Source of the DNA: Sediminicola sp. | GTDB lineage: Bacteria; Bacteroidota; Bacteroidia; Flavobacteriales; Flavobacteriaceae | Direction of reading: 5' to 3' | Assembly: GCA_024643325.1 (NCBI GenBank) | Contig: JAHEND010000002.1 | Location: 108,269-172,268 of the forward strand | Length of the DNA stretch: 64,000 nt | Shown here: one piece after another, positions 1 through 64,000 of the stretch | How positions within the stretch are numbered: position 1 is the stretch's first letter | Layout: each line of letters opens with the position of its first letter | Notes under the pieces: generated by a model | What the model was told of the DNA's origin: nothing | The model's database searches: none | The model's input: the letters and a program-made list of their open reading frames with translations, nothing else | Made by a program: the position numbers and the translations under genes

Positions 1-684
1 TTCAGGATTGGCAGTAAACACACATTGAATATCAATAGGAAGTCTAAGCTTAAATCCCCTAATTTGAATATCTCCTTCTTGTAGTATATTAAACAAGGAT
101 ACTTGAATCCTAGCCTGTAGGTCAGGGATTTCATTAATTACGAAAATACACCTGTTTGCTCTAGGAATCATTCCAAAATGAAGCACACGAGGATCTGAAT
201 AAGACAGTTTTAAATGAGCTGCTTTAATGGGATCTATATCCCCAATTAAGTCAGAAACACTCACATCTGGCGTAGCTAATTTCTCAAAAAATCGATCTTC
301 TCTTGCCAACCAGCTTATAGGTGTTTTGTCTCCCATTTCTGCTATTAAATCTATCGCAAATGTAGAGATAGGATTTAAAGGGTCATCATTAATTTCAGAA
401 CCACTGACTACAGGAATATATGGATCTAATAAATAAACCATTGCTCGGGCCAATCGTGTTTTTGCCTGCCCTCTTAAACCGAGTAAATTAATATTATGCA
501 TAGACAAAATAGCACGCTCTAACTCAGGAAGGACCGTATTTTCATAGCCTATGACGCCATTGAAAGGGGTGGTTTTATTCTTCAAATGTGAAATTAAATT
601 ATCCCTGAGTTCTAGTTTAATAGATCTCGAGACATAGCCAGATTGCTTTAATTCACCTAAGGTTTTTAGTGTAGTTACTTCCAT
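1..684 (-). CDS. MoxR/ChlI-like AAA+ ATPase (partial, C-terminus beyond window)
   Basis: Minus-strand reading from ATG at 684 gives MEVTTLKTLGELKQSGYVSRSIKLELRDNLISHLK...NLLGLRGQAKTRLARAMVYLLDPYIP...; Walker-A-like GLRGQAKTRLAR and NEIPDLQ; abuts the VWA gene. Confidence 0.8.
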   Translation of the reverse strand, partial: MEVTTLKTLGELKQSGYVSRSIKLELRDNLISHLKNKTTPFNGVIGYENTVLPELERAILSMHNINLLGLRGQAKTRLARAMVYLLDPYIPVVSGSEINDDPLNPISTFAIDLIAEMGDKTPISWLAREDRFFEKLATPDVSVSDLIGDIDPIKAAHLKLSYSDPRVLHFGMIPRANRCIFVINEIPDLQARIQVSLFNILQEGDIQIRGFKLRLPIDIQCVFTANPE

Positions 685-1839
685 TTATCGAATTCTTTTT
701 TTTCTGTTATTTTCATAGTCTTCAAAGATCATTCCTCCCAATCCTTTCAAGCCAGTGTAAAACGCCTTCCCTTTATTGGCTGCCGTAAATTCTTGGACAA
801 ACTGCATGAGATAAGGATCTTGAGCGATCATGAAAGTGGTGATGGGTATGTTTACTTTTTGTGCTTGTCTCGCCATTCTGTAACACTGATCTACAATATG
901 TTGATCCAATCCAGATGAATTTTTATAATAAGAGCCATCCTTTAATTTGAGACAACTTGGCTTACCATCCGTGATCATGAAAATTTGCTTATTGGTATTT
1001 CGCTTTCTCCTAAGCATATCCATAGCCAAAGACAAGCCAGCGACCGTGTTGGTATGAAAAGGCCCTACTTTTAAGTAAGGTAAGTCTGCCACAGCTATTG
1101 GCCAGGCGTCATTACCAAAAACCAAGATTTCAAGACTGTCTTTAGGGTAGCGTGTGGTAATCATTTCTGCCAAAGCCATGGCCACTTTTTTAGCAGGGGT
1201 AATTCTATCTTCCCCATAAAGAATCATGCTGTGGCTAATATCTATCATTAGGACCGTACTCATTTGTGCAGCATGATGAGACTCTTTAACCACAAGATCT
1301 TCTTCTCTTAATTCAAAAGATCCTATCCCATTATTGATCTGGGCATTTTTAAAGCTTTCAGTAATGTCTATAGAAGACATAGCATCTCCAAATTGAAAGG
1401 CCCTCAGATCTCCAGAGGGTTCATCTCCCATTCCTATTTTTGGTGTTTTATGGTTTCCAGAGCCCGCCTTGTTAAGCGTGCCAAATATTTGATCCAAAGC
1501 GTGTTGCCTAATTAACCTTTCCATCTTAGCGGTAAGGGAAACAACACTTTTAGCAGATTCATCTCCATTTTCACCAGAGTTCTCTGGATCATTAGGCTCA
1601 AAGGTCTCTTGAACATATCCTTTGGATTTGAGGTCTTCAATAAAGTCATCTATGGTATACTCTGGTGTGGTGAGTTCATATTCCTTATCGAGTTCCCTAA
1701 GCCAATCAATAGCTTCATCAAAATCACCTGATGTGTGGGTAATAAGCTCTTTGAATATTTCAAAAAGTCGCTCAAAAGGAGTTTGGTTTGGCGCTTTATA
1801 GGAAGTAAAGCGAAAACCTAATGTATTGCGATTTGCCAT
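685..1839 (-). CDS. VWA domain protein (ChlD/MoxR-associated type)
   Basis: ORF with MIDAS-like VLMIDISHSM (DxSxS); stop abuts the ATPase start. Confidence 0.8.
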   Translation of the reverse strand: MANRNTLGFRFTSYKAPNQTPFERLFEIFKELITHTSGDFDEAIDWLRELDKEYELTTPEYTIDDFIEDLKSKGYVQETFEPNDPENSGENGDESAKSVVSLTAKMERLIRQHALDQIFGTLNKAGSGNHKTPKIGMGDEPSGDLRAFQFGDAMSSIDITESFKNAQINNGIGSFELREEDLVVKESHHAAQMSTVLMIDISHSMILYGEDRITPAKKVAMALAEMITTRYPKDSLEILVFGNDAWPIAVADLPYLKVGPFHTNTVAGLSLAMDMLRRKRNTNKQIFMITDGKPSCLKLKDGSYYKNSSGLDQHIVDQCYRMARQAQKVNIPITTFMIAQDPYLMQFVQEFTAANKGKAFYTGLKGLGGMIFEDYENNRKKRIR

Positions 1840-1905
1840 ATCTAAAAATACTATAAATCACAGATATTATAAAGCCTTTTTAAAGGAATTAAAAAGCGTT
1901 TAACA

Positions 1906-2511
1906 TCATTTTTGTCTAGAGGCTAAACGTTCAACAACTTCTGCTAAACTGGTCTCTTTCGCGTGTAACAACATTAAATAATGGAACAATAGGTCCGAAG
2001 ACTCCTCTAAAAATAATTCTTGGTTATTGTCCATGGCTTCAATCACAACTTCTACCGCTTCTTCTCCCACTTTTTGAGCAATTTTATTTATGCCTTTCTC
2101 AAAAAGACTTGCCACATAACTTTGATCTCCACTAGCATTGGAAACCCTTGAAGCTATGGTCTCTTCTAAAGTGGTTAAAAAACCATAAGTAGGAGTATTG
2201 GCCTTATTCCAACAGCTGTCAGATCCCTTATGGCAAGTAGGACCCTCTGGGTTCACTTGTATTAACAAGGTATCATTGTCACAGTCTAAGGCAATGTCTA
2301 CAAGACTCAAAAAATGGCCACTTTCCTCTCCTTTTGTCCACAAACGCTGTTTTGAACGGCTGTAAAAGGTAACTTTTTTTGTTTGAGTGGTTTGGGTCAA
2401 TGCCTCCTGGTTCATATAGCCCAACATGAGTACATTTTTGGTCTCGGCATCTTGGATAATTGCTGGAACCAAACCGTCTAAATGTTTTGAAAAATCTACT
2501 TTCATCTGCAT
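1906..2511 (-). CDS. hisIE: Bifunctional phosphoribosyl-AMP cyclohydrolase / phosphoribosyl-ATP pyrophosphatase
   Basis: HisI motifs (TFYSRSKQRLWTKGEESGHFL, GPTCHKGSDSCW) plus HisE domain (QKVGEEAVEVVIEA); last his gene of the operon. Confidence 0.95.
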   Translation of the reverse strand: MQMKVDFSKHLDGLVPAIIQDAETKNVLMLGYMNQEALTQTTQTKKVTFYSRSKQRLWTKGEESGHFLSLVDIALDCDNDTLLIQVNPEGPTCHKGSDSCWNKANTPTYGFLTTLEETIASRVSNASGDQSYVASLFEKGINKIAQKVGEEAVEVVIEAMDNNQELFLEESSDLLFHYLMLLHAKETSLAEVVERLASRQK

Positions 2512-2514
2512 GAT

Positions 2515-3270
2515 TTAAAGTCTAACTGGTATATTTTTATCTTTTAAAAAAGTCTTTAAGGCTGGAATACCTATTTCTCCGTAATGGAAAATACTGGCTG
2601 CTAGAGCGGCATCGGCTTTACCGAAGGTAAAGCTGTTATAGAAATCTTCCATATTCCCAGCACCACCAGAGGCAATAATAGGAATATTGACGCTTTCTGA
2701 CATTTTAGCTAAGGCTTCGTTGGCAAAACCACTTTTTGTACCGTCATGATCCATGGAAGTAAACAAAATTTCTCCAGCCCCTAATTGCTCTGCTTGCTTG
2801 GCCCAATCGAATAAATCTAGATCCGTAGCTTGCTTTCCACCAACTAAATGAACCAACCACTGGTCGATAATCTTTTTGGCATCTATAGCCACTACCACAC
2901 ACTGTGCCCCAAAAGCTTCTGACAATTCTTTAATAAGCGTTGGCCGCCTTACGGCCGATGAGTTAATGGATACCTTATCTGCACCATTCTTAAGCAGCTT
3001 CTCTACGTCTGCAATACTGCTAATGCCTCCTCCAACAGTAAAAGGAATATCTACAGCTGCTGCCACCTGGAGCACCAAATCTGCCATAGTTTTCCGTCCC
3101 TGCTCTGTAGCTGAAATATCTAAAAACACGAGTTCATCTGCACCTGTTGCAGCATATTTAGTGGCTAGTTCTACAGGGTCTCCTGCATCTCTAAGGGACA
3201 CAAAATTAACTCCCTTTACTGTGCGCCCATCTTTTATATCCAGGCAAGGAATAATTCTTTTAGTTAACAT
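2515..3270 (-). CDS. hisF: Imidazole glycerol phosphate synthase subunit HisF
   Basis: [23 protein letters not shown]...; overlaps hisA by 7 bp. Confidence 0.97.
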
Positions 3271-3998
3271 TTTGGCGCATTTAAAATGAACTGCTCTATC
3301 TCTTTTAAAGAGATCCTATCTTCATATATCGCTTTTCCGACAATGGCCCCGTTACAGCCCACAGCACTCAGGTCATAAAGGTCTTGAAGCTTTGCAACTC
3401 CACCACTAGCAATGAGTTTAATGTCTTTTAATTCTCTGATCATTTTTTCATAAAGAGCGATAGAGGGACCTTCAAGCATACCATCTTTAGAAATATCTGT
3501 ACAGATCACATCTGATATGCCTTTTGCCATATAATTAGCTACATAGGGAATTAAGTCTTCTGTAGACGTTTCTAACCAACCTGAAATAGCAATTTTTTCA
3601 TTGGCCGCGTCTGCCCCTAGTATAATTTTATGCGCCCCATAGGCCTTGATCCAAGATAAAAAGCGTTGGGGATCCTTCACTGCAATACTGCCTCCAGTAA
3701 TTTGCTTGGCACCTGATTCAAAGGCTATTTTAAGGTCTTGGTCTGTTTTAAGCCCTCCGCCAAAATCGATCTTTAAATTTGTTTTGGTCGCTAAGGTTTC
3801 CAAAACTTTGTGATTCACAATACCCTGAGATTTAGCACCGTCTAGATCTACTAAATGTAGGTATTCTATTCCGTGGTCTTGAAATGACTTGGCTACTTCC
3901 AAAGGGTCATTGGAATAAATTTTTGCTGTGTTGTAATCTCCTTTCGAAAGTCTTACACATTGACCATTTATAATATCTATAGCAGGGATAATTCTCAT
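3264..3998 (-). CDS. hisA: ProFAR isomerase
   Basis: [22 protein letters not shown]...; operon position. Confidence 0.96.
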
Positions 3999-3999
3999 T

Positions 4000-4581
4000 T
4001 TATAAGGCTAAAAAGTTTTCTAAAATTTTATTTCCAACAGCACTACTCTTTTCTGGATGAAACTGTGTGCCAAAAAAGTTGTCTTTGGCTAAAGCAGCAC
4101 TATAGGGAATATCATACTGACAAACAGCAATGGTCTCCGAAGACAAGGCAGCATAATAGGAATGAACCATATAAATATAAGCGTTCTCTTCAATCCCATT
4201 GAAAAGTGGTGACTTTAATTGCGCAATAGTATTCCACCCAATATGAGGTACTTTAAGTCGTGCCTCAAAAGCTTTAACTTCCACATCAAAAATCCCCAGT
4301 CCTTTTGTGTTGCCTTCCTCTGAACGATTACACATAAGCTGCATACCCAAACAAATACCCAAGACTGGTTGTGTTAGCTGGGGCAACAATTGGTCTATAC
4401 CACTGGTTTGTAACTTTTCCATAGCAGCAGCGGCATGACCTACTCCTGGAAAAATTACTTTGTCTGCTTTTTCTATAACCTTTATATCTTGGGACAAAAG
4501 CGCCTTTACACCCTGCCTTTCCAAAGCAAATAATACACTTTGAATATTCCCTGCACCGTAATCTACAATGACTACTTTCAT
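4000..4581 (-). CDS. hisH: Imidazole glycerol phosphate synthase glutaminase subunit
   Basis: [16 protein letters not shown]..., GICLGMQLM nucleophile motif, GTQFHPEKS. Confidence 0.97.
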
Positions 4582-5714
4582 TATAATACGCCTTTAGTTG
4601 AGGGCAAAAATAATTTGTCCGGATCTCTTTTAATAGCCATTTTTATGGCCTTGGCAAATGCTTTAAAAATAGCCTCTATCTTATGGTGCTCATTTTGCCC
4701 GGTCGCTTTTATATTTAAATTGGCCTTTGCGCCATCTGAAAAGGATTTAAAAAAATGCACAAACATTTCCGTTGGCATTTTACCAATCATTTCTCGATTA
4801 AATTCAGCCTCCCAGACCAACCAATTTCTACCCCCAAAATCAATGGAAACATGTGCCTCACAGTCATCCATAGGCAGACAGAAACCGTACCGCTCTACTC
4901 CAAGCTTATTTCCTAGTGCTTTGTGAAAAGCTTCTCCTAATGCAATAGCGGTGTCCTCAATGGTGTGGTGTTCGTCTACTGCTAGGTCTCCTGTCACCTC
5001 TATATCTAAATCTATTAATCCATGTCTGGACAATTGATCCAACATATGATCAAAAAAGTCAATCCCAGTATGAATCTTTGAGGTTCCTGTACCGTCTAAA
5101 TCCATCTCTATGGAAATTTGGGTCTCATGGGTATTACGCTCTAGACTAACTTTGCGTTCTCCTGCCCTTAAAAAGCTATATATCTCACTCCATTCAGTGG
5201 TTTCCTTAGCAATAAAATCTTCTAAATCTTTTTGATTCTCGGAGAGTTCTTCTCCCCCAAGACCTACTTCTTGTCGCATAAAAATGGCTTTGGCTCCAAG
5301 ATTTTTAGCGAAAGCTACATCCGTTATTCTGTCACCAATAACAAAAGAATTCGCTAAGTCATAAGATCCGTCCATATAAGCAGTCAGCAATGCAGTTCCT
5401 GGCTTTCTGGTGGGTTTATTCTCACTGGCAAAAGTCTTGTCTATAATGATGTTAGAAAACACTATACCCTCCCTTTTAAAACTGTCAATTATAAAATTTT
5501 GAACTGGCCAAAAGGTATCTTCTGGAAATGAATCAGTGCCCAAACCGTCCTGATTGGAGACCATGACCAATTCAAAATCTAATTCCCTAGCAATCTTGGC
5601 TAAATATTGAAAAACGTAGGGATAAAAGACCAATTTATCAAATGCGTCAATTTGATAATCTTTGGGTTCCTTGATTAAGGTGCCATCTCTGTCTATAAAA
5701 AGTATTTTTTTCAT
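4581..5714 (-). CDS. hisB: Bifunctional histidinol-phosphatase / imidazoleglycerol-phosphate dehydratase
   Basis: N-terminal HAD phosphatase [10 protein letters not shown] fused to IGPD ([32 protein letters not shown]). Confidence 0.96.
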
Positions 5715-6766
5715 GACAATGTATAAAGGGTTTCTATGAGTTTATTATTTTCATCTGGGGTACCTATTGTAAACCTAAGGGTGTTCTCACAATGAAGCTG
5801 TTTAGACCTATTTCTAGCAACAATACCCTGGTTTAATAATTGGCGGTATCTCATATCTGCATGATCTACTCGGACCAACACAAAATTGGCTTCTGAAGGA
5901 AATACTTCTTCTACAAAGGGAAGGTTCTTTAGTGCATTGTAGAGGACTTTTCTTTGTGCTACAATCAAATTCACTTCACTCTGGATTCGTTCTCCTTGCT
6001 CCAATCGCTCTATTGCCTTTGATTGAGTGAGTTCATTGACATTGTAAGGGGGTTTAATTTTATGCAGCAAACTTATAATTTCTGGAGAAGCCATGAGCAT
6101 ACCCAATCGAATGCCAGCTAAACCATAGGCTTTAGACAATGTTTGAATAACCACAAGATTGGGGAAATCTGACAGTCTGTTCACCCAGCTTGGTGCATCT
6201 GTGAAATCTATATAAGCCTCATCTACCACTACCAAACCCTTAAAAGTAATCAGAATTTCTTCTATATGAATGCTATTCAATAGGTTACCACTAGGATTGT
6301 TAGGACTACAGATAAACAGCATTTTAGCTGACGTGATAGAATGACTTCTATACTGATCCATATCTATTTCAAAGGCAGTTGTGAGCGGGATTTCATGTAC
6401 TTGAACACTATTAATTCCTGCCAATACGCCATACATGCCATAGGTAGGAGGAAAAGTAATTACAGCGTCCTGATTGGGCTCACAGAAGGCGCGGAATAAT
6501 AAATCTAGCACTTCATCACTTCCGTTTCCGAACAATAATTGGTTTTCAGGCAGATTTTTCAAAGAAGCCATAATGCTACGGAGCGACCTTTGTAAAGGGT
6601 CTGGATACCTATTCACCCCTGTCTCATTGGGGTTTTCATTGGCATCTAAAAAAACCATCTTAGTTCCATTAGACACATATTCGTCTCTTGCAGAAGTATA
6701 TGGAGCCAATGACTTCACGTTCTCTCTACACAGACTCAGGGGATTAAATTCGTTCTTATTCTCCAT
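5711..6766 (-). CDS. hisC: Histidinol-phosphate aminotransferase
   Basis: PLP aminotransferase with [12 protein letters not shown]; operon position. Confidence 0.95.
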
Positions 6767-8048
6767 CTCTCAAATCATTTAAGCGTATACTTACTGCATT
6801 TTTATGTGCGTCTAAGCCTTCTGCTGCAGCCATTAATTCAATGCTCTTTCCTAAGGCTTTTAAGCCTTTTGCAGTCAATTTCTGAAAGCTTATACTATTT
6901 AGAAAGGCATCTAAATTAACCCCACTATACTGTCTGGCATATCCGTTGGTGGGTAGGGTGTGATTGGTTCCAGAAGCATAGTCACCTGCACTTTCTGGAC
7001 TGTAATTTCCTATAAACACAGAGCCAGCAGCGCTTAGCTGATCTAGGTAATAAGCTTCTTCAGACACGCACAAAATGTAGTGCTCTGGGGCATATTGGTT
7101 AATTAAGGATACCGCAGCTTCTTTCGTTTCTAAAAAAATCATTTTACTATTCTCCAACGCTTTACTAGCAATCTCTTTTCTAGATAAAACTGCACATTGG
7201 GCTAATAATTCTTGACTTACTTCTTCAATGAGTGGCTCGTAGGTGGTTACAAAAATAACCTGACTGTCTGGACCGTGTTCTGCTTGAGAAAGTAAATCAG
7301 ATGCAATGTAGGAAGCCTTGGCTGTTTGGTCTGCCATAACCAGTAACTCACTAGGACCTGCTGGCATGTCTATGGCTACGTCATATCTAGTAGCCCATTG
7401 TTTGGCTACGGTGACATATTGATTCCCTGGTCCAAAAATTTTATACACTTTAGGCACTTGATCGGTTCCAAAAGTCATAGCGGCTATGGCTTGAATACCC
7501 CCAATTTTAAATAATTTAGTAACTCCGCATAAGGAAGCTGCAAATAAAATGGCAGGGTGTATGGCTCCTGATTTGTCTGGAGGCGTACACAAAACAATTT
7601 CTTTACAACCAGCAATTTGTGCTGGAATGGCCAACATTAAAATAGTGGAAAATAGGGGTGCAGAGCCCCCTGGAATATAGATACCTACTTTTTCAATAGG
7701 CCTTTTTTCTTGCCAGCAGTGCACTCCTTCCATATTTTCAACAGAAACCTTAGGAGTAATTTGAGCCCGGTGAAAAGCTGTTATTTGATCTTTTGCTTGA
7801 ATAATGGCTTGTTGCAACTCAGGGGCTACTAGTTGCTTTGCATCTTCAATTTCATCTGTAGAGACCTTAAAATCACTTAAAGATACACCGTCAAATTTCT
7901 CTGTAAATTTGGTGATAGCTTTATCTCCATTTGCTTTAATATTCTTGAAAACATCAGAAACAATCGGTTCAATATCTTGATAGGAAGCGGTAGGTCTTTT
8001 TAGAATGTCTTCCCATTCTATCCTTGTAGGGTTTTTATATACATTCAT
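6756..8048 (-). CDS. hisD: Histidinol dehydrogenase
   Basis: Motifs VGIYIPGGSAPLFSTILMLAIPAQIAGC, DMPAGPSELLV, SAGDYASGTNHTLPT. Confidence 0.97.
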   Translation of the reverse strand: MNVYKNPTRIEWEDILKRPTASYQDIEPIVSDVFKNIKANGDKAITKFTEKFDGVSLSDFKVSTDEIEDAKQLVAPELQQAIIQAKDQITAFHRAQITPKVSVENMEGVHCWQEKRPIEKVGIYIPGGSAPLFSTILMLAIPAQIAGCKEIVLCTPPDKSGAIHPAILFAASLCGVTKLFKIGGIQAIAAMTFGTDQVPKVYKIFGPGNQYVTVAKQWATRYDVAIDMPAGPSELLVMADQTAKASYIASDLLSQAEHGPDSQVIFVTTYEPLIEEVSQELLAQCAVLSRKEIASKALENSKMIFLETKEAAVSLINQYAPEHYILCVSEEAYYLDQLSAAGSVFIGNYSPESAGDYASGTNHTLPTNGYARQYSGVNLDAFLNSISFQKLTAKGLKALGKSIELMAAAEGLDAHKNAVSIRLNDLRDGE

Positions 8049-8049
8049 A

Positions 8050-8910
8050 TTACAAAACCATTTTCTCTATTGGGCACACTAAAATACTTTCTGCACCTGC
8101 TAATTTTAATAAATCTATTACTTCCCAAAAAGAATCTTTCTGAATGACCGTGTGCACAGAGCTCCACCCTTCCTCTGCTAAGGGTAGTACTGTGGGACTT
8201 TTCATTCCAGGAAGTATGCTCAACACAGCATCTAATTTTTCATTAGGCACATTGAGTAGTACGTATTTAGATTCCCTAGCCCTCAAGACTGATTTAATTC
8301 TAAAGACAAGCTTTTCTAAAATAGGCCTAACTTCTGAAGATAGTTCTGGTGAAACCGCTAAAACAGCTTCACTTTTTAAAATAACATCTACCTCTTTGAG
8401 GTTGTTTTTAAACAGTGTGCTACCACTAGAAACAATATCACAGATGGCGTCTGCCAAGCCAATATTAGGAGCTATCTCCACAGATCCATTGATTAAATGT
8501 ATGTCTGCATGAATACCGTTTTTTTTCAAATAAGATTGAACAGTGTTAGGATATGAAGTGGCAATCTTTATTCCATCAAAATCTTTCAGCCCATTATAAG
8601 GTGTATCTTTAGGAATAGCCATAGACACTTTACATTTGGAAAATCCTAATTTTTCTACAATAGCAATGCCTTCTCCCTTTTCAATAAGTACATTCTCCCC
8701 AATAATGGCAATGTCTACCACTCCGTCTTTAAGGTATTGTGGAATATCTCCATTTCTTAAGTAAAAGACCTCTAAGTCAAAATTCCTAGCCATGGCTTTT
8801 AATTGGTCTTTACCATTGTCTATAGAAATTCCACATGCCTTCAATAAATCAATAGAATCGTCGTGTAAACGTCCACTTTTTTGAATCGCAATTTTAAGTC
8901 TGTTCTTCAT
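8050..8910 (-). CDS. hisG: ATP phosphoribosyltransferase; start placed at MKNRLKIAIQKSGRL (ORF track extends to 8952 through the terminator)
   Basis: HisG sequence (IAIQKSGRLHDDSIDLLKACGI). ATG at 8910-8908 follows the attenuator U-tract; the extra 14 residues in the track are read through the terminator stem. Confidence 0.93.
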   Translation of the reverse strand: MKNRLKIAIQKSGRLHDDSIDLLKACGISIDNGKDQLKAMARNFDLEVFYLRNGDIPQYLKDGVVDIAIIGENVLIEKGEGIAIVEKLGFSKCKVSMAIPKDTPYNGLKDFDGIKIATSYPNTVQSYLKKNGIHADIHLINGSVEIAPNIGLADAICDIVSSGSTLFKNNLKEVDVILKSEAVLAVSPELSSEVRPILEKLVFRIKSVLRARESKYVLLNVPNEKLDAVLSILPGMKSPTVLPLAEEGWSSVHTVIQKDSFWEVIDLLKLAGAESILVCPIEKMVL

Positions 8911-8911
8911 A

Positions 8912-8960
8912 ATTATTTTAATAAAAAAATAAAAACCCGTTTGATTACTCAAACGGGTTT
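8912..8960 (-). terminator. Intrinsic terminator/attenuator between his leader peptide and hisG
   Basis: RNA-sense AAACCCGTTTGA-GTAA-TCAAACGGGTTT (perfect 12-bp stem, 8960-8933) followed by TTTATTTTTTTATT. Confidence 0.92.
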
Positions 8961-8988
8961 CAATATGGTTGTTAACAACAATACATCA

Positions 8989-9042
8989 TTACCTCGCCTG
9001 AGCGCAGTATATAAAATGATGATGTGTATGTGTTTGTGTCAT
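8989..9042 (-). CDS. hisL: Histidine operon leader peptide MTQTHTHHHFIYCAQAR
   Basis: ATG ACA CAA ACA CAT ACA CAT CAT CAT TTT ATA TAC TGC GCT CAG GCG AGG TAA; 4 His codons in 5 positions, upstream of terminator and hisG. Confidence 0.88.
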   Translation of the reverse strand: MTQTHTHHHFIYCAQAR

Positions 9043-9052
9043 GATTAAGGTA

Positions 9053-9060
9053 CAAAAGTA
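9053..9060 (-). promoter_or_regulatory. Putative Bacteroidota -7 box (TACTTTTG) for the his operon
   Basis: TAnnTTTG match 10 nt upstream of the leader ATG; no clear -33 TTTG seen. Confidence 0.5.
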
Positions 9061-9167
9061 ATCAATTCCTTTAAATTGACATGAGATAATTAAATAGTTT
9101 TTAAAATATCACAAACCCCAAAAGGCTTGTTAAAAATATTTAAAAAGGGGTGCTTTTGAAAACAGAT

Positions 9168-9983
9168 TTAGTTGTTTCCCAAAATAATAGGCATTCCTGA
9201 GTCTCCACTACCAATGACAATTACTTTTGAATTTGGCGATTCAGATAATTTAATAGTAGCTTCAATACCTTTGTCCTGTAAAATTTTATCTGTAAGAGAA
9301 GCGCTTAAAATTCTGTTAGCGTCTGCCTTTCCCTGTGCTTCAATAATCTGACGCTCGGCCTCTTTTGCTGCTGTGATCAATTTAAACTCATACTCCAAAG
9401 ACTCCTGTTCTTGCTTTAATTTACTCTCAATAGCAGTTTTAATAGTCGCTGGTAAGGTAACATCTCTAACAAGAACCTCATTTAATTGAATGTACTGTCC
9501 ATCTACAATTTTCTTGGTCTCTTCAAAAATCTCTGCTTGAATCGCGTCCCTTTTACTAGAGTATAATTGTTCTGGAGTATACCTACCCACTACAGAACGA
9601 GCTGCAGATCTGATGGTTGGCAACAATACTCTTTGTACATAAGCTTCTCCTTTCTCTTGGTGTAATTTTCCTAAAAATTCATATTTAGGCTCAAACCAGG
9701 CTGAGGCATCTAACTTTATTTCCAATCCATTAGAAGAAAGTACTTGCATTTTTTCGAATACTTCTTGCTGACGCACTTCATAAATAAAAACTTTATTCCA
9801 TGGGGCAATCACATGAAAACCTTCTCCTAAAGGCGGCTCATCTGTTACTACTCCATTTCCAAAGGTTTTATAAAGTACTCCTGCCCTACCAGAACCTATT
9901 GTCAAAGTAGATTTAGAAACAAAAACGATTAATACAATAAATAAAATAATGAGTGGCATGGCCACTTTAGGTAACTTGTCCAT
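9168..9983 (-). CDS. Prohibitin/SPFH-domain family membrane protein
   Basis: N-terminal TM segment and SPFH-like domain (VKVRDVTLPATIKTAIESKLKQEQESLEYEFKLITAAKEAERQIIEAQGKADA); start set to MDKLPK because the longer start (10001) overlaps a -7 box. Confidence 0.82.
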   Translation of the reverse strand: MDKLPKVAMPLIILFIVLIVFVSKSTLTIGSGRAGVLYKTFGNGVVTDEPPLGEGFHVIAPWNKVFIYEVRQQEVFEKMQVLSSNGLEIKLDASAWFEPKYEFLGKLHQEKGEAYVQRVLLPTIRSAARSVVGRYTPEQLYSSKRDAIQAEIFEETKKIVDGQYIQLNEVLVRDVTLPATIKTAIESKLKQEQESLEYEFKLITAAKEAERQIIEAQGKADANRILSASLTDKILQDKGIEATIKLSESPNSKVIVIGSGDSGMPIILGNN

Positions 9984-9998
9984 AATTGAAAATTTTAA

Positions 9999-10006
9999 CA
10001 AAGGTA
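9999..10006 (-). promoter_or_regulatory. Putative -7 box TACCTTTG for the SPFH gene
   Basis: caaaggta on + strand = TACCTTTG on -; 15 nt upstream of ATG 9983. Confidence 0.45.
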
Positions 10007-10022
10007 CAATAAAAATGTACGT

Positions 10023-10769
10023 TTAAGTTAGCATTCCACCATCTACATTTAAAACCTGACCAGTGACGTAGGCAGATAAATCTGAAGCCAAAAACACACA
10101 TGCGTTGGCTACATCTTCAGGACTTCCTCCTCTTTTTAACGGAATACCATCTCTCCATGATTGTACCGTCTTTTCATCCAGTTTATCTGTCATTTCTGTT
10201 TCAATAAATCCTGGAGCAATGGCGTTACATCGAATATTTCTAGAACCCAATTCAAGGGCTATGGATTTTGTAAATCCAATCATACCTGCTTTAGACGCTG
10301 CATAATTTGATTGACCAGCATTTCCTTTGACTCCCACTACACTACTCATATTAATAATACTACCAGAGCGTTGTTTTAGAAAAGTACGCTGGGCAGCTTT
10401 AGTCATATTAAATACAGATTTTAGGTTAATTTCTAACACTGAGTCAAAATCTTCCTCCGACATACGCATAAGAAGATTATCTTTAGTCACCCCAGCATTG
10501 TTAATTAAAATATCTATAGAACCGAAATCTGCTACTACAGCAGCAACCAAAGCTTCTGCTTGTTCAAATTTAGACGCATCGCTTTTATAAGCCTTTGCTC
10601 TAACTCCCAATTGGGTTAATTCTTCTTCTAAAGCTAGTGCAGGTGCCTCACTAGAAGCATATGTAAAAGCTATGTTGGCTCCGTGTGCTGCAAATATTTT
10701 AGCAATTCCCATGCCAATACCTCTACTAGCACCAGTAATGATGGCTGTTTTGTTTTCTAATAATTTCAT
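10023..10769 (-). CDS. fabG: 3-oxoacyl-ACP reductase FabG
   Basis: SDR motifs TGASRGIGMG, YAASKAGMIGFTKS; C-terminal YVTGQVLNVDGGM. Confidence 0.92.
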   Translation of the reverse strand: MKLLENKTAIITGASRGIGMGIAKIFAAHGANIAFTYASSEAPALALEEELTQLGVRAKAYKSDASKFEQAEALVAAVVADFGSIDILINNAGVTKDNLLMRMSEEDFDSVLEINLKSVFNMTKAAQRTFLKQRSGSIINMSSVVGVKGNAGQSNYAASKAGMIGFTKSIALELGSRNIRCNAIAPGFIETEMTDKLDEKTVQSWRDGIPLKRGGSPEDVANACVFLASDLSAYVTGQVLNVDGGMLT

Positions 10770-10822
10770 GATAATAGATTAAATATATTGTGGTAAATAT
10801 AATAGAAGTACCGAGCTTAGCC

Positions 10823-10851
10823 CAAAAAAAATCCCGCAAAAAGCGGGATTT
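10823..10851 (-). terminator. Intrinsic terminator downstream of sucD
   Basis: AAATCCCGC-TTTTT-GCGGGATTT followed by a T-run on the minus strand. Confidence 0.88.
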
Positions 10852-10871
10852 AATATAACTTGGTATAAATA

Positions 10872-11744
10872 TTATCCAAGAACTTCTTTTACTTTCTTTC
10901 CAATTTCTGCGGGAGAATCTACTACGTGAATCCCAGAAGCCCTCATAATGGCTTTTTTAGCTTGTGCCGTGTCATCTGAACCACCAACTATAGCACCTGC
11001 ATGCCCCATAGTTCTTCCAGCAGGAGCTGTTTCACCAGCAATAAAGCCAATGATTGGTTTTTTACTACCACTTTCCTTATACCATTTAGCTGCGTCTGCT
11101 TCTAATTGACCTCCTATCTCTCCAATCATTACAACTGCTTCAGTCTCTGGATCATTGATGAGTAATTCCACCGCTTCTTTTGTGGTAGTTCCAATGATTG
11201 GATCTCCACCAATTCCAATTGCAGTAGTAATACCTAATCCTTGTCTTACAACCTGATCAGCTGCCTCGTACGTTAAGGTTCCAGACTTAGAAACAATACC
11301 TACGGTACCTTTCTTAAAAACAAAACCAGGCATAATACCTACTTTAGCTTCTCCAGGTGTGATCACCCCAGGACAGTTTGGTCCAATTAATCTGGTTGGC
11401 ATATTTTTTATATAATCATTTACTTTCACCATGTCTGCTACAGGAATACCTTCTGTGATGGTAATGATTACTTTAATTCCTGCATCTGCCGCTTCCATAA
11501 TGGCATCGGCCGCGAAGGCTGGAGGTACAAATAAAATAGAAGTGTCTGCGCCAACTTGAGAAACCGCATCTGAAACTGTATTAAAAACAGGTTTCCCTAA
11601 GTGGGTTTGTCCTCCTTTACCTGGAGTAACTCCTCCTACTAATTGCGTTCCATATTCGATCATTTGTTCCGCATGAAAAGTACCTTCTCCTCCTGTGAAA
11701 CCTTGAACGATAATCTTTGAATCTTTATTGACTAAAACACTCAT
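10872..11744 (-). CDS. sucD: Succinyl-CoA synthetase alpha subunit
   Basis: [34 protein letters not shown]..., [21 protein letters not shown]. Confidence 0.96.
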
Positions 11745-11800
11745 ATCTCTATTTTAAAATTTTAAGCAAAAATAGCCTTTTGTAAGGGAAAATTAAAAAT

Positions 11801-12742
11801 TTAAAGGGCTTTATTCTGTTTGTTTTGAAACAATTTTGGCAATTGTTTTAGCTGAGCCAATTGTTTTAATTGCTCCCTTGACTCTTGAACTGGTGTACCA
11901 AAATATGACTTGCCTCCTGGAATTGATTTAGTGACCCCTGTTTGCCCCATCACTACTGCTTTTTCCCCTATTGTTATTCCACTCGTGGTACCCACTTGAC
12001 CCCATAAGGTAACACGGTCTTCTATAATAACACAACCTGCGACGCCTGTTTGAGATGCTATAAGGCAGTGTTTACCAATCACTGTATCATGCCCAATATG
12101 TACTTGATTGTCTAATTTTGTACCTGCTCCAATCGTAGTTATACCAGTCACTCCCTTATCTATGGTGCAAAGGGCTCCAATCTCTACATTATTTTCAATG
12201 CTGACCGTTCCGGTCGACACAAGTTTGTCATGACCCTCATCCCTATTTTTATAATAAAATGCATCTGCACCAATGACCGTTCCTGCATGAATAATCACAT
12301 GATCACCTATGGTACTATGGTCATAGATCACCACATTTGGATGTATAACACAATGCTTTCCAATCGTGACATAATTGCCTATGAAAGCTTGAGGTTGTAT
12401 CAGGGTATGTTCCCCTATTTGAGCAGTGGTAGCTATATTGGCTTGTGCTGGGATAAAGGGTTTGAAATGTTTGCTCAACAAATTAAAATCACGAAAAGGA
12501 TCGTCTGAAATTAATAGTGCTTTACCTTTTGGACAGGGCACTTTCTTATTGATTAATACAATGGTAGCAGCTGAGTTTAATGCTTTTTCATAATATTTGG
12601 GATGGTCTACAAATACAATATCTCCTGGGGTCACCACATGAATCTCGTTCATCCCTGTAACAGGGAACATTGGGTCTCCAACATAAGAGGCCCGAATAAT
12701 TGCAGCAATGTCTTGGAGTGATTGAGGCGTTGAAAACTTCAT
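11801..12742 (-). CDS. LpxD-like hexapeptide-repeat acyltransferase (second copy)
   Basis: LpxD-like N-domain plus left-handed beta-helix repeats; paralogue of 15512..16525. Confidence 0.8.
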   Translation of the reverse strand: MKFSTPQSLQDIAAIIRASYVGDPMFPVTGMNEIHVVTPGDIVFVDHPKYYEKALNSAATIVLINKKVPCPKGKALLISDDPFRDFNLLSKHFKPFIPAQANIATTAQIGEHTLIQPQAFIGNYVTIGKHCVIHPNVVIYDHSTIGDHVIIHAGTVIGADAFYYKNRDEGHDKLVSTGTVSIENNVEIGALCTIDKGVTGITTIGAGTKLDNQVHIGHDTVIGKHCLIASQTGVAGCVIIEDRVTLWGQVGTTSGITIGEKAVVMGQTGVTKSIPGGKSYFGTPVQESREQLKQLAQLKQLPKLFQNKQNKAL

Positions 12743-12746
12743 CTTG

Positions 12747-13313
12747 TTACTCTTTCACTCGTTCCATATAGGCACCTTTTTCGGTATCTATTTTAATTTT
12801 ATCTCCCTCATTAATAAAAAGAGGAACGTTTACTTGTGCCCCAGTTTCTACTGTGGCTGGTTTGGTTGCATTCGTGGCTGTATTTCCTTTAACACCTGGT
12901 TCGGTATAAGTGACTTCTAACACAATACTCGCCGGCATGTCTACAGATAATGGAGCGCTGTCTTCGGTATTAAATAAAATAGTCACCACAGTACCTTCTT
13001 TTAATAATCCTGGAGCGTCTAAAGAAGATTCGGGAAGGGTAATTTGATTGTAATCATCTGTATTCATGAAGTGATAGGTATCCCCTTCAGAATAAAGGTA
13101 TTGGTAAGACCTTGTTTCTACCCTAACTTCATCAATTTTATGGCCAGCAGAAAAAGTGTTATCTAATACTTTACCATTGCTGACACTTTTCAACTTGGTT
13201 CTAACAAATGCCGGACCTTTTCCAGGTTTAACGTGAAGAAATTCAATAATTTTATAAATATCGTTGTTGTATCTAATGCACAATCCTTTTCTAATATCTG
13301 ATGTAGATGCCAT
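12747..13313 (-). CDS. efp: Translation elongation factor P
   Basis: MASTSDIRKGLCIRYNNDIYKIIEFLHVKPGKGPAFVRTKLKSV... Confidence 0.96.
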   Translation of the reverse strand: MASTSDIRKGLCIRYNNDIYKIIEFLHVKPGKGPAFVRTKLKSVSNGKVLDNTFSAGHKIDEVRVETRSYQYLYSEGDTYHFMNTDDYNQITLPESSLDAPGLLKEGTVVTILFNTEDSAPLSVDMPASIVLEVTYTEPGVKGNTATNATKPATVETGAQVNVPLFINEGDKIKIDTEKGAYMERVKE

Positions 13314-13325
13314 ATTTTTATTGTC

Positions 13326-14111
13326 TTAATTATTACTAAAATATCCTTTCATAATACCTCTTTGAGAATCTCTGATAAACTGGAGAATTTCATCTCGTTC
13401 ATTGGTCGCTTCCATTTCTGCTTCTATAATTTGAACGGCTTGGGTATTGTTGTAATTTTTTTGGTATAGTATTCTGTATATATTCTGAATCTCTCTTATT
13501 TTATCTGTGTCAAACCCCCTTCTTCTCAACCCTACAGAGTTTATTCCTACATAGGAAAGTGGCTCTCTAGCCGCTTTGACAAATGGGGGAACATCTTTTC
13601 TTACCAAAGAGCCTCCTGTTACAAAGGCATGTTGTCCAATAGATACGAACTGGTGTACGGCCACTAGACCTGCTAAAACTACATTTCCACCAATAGTAAC
13701 GTGTCCTGCTAAAGTAGAATTATTAGAAAAAATAGCATTATTGCCTACCAAACAGTCATGGGCTATATGGCAATATGCCATAATGAGACAATTTGAACCA
13801 ATGACAGTTTTCATTCTATCCGTCGTTCCTTTGTTAATAGTCACACATTCTCTTATAGTGGTGTAATCTCCAATTTCTACGGTAGTATCTTCTCCATTGT
13901 ATTTTAAATCTTGTGGTGGAGCAGAAATAACTGCTCCAGGAAAAATATTACAGTTTTTCCCAATACGGGCACCTTCCATGATGGTCACGTTAGAACCGAT
14001 CCAAGTACCTTCTCCAATAATGACATTATTGTGAATGGTCGTGAAGGGTTCTACTACAACATTTTTGGCAATTTTTGCGCCTGGGTGTATGTAAGCTAAA
14101 GGCTGATTCAT
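13326..14111 (-). CDS. lpxA: UDP-N-acetylglucosamine acyltransferase
   Basis: HPGAKIAKNVVVEPFTTIHNNV..., hexapeptide repeats, C-terminal helical region. Confidence 0.94.
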   Translation of the reverse strand: MNQPLAYIHPGAKIAKNVVVEPFTTIHNNVIIGEGTWIGSNVTIMEGARIGKNCNIFPGAVISAPPQDLKYNGEDTTVEIGDYTTIRECVTINKGTTDRMKTVIGSNCLIMAYCHIAHDCLVGNNAIFSNNSTLAGHVTIGGNVVLAGLVAVHQFVSIGQHAFVTGGSLVRKDVPPFVKAAREPLSYVGINSVGLRRRGFDTDKIREIQNIYRILYQKNYNNTQAVQIIEAEMEATNERDEILQFIRDSQRGIMKGYFSNN

Positions 14112-15512
14112 TTATTTCTTTTTAACAATTTGAGCCATTAATTCAGCTTCACAAACCAACTTATTATTAGCATAAGCATAGGCTTGCATATGGCATATTC
14201 CCCTTCTAATAGGAGAAATAAGACTACAGTGGAAAATTAATGTATCTCCAGGAATGACTTTCTGCTTGAATTTCACATTGTCCATTTTCATGAATAAAGT
14301 GAGGTAATTTTCAGGATCTGGTACCGTACTTAGTACAAGAACCCCTCCTGTTTGGGCCATGGCTTCAATTTGCAAAACACCTGGCATCACTGGCGCTCCT
14401 GGAAAATGTCCAACAAAAAATTCTTCATTCATGGTCACATTCTTCATTCCAACCACATGGGTATCTGAAAGTTCAATAATTCGATCTATCAGTAAAAATG
14501 GCGGCCTATGAGGAAGCATATCCATGATTTGGTGTATGTCCATTAAAGGTGGTGCATTTAGATCATATTTAGGTATCTGATTTCTCTTTTCTGCCTTAAT
14601 CATGGCACAGAGTTTTTTTGCAAACTGAGTGTTTACATAGTGTCCTGGCTTGGTGGCTATCACTTTACCCCTGATTCTAGTGCCTGCCAACGCTAAATCT
14701 CCTATGACATCTAATAACTTATGCCTGGCTGCTTCATTAGGTTGATTTAAAGTAAGATTATCTAAAATTCCATTTGGTTTTACAGATAATTTAGACTTAT
14801 TAAACGCTTTTTCAAGCTTAATCATTGTTTCAGGAGAAATCTCTTTGTCTACGTAAACAATAGCATTATTTAAATCTCCTCCTTTGATTAATCCGTGGTC
14901 TAACAAAGTTTCTAATTCATGAAGAAAGCTAAATGTTCTCGCCTCTGAAATCTCACTTTTAAATTCGGAAATATGATTCAAAGTGGCATTTTGAGTGCCT
15001 AAAACCTTTGTCCCAAAATCTACCATGGTGGTTACTTGGTAATGATCTGCAGGAATTAGGGTAATTTCAGATCCTGAGGTTTCATCCATGAAAGTAATCA
15101 CTTCTGTCACCACAAATTCTTCTCTAAGCGCTTCCAGAGTCTCTATTCCAGCACTTTCTAAAGCAGCAATAAAAAACTTTGAAGACCCATCCATAATGGG
15201 AGGTTCAGCAGCGTTTAATTCAATGAGAATATTGTCTATTTCCAAACCTACTAAGGCAGCGAGAACATGCTCCGAAGTTTGAATACTTACCCCGTCTTTT
15301 TCTAAATTTGTGCCCCTTTGAGTATTCACCACATATTGTGCCTCTGCCTGAATAATCGGCTCGTCCTTTAGATCTACTCTTTTAAATCTGTAGCCTGTAT
15401 TTTCCAGGGCTGGTTTAAAAGTCATGGTTACTTCTGCTCCCGTGTGTAACCCTACTCCAGTGAGCGTTACTTCTTTAGCAATGGTAGTTTGTGCAACTGT
15501 CTTTTCTAACAT
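14112..15512 (-). CDS. lpxC/fabZ: Bifunctional LpxC deacetylase / FabZ dehydratase fusion
   Basis: LpxC N-half (VTLTGVGLHTGAEVTM, SEHVLAAL, HKLLDVIGDLAL) and FabZ C-half (MLPHRPPFLLIDRI, VGHFPGAPVMPGVLQIEAMAQ). Confidence 0.96.
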   Translation of the reverse strand: MLEKTVAQTTIAKEVTLTGVGLHTGAEVTMTFKPALENTGYRFKRVDLKDEPIIQAEAQYVVNTQRGTNLEKDGVSIQTSEHVLAALVGLEIDNILIELNAAEPPIMDGSSKFFIAALESAGIETLEALREEFVVTEVITFMDETSGSEITLIPADHYQVTTMVDFGTKVLGTQNATLNHISEFKSEISEARTFSFLHELETLLDHGLIKGGDLNNAIVYVDKEISPETMIKLEKAFNKSKLSVKPNGILDNLTLNQPNEAARHKLLDVIGDLALAGTRIRGKVIATKPGHYVNTQFAKKLCAMIKAEKRNQIPKYDLNAPPLMDIHQIMDMLPHRPPFLLIDRIIELSDTHVVGMKNVTMNEEFFVGHFPGAPVMPGVLQIEAMAQTGGVLVLSTVPDPENYLTLFMKMDNVKFKQKVIPGDTLIFHCSLISPIRRGICHMQAYAYANNKLVCEAELMAQIVKKK

Positions 15513-16525
15513 TACAAATAATCTTTTGTATCTAGTTTATTAATGGTTTTTGGTAAATTTTTGAAATGGACATAAGATTTATTAAAATCTTGATACCCAA
15601 ATGCTGGTGATCCCTGTAAAACCTCCTTAGATTTTACATTTCTTCCTACTCCTGATTGAGCCTGAACTTTCACATAGTCACCAATGGTAATGTGACCTAC
15701 AATGCCTACTTGGCCTCCGATCATACAGTGTTTTCCAATTTTGGTAGAACCTGCTATTCCTGTCTGAGCAGCAATGACTGTATGTTCTCCAACATCTACA
15801 TTGTGTGCAATTTGTATCTGATTATCTAATTTAACCCCTTCTCTAATTATAGTAACACCAATGGTAGCCCTGTCTATTGTTGTTCCTGCACCTACATCTA
15901 CGTGATCCTCAATAATGACATGACCAATTTGTGGAATCTTTGTATAGCTGCCGTCTTCTTGTGGCGCAAAACCAAAACCATCTGAACCAATCACTGCATT
16001 AGGGTGAATAACACAATAATTTCCAATCACGGAGTCTGAGCATATTCTCACTCCCGGAAAAATAGTCACCTCATTTCCTATAGTCACATTTTCTGCAATA
16101 TGAACATTAGGATGAATCGTTACATTATTCCCTATTTTAGTATGGGCTCCGATATAAGAAAAAGCCCCTAAATAAAGGTTCTTTCCATAGGAGGCTTCTT
16201 TGTTTACATAACTCGGGGATTCAATTCCAGATTTGGTTTTCTTAATACTATCATAGTATGATAATAACTTAGAAAATGCACCATAGGCATCTGAAACTTT
16301 GATCAATGTTGTGGTCAGCTCTTTTTCTGGTACAAAGGTGTCATTCACTATAGTGATGGACGCATTTGTTTTGTATATATAAGGCGTGTATTTCTGATTG
16401 GATAAAAAGGTTAAACTTCCTTCAACTCCCTCCTCTATTTTAGAGACTGTTTGAACCTCCACGTCTGGGTTGCCCTCTACTTCACCTTCTAAGATCGTTG
16501 CAATTTGGCGCGCTGTAAATTTCAT
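15512..16525 (-). CDS. lpxD: UDP-3-O-acylglucosamine N-acyltransferase
   Basis: [24 protein letters not shown]...; LpxD beta-helix repeats. Confidence 0.93.
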
Positions 16526-16548
16526 AGTGCAAAAGTAAGAAATAATAC

Positions 16549-17772
16549 TTAAAAGCCTTTTTTAGGATAGCATATATAATGCTTCTCTACTTTGTGGGTC
16601 AATGCTTCGAAAAACGAAGGCGCTAATTGGGTGGCAATATTGACTTTTTTACCTGATTTTTTGACCATATAAATAGGCGTATTTAAAGGATTATAAGCCA
16701 GATTAGAAAAGGTTCCTGAGAACACAAAATAGGGCCATGTATCTTTATCGTAGCCTGCAGCCTCTAATAGTTTTGTTTTTGTAGTTTTTTTTGTTTCAGA
16801 AAATGGGGTTTCTTTAATTTTAATTTTCAATAAACTACGGTTTAATATCATAACACATAAATGCGACAAAACAACATCCTTATGGTCGCTCCAAGTTTTT
16901 ATAGCTGCGTAAATATCAGTGTCGTCTAATTTTGAAAATTGCTCCATATTCTCCTCTGACAATTGTATACCATCTTGATGATTTAAAAAATACATTAAAG
17001 CGTTTGTTGCATGTAAATGCTCTCCTTGCTTAAGTAAGGTCTTTGCCCTTTCAAAAATTTTAATCAATATGGCTTCTGCTGCAATACCTGTTTTATGTAA
17101 ATATACCTGCCAATACATAAAACGCCTGGCCATGAGGTATTTTTCCACTGAATAAAGTCCTTTTTCTTCAATCACTAGCGTCTGATCTACCACATTAAGC
17201 ATACTGATCAATCGTTCAGAATTAATATTTCCTTCAGCTACGCCAGTATAAAAGCTATCCCTTTTCAAATAATCAAGCCTATCTACATCTAATTGACTTG
17301 AAACAAGTTGATTAAAAAACAACCTTTCGCTTTCTCCTTTAAAAATACTAATGGCTAAATTTAATGCGCCATTAAATTGATCATTTAAAATATGCATAAA
17401 CTTTAGAGAAAGTGTTTCATGACTAATCTTGGGTATTATGCTATGCTCCATGGCATGAGAAAAAGGACCATGACCAATGTCATGTAATAAAATTGCAATT
17501 TGTAAAGCCCTTGATTCTTCACTGTTTATAGTAACGCCTTTGGATTGTAAAACACTAATAGATTGCTGCATGAGATGTACACAACCTAATGCATGATGAA
17601 ACCTTGTATGGTGTGCGCCAGGATATACTAGAGAAGATAAGCCCACCTGAGCTATTCTTCTAAGTCTCTGGAAATAAGGAGTTTCAATAAGTTCCAAAAT
17701 TAGGGGATCATTAATCCTGATAAAACCGTAAATTGGATCGTTGAATACGTATTGTTTTAAATTGGTTTTCAA
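16549..17772 (-). CDS. HD domain phosphohydrolase; likely TTG start at 17772
   Basis: [46 protein letters not shown]-track ATG at 17823 lies upstream of a -7-like TATATTTG at 17798-17791. Confidence 0.83.
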
Positions 17773-17806
17773 AAGCCAGATTGTTTTAAACAAATATACA
17801 CACTTA

Positions 17807-19357
17807 ATGAATAAACACTGCATTTTATGGGTAGATGATGAGGTAGAATATCTAAAACCACACTTCCTTTTTTTAAATCAAAAAGGCTATGATGTTATTG
17901 GCTTAAACAGTGCCCATGAAGGCCTAGTTTATCTTGAGCAAAATAAAGTGAGTATTGTTTTATTAGATGAAAATATGCCTGGCATATCTGGTTTAGAAGC
18001 CCTAACAATTATAAGTGAAAAGGGAATTAATGTCCCTGTAATCATGATCACTAATAACCAGGAAGAATACACTTTAAACCAAGCGCTTTCTAATAGTGTT
18101 GCTGATTTTTTACTCAAACCCATACACCCTAATCAAGTATATGCATCTGTTAAAAAAGTATTGGAACAAAAACTAATCGAAAACGACAAAAAGCAAGCAG
18201 ATTTTCTAAGCAGTCATTTGAAAATAACGGAAGCTATTTATGAGGCCAATAGCATTGAAGACTTTTATCGCTTGTATCAATCCCTTGTAGAATGGCAAAT
18301 ACAGTTTGAAAATAGCCGCAATAAATTGTTGTTAGATATGCTAGAGGGGCATTTCCAAAATGCCAATTTAAAATTTTCAGAATTGGTGACAGACTCCTAT
18401 GAATCATGGATTCAACTAGCTAATGGTCCAATTTTATCTCATCAATTATTAGACAAGAAAATCACCCCTTTAATCAAAGAAAAAAAAACGTTAGTATTGC
18501 TTTTAGACAATCTAAGAGTAGATCATTGGCAAACCATTAAGCCTGTTTTAGAAGCACAATTTAATGTGGTAAAGGATGAGTTTTATACAGCTATTTTACC
18601 CACAGTGACACAATACGCTAGAAACGCTATCTTTTCTGGATTACTTCCTATTGAAATTAAAAACAAATATCCCAAACAATGGAAAGAGGACACTGAAGAA
18701 GGCTTGAAAAATGAATTTGAAGCTTTATTTTTTAAAGAATATTGTGAAAGAAAAAACTTAAAAATATCTCATTCTTATGTAAAAATTAATCATAATAAAC
18801 AAGCTACTGATTACATAAGAAATTTTAAAAAAATAGCAAAAAATGATTTGAATTTTGTCGTAGTTGGTTTTATAGATCAGCTTTCTCACGCCAAAACTAC
18901 CCATCAAATCATAAGTGACATAACACACAACAATAAAGCCTACAGGGAAACTACATTGAATTGGTTTTCAAATACATATCTACAAGAAATTTTAAAGCTT
19001 ACTATAGATCATAATATTCAATTAATTATCACTACAGATCACGGAGCCATTCAGGTAGAACATCCAAGCATGTTAAAGGGAAATAGAGACCATACAGATA
19101 ATTTGAGGTATAAAAACGGACATAGAATAAATAGCAGCGCAAAATCAAGCTTCCAAGTAGATATTCCAGAAAATATTGGTCTTCCGAAAAGCAGCTTGGC
19201 TAGCACCTATGTATTTGCTAAAAACAAATCTTTCTTTGTTTACCCTAATGAATTTAACAAATTCGCAGATAAATACAGAAATTCATATCAGCACGGAGGC
19301 ATTTCCATGGAAGAAATGATGGTGCCTTTTGTGGTGTTAATACCTAAAAAAAACTAA
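17807..19357 (+). CDS. porX: PorX-type response regulator with PglZ/alkaline-phosphatase-like domain
   Basis: MNKHCILWVDDEVEYLKPHFLFLNQKGYDV receiver (LLDENMPG) followed by a phosphatase-like region (LVLLLDNLRVDHW, ITTDHGAIQVEHP). Confidence 0.85.
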   Translation: MNKHCILWVDDEVEYLKPHFLFLNQKGYDVIGLNSAHEGLVYLEQNKVSIVLLDENMPGISGLEALTIISEKGINVPVIMITNNQEEYTLNQALSNSVADFLLKPIHPNQVYASVKKVLEQKLIENDKKQADFLSSHLKITEAIYEANSIEDFYRLYQSLVEWQIQFENSRNKLLLDMLEGHFQNANLKFSELVTDSYESWIQLANGPILSHQLLDKKITPLIKEKKTLVLLLDNLRVDHWQTIKPVLEAQFNVVKDEFYTAILPTVTQYARNAIFSGLLPIEIKNKYPKQWKEDTEEGLKNEFEALFFKEYCERKNLKISHSYVKINHNKQATDYIRNFKKIAKNDLNFVVVGFIDQLSHAKTTHQIISDITHNNKAYRETTLNWFSNTYLQEILKLTIDHNIQLIITTDHGAIQVEHPSMLKGNRDHTDNLRYKNGHRINSSAKSSFQVDIPENIGLPKSSLASTYVFAKNKSFFVYPNEFNKFADKYRNSYQHGGISMEEMMVPFVVLIPKKN

Positions 19358-19510
19358 TAAAAAATACAAATGGCTTGGATAATTAATAAGGCTATGGTGA
19401 TCATACTAAAGAAATTATAATACTTTAAAAACTGTTCCTATATTTGAATGTTTAAACAATATGGCATACAATTATTCAATTCCATCACAAAAGCTCATTT
19501 TTTCGATTAA

Positions 19511-19924
19511 ATGCTAGATATTATCTATAAAGAGTCCGATTTAGAAAATCTTTCTCGAGTTCTAATAAAAGAATTGCCCTCCAAAATCGTTTGTTTTGAA
19601 GCTCCAATGGGAGCTGGAAAAACAACACTTATAAAAGCTATTTTGAAAGCGCTAGAGGCTTCTGACAGTGGTCAAAGTCCCAGTTTTGGGATTGTCAACG
19701 AATATCCAGATGCTAATGGAAATACCTTAGCTTATCACTTTGATTTTTACAGGCTCAACAGCTTAGAGGAAGCCATGGACTTTGGCATAGAAGAATACCT
19801 TGATTTTGATGGATGGATTTTTATTGAATGGCCTGAAATAATTAAAAGTTTACTCCCTAAAAATGTTACTTTTTTAGAAATAAGTATCTTGGATCACACA
19901 ACAAGACAACTTTACATACAATAA
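19511..19924 (+). CDS. tsaE: tRNA threonylcarbamoyladenosine biosynthesis ATPase TsaE
   Basis: Walker A FEAPMGAGKTTLIKAI; SPSFGIVNEY; HFDFYRL. Confidence 0.93.
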   Translation: MLDIIYKESDLENLSRVLIKELPSKIVCFEAPMGAGKTTLIKAILKALEASDSGQSPSFGIVNEYPDANGNTLAYHFDFYRLNSLEEAMDFGIEEYLDFDGWIFIEWPEIIKSLLPKNVTFLEISILDHTTRQLYIQ

Positions 19925-19926
19925 CC

Positions 19927-21123
19927 ATGAATCCTACCTCACCTTTTAGTATAGAAGAACTCAAAACACAAGAAGAACGATTAGAGATTCTCAGTAAAAA
20001 AGGAGACTTGAATATTGGGGTTCCTAAAGAAGACACTGCATTTGAAAAAAGAGTTTGCCTTACTCCTGACGCAGTCTCTGCTTTAATTTCAAATAACCAT
20101 AGGGTTCTTATTGAATCTGGCGCTGGCTTAGCTTCAAGCTTTTCAGATGAAGATTATATTAAAGCAGGCGCATTAGTAACTAAGTTCAAAAAAGAAGTAT
20201 TTGAATGTCCACTTATTTTAAAAGTGTCCCCACCTAGCCTTTCTGAAATAGATTTGATTAAACCCAATAGCATTCTAATATCTGCCATTCAAAAAAAAAC
20301 ACAAAAAAAAGCTTATTTCACTGCTTTAGAAGCTAAGAAAATTACTGCTATTGGATTTGAGCTAATTACGGACAGAGACGGAAGCTTTCCTGTTTTAAAA
20401 TCTTTAAGTCAAATTGGAGGAACTGCTGCTGTTCATATTGCGGCTGAACTAATGTCTTCTTCCAACAAAGGGAAAGGACTGCTTTTTGGAAATATGAGCG
20501 GAATACCGCCAGTAGAGGTTGTTGTTTTTGGTGCAGGCACTGCTGGGAGTTACGCAGTAAAGTCTGCCCTTAATTTTGGGGCTTCAGTAAAAGTATTTGA
20601 TGCGTCTGTTTCAAGACTAAGGGCTTTACAGGACCGTTTAAATGTCCCTATTTTCACTTCTACACTACAGCCCAAAAACATACTCAAAGCACTTAGAAGA
20701 TGTGACGTAGCTATAGGGGCTCAAATGGGTAAAAACTACAGCCCCATAATTGTACAAGAATCTATGGTATCTCATATGAAAAAAGGAGCCGTCATTATAG
20801 ATATGAGTATTGATCAGGGAGGTTGCTTTGAAACATCTGAACTCACTACCCATCAAAAACCAACCATTGAAAAGTATGGTGTAATTCATTATTGTGTTCC
20901 AAATATTCCGGCCAGGTACCCTAAAACAGCCTCTGTTTCAATAAGCAACATTTGTCTTCCTTACCTTTTGCAAATTGCAGAAAAAGGCGGTTTAGAAAAT
21001 GCCCTCAGATATGATAATGGTCTAAGAAATGGCTTGTATCTTTACCGTGGTATTCTAACCAATGCAGCTTTAGCAGAATGGTACGAATTACCATTTAACG
21101 ACATTAATTTTTTAATATTCTAA
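19927..21123 (+). CDS. Alanine dehydrogenase-like (AlaDh/PNT family)
   Basis: IGVPKEDTAFEKRVCLTPDAVSALISNNHRVLIESGAG; VVVFGAGTAGSYAVKSAL. Confidence 0.85.
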   Translation: MNPTSPFSIEELKTQEERLEILSKKGDLNIGVPKEDTAFEKRVCLTPDAVSALISNNHRVLIESGAGLASSFSDEDYIKAGALVTKFKKEVFECPLILKVSPPSLSEIDLIKPNSILISAIQKKTQKKAYFTALEAKKITAIGFELITDRDGSFPVLKSLSQIGGTAAVHIAAELMSSSNKGKGLLFGNMSGIPPVEVVVFGAGTAGSYAVKSALNFGASVKVFDASVSRLRALQDRLNVPIFTSTLQPKNILKALRRCDVAIGAQMGKNYSPIIVQESMVSHMKKGAVIIDMSIDQGGCFETSELTTHQKPTIEKYGVIHYCVPNIPARYPKTASVSISNICLPYLLQIAEKGGLENALRYDNGLRNGLYLYRGILTNAALAEWYELPFNDINFLIF

Positions 21124-21124
21124 T

Positions 21125-21517
21125 ATGCCCTTCATAAAAAGATTAGGTTATTTCTTGTTTGGATTATCTATTGGTTTAGTTTTTTTAGCTTTTTTTTTAA
21201 ACAAAAAAACCAAGGAGACAGGCACCTCATTTTGTTACCTACCCAATTGTAGGGTTTTAAAAGATATGAGGAGTAAACCTTTGTACTTTTCTGAAAGTAT
21301 TGACAGAGATTTATTAAATAAAACTATAGACAGTCTTACCATTAGTTACTTTTTCCTAGAGGGAGATGTAAATTTCTCTTTGAGCAACACAAAATCTGTT
21401 CCATGTAAAACCTATGTCATAGAAGCTGAAGTTGACCATAAAGAGGCAGTACTAACTGTTAAAAATTGTCCCTCTAAGTTAGAAGTTCAAGACTTTAAAT
21501 GGACCAAAAAAGATTAA
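21125..21517 (+). CDS. DUF4258-like small membrane-anchored protein
   Basis: N-terminal TM segment, 130 aa; follows the alanine dehydrogenase-like gene. Confidence 0.55.
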   Translation: MPFIKRLGYFLFGLSIGLVFLAFFLNKKTKETGTSFCYLPNCRVLKDMRSKPLYFSESIDRDLLNKTIDSLTISYFFLEGDVNFSLSNTKSVPCKTYVIEAEVDHKEAVLTVKNCPSKLEVQDFKWTKKD

Positions 21518-21524
21518 TCTAGAT

Positions 21525-22694
21525 CTATTGAATTTTTCTTCTTTTTCGCTCTGCAGCTAAAAGATCCAATTCTCTATTTGTTTGCCCAGCTACAGAAGTA
21601 TTCTCTTCCGCACGTCTCATCAAATATGGCATAACATCTTTAACGGGTCCAAAAGGAAGGTATTTAGATACATTGAAGTTGTTGGCAGCTAAATTATAGG
21701 ATATATGGTCACTCATTCCATATAATTGACCAAACCATATTCTTGAATCATTCTTTGGAATACCATTTTTCTCCATTGCATCCATTAATAAATATGTGCT
21801 TTCTTCATTGTGAGTTCCCAAGAAAACAGCTATTCTATCTATATGAGATAGCATAAAACTTACAATCGTGTTAAAATTTTCATCAGTAGCGGTTTTATTC
21901 TCACAAATGGGACTTTTATACCCCTTTTCTGCAGCACGAATACGTTCTTTCTCCATATATGCTCCTCTAACTATTTTAATACCGATTTTAAAATCATGCA
22001 AAGTAGCATATTCGTATAAACCTTTAATATAGTTATGCCTATCCCATCTATATGCCTGTAAAGTATTATAAATTAAAATTTTATCTTTATTAAACTCTTG
22101 CATCATTTCGCAAACCAACTGATCAGCAGCATCTTGCATCCAACTTTCTTCTCCATCTATCAATAATGGAATGTTATTATTACTAGCTGCTAAACAAATA
22201 GACCTAAATCTAGCCTTGACTAAAGACCAATCATGTTTTTCCTGATCTGAAAGAATCGCGCTTAGTCCTACTTTTTCATACAGGGATATGCGGCCTAATG
22301 CCGTAGGTTTAAAAACCACAAAAGGGATGTGTTTTTTTGTAGTTGCAAATGTTATAAGTGATTCAATTTTTTGTTGGACCTGATCAAAATAAGCATCATT
22401 TGACTTACCTTCTACTGAATAATCTAACACAGAAAAAACATTTTTTTCATGCATTGCATCCATCACTGGCTCACAATCGTGCTCATTTACACCACCGCAA
22501 AAATGATCAAATACAGTAGCACGTATTAAACGCTCCACTGGCAAGTTAGCCTTTAGTGCAAAATTAGTCACTGCAGTTCCAATTTTAACTAGAGGCTCTT
22601 TAGATATTAATTTAAATAAAAAGTAAGCCCGTTCTAATGCAGTATCTGATTTTACAGAAAAAGCAGTTGCAGTATCCTCAAAAATTCGCTTCAT
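21525..22694 (-). CDS. Proline dehydrogenase family protein
   Basis: FCGGVNEHDC, GIKIVRGAYMEKER, GTHNEESTYLL, WFGQLYGMSDHISYNLA. Confidence 0.9.
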   Translation of the reverse strand: MKRIFEDTATAFSVKSDTALERAYFLFKLISKEPLVKIGTAVTNFALKANLPVERLIRATVFDHFCGGVNEHDCEPVMDAMHEKNVFSVLDYSVEGKSNDAYFDQVQQKIESLITFATTKKHIPFVVFKPTALGRISLYEKVGLSAILSDQEKHDWSLVKARFRSICLAASNNNIPLLIDGEESWMQDAADQLVCEMMQEFNKDKILIYNTLQAYRWDRHNYIKGLYEYATLHDFKIGIKIVRGAYMEKERIRAAEKGYKSPICENKTATDENFNTIVSFMLSHIDRIAVFLGTHNEESTYLLMDAMEKNGIPKNDSRIWFGQLYGMSDHISYNLAANNFNVSKYLPFGPVKDVMPYLMRRAEENTSVAGQTNRELDLLAAERKRRKIQ

Positions 22695-22784
22695 TTATAA
22701 CAATTTGTCAAGTGATCAAATATAAGTACAGAATTTATAATCCATAGTGATTTTTTATCTTTATTTTGCACTTATACTCATATT

Positions 22785-23849
22785 ATGAAGTCCATAAAAA
22801 CCCCTAATTCAGTAGTCCATTTCTTAGATGTTGCTATTGAAAAATTGAATGATCATCTGCGAGAGAATGATTATTCATCTGTTTTTATTCTTGTAGATGA
22901 AAATACACATGAGTACTGTTTGCCCTTATTTCTTCCCAAAGTGGCGTCAAATGCAGTAATAGAAATTATTGAATTAGAATCCGGAGAAGAAAATAAAAAT
23001 ATTGAAACCTGCAGTCAGGTTTGGAGCGTGCTTTCGGAATTAGGCGCAGATAGGAAAAGCTTAATGATTAATTTAGGGGGTGGTGTTCTGACTGACATGG
23101 GTGGTTTTATTGCAGCTACATTTAAACGAGGTATACAGTTTATTAACGTACCTACTACACTTTTAGCTATGGTAGACGCTTCTGTAGGAGGAAAAACTGG
23201 TGTTGATCTTGGTGCTTTGAAAAATCAAATAGGGGTAATTACTGAACCTGAAATGGTACTTATATTACCTGAGTTTTTAAATACCCTAGAAGAAAAACAA
23301 TTGAAAAGCGGGTTTGCAGAAATGCTTAAACATGGACTAATCCAAGATCCTGCGTATTGGAAAATTTTATCTAAAACGAACCATTACAAAGATTTGTCTG
23401 CATTAATAAAAACATCTGTTGAAATTAAAGCAACTGTTGTTATTGAAGATCCAACAGAGCAAAACAAAAGAAAGATCTTGAATTTTGGACACACCTTAGG
23501 ACATGCTATAGAGTCTTACTGTCTTGAAAACGATGAAATACAAACACTATTACATGGTGAGGCTATTGCGATTGGAATGATTTTAGAAGGTTTTATTTCT
23601 TACACTTTAGTTGGCCTACCACTAGAAACCGCGTTAGAAATCAAAAACGTATTTGACACCCATTTTAGTAAGGTGCATTTTATTGAAGAAGATATAGATC
23701 AATGCATTGATTACTTGAAATTTGACAAAAAAAACAGCCATGGAGAGGTCAAATTCGCTCTTTTATCTAATATAGGAGCACCAGCTATAGATATTTTGGT
23801 TCAAGAAGAAACCATTAGAGAAGCATTTTCATTTTATTTAAAGAACTAA
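22785..23849 (+). CDS. aroB: 3-dehydroquinate synthase
   Basis: LGGGVLTDMGGFIAATFKRGIQFINVPTTLLAMVDASVGGKTGVD; NFGHTLGHAIES. Confidence 0.96.
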   Translation: MKSIKTPNSVVHFLDVAIEKLNDHLRENDYSSVFILVDENTHEYCLPLFLPKVASNAVIEIIELESGEENKNIETCSQVWSVLSELGADRKSLMINLGGGVLTDMGGFIAATFKRGIQFINVPTTLLAMVDASVGGKTGVDLGALKNQIGVITEPEMVLILPEFLNTLEEKQLKSGFAEMLKHGLIQDPAYWKILSKTNHYKDLSALIKTSVEIKATVVIEDPTEQNKRKILNFGHTLGHAIESYCLENDEIQTLLHGEAIAIGMILEGFISYTLVGLPLETALEIKNVFDTHFSKVHFIEEDIDQCIDYLKFDKKNSHGEVKFALLSNIGAPAIDILVQEETIREAFSFYLKN

Positions 23850-23855
23850 AATAGC

Positions 23856-24395
23856 TTACTTTTTAAGGTAACGCGTTTCAATAATATTAAAATGATGGGT
23901 CAAATGCCCTGATATTATAAATCCTATAGCAGCTACAGCCATTTCAGAACCACTAGCCAAACCCTTGGCTTTGATTTGATGAGGTGAAAAACTCTTAAAA
24001 AGAGAAAGGGTAGATTTTCTTAGATCAATAAGCTCTTCTTTTATTGAAGCTAAACTGCGGTGAGTAGCATTAGAATTTGGTACATATGCATTTTCATCAA
24101 ATCCAGGAAGGGCAGTACTTTCACCTCTAGAAAAACACAAAGACCTATATTGAAAAATTCTTTCGGTGTCTGCCAAATGAATTAAAACTTCTGCAATAGT
24201 CCACTTTAAGGGTGCATAGGCGTCTTGCAGATTAGATTCGGTCAGTTTTAAAAACAAATCATCAATATCAGAAAGACCTTTAGATAGACTTTCTAGAAGA
24301 GTATTATCCCCATTATTGTCTATATAGGATTTATAAAAAGGATTAAAGTCTTCTGAATTTAAATCAGAAGTTGTAATCTTGTTTAGCAAACACAT
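23856..24395 (-). CDS. DinB family protein
   Basis: DinB-like pattern (WTIAEVLIHLADTERIFQYR, GHLTHHFNII). Confidence 0.8.
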   Translation of the reverse strand: MCLLNKITTSDLNSEDFNPFYKSYIDNNGDNTLLESLSKGLSDIDDLFLKLTESNLQDAYAPLKWTIAEVLIHLADTERIFQYRSLCFSRGESTALPGFDENAYVPNSNATHRSLASIKEELIDLRKSTLSLFKSFSPHQIKAKGLASGSEMAVAAIGFIISGHLTHHFNIIETRYLKK

Positions 24396-24874
24396 TACAA
24401 TTCATTGAATATGGTATGCATTAAACGCTTTTTATCGTTAATGCTCTCTTCTAAGGAAATCATAGTTTCTGTTCTACTAATACCATCTATATCATCTATT
24501 TTAAAAATGATGTTTTTTGCATGGTTGGTATCTTTTGCTCTTATTTTACAAAAGATATTGAATTTTCCTGTGGTAATATGAGCAACTGTAACATTAGGAA
24601 TAAGATTTAATCGCTCTAAAACAAATTTAGTTTGGTGTGTTTTTTCCAAGAAGATTCCTACATATGCAATGAAAGCATATCCTAACTTCTCATAATCTAC
24701 TGTAAGCGAAGACCCTAAGATAATTCCACCTTCTTCCATTTTTTTCACACGTACATGCACTGTTCCTGCAGAAATAAGCAGTTTTTTAGCAATATCTGTA
24801 AATGGTGTTCTAGTGTTGTCTATTAACATATCTAGAATCTGGTGGTCTATTTCATCTAACTTTATCTTACTCAT
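24395..24874 (-). CDS. Lrp/AsnC family transcriptional regulator
   Basis: KLDEIDHQILDMLIDNTRTPFTDIAKKLLISAGTVHVRVKKMEEGGII. Confidence 0.92.
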   Translation of the reverse strand: MSKIKLDEIDHQILDMLIDNTRTPFTDIAKKLLISAGTVHVRVKKMEEGGIILGSSLTVDYEKLGYAFIAYVGIFLEKTHQTKFVLERLNLIPNVTVAHITTGKFNIFCKIRAKDTNHAKNIIFKIDDIDGISRTETMISLEESINDKKRLMHTIFNEL

Positions 24875-24978
24875 CGGTAGGTGCTTAAATTACCGTGTAA
24901 AAATAATACAGAAATAGATATAATTCAATAAAATATAGATTTTTTTAATAAAAATGCAATACTCTTAACTATATAGAC

Positions 24979-26091
24979 TCATATACCAGCTACAATATCC
25001 TTAATATTTTGAAGAACAGTAACTTGCAAATCAGAATTAATGACAGCTAAATCTACGATTTTATGAAAAGAGAACTTATTTTCTTGATCGATCGCATATA
25101 ATTCAGGGACAAAAATAATTTTATTAGATTCTAAGACCTCTTTATATTGAATGCCCACCATAGCGTCTTGTGAGATATTTTTATTCACTAAATGAGGGTG
25201 TTTAACACCTATATCTAGAAAGAATTTCTGATTTTCTGGAATACCAAAATAGGGGTCTATTGTATAATTTAAATATGATTCACTAGAAATAGAATGAACA
25301 GCAGAAAATAAGGCGTGAAAAACCATTGCTCTACTTACTTCTCTTTGATAGTCATCTGGATAATGGCCTGCTTCAAATAGTATTGTAGGCACACCAAGTT
25401 CTTGAAAATAATCACCTGCACATTGGTTGTTAAAAGCGTCGTCGAACCTTCCTATTTGATTCGGGATCATTTGTTTCAATGTGTCATTCATGACCGCTAT
25501 GAGCTTCATAGCTATTTCTCTAGACGGTGTTAAAGAACAATTCTTGTCTGCAGAAGGCGCCAGAAAAGACATAGTTGCGGGCTTTGCTGGTGATCCAACG
25601 CTAAAAATAGTTCTTTGGTCGTGAAGATTAAAACAAAAATCAGGAGATACATGATCAAATACTAATTTTAAAAAAACACTTTCTGGTTGAGAAAAATCAT
25701 GAAAGTCTCTATTTAAGTCTACTTGATTCTTATTAAATCGTGTATATAAGCTTGCTCCATCTGGATTGAGAATTGGAATAACAACAATGGTACATTGCTG
25801 AAGTATAAGATTGGATACTTCTGAGGGAGTGTTTAGAAAATTTAAAAAATCTACCAAACCTTTGGTAGTGGTAGATTCGTTGCCGTGCATCTGAGACCAC
25901 ATTAAAATCTTTTTATTTCCAGATCCAAAGCTATAAACAGGAATAGGAATTCCATTTACAGACACACCATTAAGATCTTTGACAACAAAACTATTCCAGT
26001 AATCTGTGATTGGCTTTAAATCTTCTAATGGCAGATAGCGGCCTTTAATGGAATGATTTTTATAATTGAGATGTGAAAAATAATCTTTCAA
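24979..26091 (-). CDS. M14-like zinc carboxypeptidase; start uncertain (TTG at 26091 proposed)
   Basis: WSQMHGNESTTTKGL (HxxE), PILNPDGASLYTRFNKNQVDLNRDF, FEAGHYPDDYQR; the track's TTG start at 26208 runs through an operator-like repeat array. Confidence 0.75.
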   Translation of the reverse strand: MKDYFSHLNYKNHSIKGRYLPLEDLKPITDYWNSFVVKDLNGVSVNGIPIPVYSFGSGNKKILMWSQMHGNESTTTKGLVDFLNFLNTPSEVSNLILQQCTIVVIPILNPDGASLYTRFNKNQVDLNRDFHDFSQPESVFLKLVFDHVSPDFCFNLHDQRTIFSVGSPAKPATMSFLAPSADKNCSLTPSREIAMKLIAVMNDTLKQMIPNQIGRFDDAFNNQCAGDYFQELGVPTILFEAGHYPDDYQREVSRAMVFHALFSAVHSISSESYLNYTIDPYFGIPENQKFFLDIGVKHPHLVNKNISQDAMVGIQYKEVLESNKIIFVPELYAIDQENKFSFHKIVDLAVINSDLQVTVLQNIKDIVAGI

Positions 26092-26105
26092 AATACAGTT
26101 ATTAA

Positions 26106-26207
26106 TCACAAATGTAACGAATAGAATAATTACAATTGTAAAAGCTTTTTGTTTACATTTGTAATGAAAAATAATGTTCAAAAATATTGTTTTAATTACA
26201 TTTGTCA
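26106..26207. promoter_or_regulatory. Array of four TTACAnnTGTAA-type palindromes (candidate operators)
   Basis: TCACAAATGTAA 26106-26117; TTACAATTGTAA 26130-26141; TTACATTTGTAA 26153-26164; TTACATTTGTCA 26196-26207. Confidence 0.7.
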
Positions 26208-26358
26208 ATAGAAGCTAAAGCATTAATCCTATAATTTATTAATATTCTAAAAATCAACTATTTAAAATATTTAATTTAAAGTTTTAATTTCACATATATA
26301 CTCTTAAATAATTTAAATAAAGCCTCAAGATTATCGATATACAAATTTTTAAGTTACA

Positions 26359-26793
26359 ATGATAAACAGTCAAGATTTCATAAAAAGATTACAAATAATT
26401 ATTGATCATTACCAACTTTCTGCCGCCTCTTTAGCAGATAAAATAGCGGTACAAAGGTCTAGTATTTCACATTTATTGTCTGGAAGGAATAAGCCTTCAC
26501 TCGAGTTTGTTTTAAAACTTGTCAGACAATTTCCCGAGGTGAATTTATACTGGCTACTTAATGGAACAGGAAACTTTCCTTCTACCCTATCTGAATTTAA
26601 CATACCTAAAGAAATTATTTCAGAGGGAAACAAAGAAAGTGAACGCTTAAGCGATGAAAAAACCACAGAAATATCCAAAACCTTAAAAGAGCCAATGCTC
26701 CATTCTAATCACTACTATACTCAAGATGAAATAGACACTGTTATAATTTGCTATAAGAATGGAAATTTTAAATCTTATAAAAACTTAGATTAA
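26359..26793 (+). CDS. XRE-like helix-turn-helix regulator
   Basis: FIKRLQIIIDHYQLSAASLADKIAVQRSSISHLLSGRNKPSLEFVLKLVRQFPEVNLYWLLNGTG. Confidence 0.9.
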   Translation: MINSQDFIKRLQIIIDHYQLSAASLADKIAVQRSSISHLLSGRNKPSLEFVLKLVRQFPEVNLYWLLNGTGNFPSTLSEFNIPKEIISEGNKESERLSDEKTTEISKTLKEPMLHSNHYYTQDEIDTVIICYKNGNFKSYKNLD

Positions 26794-26818
26794 GGACATT
26801 TGTGCTTATTTTTATAAC

Positions 26819-27190
26819 ATGAAATTTACTTATATACTATTATTTGCATTTGTTGTTCTAGCTTGTAACCCTCCTCAAAGAAATTGTACAGATTTTAAAA
26901 CGGGGCGTTTTGAGTTTACTGCAGATATTAATGGCAAAAAAGTGACCACCTCATTTTTTAGAAACGACACCTTAGAAGTTGAAAACTTCAATGGAAAAAT
27001 TGACAGTAGTAGTATTAAATGGGTCAACGATTGTGAGTATATCCTAAAAAATCTCCATCCAGTCAATGCTGCTGAAGAAACACCTCTATTAATAAAAATT
27101 TTGACCACATCAGACAATGGTTACACTTTTGAGTATGCTACAGTTGGAAGTGCTCAAAAAGCTCGTGGAACCGCAGTAAAAATTGACTAA
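26819..27190 (+). CDS. Small putative lipoprotein
   Basis: Signal plus lipobox MKFTYILLFAFVVLACNPP. Confidence 0.65.
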   Translation: MKFTYILLFAFVVLACNPPQRNCTDFKTGRFEFTADINGKKVTTSFFRNDTLEVENFNGKIDSSSIKWVNDCEYILKNLHPVNAAEETPLLIKILTTSDNGYTFEYATVGSAQKARGTAVKID

Positions 27191-27192
27191 GT

Positions 27193-27978
27193 ATGTTTGA
27201 AATTCTATTAAGTCCAGACGCCTGGATCGCATTATTAACCCTTACTTTTTTAGAAATTGTTTTGGGTATAGACAACATAATTTTCATCTCAATTGCTGCT
27301 GGAAAACTCGCAGATGGAGATAGAAAAAAAGCAACAAACATAGGTTTGGTTCTCGCTATGGTGCTTAGAATTCTTTTACTGCTGGGTATTTCTCTTCTAA
27401 CGGCTCTAAATGAACCACTATTCCACTTAGACACTAAATGGGTGCAAGGAAGTATTAGCGGGCAAGCAATCATATTGTTTCTTGGAGGATTGTTTCTTCT
27501 ATACAAAAGCACCAAAGAAATTCATGAAAAAATTGAAGACAAGTCACATGATGCCAATCAGGTGGCATCTAATCAGACCAAATCTCTAAGAGCTGCTATT
27601 GTTCAAATTACAATCATTAACATTGTATTTTCTTTTGACTCTATACTCACCGCTATTGGAATGACCAATGGGATTTCTAGCAATCCCAATGATGCATTAA
27701 TAATTATGATCATAGCTGTCGTAATCTCTGTGCTAATTATGATGTTATTTGCTAAGCCAGTAGGAGATTTTGTCAATAAAAACCCTACCATACAAATATT
27801 AGGCCTATCGTTTCTTATCTTGATAGGCTTCATGCTAACCACTGAAGCGGCACACCTGTCTCATTTAGTTGTATTTGATCAAAGCATAGGAAGTATCCCT
27901 AAAGGATACCTCTATTTCTCCATTGCTTTTTCACTCATGGTAGAGTTCTTAAATATGAATATTCGCAAGAAACATTAA
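27193..27978 (+). CDS. TerC family integral membrane protein
   Basis: LTFLEIVLGIDNIIFISIAAGKL; INIVFSFDSILTAIGM. Confidence 0.92.
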   Translation: MFEILLSPDAWIALLTLTFLEIVLGIDNIIFISIAAGKLADGDRKKATNIGLVLAMVLRILLLLGISLLTALNEPLFHLDTKWVQGSISGQAIILFLGGLFLLYKSTKEIHEKIEDKSHDANQVASNQTKSLRAAIVQITIINIVFSFDSILTAIGMTNGISSNPNDALIIMIIAVVISVLIMMLFAKPVGDFVNKNPTIQILGLSFLILIGFMLTTEAAHLSHLVVFDQSIGSIPKGYLYFSIAFSLMVEFLNMNIRKKH

Positions 27979-30626
27979 AACAAAGTTGGCTGGCTTCCTT
28001 CTTTTCCATCACTAGATGCAGAAGGCTTTGTGTTTTCAGATATTCCGTCAGGATTTTCAGATACTTCCTCCGGATTTTCTACTTCTATGTCTACTGCTTC
28101 AAGGTCTTCTTCAAGCTCGTATGGTAGTGGGTCTAAGGCTGCTGAATTTTTAATTTTTTCAGTACTTAGCTGATTCCCTAAGGCTTTAATTCCTTTAGGA
28201 GCAATAAATTCCTCCATATTTATCTGCGCAGCAGGCTTGGCTTCTTTTCCCCTAGGTTTATTGAACTCTATTTCAAAAACAGGCCTCCAATCAGTAGACA
28301 CTATCTCCAAATAAGAGTTTTCGTGTTCGGTAATAAACAAGTCTTCCCTGTTAGATTGCTCAATTAAGAAACGCTTACCAAAGTATTTGTCCTTTTCGCC
28401 ATCATAATAGATGGCCGAAATTGGTTTAGATGGGATCCATTTTTCCAAAACAATCATATCTTCATCAAAGTGAAGGGAAAGATCTGGTGACATAGTTTTC
28501 ACCACCCCTTTTTGTGTGATCACTAAAAGTAAGTCGTCTCCTTTAAATGCACCTAGTAAAGTACCTCTCCCGTCCACATTAAGACGTTGAACAACCTCAT
28601 CGAACCATATATTTCTAGGCTTAAGGGTAGAGACTCCTTTTTCTTTAAGTTCTATACGCTTTACCGCGTATTTAGTCACAAGATTTCCCTTCGAGCTTCT
28701 TCCTTTGATCAAAACATCAGAGAAGTCAATATCCCATTTTAATTTCTTTATACTACCGACCTGTCTCAATAAAACCGTAATAACCTCTGCCTCTCCATTA
28801 GGATTGGCACTAAAGTAAAGCACTTCAGAGCCGGAATTTCCATTAGTAAGGTCATATGCTCTATCTCTAGTAACCCCTGTTATATTAAATCTCTTAATAT
28901 AACTAGGGCCGTTTTTACCGTCTTTATAGACTAAATTATAGGTGGTGCGTTTGTCTTTTTTCTTAAACACGGCTACGTGAAGGATGTTTTTAGCTATAAA
29001 AGTCTTGGTGTCTACTTTTGTTATCATGACATTCCCGTCTGCTGTAAAAACTATCACGTCATCAATATCACTACAATCAGTCACATACTCTTCTTTTTTC
29101 AAGGAAGTACCAACAAAGCCCTCTGCCCTATTGACATAAAGCTTTGTGTTCCTCATCACTACTTTGGTCGCTTCAATGTCGTCGAATACTCTAATTTCAG
29201 AAAGACGCTCCCTGCCTTTTCCAAAGGTTTCTTTTAGGTTTTTAAAGTAATCAATTGCAAAGTCTATTAAATGAGCCAGATGGTGTTTTATTTGGGCCAT
29301 TTTATCTTCTAAACCACTAATGTACTGCTGCGCTTTGTCAATATCAAACTTAGAAATTCTTTTGATTCGAATTTCTGTTAAACGGGCAATATCTTCCGTT
29401 GTAATAGCTCTTTTTAAATGGGCTACATGAGGCTTTAACCCTTTGTCAATAGCGCTAATTACACCTTCCCAGCTTTCTTCTTCTTCAATGTCTCGATAAA
29501 TTCTATTCTCAATAAATATGCGTTCCAAAGAAGAGAAATGCCACTGGGCTTCCAACTCTTCTAATTGGATTTCTAATTCAGCTTTTAACAAGGCCACCGT
29601 TCTTTCCGTTGAACGCCTTAACATATCACTCACTCCAATGAAAAGTGGTTTATTGTCTTCAATTATACATCCCAAAGGAGATATAGAAGACTCACAAGCT
29701 GTGAACGCGTATAAAGCGTCTATGGTCTTGTCTGGTGAAATACCCGCAGGAAGATGGATTAAAATCTCTACCTGAGCGGCTGTATTATCTTCAATTTTCT
29801 TGACTTTTAATTTCCCTTTCTCATTGGCTTTTAAAATAGAGTCAATTAATGAAGATGTGTTTGTTCCAAAAGGAATCTCGGTAATCACCAAGGTGTTTTT
29901 GTCAATTTGTCCAATTTTAGCCCTTACCCTAATCTTCCCTCCTCTTAAACCGTCATTGTATTGACTCACGTCAATTACTCCAGCAGTTGGAAAGTCAGGT
30001 ACTAAAGTAAATTTTTGTCCCTTAAGATGCTTAATAGAGGCGTCTATTAATTCATTAAAGTTATGAGGCAAAATCTTTGTAGACAATCCTACTGCAATTC
30101 CCTCTCCTCCCTGCGCAAGTAATAGAGGAAATTTTACAGGTAAATTAATAGGCTCTTTTCTCCTTCCGTCATATGAGCTCTGCCACTCAGTTATTTTTGG
30201 GCTAAACACCACGGCCAAAGCAAACTTAGAGAGCCTAGCTTCAATATACCTAGAAGCTGCTGCACTATCTCCTGTCAATATATTACCCCAGTTACCTTGG
30301 GTGTCAATTAACAGATCTTTTTGACCTATTTGCACCATTGCGTCAGCAATACTAGCATCTCCATGTGGATGGTATTGCATACAGTGGCCCACAACATTTG
30401 CTACTTTATTGTACCTACCATCATCTAATTCCTTCAAAGCATGCATTATCCTCCTTTGAACCGGCTTAAAACCATCTTCAATAGCAGGTACGGCACGTTC
30501 TAATATCACATAAGAAGCATAATCTAGAAACCAATCTTTGTACATACCAGAAACCCTTGTAAGGGTTTCTTCTGTATTTAGTTCTTCTTGTGAATCAGGA
30601 AAATTTTCTTGCTCAAATTCTTCCAT
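27975..30626 (-). CDS. parC: DNA topoisomerase IV subunit A (GyrA/ParC type)
   Basis: YASYVILERAVPAIEDGFKPVQRRIMHAL; HGDASIADAMVQIGQ; SRYIEARLSKFA. Confidence 0.93.
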   Translation of the reverse strand: MEEFEQENFPDSQEELNTEETLTRVSGMYKDWFLDYASYVILERAVPAIEDGFKPVQRRIMHALKELDDGRYNKVANVVGHCMQYHPHGDASIADAMVQIGQKDLLIDTQGNWGNILTGDSAAASRYIEARLSKFALAVVFSPKITEWQSSYDGRRKEPINLPVKFPLLLAQGGEGIAVGLSTKILPHNFNELIDASIKHLKGQKFTLVPDFPTAGVIDVSQYNDGLRGGKIRVRAKIGQIDKNTLVITEIPFGTNTSSLIDSILKANEKGKLKVKKIEDNTAAQVEILIHLPAGISPDKTIDALYAFTACESSISPLGCIIEDNKPLFIGVSDMLRRSTERTVALLKAELEIQLEELEAQWHFSSLERIFIENRIYRDIEEEESWEGVISAIDKGLKPHVAHLKRAITTEDIARLTEIRIKRISKFDIDKAQQYISGLEDKMAQIKHHLAHLIDFAIDYFKNLKETFGKGRERLSEIRVFDDIEATKVVMRNTKLYVNRAEGFVGTSLKKEEYVTDCSDIDDVIVFTADGNVMITKVDTKTFIAKNILHVAVFKKKDKRTTYNLVYKDGKNGPSYIKRFNITGVTRDRAYDLTNGNSGSEVLYFSANPNGEAEVITVLLRQVGSIKKLKWDIDFSDVLIKGRSSKGNLVTKYAVKRIELKEKGVSTLKPRNIWFDEVVQRLNVDGRGTLLGAFKGDDLLLVITQKGVVKTMSPDLSLHFDEDMIVLEKWIPSKPISAIYYDGEKDKYFGKRFLIEQSNREDLFITEHENSYLEIVSTDWRPVFEIEFNKPRGKEAKPAAQINMEEFIAPKGIKALGNQLSTEKIKNSAALDPLPYELEEDLEAVDIEVENPEEVSENPDGISENTKPSASSDGKEGSQPTLF

Positions 30627-30629
30627 AAA

Positions 30630-32501
30630 TTATTCGCTTAAGGATGCTATTTCAGAGATAACATCAAGCTCTACCTTAAGGTTGTCTATTATAAATTCTT
30701 GTCTTTTTGGGGTGTTTTTCCCCATGTAAAACTCAAGGAGCTGATCAATGGACATTTTCTTATCTAACATGACAGGCTCAAGCCTAATATCTTGACCAAT
30801 AAAATGCTTAAACTCATCAGGAGAAATTTCTCCTAAACCTTTAAATCTTGTGATTTCTGGCTTAGCCCCTACTTTTAGCATTGCAGCCTCTTTCTCTTCG
30901 GGAGTATAGCAATAAAAAGTTTCTTTTTTATTTCTTACTCTAAACAGTGGCGTTTGAAGGATATACAAATGATTGTCCTTTATCAGTTCTGGGAAAAATT
31001 GTAAAAAGAAGGTGATTAACAACAACCTAATATGCATGCCGTCTACATCTGCATCTGTTGCAATAACAATATTGTTATAACGTAAATCCTCCATGGAGTC
31101 TTCAATGTTTAGGGCGGCTTGCAATAAGTTAAACTCTTCATTTTCATAAACAATCTTCTTACTCATCCCATAGGAATTAAGTGGTTTTCCCCTTAGGCTG
31201 AATACGGCTTGGGTATTCACATCCCTAGACTTTGTTATAGATCCAGAAGCAGAATCTCCCTCAGTAATAAAAAGAGTGCTCTCCAAGTAACGATCATGTT
31301 TAGTGTCTGTTAAATGCACTCTACAGTCTCTTAGCTTTTTATTGTGAAGATTACTCTTCTTTGCGCGATCTCTAGCGAGTTTTCTAATACCAGAAAGCTC
31401 TTTGCGTTCTCTTTCTGCTTGAACAATCTTTCTTTGTAATGCTTCTGCTGTATCAGGATTTTTGTGTAAAAAATTATCTAAGTATTGACTTATAAAATCA
31501 TTAATGTAGGTTCTTACAGTGGGCATTTCCCCTCCCATATCAGTTGAACCAAGTTTGGTCTTTGTTTGACTCTCAAAAACTGGCTCCATGACCTTTATGG
31601 AAATGGCAGAAATAATTGATTTTCTAATATCTGCTGCCTCGTAGTTCTTTCCGTAAAAATCTTTTACCGTACGAGCAATTGCCTCTCTAAAAGCAGCTTG
31701 ATGAGTACCCCCCTGAGTAGTGTGTTGTCCATTCACAAAGGAGTGATACTCCTCACTATACTGTGTTTTACTATGGGTAATAGCCACTTCAATATCTGGA
31801 CCTTTAAGGTGAATGATTGGGTAAAGCATGTCTTCTGCAGCATTGTTATCTTCTAAAAGATCCTTAAGCCCATTTTCGGAGAAATATTTTTCTCCATTAA
31901 AAACAATCGTTAAGCCTGGATTGAGGTAAACATAGTTTTTGAGCATGCGAATTACATACTCAGCCCTGTATCTATAATTTTTAAATATTGCTGCATCTGG
32001 AATAAAACGAACTTTAGTTCCCTTTCGTTTAGAAGTTTCTAAAGGACCTTCCTCTGAAACTAAATTTCCAGCCTCAAATGTGGCGGTCTTTAATAGATTG
32101 TCTCTACAAGAAGAAACCTCAAATATGGAAGAGAGCGCGTTCACCGCTTTTGTCCCAACCCCGTTGAGTCCAACAGATTTTTTAAAAGCCCTGCTGTCAT
32201 ATTTACCACCAGTATTCATCTTAGAAACCACATCTACCACTTTTCCAAGTGGAATACCCCTTCCGTAATCCCTTACAGCAACTTCAGTTTCTTTTATGGA
32301 AATTTCAATGGTTTTACCAGCCCCCATGACAAACTCATCTATACAGTTATCTATAACCTCTTTTAAAAGGATGTAAATACCGTCGTCTGCAGAAGAACCA
32401 TCTCCCAACTTACCAATATACATACCAGGACGCATACGAATATGCTCCTTCCAATCTAAAGAACGAATATTGTCTTCTGTATATTGAGTTTGTTGCTCCA
32501 T
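30630..32501 (-). CDS. parE: DNA topoisomerase IV subunit B
   Basis: [51 protein letters not shown]. Confidence 0.94.
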
Positions 32502-32544
32502 AATTTATAGCAATAGGATAGGGAGCTAATATAGTGAGGTCTTT

Positions 32545-32595
32545 AAAAAAATAAAACCCAATCAGGCTAAAGTAATTAACAATAGTGATTGGGTT
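32545..32595 (-). terminator. Intrinsic terminator downstream of ychF
   Basis: AACCCAATCA...TGATTGGGTT (32595-32586 / 32564-32555) followed by TTATTTTTTTAAAG on minus strand. Confidence 0.75.
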
Positions 32596-32619
32596 ATTGT
32601 TGATAGGTATTAATGTGAA

Positions 32620-33714
32620 CTACACATTAAATCTAAAATGCATGACATCTCCATCTTGCACAATATATTCTTTGCCTTCTACACGCATCTTTCCTGCTTC
32701 TTTTACTTTGGCCTCACTGCCATAAGATTCGTAATCTGTGAAAGAAATAACTTCTGCCCTAATAAAACCTTTTTCAAAATCTGTGTGAATGACACCTGCT
32801 GCTTGGGGTGCAGAAGCACCCACAGGAATGGTCCAAGCCCTTACTTCCTTAACGCCTGCAGTAAAATAAGTCTCTAGATTTAATAATTTATAGGCACCTC
32901 TAATAAGTTTTGCAGACCCTGGTTCATCTAGACCCATATCTTCCAAAAACATTTGACGCTCTTCGTAGCTTTCTAGTTCGGTAATATCCGCCTCTGTTCC
33001 AACCGCTAAAAAAATCACTTCTGCATTTTCATCTGCAACAGCCTCTTTGACTTTGGTTACATATTCATTCCCACTAACTGCAGCGTCCTCAGATACATTA
33101 CAAACATACATAACTGGCTTGTCTGTAATAAACTGTAGGGGTTTTACAAAAGCCTCTCTATCTTCTTTAGATAACTCAATCGCTCTGATAGACTTGCCTG
33201 CCTCTAAACCTTGCTTGAGTGATAATAAAACGGCCTCTTCTTTCTGAGCTTCTTTATTACCTGTCTTAGCAGCACGTTTTACTTTTTCTAATTTTTTATC
33301 TACTGTTTCCAGATCTTTGAGCTGCAATTCCATATCTATGGTTTCTTTATCTCTGATCGGATTTACATGGCCGTCTACATGAACAATATTGTCGTCGTCA
33401 AAACAACGAAGTACATGTAAAAGGGCATCTGTTTCTCTAATATTTCCAAGGAATTGATTTCCCAAACCTTCTCCTTTACTTGCTCCTTTAACCAGCCCAG
33501 CAATGTCAACTATTTCAACAGTTGCTGGAACAACACGCTCTGGATCTACTAAAGATTCTAATTTTTCTAGTCTTGGATCTGGTACATTGACCACCCCTAT
33601 ATTGGGTTCAATAGTACAAAAAGGAAAATTGGCACTCTGCGCTTTAGCGTTTGAGAGACAATTAAAAAGGGTAGATTTTCCTACATTAGGAAGGCCAACA
33701 ATACCTGCTTTCAT
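32620..33714 (-). CDS. ychF: Redox-regulated ATPase/GTPase YchF
   Basis: [38 protein letters not shown]. Confidence 0.97.
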
Positions 33715-33797
33715 ATGCTTGGTTTTTAATTGGTGGCAAATATATGACTATGCTTTTAAAAAAGCCTACAAAAAAAGGGAAGTAAAATTCAGATGTC

Positions 33798-34157
<360 letters not shown>

Positions 34158-34180
34158 TTAAGTTAATCGGGTGTATTGAT

Positions 34181-34198
34181 TACTTTTGCACAAAGGTA
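34181..34198. promoter_or_regulatory. Face-to-face -7 boxes for the divergent ferredoxin and acyl-CoA reductase genes
   Basis: TACTTTTG (34181-34188, +) and CAAAGGTA (34191-34198 = TACCTTTG on -). Confidence 0.5.
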
Positions 34199-34226
34199 AA
34201 ACCTAAAAACCGCTCAAACAAATATT

Positions 34227-35273
34227 ATGCCCACATATCAAGATAGATTTAATGCTGTTGTTGCTTTTGGAAAAACACTCCAAACTATGGTCCAGGCTAA
34301 AGAAGAAAATAAACGCAATGCCCCTCATCTAGAAGATTGGGAAAAACTCATTGCTCATGCGGGTCATAAAAATGGTTGGTTCACTGAGGAAAATATTTGG
34401 TACGCCACTGCACAGTGGGCCAATGAATTAACTAAAGAAAAACTTGAAAAATGGGTAGCTTCTTACCCCTCTCCCACAAAAAAGCCCATAGTGCTTTTAA
34501 TCATGGCGGGGAACATTCCGTTGGTGGGGTTTCATGACTTTTTAACGGCCTATCTGGCCGATGCTAAAATTCTAATAAAATTAGCCTCAAACGATCAGGT
34601 TCTCCTCCCATGGATTTTAAGCTTCTTGCAAGCACACACCCAAGAAGACCCAGATCATGTAAAAGTATTGGAGAAAATAAATGCGCCATACGACGCTTTA
34701 ATTGCTACAGGTAGTGACAATACTGCTAGATATTTTGAGCATTATTTTGGACACAAACCTAATATTATTAGAAAAAACAGAAATTCTGTTGCTGTAATTA
34801 CAGGAAAAGAAAGTACTGAAATGCTTCAAAAACTCGGGGAAGACATCTTTAGGTATTTTGGTTTAGGTTGCAGGTCTGTGTCTAAAATATATGTGCCTGA
34901 AGGATACGATTTTGACACACTATTCAAAGCCCTTTACGGGTATAGGGACCTTATTGAATATGAAAAATACAGCAATAATTACGATTATAATAAAGCGGTA
35001 TATCTGATGAGTTTATTTAAGATACTGGACAATGGTTTCTTAATTATTAAAGAAGACACCGGCCTCACCTCACCTATAGGCTCACTTCATTTTGAATACT
35101 ACCAGACTTTAGAAAAATTGGAAAAGGAGTTGGAGGCTAAATCTGATTTACTTCAATGTATTGTAGGGCCTGCTGGATTTTTGAACAGTATTGGTTTTGG
35201 AGAAACCCAAAACCCAAGCCTGACGGATTATGCAGATGGAGTAGACACTATGGATTTTATTTTATCCTTATAA
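34227..35273 (+). CDS. LuxC-like acyl-CoA reductase
   Basis: LLIMAGNIPLVGFHDFLTAYLADAKILIKLASND; ITGKESTEMLQKLGEDIFRYFGLGCRSVSKIY. Confidence 0.83.
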   Translation: MPTYQDRFNAVVAFGKTLQTMVQAKEENKRNAPHLEDWEKLIAHAGHKNGWFTEENIWYATAQWANELTKEKLEKWVASYPSPTKKPIVLLIMAGNIPLVGFHDFLTAYLADAKILIKLASNDQVLLPWILSFLQAHTQEDPDHVKVLEKINAPYDALIATGSDNTARYFEHYFGHKPNIIRKNRNSVAVITGKESTEMLQKLGEDIFRYFGLGCRSVSKIYVPEGYDFDTLFKALYGYRDLIEYEKYSNNYDYNKAVYLMSLFKILDNGFLIIKEDTGLTSPIGSLHFEYYQTLEKLEKELEAKSDLLQCIVGPAGFLNSIGFGETQNPSLTDYADGVDTMDFILSL

Positions 35274-35345
35274 AATTCTCTTAAAGCACGTACTTTTTAG
35301 ATTAATTATAAGACCTTTGTACGCTGAATTTCTACTAAAGAAACT

Positions 35346-36413
35346 TTGATGAAAAAACATAATTTTAGTGCTGGACCCTGTATACTTCCAAAAGAAGTTT
35401 TGGACAAAGCAGCTCAATCTGTATTGAATTTTAACGATTCTGGGCTCTCCTTAATTGAAATCTCTCATCGCTCAAAGGATTTTGTTGCGGTAATGGATCA
35501 AGCACAAGAGTTGGCCTTATCACTTTTAAATCTTGAAGGCAAGGGGTACAAAGCCCTATTTCTTCAAGGTGGTGCTAGTTTGGAATTTTTAATGGTTGCC
35601 TACAACTTATTAGAAACCAAAGCCGCTTATATAAACACAGGAACCTGGAGTGACAAAGCTATTAAAGAAGCTAAAGCTTTTGGTGAAGTGATCGAGGTAG
35701 GTTCTTCAAAATCAGATGGATACAAATATATTCCAAAAAATATTGAAGTACCTACAGACGTAGATTATTTACACCTCACCTCAAATAACACGATCTACGG
35801 AACTCAATTTCAACAGTTTCCAAAAGTCGGTGTCCCTATGGTTTGTGATATGAGTTCAGACATATTTTCAAGGACTATTGATTTTTCTGCCTTTGACTTA
35901 ATATACGCGGGGGCACAAAAAAACATGGGACCTGCAGGTACCACTCTTGTAGTAGTTAAAGAATCGATTCTTGGAAAAGTTTCTAGACATATTCCAGAAA
36001 TGTTAAACTATCAGACGCATATAGATAAAGAAAGTATGTTTAACACACCAGCGGTTTTTCCTGTGTATGTATCTATGTTAACCATGTCTTGGCTCAAAGA
36101 CCTGGGAGGTATTGCCGCAATTGAAAAGATTAATAGAAAAAAAGCCAGATTACTTTATTCTGAAATAGATCTAAATCCATTGTTTACAGGCTATGCAAAC
36201 AAAGAAGACCGATCATATATGAATGCTACATTCACCCTATCTGAACCTACCTTAGAGACACGCTTCAATGATATGTGCGCTGCTGGTGGGATAAATGGCT
36301 TAAACGGTCATAGATCTGTTGGGGGGTATAGAGCGTCTATGTACAACGCACTTTCACTTGAAAGTGTTGGTGTCCTCGTAGATATAATGAGTGATCTAGA
36401 AAGAAAAGCATAA
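35346..36413 (+). CDS. serC: Phosphoserine aminotransferase
   Basis: HNFSAGPCILPKEVL; SLIEISHRSKDF; FLQGGASLEF; AGAQKNMGPAG. Confidence 0.96.
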   Translation: MMKKHNFSAGPCILPKEVLDKAAQSVLNFNDSGLSLIEISHRSKDFVAVMDQAQELALSLLNLEGKGYKALFLQGGASLEFLMVAYNLLETKAAYINTGTWSDKAIKEAKAFGEVIEVGSSKSDGYKYIPKNIEVPTDVDYLHLTSNNTIYGTQFQQFPKVGVPMVCDMSSDIFSRTIDFSAFDLIYAGAQKNMGPAGTTLVVVKESILGKVSRHIPEMLNYQTHIDKESMFNTPAVFPVYVSMLTMSWLKDLGGIAAIEKINRKKARLLYSEIDLNPLFTGYANKEDRSYMNATFTLSEPTLETRFNDMCAAGGINGLNGHRSVGGYRASMYNALSLESVGVLVDIMSDLERKA

Positions 36414-36416
36414 AAA

Positions 36417-37370
36417 ATGAAGATTTTAGCGAATGATGGTATTCATCTAAGTGGCATTAAATACTTAGAAGAAGCTGGCCACCAAGTAGATACTACTACA
36501 GTATCTCAGTCACAATTAGCCAATTACATTAATGAACAACAAATTGAGGTAGTTTTAGTGCGATCTGCAACCGAGATAAAAGAAGCTATCATTGACCAAT
36601 GTCCAAGTATTAGAGTCATTGGAAGAGGTGGCGTTGGTATGGATAATATTGCTGTGGATTATGCCATCTCTAAGGGTATTAAAGTGATAAATACCCCAGA
36701 TGCTTCTGCGAGAGCAGTGGCGGAATTAAGCTTTGCTCATTTATTATCTGGCGCAAGATTTCTCTATGATGCCAACAGAAACATGCCCTTAGAAGGTGAT
36801 ACTCATTTTAAAGATCTAAAAAAATCTTATGCCACTGGTATTGAATTAAAGGGTAAAACATTAGGAATTTTTGGGTTTGGTAATATTGGCCAAGAAACCG
36901 CTAAGATGGGACTTTCTATGGGTATGAAGGTACTCTTTTTTGATCCTGAAATAAAAAACGCCTCTATTGAATTAGAGTTTTTCAATGGGGAAAAAATTTC
37001 TTTTTCACTAGAAGGAAGCAGCAGAGAAAATGTCTTAAAAGAATCTGATTTTATCTCCCTACACGTTCCCTCTCAAAGTGAATATTGTATAGATAGAAAT
37101 GCATTTGGATTATTAAAAAAAGGGGTCGGCATAATCAATACAGCGAGGGGAAATGCCTTAGATGAAGTAGCTCTTATTGAGTTTTTAGACAACGGAATCG
37201 TAGCTTTTGCTGGATTAGACGTATTTGAGTCTGAACCAAATCCTGAAATAAAAATACTCATGCATCCAAATATATCATTGACACCTCATATTGGCGCCGC
37301 TACTCTTGAAGCTCAGGAGAAAATAGGGCTTTCTTTAGCCAAACAAATTATTTCTTTTGACAATGCATAA
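36417..37370 (+). CDS. serA: D-3-phosphoglycerate dehydrogenase-like D-2-hydroxyacid dehydrogenase
   Basis: VIGRGGVGMDNIAVDYA; LGIFGFGNIGQETAKMG; GIINTARGNALDE; lies behind serC. Confidence 0.85.
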   Translation: MKILANDGIHLSGIKYLEEAGHQVDTTTVSQSQLANYINEQQIEVVLVRSATEIKEAIIDQCPSIRVIGRGGVGMDNIAVDYAISKGIKVINTPDASARAVAELSFAHLLSGARFLYDANRNMPLEGDTHFKDLKKSYATGIELKGKTLGIFGFGNIGQETAKMGLSMGMKVLFFDPEIKNASIELEFFNGEKISFSLEGSSRENVLKESDFISLHVPSQSEYCIDRNAFGLLKKGVGIINTARGNALDEVALIEFLDNGIVAFAGLDVFESEPNPEIKILMHPNISLTPHIGAATLEAQEKIGLSLAKQIISFDNA

Positions 37371-37698
37371 GCCTTCTTATTTTTCAAAATTAAAAGAGAA
37401 GTGGTCGGTTTCTTCTAACGGAGCACTTGTCGTTATTTTTATAGTCTTTTCAATTACTGGAAGTAGTGCCCTAAAACTGGCCAGACCTGTTTTGGATTTT
37501 GTTGGATTGGAGCGCAGTGCTTTTGAAGACCACTGGTACACCTTAATTTTTTACTGGACTTTGAGAATATTAATTATTTTTCCAATCTATCAAGTATTGC
37601 TTGTAGCTATTGGTGGGTTGTTTGGTCAGTTCAAGTTCTTTTGGAATTTTGAGAAGAAAATGCTCAAGAGAATGGGCTTGGGATTTCTTTTTAAATAG
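37357..37698 (+). CDS. DUF6787-like small membrane protein
   Basis: 112-aa TM protein overlapping the end of the serA-like gene. Confidence 0.5.
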   Translation: MTMHKPSYFSKLKEKWSVSSNGALVVIFIVFSITGSSALKLARPVLDFVGLERSAFEDHWYTLIFYWTLRILIIFPIYQVLLVAIGGLFGQFKFFWNFEKKMLKRMGLGFLFK

Positions 37699-37754
37699 AC
37701 ATTTAACACTTCTTTAAGATTTATCTCTATCCCTAAATCCATATATTTGAAACT

Positions 37755-38057
37755 ATGTTTACCACTCGTGGATTGTATGGGATATTTTTTGTGCTACTTT
37801 TTTTCTTAAAAAGCAGTACGCTTCATGCTTATACCCACGATAGTAACCATGCAGATAAAACAAGTCATTGTCAGACCTGTGAAATACAACAACTACAGTC
37901 TCCTTTACTTTTAGTCGCTGAAATAGATTGTATTGTTAACAATGATTTTGCTATTGTTACTTCAAAACAATGCAAGCAAACACCAGCGCAAGTTTTAAAA
38001 TATTCAGCTTACACCAATATCTGGTCCAGACCCCCACCGTCTGACTATAATTCATAG
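37755..38057 (+). CDS. Small secreted Cys/His-containing protein
   Basis: Signal-like N-terminus then HTHDSNHADKTSHCQTCEI; C-terminal SRPPPS; upstream of TonB-dependent receptor. Confidence 0.6.
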   Translation: MFTTRGLYGIFFVLLFFLKSSTLHAYTHDSNHADKTSHCQTCEIQQLQSPLLLVAEIDCIVNNDFAIVTSKQCKQTPAQVLKYSAYTNIWSRPPPSDYNS

Positions 38058-38103
38058 ATATTGAAGTGCTTAATAGCACTAGTTGTAATTTGAATATGTA
38101 TTC

Positions 38104-40485
38104 ATGAAATATATTTTATTATTATTTATGTCATTTGTATTGGGCTATGCCCATGGACAAGACTGCCATTTGGTCATTAAAGGTAAGGTGATTGACCAGC
38201 ACGATGGAAAACCCTTAAAGGGCGCTATTATAGCTATTTATGGTCTCGAAAAAGAAGTGTTTTCAAATGAAAATGGAGACTTTGTCTTACAAGGATTATG
38301 CCGTGGTTTTTATGAAATTGAAGTGTCTCATATTGACTGTGGGACTCAATTTATTCCTATAAATTTAACGGAAAACATTACCAAGACCTTCTATCTAGAG
38401 CATCATGTAGAAGCATTGAATGAGGTAGCGCTTATTAAGAAAGCTAATAATTTATTGGAACAACAAACTATAGATGCGACTGTTTTCGAAAATAAAATCA
38501 GCCAAAGTTTTGCTGAGGCACTGACTGAAATACAAGGCATTAGCACCCTTAAGACAGGTAACTCTATTGCTAAACCATTGCTCCAAGGAATGTACGGGAG
38601 TAGAGTGCTTACCAATAACCAAGGGGTTAGAATGCAGGATATGGAATGGGGCGCAGAACACGCACCAAATATAGCTACTTCTAGTGTAGAAGGGGTGTCA
38701 CTTGCCGTTGGTGCAAAGGCGCTTAAATATGGTGGAGATGCTGTGGGTGGTGTGATTATCCTAGATCCTAGAAAACCCGTTTTTAAGAACAGTCAAAAAC
38801 ACACTGCCATATTTTCTGCTTATTCCAATGGCTTGGGTATTTTGAGTAGTCAAAAATTCGAGAGAGATTTTGAAAATGGTTTGTTTTATGGAATTCAAGC
38901 GAGCTTTAAAAAAGCGGGGAATAATCAAAATACTGATGGTTACTTACTAAATACTGGATTAGAACAAACCAGTATCTCAATTCCTTTTGGTTGGCATTTG
39001 GCCCACAAAGGAATAGATGCATATATCTCTTATTTTAAAGCTAATAATGGTATCCTTAGAAACTCTCATATTGGTAATCTTCAAGATTTAATCAATCAGA
39101 TCAATGGAGACACCACTATTCCGATTGGAGATTTTACTTATAATATAGAAAACCCAAGACAGGAAGTTTCTCATATATTGGCCAAAATTTCTGCCTATTA
39201 TCATTTTGAAAATCTAGCTAAATGGACCCTTCAATACGATTTTCAGCAGAATAATAGAAAAGAGTTCGACCTCAGGCTTGGCGATAAAAATAAACTACCT
39301 GGAACAGATTTAAAACTACAAACCCATGCTATTCAATCGAATTTTAAATTAGATACCTTTTACGACAAGGCACTCGAATTTGGGGTAGAAACAGCCTATC
39401 AGATACATTTTCCAAACCCTGCAACTGGTGTAAAAAGACTCATACCAGATTACAATAGCTTAAATTTTGGCGCTTATTTATATGGATTAAAAACCCTCTC
39501 ATCTGCGTGGGAAATTGAAGGGAGCATAAGGGCAGACAGGGTTCAAATAAATGCAGATAAATTCTATAAAACCTCAAGGTGGGAATCTTTAGGCTATAAT
39601 ATTGACTTTTCAGATTTTGTTGTTGCAGACTTTGACACCCAAATACTTACAGCGGCAAAATTAAATTTCAATACCCAATCTGCTGCGCTAAGTGTTCACT
39701 TTAACCGTCAAGAGCACCGCCTTAGCACGCACCTTCAATACATAGAAAGAGCTCCTAATCCAGCGGAGTTATTTAGTGAAGGTCTACACCATTCTGCAGC
39801 TAGAATTGAATTAGGCTCTTTGAGAATGAGGAAAGAAAAAGCGCATAAATTGGGTGTTCAATACAGCTATCGTTCTGATCAGAGAACTTTTTTATTAGCC
39901 CCTTATTTTAATCGTATAAACGATTTTATGGCACTTATTCCTTCAGGTCTAGAATTCACGATAAGGGGTGCGTTTCCAGTTTGGGAATACCAGCAAACCA
40001 ATGCAAACTTCACTGGCTTAGACTTTAAATGGACGGAACGTTTTTCAAACGAACTGAAATTTACCAATGGGGCTTCTTTAGTAAAGGCAATTGACTTAAA
40101 AAACAACACACCCTTTCCAAACATCCCCCCTGTAAGTACCCAACACGAATTAGAATATTTGTTTAAAAATATCAAGGGACTTAGTGTTCAATTCGCTGGG
40201 GAATACAATTTTAGGCAAAACGAAGTGCCTGAAGACTTCATGATTTTTAATCCGTACACACAAAAAGAACAGCTACTAGAAATTAATAAAGCTCCTAACA
40301 GCTATTTTTTACTTTCATCTGTAGTAGCGTACCAATTTCCCAAAAGCGGTACCACCCAATATAAAATAAGACTTAGCGGTGAGAACCTCACCAATTTAAA
40401 TTATCAAAATTACCTCAATAGACTTCGATATTTTTCGAATGAATTGGGCATAAACTTTCAATTACAATTTCAAATCAATTTTTAA
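38104..40485 (+). CDS. TonB-dependent receptor with N-terminal carboxypeptidase-like regulatory domain
   Basis: KGKVIDQHDGKPLKGAIIAIYGLEKEVFSNENGDFVLQGL; plug-like region; beta-barrel ending in LGINFQLQFQINF. Confidence 0.9.
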   Translation: MKYILLLFMSFVLGYAHGQDCHLVIKGKVIDQHDGKPLKGAIIAIYGLEKEVFSNENGDFVLQGLCRGFYEIEVSHIDCGTQFIPINLTENITKTFYLEHHVEALNEVALIKKANNLLEQQTIDATVFENKISQSFAEALTEIQGISTLKTGNSIAKPLLQGMYGSRVLTNNQGVRMQDMEWGAEHAPNIATSSVEGVSLAVGAKALKYGGDAVGGVIILDPRKPVFKNSQKHTAIFSAYSNGLGILSSQKFERDFENGLFYGIQASFKKAGNNQNTDGYLLNTGLEQTSISIPFGWHLAHKGIDAYISYFKANNGILRNSHIGNLQDLINQINGDTTIPIGDFTYNIENPRQEVSHILAKISAYYHFENLAKWTLQYDFQQNNRKEFDLRLGDKNKLPGTDLKLQTHAIQSNFKLDTFYDKALEFGVETAYQIHFPNPATGVKRLIPDYNSLNFGAYLYGLKTLSSAWEIEGSIRADRVQINADKFYKTSRWESLGYNIDFSDFVVADFDTQILTAAKLNFNTQSAALSVHFNRQEHRLSTHLQYIERAPNPAELFSEGLHHSAARIELGSLRMRKEKAHKLGVQYSYRSDQRTFLLAPYFNRINDFMALIPSGLEFTIRGAFPVWEYQQTNANFTGLDFKWTERFSNELKFTNGASLVKAIDLKNNTPFPNIPPVSTQHELEYLFKNIKGLSVQFAGEYNFRQNEVPEDFMIFNPYTQKEQLLEINKAPNSYFLLSSVVAYQFPKSGTTQYKIRLSGENLTNLNYQNYLNRLRYFSNELGINFQLQFQINF

Positions 40486-40504
40486 TTAAACTACATCACA
40501 TCTT

Positions 40505-41047
40505 ATGAAAAAGATTTTCTCTACCCTATTAACCCTTTCACTATTGATATCATTTTTATCTTGTAGTGACAATGATAGCCCTGAACTTATCCAAGAGGAA
40601 GAAGTTATTACCTCGGTAATTGTAACGCTTCAAGCTGGAAGTGACACAGTTACTTTAAGTTCAGTAGACCTAGATGGAGACGGACCAAATGAACCTGTAA
40701 TAGATTTACTAGGCTCATTAAACTCTAACACTACTTATTCAGGTGATGTTAAGTTTTTAAATGAATCTATATCTCCAGTAGAAGATATTACAGAAGAAGT
40801 TGCAGAAGAAGCAGAAGAACACCAAGTATTTTATTCATTTACTTCGCCTATCAGTTCAGTGGTAACTTCAGATACGGATTCAAGTGGGAACCCATTGGGG
40901 CTGGTTTTCACTTTAACGACAGGGAACTCTGGAAATGCAACATTGGGACTTACATTGAGACATGAACCTAAAAAACCAAATTCTGGAATTTTAGATGCTG
41001 GTGGAGAAACAGATGTGGCAGTTATTTTTAGTGTCTCTGTAGAATAA
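40505..41047 (+). CDS. Lipoprotein, candidate surface-exposed partner of the TonB-dependent receptor
   Basis: Lipobox LISFLSCSDNDSPE; 180 aa; 20 bp downstream of the receptor. Confidence 0.65.
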   Translation: MKKIFSTLLTLSLLISFLSCSDNDSPELIQEEEVITSVIVTLQAGSDTVTLSSVDLDGDGPNEPVIDLLGSLNSNTTYSGDVKFLNESISPVEDITEEVAEEAEEHQVFYSFTSPISSVVTSDTDSSGNPLGLVFTLTTGNSGNATLGLTLRHEPKKPNSGILDAGGETDVAVIFSVSVE

Positions 41048-41051
41048 AAAA

Positions 41052-41918
41052 CTACTTTTTAAAACCACTTAGGTTTTGATTTATGAAGTCTTTTGGGAAA
41101 TTTTCATCTCCATCAAACCCTAGGGTTAGGTGGGGATTTTTTTTGGGCAAGTAATAGGTATTGAATAGATAGTCCCAAATGCTTAAACTGATTCCAAAAT
41201 TCACCCCAAAACGACCTTTAGGAAGTGATTTAGCATGGTGATAAAGATGCATCACAGGATTATTGATCAAGTATTTTAGCGGCCCCCAATCAAGGGCTAA
41301 ATTCGCATGATTTAAATGACCAATCACAATAGAGATAAAATGAACAACAAAGGCTTGTTCTGGCTCAAAACCTCCCAAAAGCATAATGGCCAAGGTCTTC
41401 AATGGTTTGTAAAGAATGTTCTCCATCCAATGATACCTCAAATGAGCTGCAAAACCCATTTCTTTCACGGAATGATGCACTTTGTGGAACTGCCAAAAGA
41501 ACGGTATCTTATGAAGCGCAATATGCGTGAACCATTGAACAAAATCTAGAAGAACAAAAAATATCAAAAGACCCAACCAAGACGGTAATTTATTTAAATC
41601 TAGTAAAGCAATAGAATGGATGGTAATACCATAGGAATTAAAAAAACTACCCAGAATGACATATAAGCCACTAATAACACTTGAGAATACAAAGAAATTG
41701 AAATACATATAAACGGCGTCAAGCCAAAAGTCTTTCCTAAAAACTTTCTGCTCTTTACGCCATGGAAATAGTAGTTCTAAACCCCACACAACAAAGGAAA
41801 TTAATGTTAAACCCCAAAAATAATTTTGATTCCAGGGAACATCAAAAATGATAGATCTATAAAACCACCTAAAACTTCCACTTATGGTATCTACAACAAC
41901 GTCTATATACTCAATCAT
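41052..41918 (-). CDS. Sterol desaturase/fatty acid hydroxylase family protein
   Basis: His motifs HIALHK, HKVHH, HLYHH. Confidence 0.87.
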   Translation of the reverse strand: MIEYIDVVVDTISGSFRWFYRSIIFDVPWNQNYFWGLTLISFVVWGLELLFPWRKEQKVFRKDFWLDAVYMYFNFFVFSSVISGLYVILGSFFNSYGITIHSIALLDLNKLPSWLGLLIFFVLLDFVQWFTHIALHKIPFFWQFHKVHHSVKEMGFAAHLRYHWMENILYKPLKTLAIMLLGGFEPEQAFVVHFISIVIGHLNHANLALDWGPLKYLINNPVMHLYHHAKSLPKGRFGVNFGISLSIWDYLFNTYYLPKKNPHLTLGFDGDENFPKDFINQNLSGFKK

Positions 41919-42002
41919 ATAACAAACTTATTCATTTTCAATAAATCCAAAGAATGTTTCACCAATGTCGCTGAAAAATCATTAACAATGTTCACGTCAT
42001 TT

Positions 42003-42599
42003 TTACGACAGACTACTGCTAATCAATTTCATGAATTCGTTTCTAGTAGCTGTTTTTTCGAAAAGCCCTCTAAATCCAGAGGTTGTTGTAACAGAGTTTT
42101 GCTTTTGAACCCCTCTCATCATCATACACATATGAGAGGCTTCAATTACAACCGCTACACCTTTAGGAGCTAGCGTTGCATTAATACACTCTAAAATATC
42201 ATGTGTTAAACGCTCTTGCACTTGAAGGCGTCTTGCAAAAACATCTACTATTCTTGGAATTTTACTCAAACCAACGATATGTCCATTTGGAATGTAAGCA
42301 ATGTGAGCTTTACCAAAAAAAGGAAGCATATGATGTTCACACATTGAATACAGTTCAATGTCTTTAATAATCACCATGTCGTCATAATCTTCTTTAAACA
42401 TAGCACCTCTAAGTATAGCTTGAGGGTCTTGATCATAACCTTGTGTCAAAAACTGCATTGCTTTAGCAGCTCTCTCAGGTGTTTTTAATAAACCCTCTCT
42501 AGATGGGTCCTCCCCTATGGCATTTAATATGTGATCGTAATTTTTTTTTACACTTTCAGTAATGGGTACATCGTAGGAATCTAAATGGGTATAAGACAT
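42003..42599 (-). CDS. folE: GTP cyclohydrolase I
   Basis: [32 protein letters not shown]; start placed at [10 protein letters not shown]. Confidence 0.95.
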
Positions 42600-42738
42600 T
42601 ATTTTGTTTAATTTATTCGAAATAACAATAAACAAATTTACAATAAATTAATCATCCTATTACTATAAATTAATAAAGAATAATCTGAAGACCATCTGAA
42701 TCGTTATATTTACTTTTAATTAAAGATATACTTTATAG

Positions 42739-43398
42739 ATGATCAAAGCGAATAATATTCGAAAATCATATGGAGAACTTGAAGTTCTCAAAGGGGTGAA
42801 CATCCATATTAATGAAGGAGAAATAGTGGCAATTGTTGGTGCCTCTGGCGCTGGAAAAACAACGCTGTTACAAATATTAGGGACCTTAGAGCAGCCAAGC
42901 AATAAGGATGCCATTATTGAAATAAATAACAAAAATGTTCCACTGTTAAATACAAAAGAACTGGCCGCATTCAGAAACAAAAACATAGGCTTTATTTTTC
43001 AATTTCATCAATTACTCCCAGAGTTTACTGCCATTGAAAATGTGTGTATCCCTGCATATATTCATGGCGCCTCTAAAGAGCAGGCTACAAAAGATGCTAC
43101 TGAATTACTTAGCTTTCTTGGGCTTCTAGACAGAATACACCACAAACCAGATGCCTTGTCTGGGGGGGAACAACAAAGGGTTGCTGTAGCAAGGGCTTTA
43201 ATCAATAAACCTGCTGTGGTATTTGCAGACGAACCGAGCGGTAATCTCGATTCAGAAAGTGCGCAAGTGCTGCATCAGCTTTTTTTTAAGCTAAGAGATA
43301 CCTATAATCAAACATTCGTGCTAGTGACACACAACGAATTATTAGCCAAAATGGCAGACAGAACATTTACAATGGTAGACGGTCATATGGTACAATAA
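42739..43398 (+). CDS. ABC transporter ATP-binding protein (LolD/MacB-like)
   Basis: Walker [16 protein letters not shown]; signature [25 protein letters not shown]. Confidence 0.92.
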
Positions 43399-44159
43399 TG
43401 GACAGAGAAAGCCTAAAATCGTTTTTAGAGGAAAAAGTGGTTCAATACCAAGAACCGTCTTTTATAGAATCAGATCCTTTACAAATACCCTATTTATTTA
43501 ATAAAAAGGAAGATATAGAAATTAGTGCATTTTTAACGGCTACTATTTCATGGGGAAATAGAAAAAGTATCTTAAAAAACGCCCATTTTTTAATGGATTT
43601 AATGGATCATTCCCCTTATGACTTTATTTTAAATGCTCAGCAAAGTGACTATGACGCGCTTCACCATTTTAAGCACAGGACTTTTAATGGAATAGATGCC
43701 ATAGGTTTTTGCAAAGCACTTAAAAACATTTATTTACACCACGATGGTCTTGAAAACGCTTTTTTAACACAACCGATCAGACCTTTACAGGAAAACATCA
43801 GCCTGTTTAAATCTATTTTTTTTAGCATTCCTCATGAACAAAGAACTACTAAGCATGTTTCCGATCCCTTAAAAGGCTCAGCTGCCAAAAGGCTCAATAT
43901 GTTTTTGAGATGGATGGTCAGGAATCCAAGAGAAAAAGTAGATTTTGGTATTTGGCAAATGATTTCTCCTAGTGATCTTTCCTGTCCCTTAGATGTGCAT
44001 AGCGGTAGAGTTGCTAGAAAATTAGGACTATTAAAAAGAGCGCAAAACGACGCTAAAGCAGTTATTGAATTAGATCAGTCACTTAGGTCTTTAGATGCAA
44101 TAGACCCTGTCAAATATGATTTTGCTCTTTTTGGACTTGGTGTTTTTGAAGGGTTTTAA
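43398..44159 (+). CDS. TIGR02757-like protein
   Basis: Conserved-type ORF with NRKSILKNAHFLMDLMD, KRLNMFLRWMVR, PLDVHSGRVARKLGLL. Confidence 0.75.
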   Translation: MDRESLKSFLEEKVVQYQEPSFIESDPLQIPYLFNKKEDIEISAFLTATISWGNRKSILKNAHFLMDLMDHSPYDFILNAQQSDYDALHHFKHRTFNGIDAIGFCKALKNIYLHHDGLENAFLTQPIRPLQENISLFKSIFFSIPHEQRTTKHVSDPLKGSAAKRLNMFLRWMVRNPREKVDFGIWQMISPSDLSCPLDVHSGRVARKLGLLKRAQNDAKAVIELDQSLRSLDAIDPVKYDFALFGLGVFEGF

Positions 44160-44219
44160 GCCTATTAATTTCATTTTATTTTTATTAAATTAGTTGACAT
44201 AAAAACCAAACCATTCACT

Positions 44220-45710
44220 ATGAGATTTAAAGTATTTTTTTCTGTCATTTTTTTTTCATCTACAGCAATCTGTTGGAGTCAAAGTAGAACACTTCCTTTA
44301 GATACTACAGTAACTACAAAACACAAACTCACTACCCAAACGGATTCCTTCAATTATACTGCCACTACAGGAACACAACCTGTTTGGGATGAAAATGGTG
44401 ATCCTATCGCTAGTTTACATTATACTTATTACACAAAAGACAATGTGAGTAATAGATCCCAAAGACCCTTAGTAATATCCTTTAATGGAGGTCCTGGCTC
44501 AGGTTCTGTTTGGATGCATTTGGCCTATACCGGACCAAGAGTTCTTAATATTGATTCTGAAGGGTATCCTGTCCAACCCTATGGAATCTCTAACAATCCT
44601 TACTCTATTCTAGATATAGCAGATATTGTGTATGTAAACCCGGTAAATACGGGATATTCTAGAACCATTCCAGCCGCTGGAAAAGAGATAGACAGAAGTA
44701 AATTTTTTGGTGTAAATGCAGATATTGCCTATTTAGCAGAGTGGCTCAATACCTTTGTTACTAGAAATAACCGCTGGTCTTCTCCAAAATATTTAATTGG
44801 AGAAAGCTATGGTACTACAAGGGTTTCAGGATTAGCCTTAGCCTTACAAAACAACCAATGGATGTATTTAAACGGAGTTATTTTGGTTTCTCCAACAGAA
44901 CTTGGAATAGACCGAGAAGGTCCTGTAGAAGTAGCCAATAGGCTTCCTTATTTTGCTGCAGCTGCCTGGTACCAGAAAAAACTTCCAAGTACATTACAAA
45001 ATAAACCTTTGACAGAAGTATTGGAAGAAGTAGAAGCTTACACCATCAATACTGTTTTACCTGCAATGGTCATGGGCGGTTTCTTGGAAACGAGTAAAAA
45101 AGAGGCTTTAGCAGAAAAGATGGGCTATTATTCAGGAATTAAGCCAAGTGTTTATCTCGATCATAATTTAGAGATCCCCTACCCTTACTTCTGGAAGGAA
45201 TTATTAAGAGAAGACGGATATACGGTAGGAAGACTGGACTCAAGATATTTAGGGATAGATCGAAAAAGTGCTGGTGAAAGACCTGACTATAATTCAGAGC
45301 TCACCTCATGGCTGCATTCATTTACCCCTGCAATCAATTATTACCTTCAAGAAGAACTTAATTTTAAAACGGACATAAAATACAATATGTTCGGACCGGT
45401 GCATCCTTGGGACAGAAGTGGAGACAATACGGGAGAAAACCTTAGACAAGCCATGGCGCAAAACCCTTATTTACATGTCATGACGCAGTCTGGTTATTTT
45501 GACGGAGCCACGACCTACTTTAATGCAAAATATAATATGTGGCAGTTAGACCCCTCCGGTAGAATGAAAAACAGGTTGAGTTTTAAAGGATATGAAAGTG
45601 GGCATATGATGTACTTGAGAAGGGAAGATCTAAAAAACGCGAATGAAGATATTCGTCAGTTTATTAAAAACAGTCTTCCAGGGAATAAAGCGGCTAAATA
45701 CACTAAATAA
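44220..45710 (+). CDS. S10 family serine carboxypeptidase-like protein
   Basis: SFNGGPGSGSVWMHLAYTGPR; LIGESYGTTR (GESYG); C-terminal GYESGHMMYLR. Confidence 0.9.
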   Translation: MRFKVFFSVIFFSSTAICWSQSRTLPLDTTVTTKHKLTTQTDSFNYTATTGTQPVWDENGDPIASLHYTYYTKDNVSNRSQRPLVISFNGGPGSGSVWMHLAYTGPRVLNIDSEGYPVQPYGISNNPYSILDIADIVYVNPVNTGYSRTIPAAGKEIDRSKFFGVNADIAYLAEWLNTFVTRNNRWSSPKYLIGESYGTTRVSGLALALQNNQWMYLNGVILVSPTELGIDREGPVEVANRLPYFAAAAWYQKKLPSTLQNKPLTEVLEEVEAYTINTVLPAMVMGGFLETSKKEALAEKMGYYSGIKPSVYLDHNLEIPYPYFWKELLREDGYTVGRLDSRYLGIDRKSAGERPDYNSELTSWLHSFTPAINYYLQEELNFKTDIKYNMFGPVHPWDRSGDNTGENLRQAMAQNPYLHVMTQSGYFDGATTYFNAKYNMWQLDPSGRMKNRLSFKGYESGHMMYLRREDLKNANEDIRQFIKNSLPGNKAAKYTK

Positions 45711-46379
45711 ATGAAAACATTGTTAAGCCTTTTGGCCTGTGCTATATTTAGCCAAATAAATGCTCAAGACTGGGCAAATGTAGCACGTTTTAAAGCTGAA
45801 AATAAACGTATTATTGCAGAAAATGCACCTATAAAACTAGTGTTTATGGGGAATTCTATTACAGAGGGATGGAAGTCATTTGACCCAAACTTATTTGGGA
45901 GTACTAATTATATTAACAGAGGGATCAGTGGCCAAACTACCCCACAAATGCTCGTCCGTTTTAAACAAGATGTATTAGATCTCAAGCCCAAAGGAGTGGT
46001 TATTCTAGCTGGCACAAATGACATTGCTGGAAATACTGGCTCGATGAGTGTTCAAGAGATCTTTAATCAAATAGAAAGTATGGCTGGATTGGCTGCCTTA
46101 AATAAGATTGAGGTTTTCTTGTGTAGTGTACTGCCTGTATATGATTATCCATGGAAACCGGGATTAAAACCCGTACCAAAAATTCTAGCTCTAAATGACA
46201 TGCTAAAGGCATTAGCCGTAGAAAAAAACTATAAATACATAGATTATTTCTCTGAAATGTCTGATGAAAAAAATGGTTTAAAATTATCTTTGGGATCTGA
46301 CGGTGTTCATCCTAACAAAAAGGGCTATGAAATAATGAAAAAGGTCTTATTAAACACCATAGGACCTTCTTTTAAATAA
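45711..46379 (+). CDS. SGNH/GDSL hydrolase family protein
   Basis: FMGNSITEGW; NRGISGQTT; GTNDIAGN; DGVHPNKKGYE. Confidence 0.92.
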   Translation: MKTLLSLLACAIFSQINAQDWANVARFKAENKRIIAENAPIKLVFMGNSITEGWKSFDPNLFGSTNYINRGISGQTTPQMLVRFKQDVLDLKPKGVVILAGTNDIAGNTGSMSVQEIFNQIESMAGLAALNKIEVFLCSVLPVYDYPWKPGLKPVPKILALNDMLKALAVEKNYKYIDYFSEMSDEKNGLKLSLGSDGVHPNKKGYEIMKKVLLNTIGPSFK

Positions 46380-46428
46380 ACGAAAGCGATATTTACCTAA
46401 TTAGAATTGACAATTGTAAATGGTTTGT

Positions 46429-46436
46429 TATTTTTG
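46429..46436 (+). promoter_or_regulatory. Putative -7 box TATTTTTG upstream of dihydroorotase-like gene
   Basis: TAnnTTTG match with TTGACA 16 bp upstream (46407-46412). Confidence 0.45.
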
Positions 46437-46474
46437 CATGACTTTATAAGGTTCCACATCTAAATCTACTCTAA

Positions 46475-47731
46475 ATGAATATACTAATTAAGGACGCCAC
46501 AATAGTAGAAGAATCTAATCCAAGTATTCATTTAAAAAAAGTAGATATAGCTGTAAAAGACGGTGTTGTCATAAAAATAAGCCCGAAAATTAACAATTTT
46601 AAAGCAGACCAAACGGTTGCATTAAATAACCTTCATGTCTCTGCGGGCTGGTTAGACACTGGTATTAGTGTTGGAGAACCTGGATATGAGTCCAGAGAAA
46701 ATTTTAAAAATGGTGTTTTAACTGCTGCCAAAAGCGGTTTTAGCACTGTTTTTTTAAATCCCAACACCGATCCGGTACCTGACCAACAGAACGCTATTGG
46801 ATATCTTAGAAATGCGGCACTTAAAGCCCCAATAAATGTTCACCCTTTAGGGACACTAACTAAAGGAGCAAGAGGTCAGGATTTAGCCGAGTTGTTCGAC
46901 ATGCAAAGACAAGGTGCTATAGGTTTTTATGATTATAATGCCCCGATTGACAATCCTAACTTGCTAAAAATTGCGCTGCAGTACACCCAATCTTTCAATG
47001 GATTGGTTTTTAGCTTTCCAAAAACATCTAAAATCTCTAATAGTGGTTTGGCCCATGAAGGCGTGGTGGCTACTCAATTGGGATTAAAAACAGATCCAAG
47101 CTTATCTGAGCACTTACAAATTCAAAGAGATATTCATCTTTTAAGGTATAGTGGGGGAAAACTACATATTCCTACTATCTCTTCAAAGGAGAGTGTTTTA
47201 TTAATAAAAGCAGCTAAAAAAGAAGGTTTGGATATTAGTTGTAGCGTGTCTTTACACCATCTATTTGCCAATGAAAGTGCCTTAATTGATTTTGACACAA
47301 ATGCTAAAATAACGCCTCCTCTAAGATCTAAAAAGGATCAAAAAGCGCTTCAAAAAGCTTTGCTAGAAGGTACTATAGATTTTATGACTACAGACCACAA
47401 TCCTTTAGATATTGAATTAAAAAATCTTGCTTTTGATCATGCACATTATGGCTCCTTAGGCTTAGAAGCTGCATTTGGCGTACTCAATTCATTATACACA
47501 ACAACTCAAGCTGTTGAAATTTTGCAGCGGGGCTATGAGCGTTTTAACTTAGAGAAACCTTCTATTTCTGAAGGTCACAAAGCGAATCTATCGCTATTTG
47601 ATCCAAGTATAGAATACACACAAACAGTAGAAGATCTATATGCTAGCTCCAAGAACTCTCTTTATTTAGGAGCACTATTAAAAGGTAAGGCACTAGGAAC
47701 TGTAGTAAATGAGCATATTACAACTATTTAA
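46475..47731 (+). CDS. Dihydroorotase-like amidohydrolase
   Basis: DAGWLDTG-type N-half, TTDHNPLDIELKNLAFDHAHYGSLGLEAAFG. Confidence 0.85.
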   Translation: MNILIKDATIVEESNPSIHLKKVDIAVKDGVVIKISPKINNFKADQTVALNNLHVSAGWLDTGISVGEPGYESRENFKNGVLTAAKSGFSTVFLNPNTDPVPDQQNAIGYLRNAALKAPINVHPLGTLTKGARGQDLAELFDMQRQGAIGFYDYNAPIDNPNLLKIALQYTQSFNGLVFSFPKTSKISNSGLAHEGVVATQLGLKTDPSLSEHLQIQRDIHLLRYSGGKLHIPTISSKESVLLIKAAKKEGLDISCSVSLHHLFANESALIDFDTNAKITPPLRSKKDQKALQKALLEGTIDFMTTDHNPLDIELKNLAFDHAHYGSLGLEAAFGVLNSLYTTTQAVEILQRGYERFNLEKPSISEGHKANLSLFDPSIEYTQTVEDLYASSKNSLYLGALLKGKALGTVVNEHITTI

Positions 47732-48063
47732 TGATGGGAATACAAGAAGAAATTAAAGGCAAAAAGCCAGCTATTATCGCTTACTTCACTATAATTGGGG
47801 CTATAATAGCAATCAGTATGCACAATAACAAGCCAGAGGTTTTTTCTAGATTTCATATTAGACAAGCCTTTGGAGTTCATTTATTATTTCATGCATTCGC
47901 CCTATTTATTAGTCAATGGTTTAATGAATTTGCCTTTCTAGGATTATACGTCATGTATTTATTACTATGGGGGTTTGGTTTTTATTCCGCAATTCAAAAC
48001 ACTAAAAATTCGTTGCCCTTCATTGGAACTTACTTTCAACAGTGGTTTACATTTATTCGATAG
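47731..48063 (+). CDS. Small DUF4870-like membrane protein
   Basis: Several TM segments; FSRFHIRQAFG. Confidence 0.6.
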   Translation: MMGIQEEIKGKKPAIIAYFTIIGAIIAISMHNNKPEVFSRFHIRQAFGVHLLFHAFALFISQWFNEFAFLGLYVMYLLLWGFGFYSAIQNTKNSLPFIGTYFQQWFTFIR

Positions 48064-48064
48064 T

Positions 48065-48706
48065 ATGGACAAGCCCCTATATTGTATTGAAAGACCGGCA
48101 AAATCTTCAAAGGATAACGCTATTCCACTTTTTTTAGTCCATGGCTATGGCAGCGATGAAAATGATTTATTTTCTTTCGCTGAAGGAATTCCCGAACATT
48201 ATCATATTATCTCTGTAAGAGCCCCCTACTCTATGCAGCCTTATGGAAATGCTTGGTATGCAATAAATTTTGACGCAGAAAAGGGAAAATGGTCAGATCT
48301 TGAGCAGGCTGTGGCATCCAGAGATTTACTCCATCATTTTATTCAAGATAAATGCAAAGAAAGACATTTAGATAGGAATAAAATTTGCGTATTGGGTTTT
48401 AGCCAAGGAAGTATTTTAAGCTATGCATTGGCCTTCCAATACCCTGAATTTTATCATAAATTCATATGCTTAAGTGGTTATATTAATGAGGCCTTAGCAG
48501 AAGCTAAAGGGAATATAGAAGCCTATAAAAATATACATATATTCGCTTCACATGGAACACAAGACCAAGTAATTCCGTTTGATTGGGCAGAAAAAATACC
48601 CTCACAACTCAATGCAATAGGAATAGACCACACCTTCAAAGCTTACCCTATTGGCCATGGCGTGTCTCCACAAAATTTTGCAGATCTTTTGAAATGGTTA
48701 GAATAG
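48065..48706 (+). CDS. Alpha/beta hydrolase (phospholipase/carboxylesterase type)
   Basis: PLFLVHGYGSDENDLFSFAEGIP; VLGFSQGSILSYA; HGVSPQ; start set at ATG 48065. Confidence 0.87.
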   Translation: MDKPLYCIERPAKSSKDNAIPLFLVHGYGSDENDLFSFAEGIPEHYHIISVRAPYSMQPYGNAWYAINFDAEKGKWSDLEQAVASRDLLHHFIQDKCKERHLDRNKICVLGFSQGSILSYALAFQYPEFYHKFICLSGYINEALAEAKGNIEAYKNIHIFASHGTQDQVIPFDWAEKIPSQLNAIGIDHTFKAYPIGHGVSPQNFADLLKWLE

Positions 48707-48713
48707 AGCCTTA

Positions 48714-49214
48714 TTATTTGTAAAGAAAAGCGTCTTCTGTGGTGAAATTAACCAGGTCCTTGTTTATTGAAAACTTTAAGAAAGCTTCCCCCCAAATATC
48801 ACCATCTGTAAAGTTTGCAATGAGCCATTTATGGTTCAACACCTTTACAGAATTAAACACAAACTTTGCCTTTTTAGACTTAAATGGTATTAAAGCGTGG
48901 TGTAACTCTTTGTCAACATTAGTTTGAATGAGTGCATCTGAAATAAAATCGCTGATCTCTTGTGTTCCCTCATACTGATTTTCCAACACCAATTGTCCCT
49001 CCTGATTATACTTTAGATCAAATAATTGAGCCATTTCCAATTGTGCTTCAAGAGATTTAACCTTGGCAGAAACTTTTATCTGTTCTTCTGCCGTTTCTTG
49101 GTATTTTGCAAGGGCTAGCTGTGTGTTTTCTACATAATTTGAGGCACTTTTAAATTGATATAGTGCAATTAATGCAGTGAAAATAAACAGGTACATAAAA
49201 ATTCTTGACTTCAT
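48714..49214 (-). CDS. Hypothetical membrane-anchored protein
   Basis: N-terminal TM then coiled-coil-like region. Confidence 0.55.
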   Translation of the reverse strand: MKSRIFMYLFIFTALIALYQFKSASNYVENTQLALAKYQETAEEQIKVSAKVKSLEAQLEMAQLFDLKYNQEGQLVLENQYEGTQEISDFISDALIQTNVDKELHHALIPFKSKKAKFVFNSVKVLNHKWLIANFTDGDIWGEAFLKFSINKDLVNFTTEDAFLYK

Positions 49215-49216
49215 AG

Positions 49217-49981
49217 TTAAATAGATATAGTGAGTGAATCATAAGCCAAGTAGATGTTTTCTGGAAGTTTTAATGCTACCTGATCGTGAAAACCCAAATG
49301 ATGGCTTATGTGAGTGAAATAGGTTTTTTTGGCACCTACCCTTTGAGCGAATGCTATGGCTTCCTCTAAATTAAAATGACTGTAGTGTGGCTCTTCTCTC
49401 AATGCATTCACCACAAGAACTTCTAGTCCGGATAGTTTGGAGGTTTCAAATGCTGAAATGGTTTTAATATCCGTTAAATAAGCGAATGCATCTATTCTAT
49501 AACCAAATACCTGTAAAGTATTGTGTTTTGCATTAATAGGAATAACTTGTTTTCCGTTGAGATTAAAGGGAGTGTTTTTTTTAACTCTATGAGAAACTAC
49601 TGAAGGCGCTCCAGGATATTTATTAGTCTCATTAAAAATATAAGCAAATCGTTTCTTTAAAGACTTTAATACGCGTTTATGTGCATAAATTGGAATAGCG
49701 CCCTGTCTAAAGAAAAACGGCCTAATGTCGTCTAAACCAGCTGTATGATCAGCATGTTCATGGGTAAATATCAAGCCATCTAAAGATGTTGGGTTAGCCG
49801 CCAACATTTGCGCCCTAAAATCTGGACCACAGTCTATTACATAATTTAAATGATCCCATGATATTAATACAGATACTCGCAGTCTTTTGTCCTTAGGATT
49901 ATCACTTAGACACACAGGATGATTGCTCCCAATTACAGGGATTCCTTGAGAAGTTCCAGTACCTAAAAAACGAACAATCAA
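49217..49981 (-). CDS. MBL-fold metallohydrolase (PhnP-like)
   Basis: FLGTGTSQGIPVIGSNHPVCLS; FTHEHADHTAGLDDIRPF; THISHHLG. Confidence 0.88.
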   Translation of the reverse strand: MIVRFLGTGTSQGIPVIGSNHPVCLSDNPKDKRLRVSVLISWDHLNYVIDCGPDFRAQMLAANPTSLDGLIFTHEHADHTAGLDDIRPFFFRQGAIPIYAHKRVLKSLKKRFAYIFNETNKYPGAPSVVSHRVKKNTPFNLNGKQVIPINAKHNTLQVFGYRIDAFAYLTDIKTISAFETSKLSGLEVLVVNALREEPHYSHFNLEEAIAFAQRVGAKKTYFTHISHHLGFHDQVALKLPENIYLAYDSLTISI

Positions 49982-50067
49982 AAGCGTTATTTTTTTTCAA
50001 ATTTATGATTTTAATAGGGATTAGCTTCTACAATCTTTTTAACTTTGTTGCAATTAAAACAATCTAC

Positions 50068-51519
50068 ATGGCTTCTGTTTTGAAAAAAGAAACTGCTTTC
50101 ACCAATATACCTTCTACAAAGGCAAAAACACTCAGGATTAATTTAAATCCTGACATTTATGGAACCTTCTCTGAAATTGGTGCTGGACAAGAAACTGCTA
50201 GGCATTTTTTTAGAGCTGGAGGCGCCTCAGGGACTATAGCTAAAGCTATGAGTGCCTATGACAAAGATTTTAGTGATGCCATTTATGGCATTGAAGACGA
50301 CGGAAGATATGTGACCCAACCAAGATTAAAAAAGATGCTGGCCCATGAAATGAATCTCATGGAAGACAGGATTAGTAGAAAATCTCATCCAGACAGGCTA
50401 TTCTTTTCATATGCAAATACTGTAGCAACTATAGATTTTGCCAAAAAATTTAAAGGACATGGATGGGTTGGAATTAAATTTCAATTAGATCCTAATCAAA
50501 AGGAATTAGATGAGATTATACTTCATGTGAGATTTAAGCAAAACGAGGCGAGACTCCAACAAGAAACCTTAGGTGTTTTAGGTGTTAACCTTATTTATGG
50601 TGCTTTCTACAAATACGATAAACCAAAAAAAATATTAAAATATTTATACGATCATATTGAAAAAGACATTCTAGAGATAGATATGATAAATTTTTCAGGG
50701 CCTAACTTTAAGAATGTAGACAATAGGCTAATGAGTCTAGAACTCATTAAAAATAATATGACAGATGCAGTAATGTTCGGTCCTGACGGAAATAACTTAC
50801 TTCCTGCAGCGGTGCTTTACAAGAAAAACATACTTGCCTTGAGAGGTAGTTTCAGACCCGTTACCAAGGTTAATATGGATATGTTTGAAAAGTCATTCGA
50901 TATATTCAGAAAAGAGGCTACAGTAGATCCTGACAATACGATTGTTATATTTGAAATTACCTTATCCAACCTAAAGGCTTCAGGAGAAATAGACGAACAA
51001 GATTTTATGGACCGCGCAGAACTTCTATGTTCATTAGGCCATACAGTACTTATTTCTAAATTCCAAGAATATTATAAGCTTGTAGAGTATTTCAACAACT
51101 ACACAAAAGCTAAGATTGGATTAACCATGGGGGTTAATAACCTAGTGGACATATTTGATGAGAAATATTACAGACACCTCAGTGGAGGTATTTTAGAAGC
51201 CTTTGGTAAACTGTTCTTCAAAGACCTTAAAGTATACTTATATCCCATGAAAGACCAGGAAACTGGTGAAATTCTAACTTCAAACAGCGTAAAGGTTCAC
51301 CCTAGAATGAAGGAGCTTTATAAATTCTTTAAATACAATGGCAAAGTAATGGACATCATAGATTACGAACCTGAAGTATTGGATATTTTTTCCAGAAAAG
51401 TATTTGAAATGATTACCAACAATACTCCTGGTTGGGAAGATGAATTACCAAAAGGTATCGCTGAACTTATTAAACAAAAAGATTTATTTCAAAATAAGGC
51501 CAAAGCGTTACAAGCATAG
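50068..51519 (+). CDS. Conserved-looking protein of uncertain function
   Basis: Long ORF from MASVLKKETAFTN; no motif recognised with confidence; TAACTTTG -7 box at 50040-50047 supports this start over 50005. Confidence 0.7.
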   Translation: MASVLKKETAFTNIPSTKAKTLRINLNPDIYGTFSEIGAGQETARHFFRAGGASGTIAKAMSAYDKDFSDAIYGIEDDGRYVTQPRLKKMLAHEMNLMEDRISRKSHPDRLFFSYANTVATIDFAKKFKGHGWVGIKFQLDPNQKELDEIILHVRFKQNEARLQQETLGVLGVNLIYGAFYKYDKPKKILKYLYDHIEKDILEIDMINFSGPNFKNVDNRLMSLELIKNNMTDAVMFGPDGNNLLPAAVLYKKNILALRGSFRPVTKVNMDMFEKSFDIFRKEATVDPDNTIVIFEITLSNLKASGEIDEQDFMDRAELLCSLGHTVLISKFQEYYKLVEYFNNYTKAKIGLTMGVNNLVDIFDEKYYRHLSGGILEAFGKLFFKDLKVYLYPMKDQETGEILTSNSVKVHPRMKELYKFFKYNGKVMDIIDYEPEVLDIFSRKVFEMITNNTPGWEDELPKGIAELIKQKDLFQNKAKALQA

Positions 51520-51582
51520 AGTCTTTATTTTAAAACTCCATTTTCACAGCGTTAAAAATATATTGACTTTGTATTAAAATTT

Positions 51583-51615
51583 AAAGGCCAGAGTGTTTCA
51601 TAAACATTGGCCTTT
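51583..51615. terminator. Possible bidirectional terminator between convergent genes
   Basis: AAAGGCCA...TGGCCTTT inverted repeat with 17-nt loop. Confidence 0.5.
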
Positions 51616-51622
51616 TATAAGG

Positions 51623-52075
51623 CTACAATGCCAATATTTGTGCAGCGTGTTCTTTTGTTTTAACCTTATCAATAACGTGTGAGACCGATCCTTTTTCTAC
51701 TACAAATGTCATTCTATGAATGCCATCGTATTCTCTTCCCATAAATTTTTTTGGACCCCATACCCCAAAAGCGTTAATCACAGATTTATCAGTATCTGCT
51801 AGTAAAGGAAATGGAAAACTGTATTTATCTCTAAACTTAGTTTGCTTATTTGTATCATCTGCACTGACACCTACAATGCTGTAGCCCTTCTCATTGAGCA
51901 CTTCATAATGGTCTCTTAAATCACAAGCCTCTGCAGTACATCCAGGCGTACTTGCCTTAGGGTAGAAAAAAACTACTAATTTAGTATCTTGATAATCTGA
52001 TAAGTTGAATGGGCTTCCATCTTGAGTAACCGCAGTAAATGAGGGAACTTTGTCTCCTACTTGTAGTGTTTTCAT
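51623..52075 (-). CDS. bcp: Thioredoxin-dependent thiol peroxidase
   Basis: VVFFYPKASTPGCTAEACDLRD. Confidence 0.95.
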   Translation of the reverse strand: MKTLQVGDKVPSFTAVTQDGSPFNLSDYQDTKLVVFFYPKASTPGCTAEACDLRDHYEVLNEKGYSIVGVSADDTNKQTKFRDKYSFPFPLLADTDKSVINAFGVWGPKKFMGREYDGIHRMTFVVEKGSVSHVIDKVKTKEHAAQILAL

Positions 52076-52153
52076 ATTAGCAATTTTAGCTTTTAACGCT
52101 TGTTGTAAAAAAACAAACGAAAATTATTGTTATTTTTTTAAAATTACTCATTA

Positions 52154-52810
52154 ATGACCAAACTAGAAAAAGTAAATTTCACCATTAATACCTTAAGGGA
52201 TTTATACCCTGAAATACCAATCCCTTTGGATCATAAAGATCCATATACCCTTCTAATAGCTGTATTATTGTCTGCCCAAAGCACAGATATAAGGGTAAAT
52301 AAAATTACACCACTACTATTTAAAAAAGCAGATAATCCATTTGATATGGTAAAACTAAGCGTCAAAGAGATTCAGGACATTATTAGACCTGTAGGGCTCT
52401 CCCCCATGAAAGCAAAGGGTATTCATGGACTTTCTAAAATTCTCGTAGAGGCACACAACGGGATAGTGCCTCAGGATATAGAAATACTGGAGACATTCCC
52501 TGCTGTAGGACATAAAACCGCCAGTGTAGTAGTGGCACAAGCTTTTGGAATTCCAGCATTTCCAGTAGACACACATATTCACAGATTAATGTATCGGTGG
52601 GGGTTTACTAATGGAAAAAATGTAGTACAAACAGAGAAGGACGCTAAGCGATTATTTCCAAAAGCGCTTTGGAACGACCTTCACTTACAAATTATTTGGT
52701 ACGGAAGAGAATACTCCCCAGCTCGAGGCTGGGATCTTGAAAAAGATATTATCACAAAAACAATTGGTCGCAAGACAGTGATTGATCAATATTTTAAGAA
52801 AAAGCGATAA
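52154..52810 (+). CDS. nth: Endonuclease III-like HhH-GPD protein
   Basis: LLSAQSTDIRVNKITP; FPAVGHKTASVVVAQAFG; PVDTHIHRL; no FeS-cluster Cys set seen at the C-terminus. Confidence 0.88.
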   Translation: MTKLEKVNFTINTLRDLYPEIPIPLDHKDPYTLLIAVLLSAQSTDIRVNKITPLLFKKADNPFDMVKLSVKEIQDIIRPVGLSPMKAKGIHGLSKILVEAHNGIVPQDIEILETFPAVGHKTASVVVAQAFGIPAFPVDTHIHRLMYRWGFTNGKNVVQTEKDAKRLFPKALWNDLHLQIIWYGREYSPARGWDLEKDIITKTIGRKTVIDQYFKKKR

Positions 52811-52858
52811 GTATTCACATAAAGTTTTAAAAAGATGGGCTTGCTTCAGTAAGATACG

Positions 52859-53500
52859 CTAAGACGCCATGAGGTCTATGTGATTTTCTGAGACTATTTT
52901 TCTAATATTTATCAATGCATACCTCATTCTACCAAGTGCCGTATTAATACTTACGCCAGTTTGTTCCGATATTTCTTTAAAACTAAGTTCCTTAAATATT
53001 CTCAGAGAAACCACCTCCAATTGGTCTTCTGGCAAAGAATTTATGATCTGGTGTAAATTAGACTCTATATGCTCCTGAATCATCTTTTCTTCCTTTGTTT
53101 TAGCAGAATCTGTTAAGAAAGAAAAGACAGAATAATCGGACCTTTCATACTGCATAGGCATTTTCTTTTGACGTCTAAAATGGTCAATTACTAGGTTATG
53201 GGCAATTCTCATGACCCATGATACAAATTTACCTTCATCTCTATACCCCCCTTTATCTAGGGTTTTGATTACTTTTAAAAACGTATCTTGAACAATATCA
53301 GAAGCGAGCTCTGCATCTTGAACCTTAGTATATATAAACCTATAGGTCTTTGCCCTATGTCTTTCTACTAAAAGAGATAAAGCATGACGGTTTCCGAGCA
53401 AATAGTCTGAAACTAATTGGCTGTCAGAGAGAACTGTAGCGTTAAAATTATTGGATTGTGAATTATTTAAAGTGGCACGCATAGGATACAAATTATACAT
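52859..53500 (-). CDS. RNA polymerase sigma factor (sigma-70 family, ECF-like)
   Basis: ASDIVQDTFLKVIKTLDKG; FVSWVMRIAHNLVIDHFRRQKK; SFKEISEQTGVSINTALGRMRYAL. Confidence 0.93.
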   Translation of the reverse strand: MYNLYPMRATLNNSQSNNFNATVLSDSQLVSDYLLGNRHALSLLVERHRAKTYRFIYTKVQDAELASDIVQDTFLKVIKTLDKGGYRDEGKFVSWVMRIAHNLVIDHFRRQKKMPMQYERSDYSVFSFLTDSAKTKEEKMIQEHIESNLHQIINSLPEDQLEVVSLRIFKELSFKEISEQTGVSINTALGRMRYALINIRKIVSENHIDLMAS

Positions 53501-53672
53501 AAATCAAAAGTGACCCTAAACAATTAGGGGACAAAAAAAATTCATGATGGTTAAAAGTATCCGTGTTTTATAGGCTAACATTTAAATATTACAATCAAAT
53601 ATATTAAAAAAATATAGTAAATCACTTATCTTTAATTCTTAATTGTTTTTGAGAAATTCTCCTATACTTCCT

Positions 53673-56474
53673 ATGACCCTGCACTCCAAATTACCTTACA
53701 AAAACCTTAATGAAATAGATTCTAAAAAGAATATCATCATTAAGGGGGCTAAATTGCACAACTTAAAAAACATAGATGTTGTGCTACCGAGAAACAAATT
53801 TATTGTGATAACTGGCCTTTCAGGATCAGGAAAATCTTCTCTTGCCTTTGACACCTTATACGCCGAGGGACAAAGAAGGTATATAGAAAGTCTGTCTGCC
53901 TATGCAAGACAATTTTTGGGTAAATTAGACAAACCTCAGGTAGACTACATTAAGGGAATTGCACCAGCAATTGCCATAGAACAAAAAGTGAATACTAGTA
54001 ATCCTAGGTCTACAGTAGGGACTTCTACAGAAATTTATGATTACTTAAAGCTATTATACGCTAGAATAGGGAAAACTTATTCGCCTATCAGTGGAAAGGA
54101 AGTAAAAAAACATTTGGTTTCAGATGTTGTCAATCATATAAAAACATTTCCCCTAAAGCATAAATTACTGCTTTTGGCACCCATTGAAGTACCCAAAGAC
54201 AAAGACCCTGTTAAAATGGTTCAATTGTTTTCAAAACAAGGCTTTGCAAGGATAGAGGTCAATGGGGAAGTGACCCGAATTTCAGCAGAAATTACTAGCC
54301 TTCCAAACAATTTTAACCTAGTGGTAGACAGAATAGTTACCGCAGATGACGAGGATTTTTACAATAGGCTCGCTTCCGCTATTGAAGCTGCATTTTTTGA
54401 AGGAAAAGGGCACTGTATTGTCAGAGATTTAAGCACTAAAGAAACGGTAGATTTCAGTAATCTTTTTGCTCTAGACGGACTAGAATTCACCATACCTTCT
54501 CTACACCTATTCAGTTTTAACAATCCCTACGGAGCATGTGATGCCTGTGAAGGATATGGAGATATTATGGGCATAGATCCAGATTTGGTCATTCCCAACA
54601 CAGGCTTATCTATCTATGAAAATGCCATTGCACCATGGAGGGGAGAGAGTATGAGTAAATACAAAGACAAACTTATTGAAAAAGCAGCAGCATCAAATAT
54701 ACCCATTCACAAACCTTGGTTTGAATTAACTGAAGCTCAAAAAGAATTGGTTTGGAATGGCAATAAAGCCTTTAAGGGAATTCATTCTTTTTTCCAGATA
54801 CTAGAAGAAAAAAGCTATAAAATTCAAAATAGGGTCATGCTCTCTAGGTATAGAGGCAAAACCATTTGTAATAAATGCCAAGGTGCTAGACTAAAAAAAG
54901 AATCTTTTTATGTACAAGTTGGTGGAAAAAATATTGGCGAATTGGTGGCAATGCCAATAGATAAGCTGCAATTGTTTTTTAATCAATTAATGCTAAGTGA
55001 AACAGATACAAACATTTCTAAAAGAATTTTAGCAGAGATACATAGTAGGCTTTCTTTCTTGAGCCAGGTAGGATTAAACTACCTCACTTTAAATAGAAAA
55101 TCCAATACATTGTCTGGAGGAGAAAGTCAGCGAATTAACCTAGCAACCTCTTTAGGGAGTAGTTTGGTAGGGTCCATGTATATTTTGGATGAACCTAGTA
55201 TAGGCTTGCATCCGAAAGACACCACAAACTTAATCGAAGTGCTCAAACGCTTAAGAGATCTTGGGAATACAGTTATAGTGGTGGAGCACGATGAAGATAT
55301 TATGAAAGCTGCAGACCTTGTTTTTGACATTGGTCCTGAGGCTGGAACACTAGGAGGAGAATTGGTGGCTCAAGGCACCCTTAAGGAACTATTAAAAACA
55401 AATACCCTAACTGCCCAATATTTAGATGGTAGAATGAAAATTCCATTACCAAAAAAAAGAAGAGGTTCTGATCAGTACGTCAAAATTAAAGGCGGTAGAG
55501 AACATAACCTTCAAAACATAGACCTTACTATTCCATTAGGAATGCTAACCATCATTACAGGGGTTTCAGGATCGGGAAAATCTACCTTAGTTAAAAAATT
55601 ACTCTATCCAATTGTTCAAAAGGAACTTGGAGGATTTGGAATGAAAATTGGTCAGCATAGCAGTTATGAGATGCATCATAAAAATCTTAAAAATGTGGAG
55701 TATATAGACCAAAACCCCATTGGAAGATCTTCTAGATCTAACCCGGTAACCTATTTAAAGGCTTATGACGACATTAGGGCTATTTTTTCAAAAGCACCTA
55801 TGAGCAAGCTCAGGGGTTTCCTACCCAAACACTTTTCTTTCAATGTGGAGGGAGGGCGCTGTGAAAAATGTAAGGGTGAAGGAGAAATCACTGTTGAAAT
55901 GCAGTTTATGGCAGATGTGCACCTAGGGTGCGATGCCTGTGAGGGTAAAAGATTCAAAAAAGAAGTCTTAGAAGTAAAATTTCACGACAAGTCCATTTTT
56001 GATGTACTGGAAATGACTGTCTCAGATGCTCTTGCATTCTTTAAACTTCATGGAGAAAGCAAACTCTGTCAAAAGATTCAAGCACTTGAAGACGTAGGAC
56101 TGGGTTACGTTGCTTTGGGCCAATCCTCCTCTACCCTATCAGGTGGAGAAGCACAACGTATAAAATTGGCTTCATTTTTAGTGAAGGGTAATACCAAAGA
56201 CAAGACCTTATTTATATTTGACGAGCCTACAACCGGACTTCATTTTCATGACATTAATCGCTTGCTAGGGGCCTTTAACGCCCTTTTAGACAAAGGGCAT
56301 TCCATGGTGGTTATTGAACATAATATAGATTTGATCAAGTGTGCAGATCATATTATTGACCTAGGTCCTGGTGGTGGAATCCATGGAGGGCAAGTCATTG
56401 CCCAAGGCCCCCCAGAAGTTTTGGCCAAAGATAAGAACTCTGTAACCGCTATTTATTTGAAAGAGAAATTGTAA
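53673..56474 (+). CDS. uvrA: Excinuclease ABC subunit A
   Basis: IIIKGAKLHNLKNIDVVLPRNKFIVITGLSGSGKSSLAFDTLYAEGQRRYIESLS; second ABC domain and zinc-finger CxxC motifs; start set to ATG 53673 rather than TTG 53643. Confidence 0.96.
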   Translation: MTLHSKLPYKNLNEIDSKKNIIIKGAKLHNLKNIDVVLPRNKFIVITGLSGSGKSSLAFDTLYAEGQRRYIESLSAYARQFLGKLDKPQVDYIKGIAPAIAIEQKVNTSNPRSTVGTSTEIYDYLKLLYARIGKTYSPISGKEVKKHLVSDVVNHIKTFPLKHKLLLLAPIEVPKDKDPVKMVQLFSKQGFARIEVNGEVTRISAEITSLPNNFNLVVDRIVTADDEDFYNRLASAIEAAFFEGKGHCIVRDLSTKETVDFSNLFALDGLEFTIPSLHLFSFNNPYGACDACEGYGDIMGIDPDLVIPNTGLSIYENAIAPWRGESMSKYKDKLIEKAAASNIPIHKPWFELTEAQKELVWNGNKAFKGIHSFFQILEEKSYKIQNRVMLSRYRGKTICNKCQGARLKKESFYVQVGGKNIGELVAMPIDKLQLFFNQLMLSETDTNISKRILAEIHSRLSFLSQVGLNYLTLNRKSNTLSGGESQRINLATSLGSSLVGSMYILDEPSIGLHPKDTTNLIEVLKRLRDLGNTVIVVEHDEDIMKAADLVFDIGPEAGTLGGELVAQGTLKELLKTNTLTAQYLDGRMKIPLPKKRRGSDQYVKIKGGREHNLQNIDLTIPLGMLTIITGVSGSGKSTLVKKLLYPIVQKELGGFGMKIGQHSSYEMHHKNLKNVEYIDQNPIGRSSRSNPVTYLKAYDDIRAIFSKAPMSKLRGFLPKHFSFNVEGGRCEKCKGEGEITVEMQFMADVHLGCDACEGKRFKKEVLEVKFHDKSIFDVLEMTVSDALAFFKLHGESKLCQKIQALEDVGLGYVALGQSSSTLSGGEAQRIKLASFLVKGNTKDKTLFIFDEPTTGLHFHDINRLLGAFNALLDKGHSMVVIEHNIDLIKCADHIIDLGPGGGIHGGQVIAQGPPEVLAKDKNSVTAIYLKEKL

Positions 56475-56483
56475 TGAAAATTT

Positions 56484-57944
56484 TTAAAACAGTCTCTTTT
56501 TAACTCTGTTCACAAGACTGTTAAAAGTGACTGATATGTTGGAGAAATACAGTAATCCAACGTATACAATTGCAGTTAAAAGGGTATTTACCCCAATAGA
56601 CATGTACCTATTTTCTAGGTTTGGGATAAATTGGGCCAATGTAAAAGAAGCTGTAATAATTATCAATAAGTAAGCAGTTCCTTTACTAAAAGGGTGCATA
56701 TTATACTTGATATTCACATAAATTACTTTGGCGGTGTCGTATAAGCTAATTGCTAAAAAAGAAGCTATTGCAGCGCCCATTATACCAAACTTTGGAATAA
56801 ATAAATAATTTAAAACTACCGTCATAAATGCTAGAAATATCCCAAATCGCAAAATACTTTTATAATAGGGAGAGTTAAATAAAATGGCATTATTATTCCC
56901 TAGCAATGCGTCACAAAATTTACTGGAACCAATTAACAACACCAAGACCGTGGTACCCCCATATGCTTGAGGAATAAACTTATAAATAGTCTCCAAGTTA
57001 ACGGCTAAAAGTAATAAAACACCCCCTGCTGCCATTGCTAAATTCAAGGAACTTTGCTTGTAGAGTGATTGTAAACCATTAAAGTCTTTGTCATGAAGTA
57101 ATCTGGCCGTAATAGGCGCCGTTATTTGATACATAGACCGAGCTGGAACACCAACTATGGTGGCCATAAAAACAGCTACTGTATAAAAAGCCACTTGATC
57201 AATATTGACAAAAGTATAAATCATAAGCTTGTCTATTTCCAAAATGACTACAGCCGCAGTACCCCCTAAAAACATAAACAGACTGTAATTTAAATAAGAC
57301 TTTAACTTCTCTGGACGTCTAAAAGAAAAGGAAATGTCGCAATTGCGCCAGAGGTAAACATACATCACTAATGCCCTTAAAAAATGAATTCCAACCAAAA
57401 ACACGAAGAATTGCTCTAGCGTTAGCCAATCAAAATAAAGACCTGTAAGTCCCAATGCAATACAAAACCTGTGAAATATTTCTTTAAGGATATTACCAAA
57501 AGCAGTCTTTAAGACCACCCTTGCCTGAGCATAACCAATCTCGAAATAAGTCATGCCAACACCTATTCCAAGAATATGCCAAGAATAAGGAGCCACATAA
57601 GCGTATTTTTGAAGTAAAAATGGAAATATACCAGACCTAAAAAAAAGCACAAAAACAAAAGCTATAAAAATGAAAAACAAAGGGAAATACAATGAAAAAG
57701 CGTTGAGTCTAGCTGACTCTTCAGCAGACGCATTTTTATTATAGAATTTAATGATCGTATTCGGGAGTCCAAAAAGAAACAATGGCAATAGCAAAGTAGC
57801 TATAGACAGCTGAATGGATAAAAGACCATAAGAGGATACCGGTAGAATACGAGTGTACAATACCAAGGTATTTATTGCCCCTAGTCCAAAGCCCAAATAA
57901 GTGCTTATGGTATTTTGGATGGATTGCCTTACCACTACCCCCAT
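56484..57944 (-). CDS. Oligosaccharide/polysaccharide flippase family protein
   Basis: Multi-TM Wzx/MATE-like architecture; next to glycosyltransferase. Confidence 0.83.
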   Translation of the reverse strand: MGVVVRQSIQNTISTYLGFGLGAINTLVLYTRILPVSSYGLLSIQLSIATLLLPLFLFGLPNTIIKFYNKNASAEESARLNAFSLYFPLFFIFIAFVFVLFFRSGIFPFLLQKYAYVAPYSWHILGIGVGMTYFEIGYAQARVVLKTAFGNILKEIFHRFCIALGLTGLYFDWLTLEQFFVFLVGIHFLRALVMYVYLWRNCDISFSFRRPEKLKSYLNYSLFMFLGGTAAVVILEIDKLMIYTFVNIDQVAFYTVAVFMATIVGVPARSMYQITAPITARLLHDKDFNGLQSLYKQSSLNLAMAAGGVLLLLAVNLETIYKFIPQAYGGTTVLVLLIGSSKFCDALLGNNNAILFNSPYYKSILRFGIFLAFMTVVLNYLFIPKFGIMGAAIASFLAISLYDTAKVIYVNIKYNMHPFSKGTAYLLIIITASFTLAQFIPNLENRYMSIGVNTLLTAIVYVGLLYFSNISVTFNSLVNRVKKRLF

Positions 57945-57945
57945 A

Positions 57946-59286
57946 TTAAGATCGCTTCAAATTTTTTATAATTTTCGATAGGGCTTCAGTTAAATTTTTG
58001 CGCTCATATTTGCTTAAAGTTGGATCAATTTCAGCAGAAATTCCTTTCCCTGCATTAAATCTAGTCTCTATAAAAGATTTGACCATGGCCTTGTCATGAT
58101 AAGTCCCAAGGGCATTAAAATTATTTTCAGGAAGTAGTCTTGCTACATCCCAATCCTTTGGACCAATTGCTAGTATAGGTCGCAATGATTGGAGGTATTC
58201 GAAAATTTTACCTGGTATAATCCCTTTATGCGCTTCAGAGTCAATTTCTATAAGGAGCAATAAATGGGCAGTATATTGGTGCTTTCTCGCTTCTTCATGA
58301 GAAATATACCCGTGAAAATTACAATAAGAGGCTAAGCCATGAGCGGTAATAGTTGCTTTTACTTCATCGCTCACTAGGCCTACAAAATCTATACTAAGTT
58401 GGGCTGCAAATAATTGATTTTCTGTAACCAATTCCCCTATGGCCTCCCATAATATTTTTGGGTTTCTTTTAGATAGTAAAGACCCAATATGAACCAGGCT
58501 AAATTTATTTTCCTCGGGACTTGTAAGCGAAGAGTTCTCAAATGGCTCAAATCCATTGGTAATGACCTCTATTGGAGTCGCTGTCTTTTTTGAAAAAAGG
58601 GCTTTAGTGGTGTAACTAGTTGTTAAAATCGTGTGTGCAGATTGTAAAACGGTTCTTTCTAGCTTTAAATGCTTCTTCTGAGCCCAGTGCGTCATATATA
58701 AATCATTGTGATAGCCTATGGTGGTCCATGGATCTCTAAAGTCAGCAATCCATTTAAGTCTGGTATGAATCTTAACCAATTCATTGGCAATAAGATGCAT
58801 GCTATGTGGTGGACCCGTAGAAATGATTGTCTCTATACCGTGCTCATTAATATACTGTGACAAAAAGGCTACAGAAGGAGCCACCCAAGAAACTCTTGCA
58901 TCTGGGATAAAGAAATTACCCCTTACAAACCGCATAAAACGCTCAATTAAACTCGGTTTGTTTTCTTGAATCAAACCTTGGCTCAATTGTTGAGTCTTTT
59001 TTTTAAACAACCAAGAAATCCATTTATAAGGTTCGGAAATGGATCTTTTAATGATAACTACTTCTTTGGGTAAATCTTCTGTCAAAGTCTCATCTACAAT
59101 AGGATATTGCGGGTTTTTAGGAACATAAACCACTGGAGTTATACCAAATAAAGGCAAATGCCTTACAAAATGAAACCACCGCTGTACCCCTGGACCACCA
59201 GCTGGAGGCCAGTAATAGGCTATCAACAATACCTTAGGATTGGGATTGGTATTGATGTTTACTTGATTGTTCCTCTTTTCTTCCAT
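57946..59286 (-). CDS. Glycosyltransferase (GT4-like)
   Basis: LLIAYYWPPAGGPGVQRW; FRDPW; C-terminal IPGKIFEYLQSLRPILA. Confidence 0.87.
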   Translation of the reverse strand: MEEKRNNQVNINTNPNPKVLLIAYYWPPAGGPGVQRWFHFVRHLPLFGITPVVYVPKNPQYPIVDETLTEDLPKEVVIIKRSISEPYKWISWLFKKKTQQLSQGLIQENKPSLIERFMRFVRGNFFIPDARVSWVAPSVAFLSQYINEHGIETIISTGPPHSMHLIANELVKIHTRLKWIADFRDPWTTIGYHNDLYMTHWAQKKHLKLERTVLQSAHTILTTSYTTKALFSKKTATPIEVITNGFEPFENSSLTSPEENKFSLVHIGSLLSKRNPKILWEAIGELVTENQLFAAQLSIDFVGLVSDEVKATITAHGLASYCNFHGYISHEEARKHQYTAHLLLLIEIDSEAHKGIIPGKIFEYLQSLRPILAIGPKDWDVARLLPENNFNALGTYHDKAMVKSFIETRFNAGKGISAEIDPTLSKYERKNLTEALSKIIKNLKRS

Positions 59287-59312
59287 TGGGTTGATTCTTA
59301 AACAATAAGTAA

Positions 59313-61835
59313 CTATTGAATAGACTTTGCTTTAATTCTGAAATAAATCCCTAAGCCAATCAAGAGTATAAATATTACATAACTTGATAGAGCTATGCTG
59401 CTGCCTTTGTACACTACCTCAGGCTTATATTCAAAAACAATTTTATGTAACCCTTTAGGCACCTCTATACCCCTTAAAGCATAGTTCACTTTTTTTATGG
59501 GCACCAATTCCCCATCTATACTTGCAGTCCAACCAGATGGATAGTGCATTTCCGAGAAAACAGCAAAGCCCCTATCAGAATGATTGGATTGGTAAAGCAT
59601 TCGATTGGGACTGTAGGAAATTAAATTAATAGACGGTATTATATCTTGATCATTTAATGAATTATTGGGTAAATTATCTTCTTTTGAAGCGCCTATAACA
59701 TAGGCTCCATTAATGGTATTAGACTGAATGAGACCATTTTCTTTAAAAGTTTCTAAATCACTTAAAAGTAAGCTTGCCTGAGACTTTGTATTTAAATCAT
59801 TCAGTCCAAATAACCAATCGTTGTGGTCTTTAGCTCCCACCAATTCTTTTACAAACCAAGCATTCCCATTTGCATTTTGATTAATTGCCAAACTTGGGGT
59901 GCCAGTTTCAGAAGGCTGAATGACGTATTTTACATTTAACATGTGTAAAATTTCCAAATGACTTTGGTAAATATGAAATTCAAATAGATCTTCTATTGCG
60001 CTAGGTTTGGCCGCATGGTAACCCCCTATTGATTTGTGAAAATAGGAAGTTCTAGCACCGTTAATACCTTCTGACATGTCGTATACTCTGTAAATAGTCG
60101 TGTCTTTTAAAATCTCTTTATCTATGGCATTAGCTGTAAATGGTTGATTCACTTTTCTTGGAGAAACAAAATTATCTGCATTTACATAACGTTTAGCTAC
60201 ACCTACTAGATCAATGAGAATAACAATACTAACTAAAGCAAGTGTTTTGAGTAGATTCCAATGCTTTTTAATTCCCCACCATAAACCACCGAGGAGTAAT
60301 GAGAGTAACAGAAAGGATCTAATCAGGTCTGACCTTAAGGCAAAAGCCCTATCTTTTTGAATGACCTCTAAAAGTGCATCGCCATACATGGCGGCTAATT
60401 GGGCATCCGAGTTACCTTGATAATCTAGTATAAAACTCACTCCAAAAATAAGTACTAATACTACAGAAATGACAATTGCAACAAGTCTGATCACTTTTAA
60501 TTTATCTAACTCCTTAAGGTCTTTTTTGACCAATAAGTAGTTTAAACCAATACTAGCTAAAGCAGGTACACAAAGTGCCACAATTACTTGAATAGATGAA
60601 ACTGCTCTAAATTTATCGTACAAAGGGAAATAATCAATCATTAGATCCGTGAGTGGCATAAAAAATTTACCCCAAGAAAGCATGAGGGTGAATAATGCCC
60701 CAATTAAAAAAACCCAACGCAGCTTATTTTTATACAATAAAAAACCAATGAAAAATAAGGCAACAACGCTAATACCCAAGTAAGCAGGACCAGATGTCGG
60801 GGGCTGTGGACCCCAATAAAGCGGTAGATTACTAGAAAAATCCAATGCATTGCTAGCAGAGACACCCTGGGCTATTAAAAATTCATAGGTATTTGACTCT
60901 TTCCCTAAAGATTCATTAAATGAGCCCCCTGTAAGTCTTGGAATCATCAAATTTAATGACTCTAACGGACCATAGGAATAATAGGTAATATAGTCTTTAT
61001 CCAGTCCGGAACTAAGGTCTTTTTGACTACCATCTGGTGCAATTGTCACAGGAGAGGGACCTCTGGTACTCCAATCTGCATATTCCTTGGTAGAGAGTAA
61101 CATGGAGGCATTCATCCCAATACCGAGGAGTACTGCAAAGAGTAATATGCCCACTGTTTTAAAAAATGATTTGAGCTGTTTTTCTTTAAAAGCAAACCAT
61201 AAGAAAACAATTCCTAAAATGATCACCAACAGCATAAAGTAAAAAGTCATTTGAACATGGTTGGCTACAATTTCTAAACCCATAGCAAGGGCTGTTACAC
61301 CAAATCCCAACCAATATTTTTTATCAAATGCCCATAAAATTCCAGCCAAAACCATGGGCATATAACCTAATGCATGGGCTTTGGCGTTGTGACCTACCCC
61401 TAATATTATAATGAAATATGTGGAAAAACCATAAGCTAAAGCACCTAACACAGCGATTTTGTAGTCAATTTTAAGGCTATAGAGCAGTAAATAAAAACCT
61501 AAAAAGTACAAGAATAAATAATCTGCCGGACGGGGAAGAAAACGAATTGCCCTGTCTAGGGATTTTATCAAATTATTAGGAAATTGGGCCCCTAATTGAA
61601 AGGTAGGCATACCCCCAAAAGCACTGTTTGTCCAATAAGGCTCCGCTCCATTTTGTGACCTAAAGTCATTTTGTTCTTTGGCCATTCCTGTGTATTGAAC
61701 TATATCTGATTGTTCAATTTGTTTGTCTTGCAACACAGGGTAAAAAAAAGAAACAGATACAACTGCAAAAAGGAAAATCACCCCAAATCCTTTCAAGATG
61801 CTATGTAATATGGCTTTATCAATAAAATTATTCAT
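59313..61835 (-). CDS. YfhO family membrane protein
   Basis: Multi-TM N-terminal part; C-terminal SEMHYPSGWTASIDGELVPIKKVNYALRGIEVPKGLHKIVFEYKP. Confidence 0.9.
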   Translation of the reverse strand: MNNFIDKAILHSILKGFGVIFLFAVVSVSFFYPVLQDKQIEQSDIVQYTGMAKEQNDFRSQNGAEPYWTNSAFGGMPTFQLGAQFPNNLIKSLDRAIRFLPRPADYLFLYFLGFYLLLYSLKIDYKIAVLGALAYGFSTYFIIILGVGHNAKAHALGYMPMVLAGILWAFDKKYWLGFGVTALAMGLEIVANHVQMTFYFMLLVIILGIVFLWFAFKEKQLKSFFKTVGILLFAVLLGIGMNASMLLSTKEYADWSTRGPSPVTIAPDGSQKDLSSGLDKDYITYYSYGPLESLNLMIPRLTGGSFNESLGKESNTYEFLIAQGVSASNALDFSSNLPLYWGPQPPTSGPAYLGISVVALFFIGFLLYKNKLRWVFLIGALFTLMLSWGKFFMPLTDLMIDYFPLYDKFRAVSSIQVIVALCVPALASIGLNYLLVKKDLKELDKLKVIRLVAIVISVVLVLIFGVSFILDYQGNSDAQLAAMYGDALLEVIQKDRAFALRSDLIRSFLLLSLLLGGLWWGIKKHWNLLKTLALVSIVILIDLVGVAKRYVNADNFVSPRKVNQPFTANAIDKEILKDTTIYRVYDMSEGINGARTSYFHKSIGGYHAAKPSAIEDLFEFHIYQSHLEILHMLNVKYVIQPSETGTPSLAINQNANGNAWFVKELVGAKDHNDWLFGLNDLNTKSQASLLLSDLETFKENGLIQSNTINGAYVIGASKEDNLPNNSLNDQDIIPSINLISYSPNRMLYQSNHSDRGFAVFSEMHYPSGWTASIDGELVPIKKVNYALRGIEVPKGLHKIVFEYKPEVVYKGSSIALSSYVIFILLIGLGIYFRIKAKSIQ

Positions 61836-61843
61836 GCCCTAAG

Positions 61844-62122
61844 TTATTCAATTTCTTCAAAATCTATATACTCCCCAACGGGTGTTTTTTCTTTGGCAAT
61901 AGTGGACTTTTTTGAAGTTTCCTGCTGCGGTGCTGCTCCTTGGTTTTCTGTAAAACCAGCGAAAGAATCATTCATTTTTTTCTGTAATCTTTTTAAAACA
62001 AATGCCATGATTTTAGGGGCAAATAGTCTCAAAAGCCATTTAAAAACATAAAACCCCATCAGTATATAGAGAAGTGTACTTAAAAAACCCATTATCTTTA
62101 TTAAATTTATCCAAAAATACAA
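61844..62122 (-). CDS. DUF4834-like small membrane protein
   Basis: 92 aa, N-terminal TM, C-terminal VGEYIDFEEIE. Confidence 0.6.
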   Translation of the reverse strand: MYFWINLIKIMGFLSTLLYILMGFYVFKWLLRLFAPKIMAFVLKRLQKKMNDSFAGFTENQGAAPQQETSKKSTIAKEKTPVGEYIDFEEIE

Positions 62123-62168
62123 TTCTACAACCGCACAAAAGCTTGTGTGGGATTAAAATAATCTTAAA

Positions 62169-63059
62169 ATGCATAAAAAACCCATATTTCAAAGCCCATC
62201 AATACTTAAAATGAGCTTATTTACCCTTGGGTTCCTAATCAGTATTTGTGGTTTTTCACAGTACACAGATATTATAAACTCCAACAATCCAGGTAATAGT
62301 ACAGGGGCATATAGTGTGGGTAAAAGGGTGTATCAGATAGAAAGTGGTTTTAGTGTAGATCGGTTAAGAGGTGAAGCCTTCAAATCCGAATCCCTTTTTA
62401 ATAATGGAAACTTGGCATTGAGAGTAGGGTTATTTTCAGAAGCCTTAGAGCTCATATACGAAGGATCCTACAGTATGGAATTTTCTACCAGCCCAATTCC
62501 AGGAGGTAAAATTGGCATTGACCAAGGATTCACCTCAAATAGAATTGGCGCAAAAATCATGTTGTTCGATCCATTTAAAAACCCAGACAATAGACCCATT
62601 AATGTGTATAGTTGGAAAAAAAATAACGGATTTAGGTGGCGAAATATCTTACCTGCTATAGCCCTTTATGCTGGTGCAAATATAAGTCTTCAAAGCAGTA
62701 TTTACTTGAAAGAGAATCCCTCTATAGCGCCCAGAGTTATGGTAGTTACTCAAAGCCATTTAACTCCAAAAATGGTGGTCATACTCAATGGGATTTATGA
62801 CTTTATTGGCACCGAATCTTTAGAAGAAAAAACAGTCATTGCGTCGCTTTCCTATGCTATTAAAAGAAAATGGAGTGTATTTGTAGAAGGTCAATACAGC
62901 ATATTTGCTAACTCAGAAGAGCAAATTATCCGCACAGGTGGTGCTTTCTTGTTTAGAAAGAACCTTCAATTTGATCTTTATACCGGAATAAATTTTCAAA
63001 ATGAACCCTCTCGGGAAATCATTGGTCTTGGATTTTCTTACAGATTAGACAGGCATTAA
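62169..63059 (+). CDS. Outer-membrane beta-barrel/transporter-like protein
   Basis: Signal peptide; alternating strands; terminal FSYRLDRH. Confidence 0.65.
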   Translation: MHKKPIFQSPSILKMSLFTLGFLISICGFSQYTDIINSNNPGNSTGAYSVGKRVYQIESGFSVDRLRGEAFKSESLFNNGNLALRVGLFSEALELIYEGSYSMEFSTSPIPGGKIGIDQGFTSNRIGAKIMLFDPFKNPDNRPINVYSWKKNNGFRWRNILPAIALYAGANISLQSSIYLKENPSIAPRVMVVTQSHLTPKMVVILNGIYDFIGTESLEEKTVIASLSYAIKRKWSVFVEGQYSIFANSEEQIIRTGGAFLFRKNLQFDLYTGINFQNEPSREIIGLGFSYRLDRH

Positions 63060-63094
63060 CACCATAAGATTCCAAAAATTAATAAAAAACATAC

Positions 63095-64000
63095 ATGATA
63101 GAAATTAAAGAAGCTATTGGAAAGAAAGGAATCAAAGATTTTGTTTGTTTTCCATTCTCTTTATACAAAGACAATCCATATTGGGTGCCTCCTATTATTA
63201 AAGATGAAATGGAGGTTTTTGATCCTTCGATTAATCCAGTTTTTAAAACAGCTCAAGCACGTTTTTTCTTAGCCTATAGGAATGGTGAAATTGTAGGCAG
63301 GGTGGCGGCTATGATCAACTGGATTGAGGTGAAAGAACAAAAAATAAAGAAAATGCGCTTTGGTTGGATGGATTTTATAGACAACAAAGAAGTCTCTAAA
63401 GCACTCATCGAAAAAGTAGCCCTGATTGGTCGTGAACACGATTTAACCTATATGGAGGGTCCAGTAGGTTTTTCTAATCTAGATAAGGTTGGTTGTCTTA
63501 TTGAAGGTTTTGATCATATTGGTACTATGATAACCTGGTATAACCACCCGTATTACGCATCACATTTTGAATCATTAGGATTTGTCAAGGAAAAGGAATA
63601 TATGGAAAATATCTTTCCATTTAGCAATATAGATCCAAGCCTTTTTAATAAGGCGCAGGAACTCATTAAGAGACGTTATAAGCTCAGAGCGCTTAATTTC
63701 ACAAAGACTAAAGATATTTTACCTTATGCAGATAAAATGTTCGATTTGTTCAATGAAAGCTACGCAAATTTATCTTCATTTGTGCCAATCACAGAGGTGC
63801 AAAAGTCATTTTTCACTAAGAGATACTTGTCTTTCATTAATCCAGAATTTATAAAATTTGTGTTTGATGAGGCAGACAACTTAGTGGCTTTTGCCATTCT
63901 AATGCCTTCCTTTTCAAAAGCCTTACAAAAAGCCAATGGACGTTTATATCCCTTTGGATTGTTTCACCTACTGAGAGCGAGAAAAAAATCTAAAGACATT
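63095..64000 (+). CDS. GNAT-like/hypothetical protein (partial, runs off window)
   Basis: Open frame from ATG 63095: MIEIKEAIGKKGIKDFVCFPFSLYKDNPYWVPPIIKDEMEVFDPSINPVFKTAQARFFLAYRNGEIVGRVAA...; absent from supplied ORF track. Confidence 0.7.
   Translation, partial: MIEIKEAIGKKGIKDFVCFPFSLYKDNPYWVPPIIKDEMEVFDPSINPVFKTAQARFFLAYRNGEIVGRVAAMINWIEVKEQKIKKMRFGWMDFIDNKEVSKALIEKVALIGREHDLTYMEGPVGFSNLDKVGCLIEGFDHIGTMITWYNHPYYASHFESLGFVKEKEYMENIFPFSNIDPSLFNKAQELIKRRYKLRALNFTKTKDILPYADKMFDLFNESYANLSSFVPITEVQKSFFTKRYLSFINPEFIKFVFDEADNLVAFAILMPSFSKALQKANGRLYPFGLFHLLRARKKSKDI

Follow-up and report, generated by a model that had tools for sequence, protein, structure and literature searches.

A candidate histidine-responsive attenuator with a His-rich leader peptide upstream of hisG in Bacteroidota

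The stretch of DNA analysed here, a window of 64,000 nucleotides, comprises a complete his operon of eight genes in the order hisG-D-C-B-H-A-F-IE, and raises the question of whether the region in front of its first gene could adjust transcription of the operon to the supply of histidine. The first gene, hisG (8050-8910, minus strand), codes for an ATP phosphoribosyltransferase recognised above cut-off by the NCBIfam models TIGR00070 and TIGR03455, and is followed on the same strand by hisD, hisC, hisB, hisH, hisA, hisF and hisIE (1906-8048), each of which was likewise identified by NCBIfam models above cut-off. The gene directly upstream (9168-10001) lies on the same strand and showed no NCBIfam match at E <= 1e-20. 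A sequence-only reading had proposed a histidine leader peptide and transcription attenuator at 8912-9060, a range that ends just before the ATG of hisG at 8910. This proposal is supported by our analysis, according to which the element very probably controls the his operon by ribosome-mediated transcription attenuation: the antiterminator that such a mechanism requires, which had gone unreported in that reading together with a -7 promoter box before the ORF and the distribution across the phylum, is present and covaries among Bacteroidota.

The leader peptide ORF (hisL-like), MTQTHTHHHFIYCAQAR*, is located on the minus strand and comprises 17 codons, with its ATG at 9042 and its TAA ending at 8989. 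Its codons, read 5' to 3', are ATG ACA CAA ACA CAT ACA CAT CAT CAT, continued by TTT ATA TAC TGC GCT CAG GCG AGG TAA. Histidine is encoded by codons 5, 7, 8 and 9, i.e. by four of 17 codons and in four of five successive positions, and the stretch CAT ACA CAT CAT CAT (His-Thr-His-His-His) that represents the regulatory codons occupies 9016-9030. After a spacer of 28 nt (8961-8988), the ORF is followed by an intrinsic terminator (8923-8960, minus strand; z about -5 for the terminator part), which consists of a stem of 12 perfect pairs between AAACCCGTTTGA (8960-8949) and TCAAACGGGTTT (8944-8933), a GUAA tetraloop (GTAA, 8948-8945) and a U-rich tail. Both the ORF and the hairpin had been described in the sequence-only reading, correctly to the base, and the sequence also agrees with its account of a hairpin placed 28 nt past the stop codon and followed by a T-rich tail and the hisG ATG. 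The same reading had noticed that the ORF track extends HisG through the terminator stem, and the start chosen by the gene caller is indeed a TTG at 8952, inside the stem. Homology to HisG begins at residue 1, or at residues 3-5, of the form that starts at ATG 8910, and on sequence grounds this ATG, not TTG 8952, is the true start of hisG.

The last codons of the leader ORF contain an antiterminator 5' arm, CUCAGGCGAGG (9002-8992, minus strand), which mimics the 3' arm of the terminator (UCAARCGGG in relatives) and pairs with the terminator 5' arm CCCGUUUGAG (8957-8948). The latter therefore acts as a switch strand, being at the same time the 5' arm of the terminator and the 3' arm of the antiterminator, and the two helices are mutually exclusive. 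When partial transcripts were folded, those reaching no further than 8938 adopted the antiterminator (-19.5 kcal/mol), and those extending to 8936 or beyond the terminator; with the arm covered, as it would be by a ribosome at the stop codon, the terminator alone was formed. Once the stem has been completed, the terminator is the stabler fold even with the arm free, and read-through would therefore depend on co-transcriptional kinetics. A short ORF rich in codons of the operon's own amino acid, an intrinsic terminator between this ORF and hisG, and an antiterminator that excludes the terminator and can be masked by a ribosome, features by which attenuators of this class are recognised, are all found at this locus. 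Moreover, apart from the hisG terminator, none in the 64-kb window combines an antiterminator mimic with an upstream ORF in which regulatory codons are clustered.

The spacer forms the inner part of the antiterminator in the fold of the nascent RNA. In Flavobacteriaceae this post-stop segment (8988-8962 in the window) carries a recurrent ATGTATTGT...CAACATAT pattern, which folds as an inner antiterminator stem in single sequences, while column-wise covariation gives no support to this inner pairing. A post-stop hairpin acting as a separate pause signal was rejected, since it did no better than slid controls; reading the spacer as the interior of the antiterminator is preferable, although its pairs are not conserved by column. 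Also rejected as a conserved element was a helix of protector type, in which the His codons would pair with GAUGU in the post-stop segment; visible in the fold of the window, it keeps its pairing in only 69% of cells, a value not above that of controls.

In the hisG upstream regions of near relatives (110 loci), we looked for short ORFs that begin with ATG and contain His codons in a cluster. Such a leader was found in 108 of the 110 loci; among the controls, it appeared in 16 of the 5500 dinucleotide shuffles and in 9 of the 3608 flank tiles. L024 and L081, which had been missed by a first peptide search, harbour the same leader with one core His replaced. Typical peptides of the relatives are MRNKNTHHHFYTCPQAR and MKNRTTHHHFHIHAQAR; the number of His codons per leader ranges from two to six, and the totals amount to 362 for CAT and 54 for CAC. 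The terminator is present in nearly all of these relatives, and its loop is of the GNRA type in 85 of 110 loci, reading GCAA, GAAA or GTAA. A His run or terminator that is not conserved in relatives had been named in the sequence-only reading as evidence against it; both turned out to be conserved.

The distance from the ATG to TCARRCGA, the antiterminator arm, falls in a single reading phase in 91 of 91 loci, compared with all three phases for the post-stop spacer (54/33/22). One phase up to the arm and three phases beyond the stop codon is the mark expected of a translated ORF, and this frame constraint points to translation of the leader. Exactly 14 nt lie between the core His run and TCARRCGA in 95 of 97 loci, leaving 13 nt up to the first paired base; in distant loci this gap is mostly 12-17 nt. 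Given the footprint of a ribosome, its leading edge would come near the start of the arm while it is paused at the last His codon, and the arm would be covered once the ribosome is at the stop codon.

In 32 non-redundant loci, standard pairs were retained in 97% of the terminator cells and 93% of the antiterminator cells. Four pairs of the terminator stem have changed on both sides. The switch strand is nearly invariant across these aligned loci, while both of its partners vary by G-C/G-U changes, and a nearly invariant shared 5' arm with varying partners is the pattern expected of a strand that has two partners. Because the switch strand hardly varies, no two-sided changes were found in the antiterminator helix within Flavobacteriaceae, and covariation was therefore tested across the phylum. 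In L052, L054 and L083 the antiterminator arm itself has acquired a stop codon (CUUAGGCGAGG), with loss of the peptide end and retention of the helix; in these loci, with the stop within the arm (GCTTAGGCGAGG) and a shorter peptide, the RNA pairing is held by a G-U pair.

For the phylum-wide comparison, 60 further upstream regions were taken from the phylum sample and the relatives set, 12 of them belonging to the window's own family. A His-run ORF was present in 43 of these 60 Bacteroidota regions and in 19 of 3000 shuffles, so that the rule picks up 0.3-0.6% of shuffles over the near-relative and further Bacteroidota sets. Cognate pairing was then evaluated in 36 loci of 13 families having both a leader and a clear stem, among which the sequences of arm and terminator are altogether different: L123, for instance, pairs CUGCAGGUAG with CUACCUG, L125 pairs GGGUAAGC with GCUUACCC, and L144 pairs GCCGGG with CCCCGGC. 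Uncorrected for relatedness within families, leaders paired with their own terminators at a mean of -15.3 kcal/mol, compared with -9.0 for partners from other families (0 of 20,000 permutations). When the window's family was scanned with a model built on the leader, 100 of its 121 genera, according to a hand count, yielded a single strong match per genome (E <= 2.6e-7), located directly upstream of hisG where compared. Second targets of the model were considered and discarded, as the second match in G241 and the checked match in G300 are plain terminators with no His ORF; among the matches checked in these two genomes, no second histidine-regulated gene was found.

A -7 promoter box, TACTTTTG, agreeing with the Bacteroidota consensus TAnnTTTG, precedes the leader ORF at 9053-9060 on the minus strand, with no clear -33 element seen before the leader. 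Transcription is predicted to start near 9048, with a 5' UTR of about 6 nt. In 42 of 110 loci, the full TAnnTTTG box begins 12-18 nt ahead of the leader ATG. Within the remainder of the Maribacter-like group, degenerate forms are frequent, for instance TAnnTTTA at -15 or -16; in other genera, e.g. L014 and L073, the box is further from the leader. In Flavobacterium psychrophilum, the box has been reported to span -12 to -5 relative to the start site, with leaderless mRNAs amounting to only 5.5% (PMC9723704). From this box-to-start distance and the box positions found here, the leader RNA is predicted to start 0-6 nt before the AUG in loci with such boxes.

In the mechanism that we infer, transcription would begin a few bases ahead of the leader ATG, with immediate loading of a ribosome. 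With sufficient charged His-tRNA, this ribosome would reach the stop codon and cover CUCAGGCGAGG, in which case the terminator arms would pair and RNA polymerase would halt ahead of hisG. With scarce His-tRNA, the ribosome would stall on the CAU run; given the 13 nt between the last His codon and the arm, the latter would lie just beyond the leading edge of the ribosome, stay free and pair with CCCGUUUGAG. The terminator would then not be formed in time, and the operon would be transcribed.

The position of the alternative helix also bears on whether the leader might act, by coupling or re-initiation, on the translation of hisG instead of its transcription. According to a proposal for Bacteroidetes, short leader ORFs close to a start codon enhance re-initiation when the distance is 11-14 bp (PMC4833913), whereas the stop codon and the hisG ATG are 78 nt apart in the window and separated by widely variable lengths among relatives. 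As a conserved U-tailed terminator stands between leader and hisG, and the alternative helix competes with this terminator and not with the hisG start, translational control appears very unlikely. We give hardly any weight to the hairpin being an ordinary terminator of the upstream gene, with a His-rich ORF arisen by chance and a hisG promoter located downstream. Despite the shared strand of the upstream gene, and despite similar CCCGTTTGA terminators without a His ORF elsewhere in relatives, the His run, the frame phase, the 14-nt gap and the complementarity of leader and terminator are all conserved, the -7 box precedes the leader, and only about 20 nt lie between the terminator and hisG. 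A switch of the helix by a protein, or directly by tRNA as in the T-boxes described to control his genes in Firmicutes and Actinobacteria (PMC9413887), with the ORF not serving as sensor, is scarcely credible, as no Rfam family, T-box included, matched at gathering score, the short ORF fills the whole region from promoter to arm, and the conservation of frame and His codons would be left unexplained.

Ribosome-mediated attenuation, the reading retained here, had been likened in the sequence-only reading to that of the enterobacterial his operon, a comparison that holds for the working principle. With the enterobacterial HisL leader (Rfam RF00514) the element shares a His-run leader peptide, a mutually exclusive antiterminator and terminator, a location directly upstream of hisG and the same inferred logic. 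However, the RF00514 His_leader model (gathering score 49 bits) gave no match in the window, nor any leader-region match at E <= 5, and none above cut-off in 21 relative genomes; weak matches in G001 and G003 were dismissed as ordinary terminators after unrelated genes, with no His leader. The layout is also simpler than the one familiar from enterobacteria: the last ORF codons themselves contain the antiterminator arm, conservation of a protector hairpin was not observed and the start is predicted to be near-leaderless, the latter two of which may be differences from the enterobacterial attenuator. Other weak Rfam matches at the leader, among them the trpB motif (27.5 bits, cut-off 59), PyrR and L10_leader, were set aside as well below cut-off, that of the trpB motif depending largely on the terminator hairpin.

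Bacteroid-trp (RF01692), linked to trp by name, is likewise a cis-regulatory RNA of Bacteroidetes (Weinberg 2010, PMC2864571), yet a separate family, whose matches in relatives fall elsewhere than at the hisG leader. Matches of this family in relatives are represented by L171-L177, three of them above cut-off. In the window it gave no match at gathering score, and in the window's own genome none at E <= 0.001, perhaps just because of an incomplete assembly. Leader-peptide attenuation has been suggested for amino-acid operons of F. psychrophilum, a member of the same family as the host of the window, in a paper where no mention of histidine and no analysis of arm, spacing or distribution across the phylum was found (PMC9723704). 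Outside Proteobacteria, the Bacillus hisS*/hisZ leader also combines a His-codon ORF with a premature terminator, but concerns other genes in another phylum, with no sequence relation to the Bacteroidota leader shown (PMC2965389). Until Firmicutes were added by that 2010 survey, its list had consisted of Proteobacteria and Actinobacteria alone; in a 2021 paper devoted to his genes of this superphylum, attenuation is mentioned for enterobacteria only, and a leader not at all (PMC8305728). No description of a Bacteroidota his leader was found in the open-licence literature. A 2004 survey by Vitreschak and colleagues is said to have included candidate attenuators in Bacteroidetes/Chlorobi in some cases. 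The element is uncatalogued in Rfam and follows a known principle, its novelty being narrowed by Bacteroid-trp and the F. psychrophilum proposal.

A probable regulator is hereby assigned to the his operon across much of Bacteroidota, where control by histidine is poorly described in the literature found; an alignment ready for a new RNA family is provided, and HisG start calls are corrected. Rather speculatively, the element could represent a phylum-wide, possibly ancestral and pared-down his attenuator of Bacteroidota, combining two competing helices, no protector hairpin and an arm within the last peptide codons with leaders that, in many Flavobacteriaceae, would start 0-6 nt before the AUG and be loaded with no Shine-Dalgarno sequence. 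Were this so, an untranslated leader would lead to read-through, the opposite of enterobacterial superattenuation. The element also raises the question of how a switch timed by translation operates in bacteria whose translation makes no use of Shine-Dalgarno sequences.

A His-run ORF was absent from all six fetched loci with a HisG only about 28-31% identical (L157-L162). Four Bacteroidota loci with a HisG 54-56% identical (L130, L135, L138 and L139) showed no His-run leader by the rule used, and may have another regulator, a longer 5' region or a hisG that is not the first gene. L124 (G209, family f46), related to the window at the level of phylum only, carries the leader MNLLQLHHHRHHHTCSQARW* with an arm and terminator of Flavobacteriaceae type, and its HisG is 65% identical to that of the window, compared with 46% for two other f46 members, which suggests that hisG was transferred together with its attenuator.
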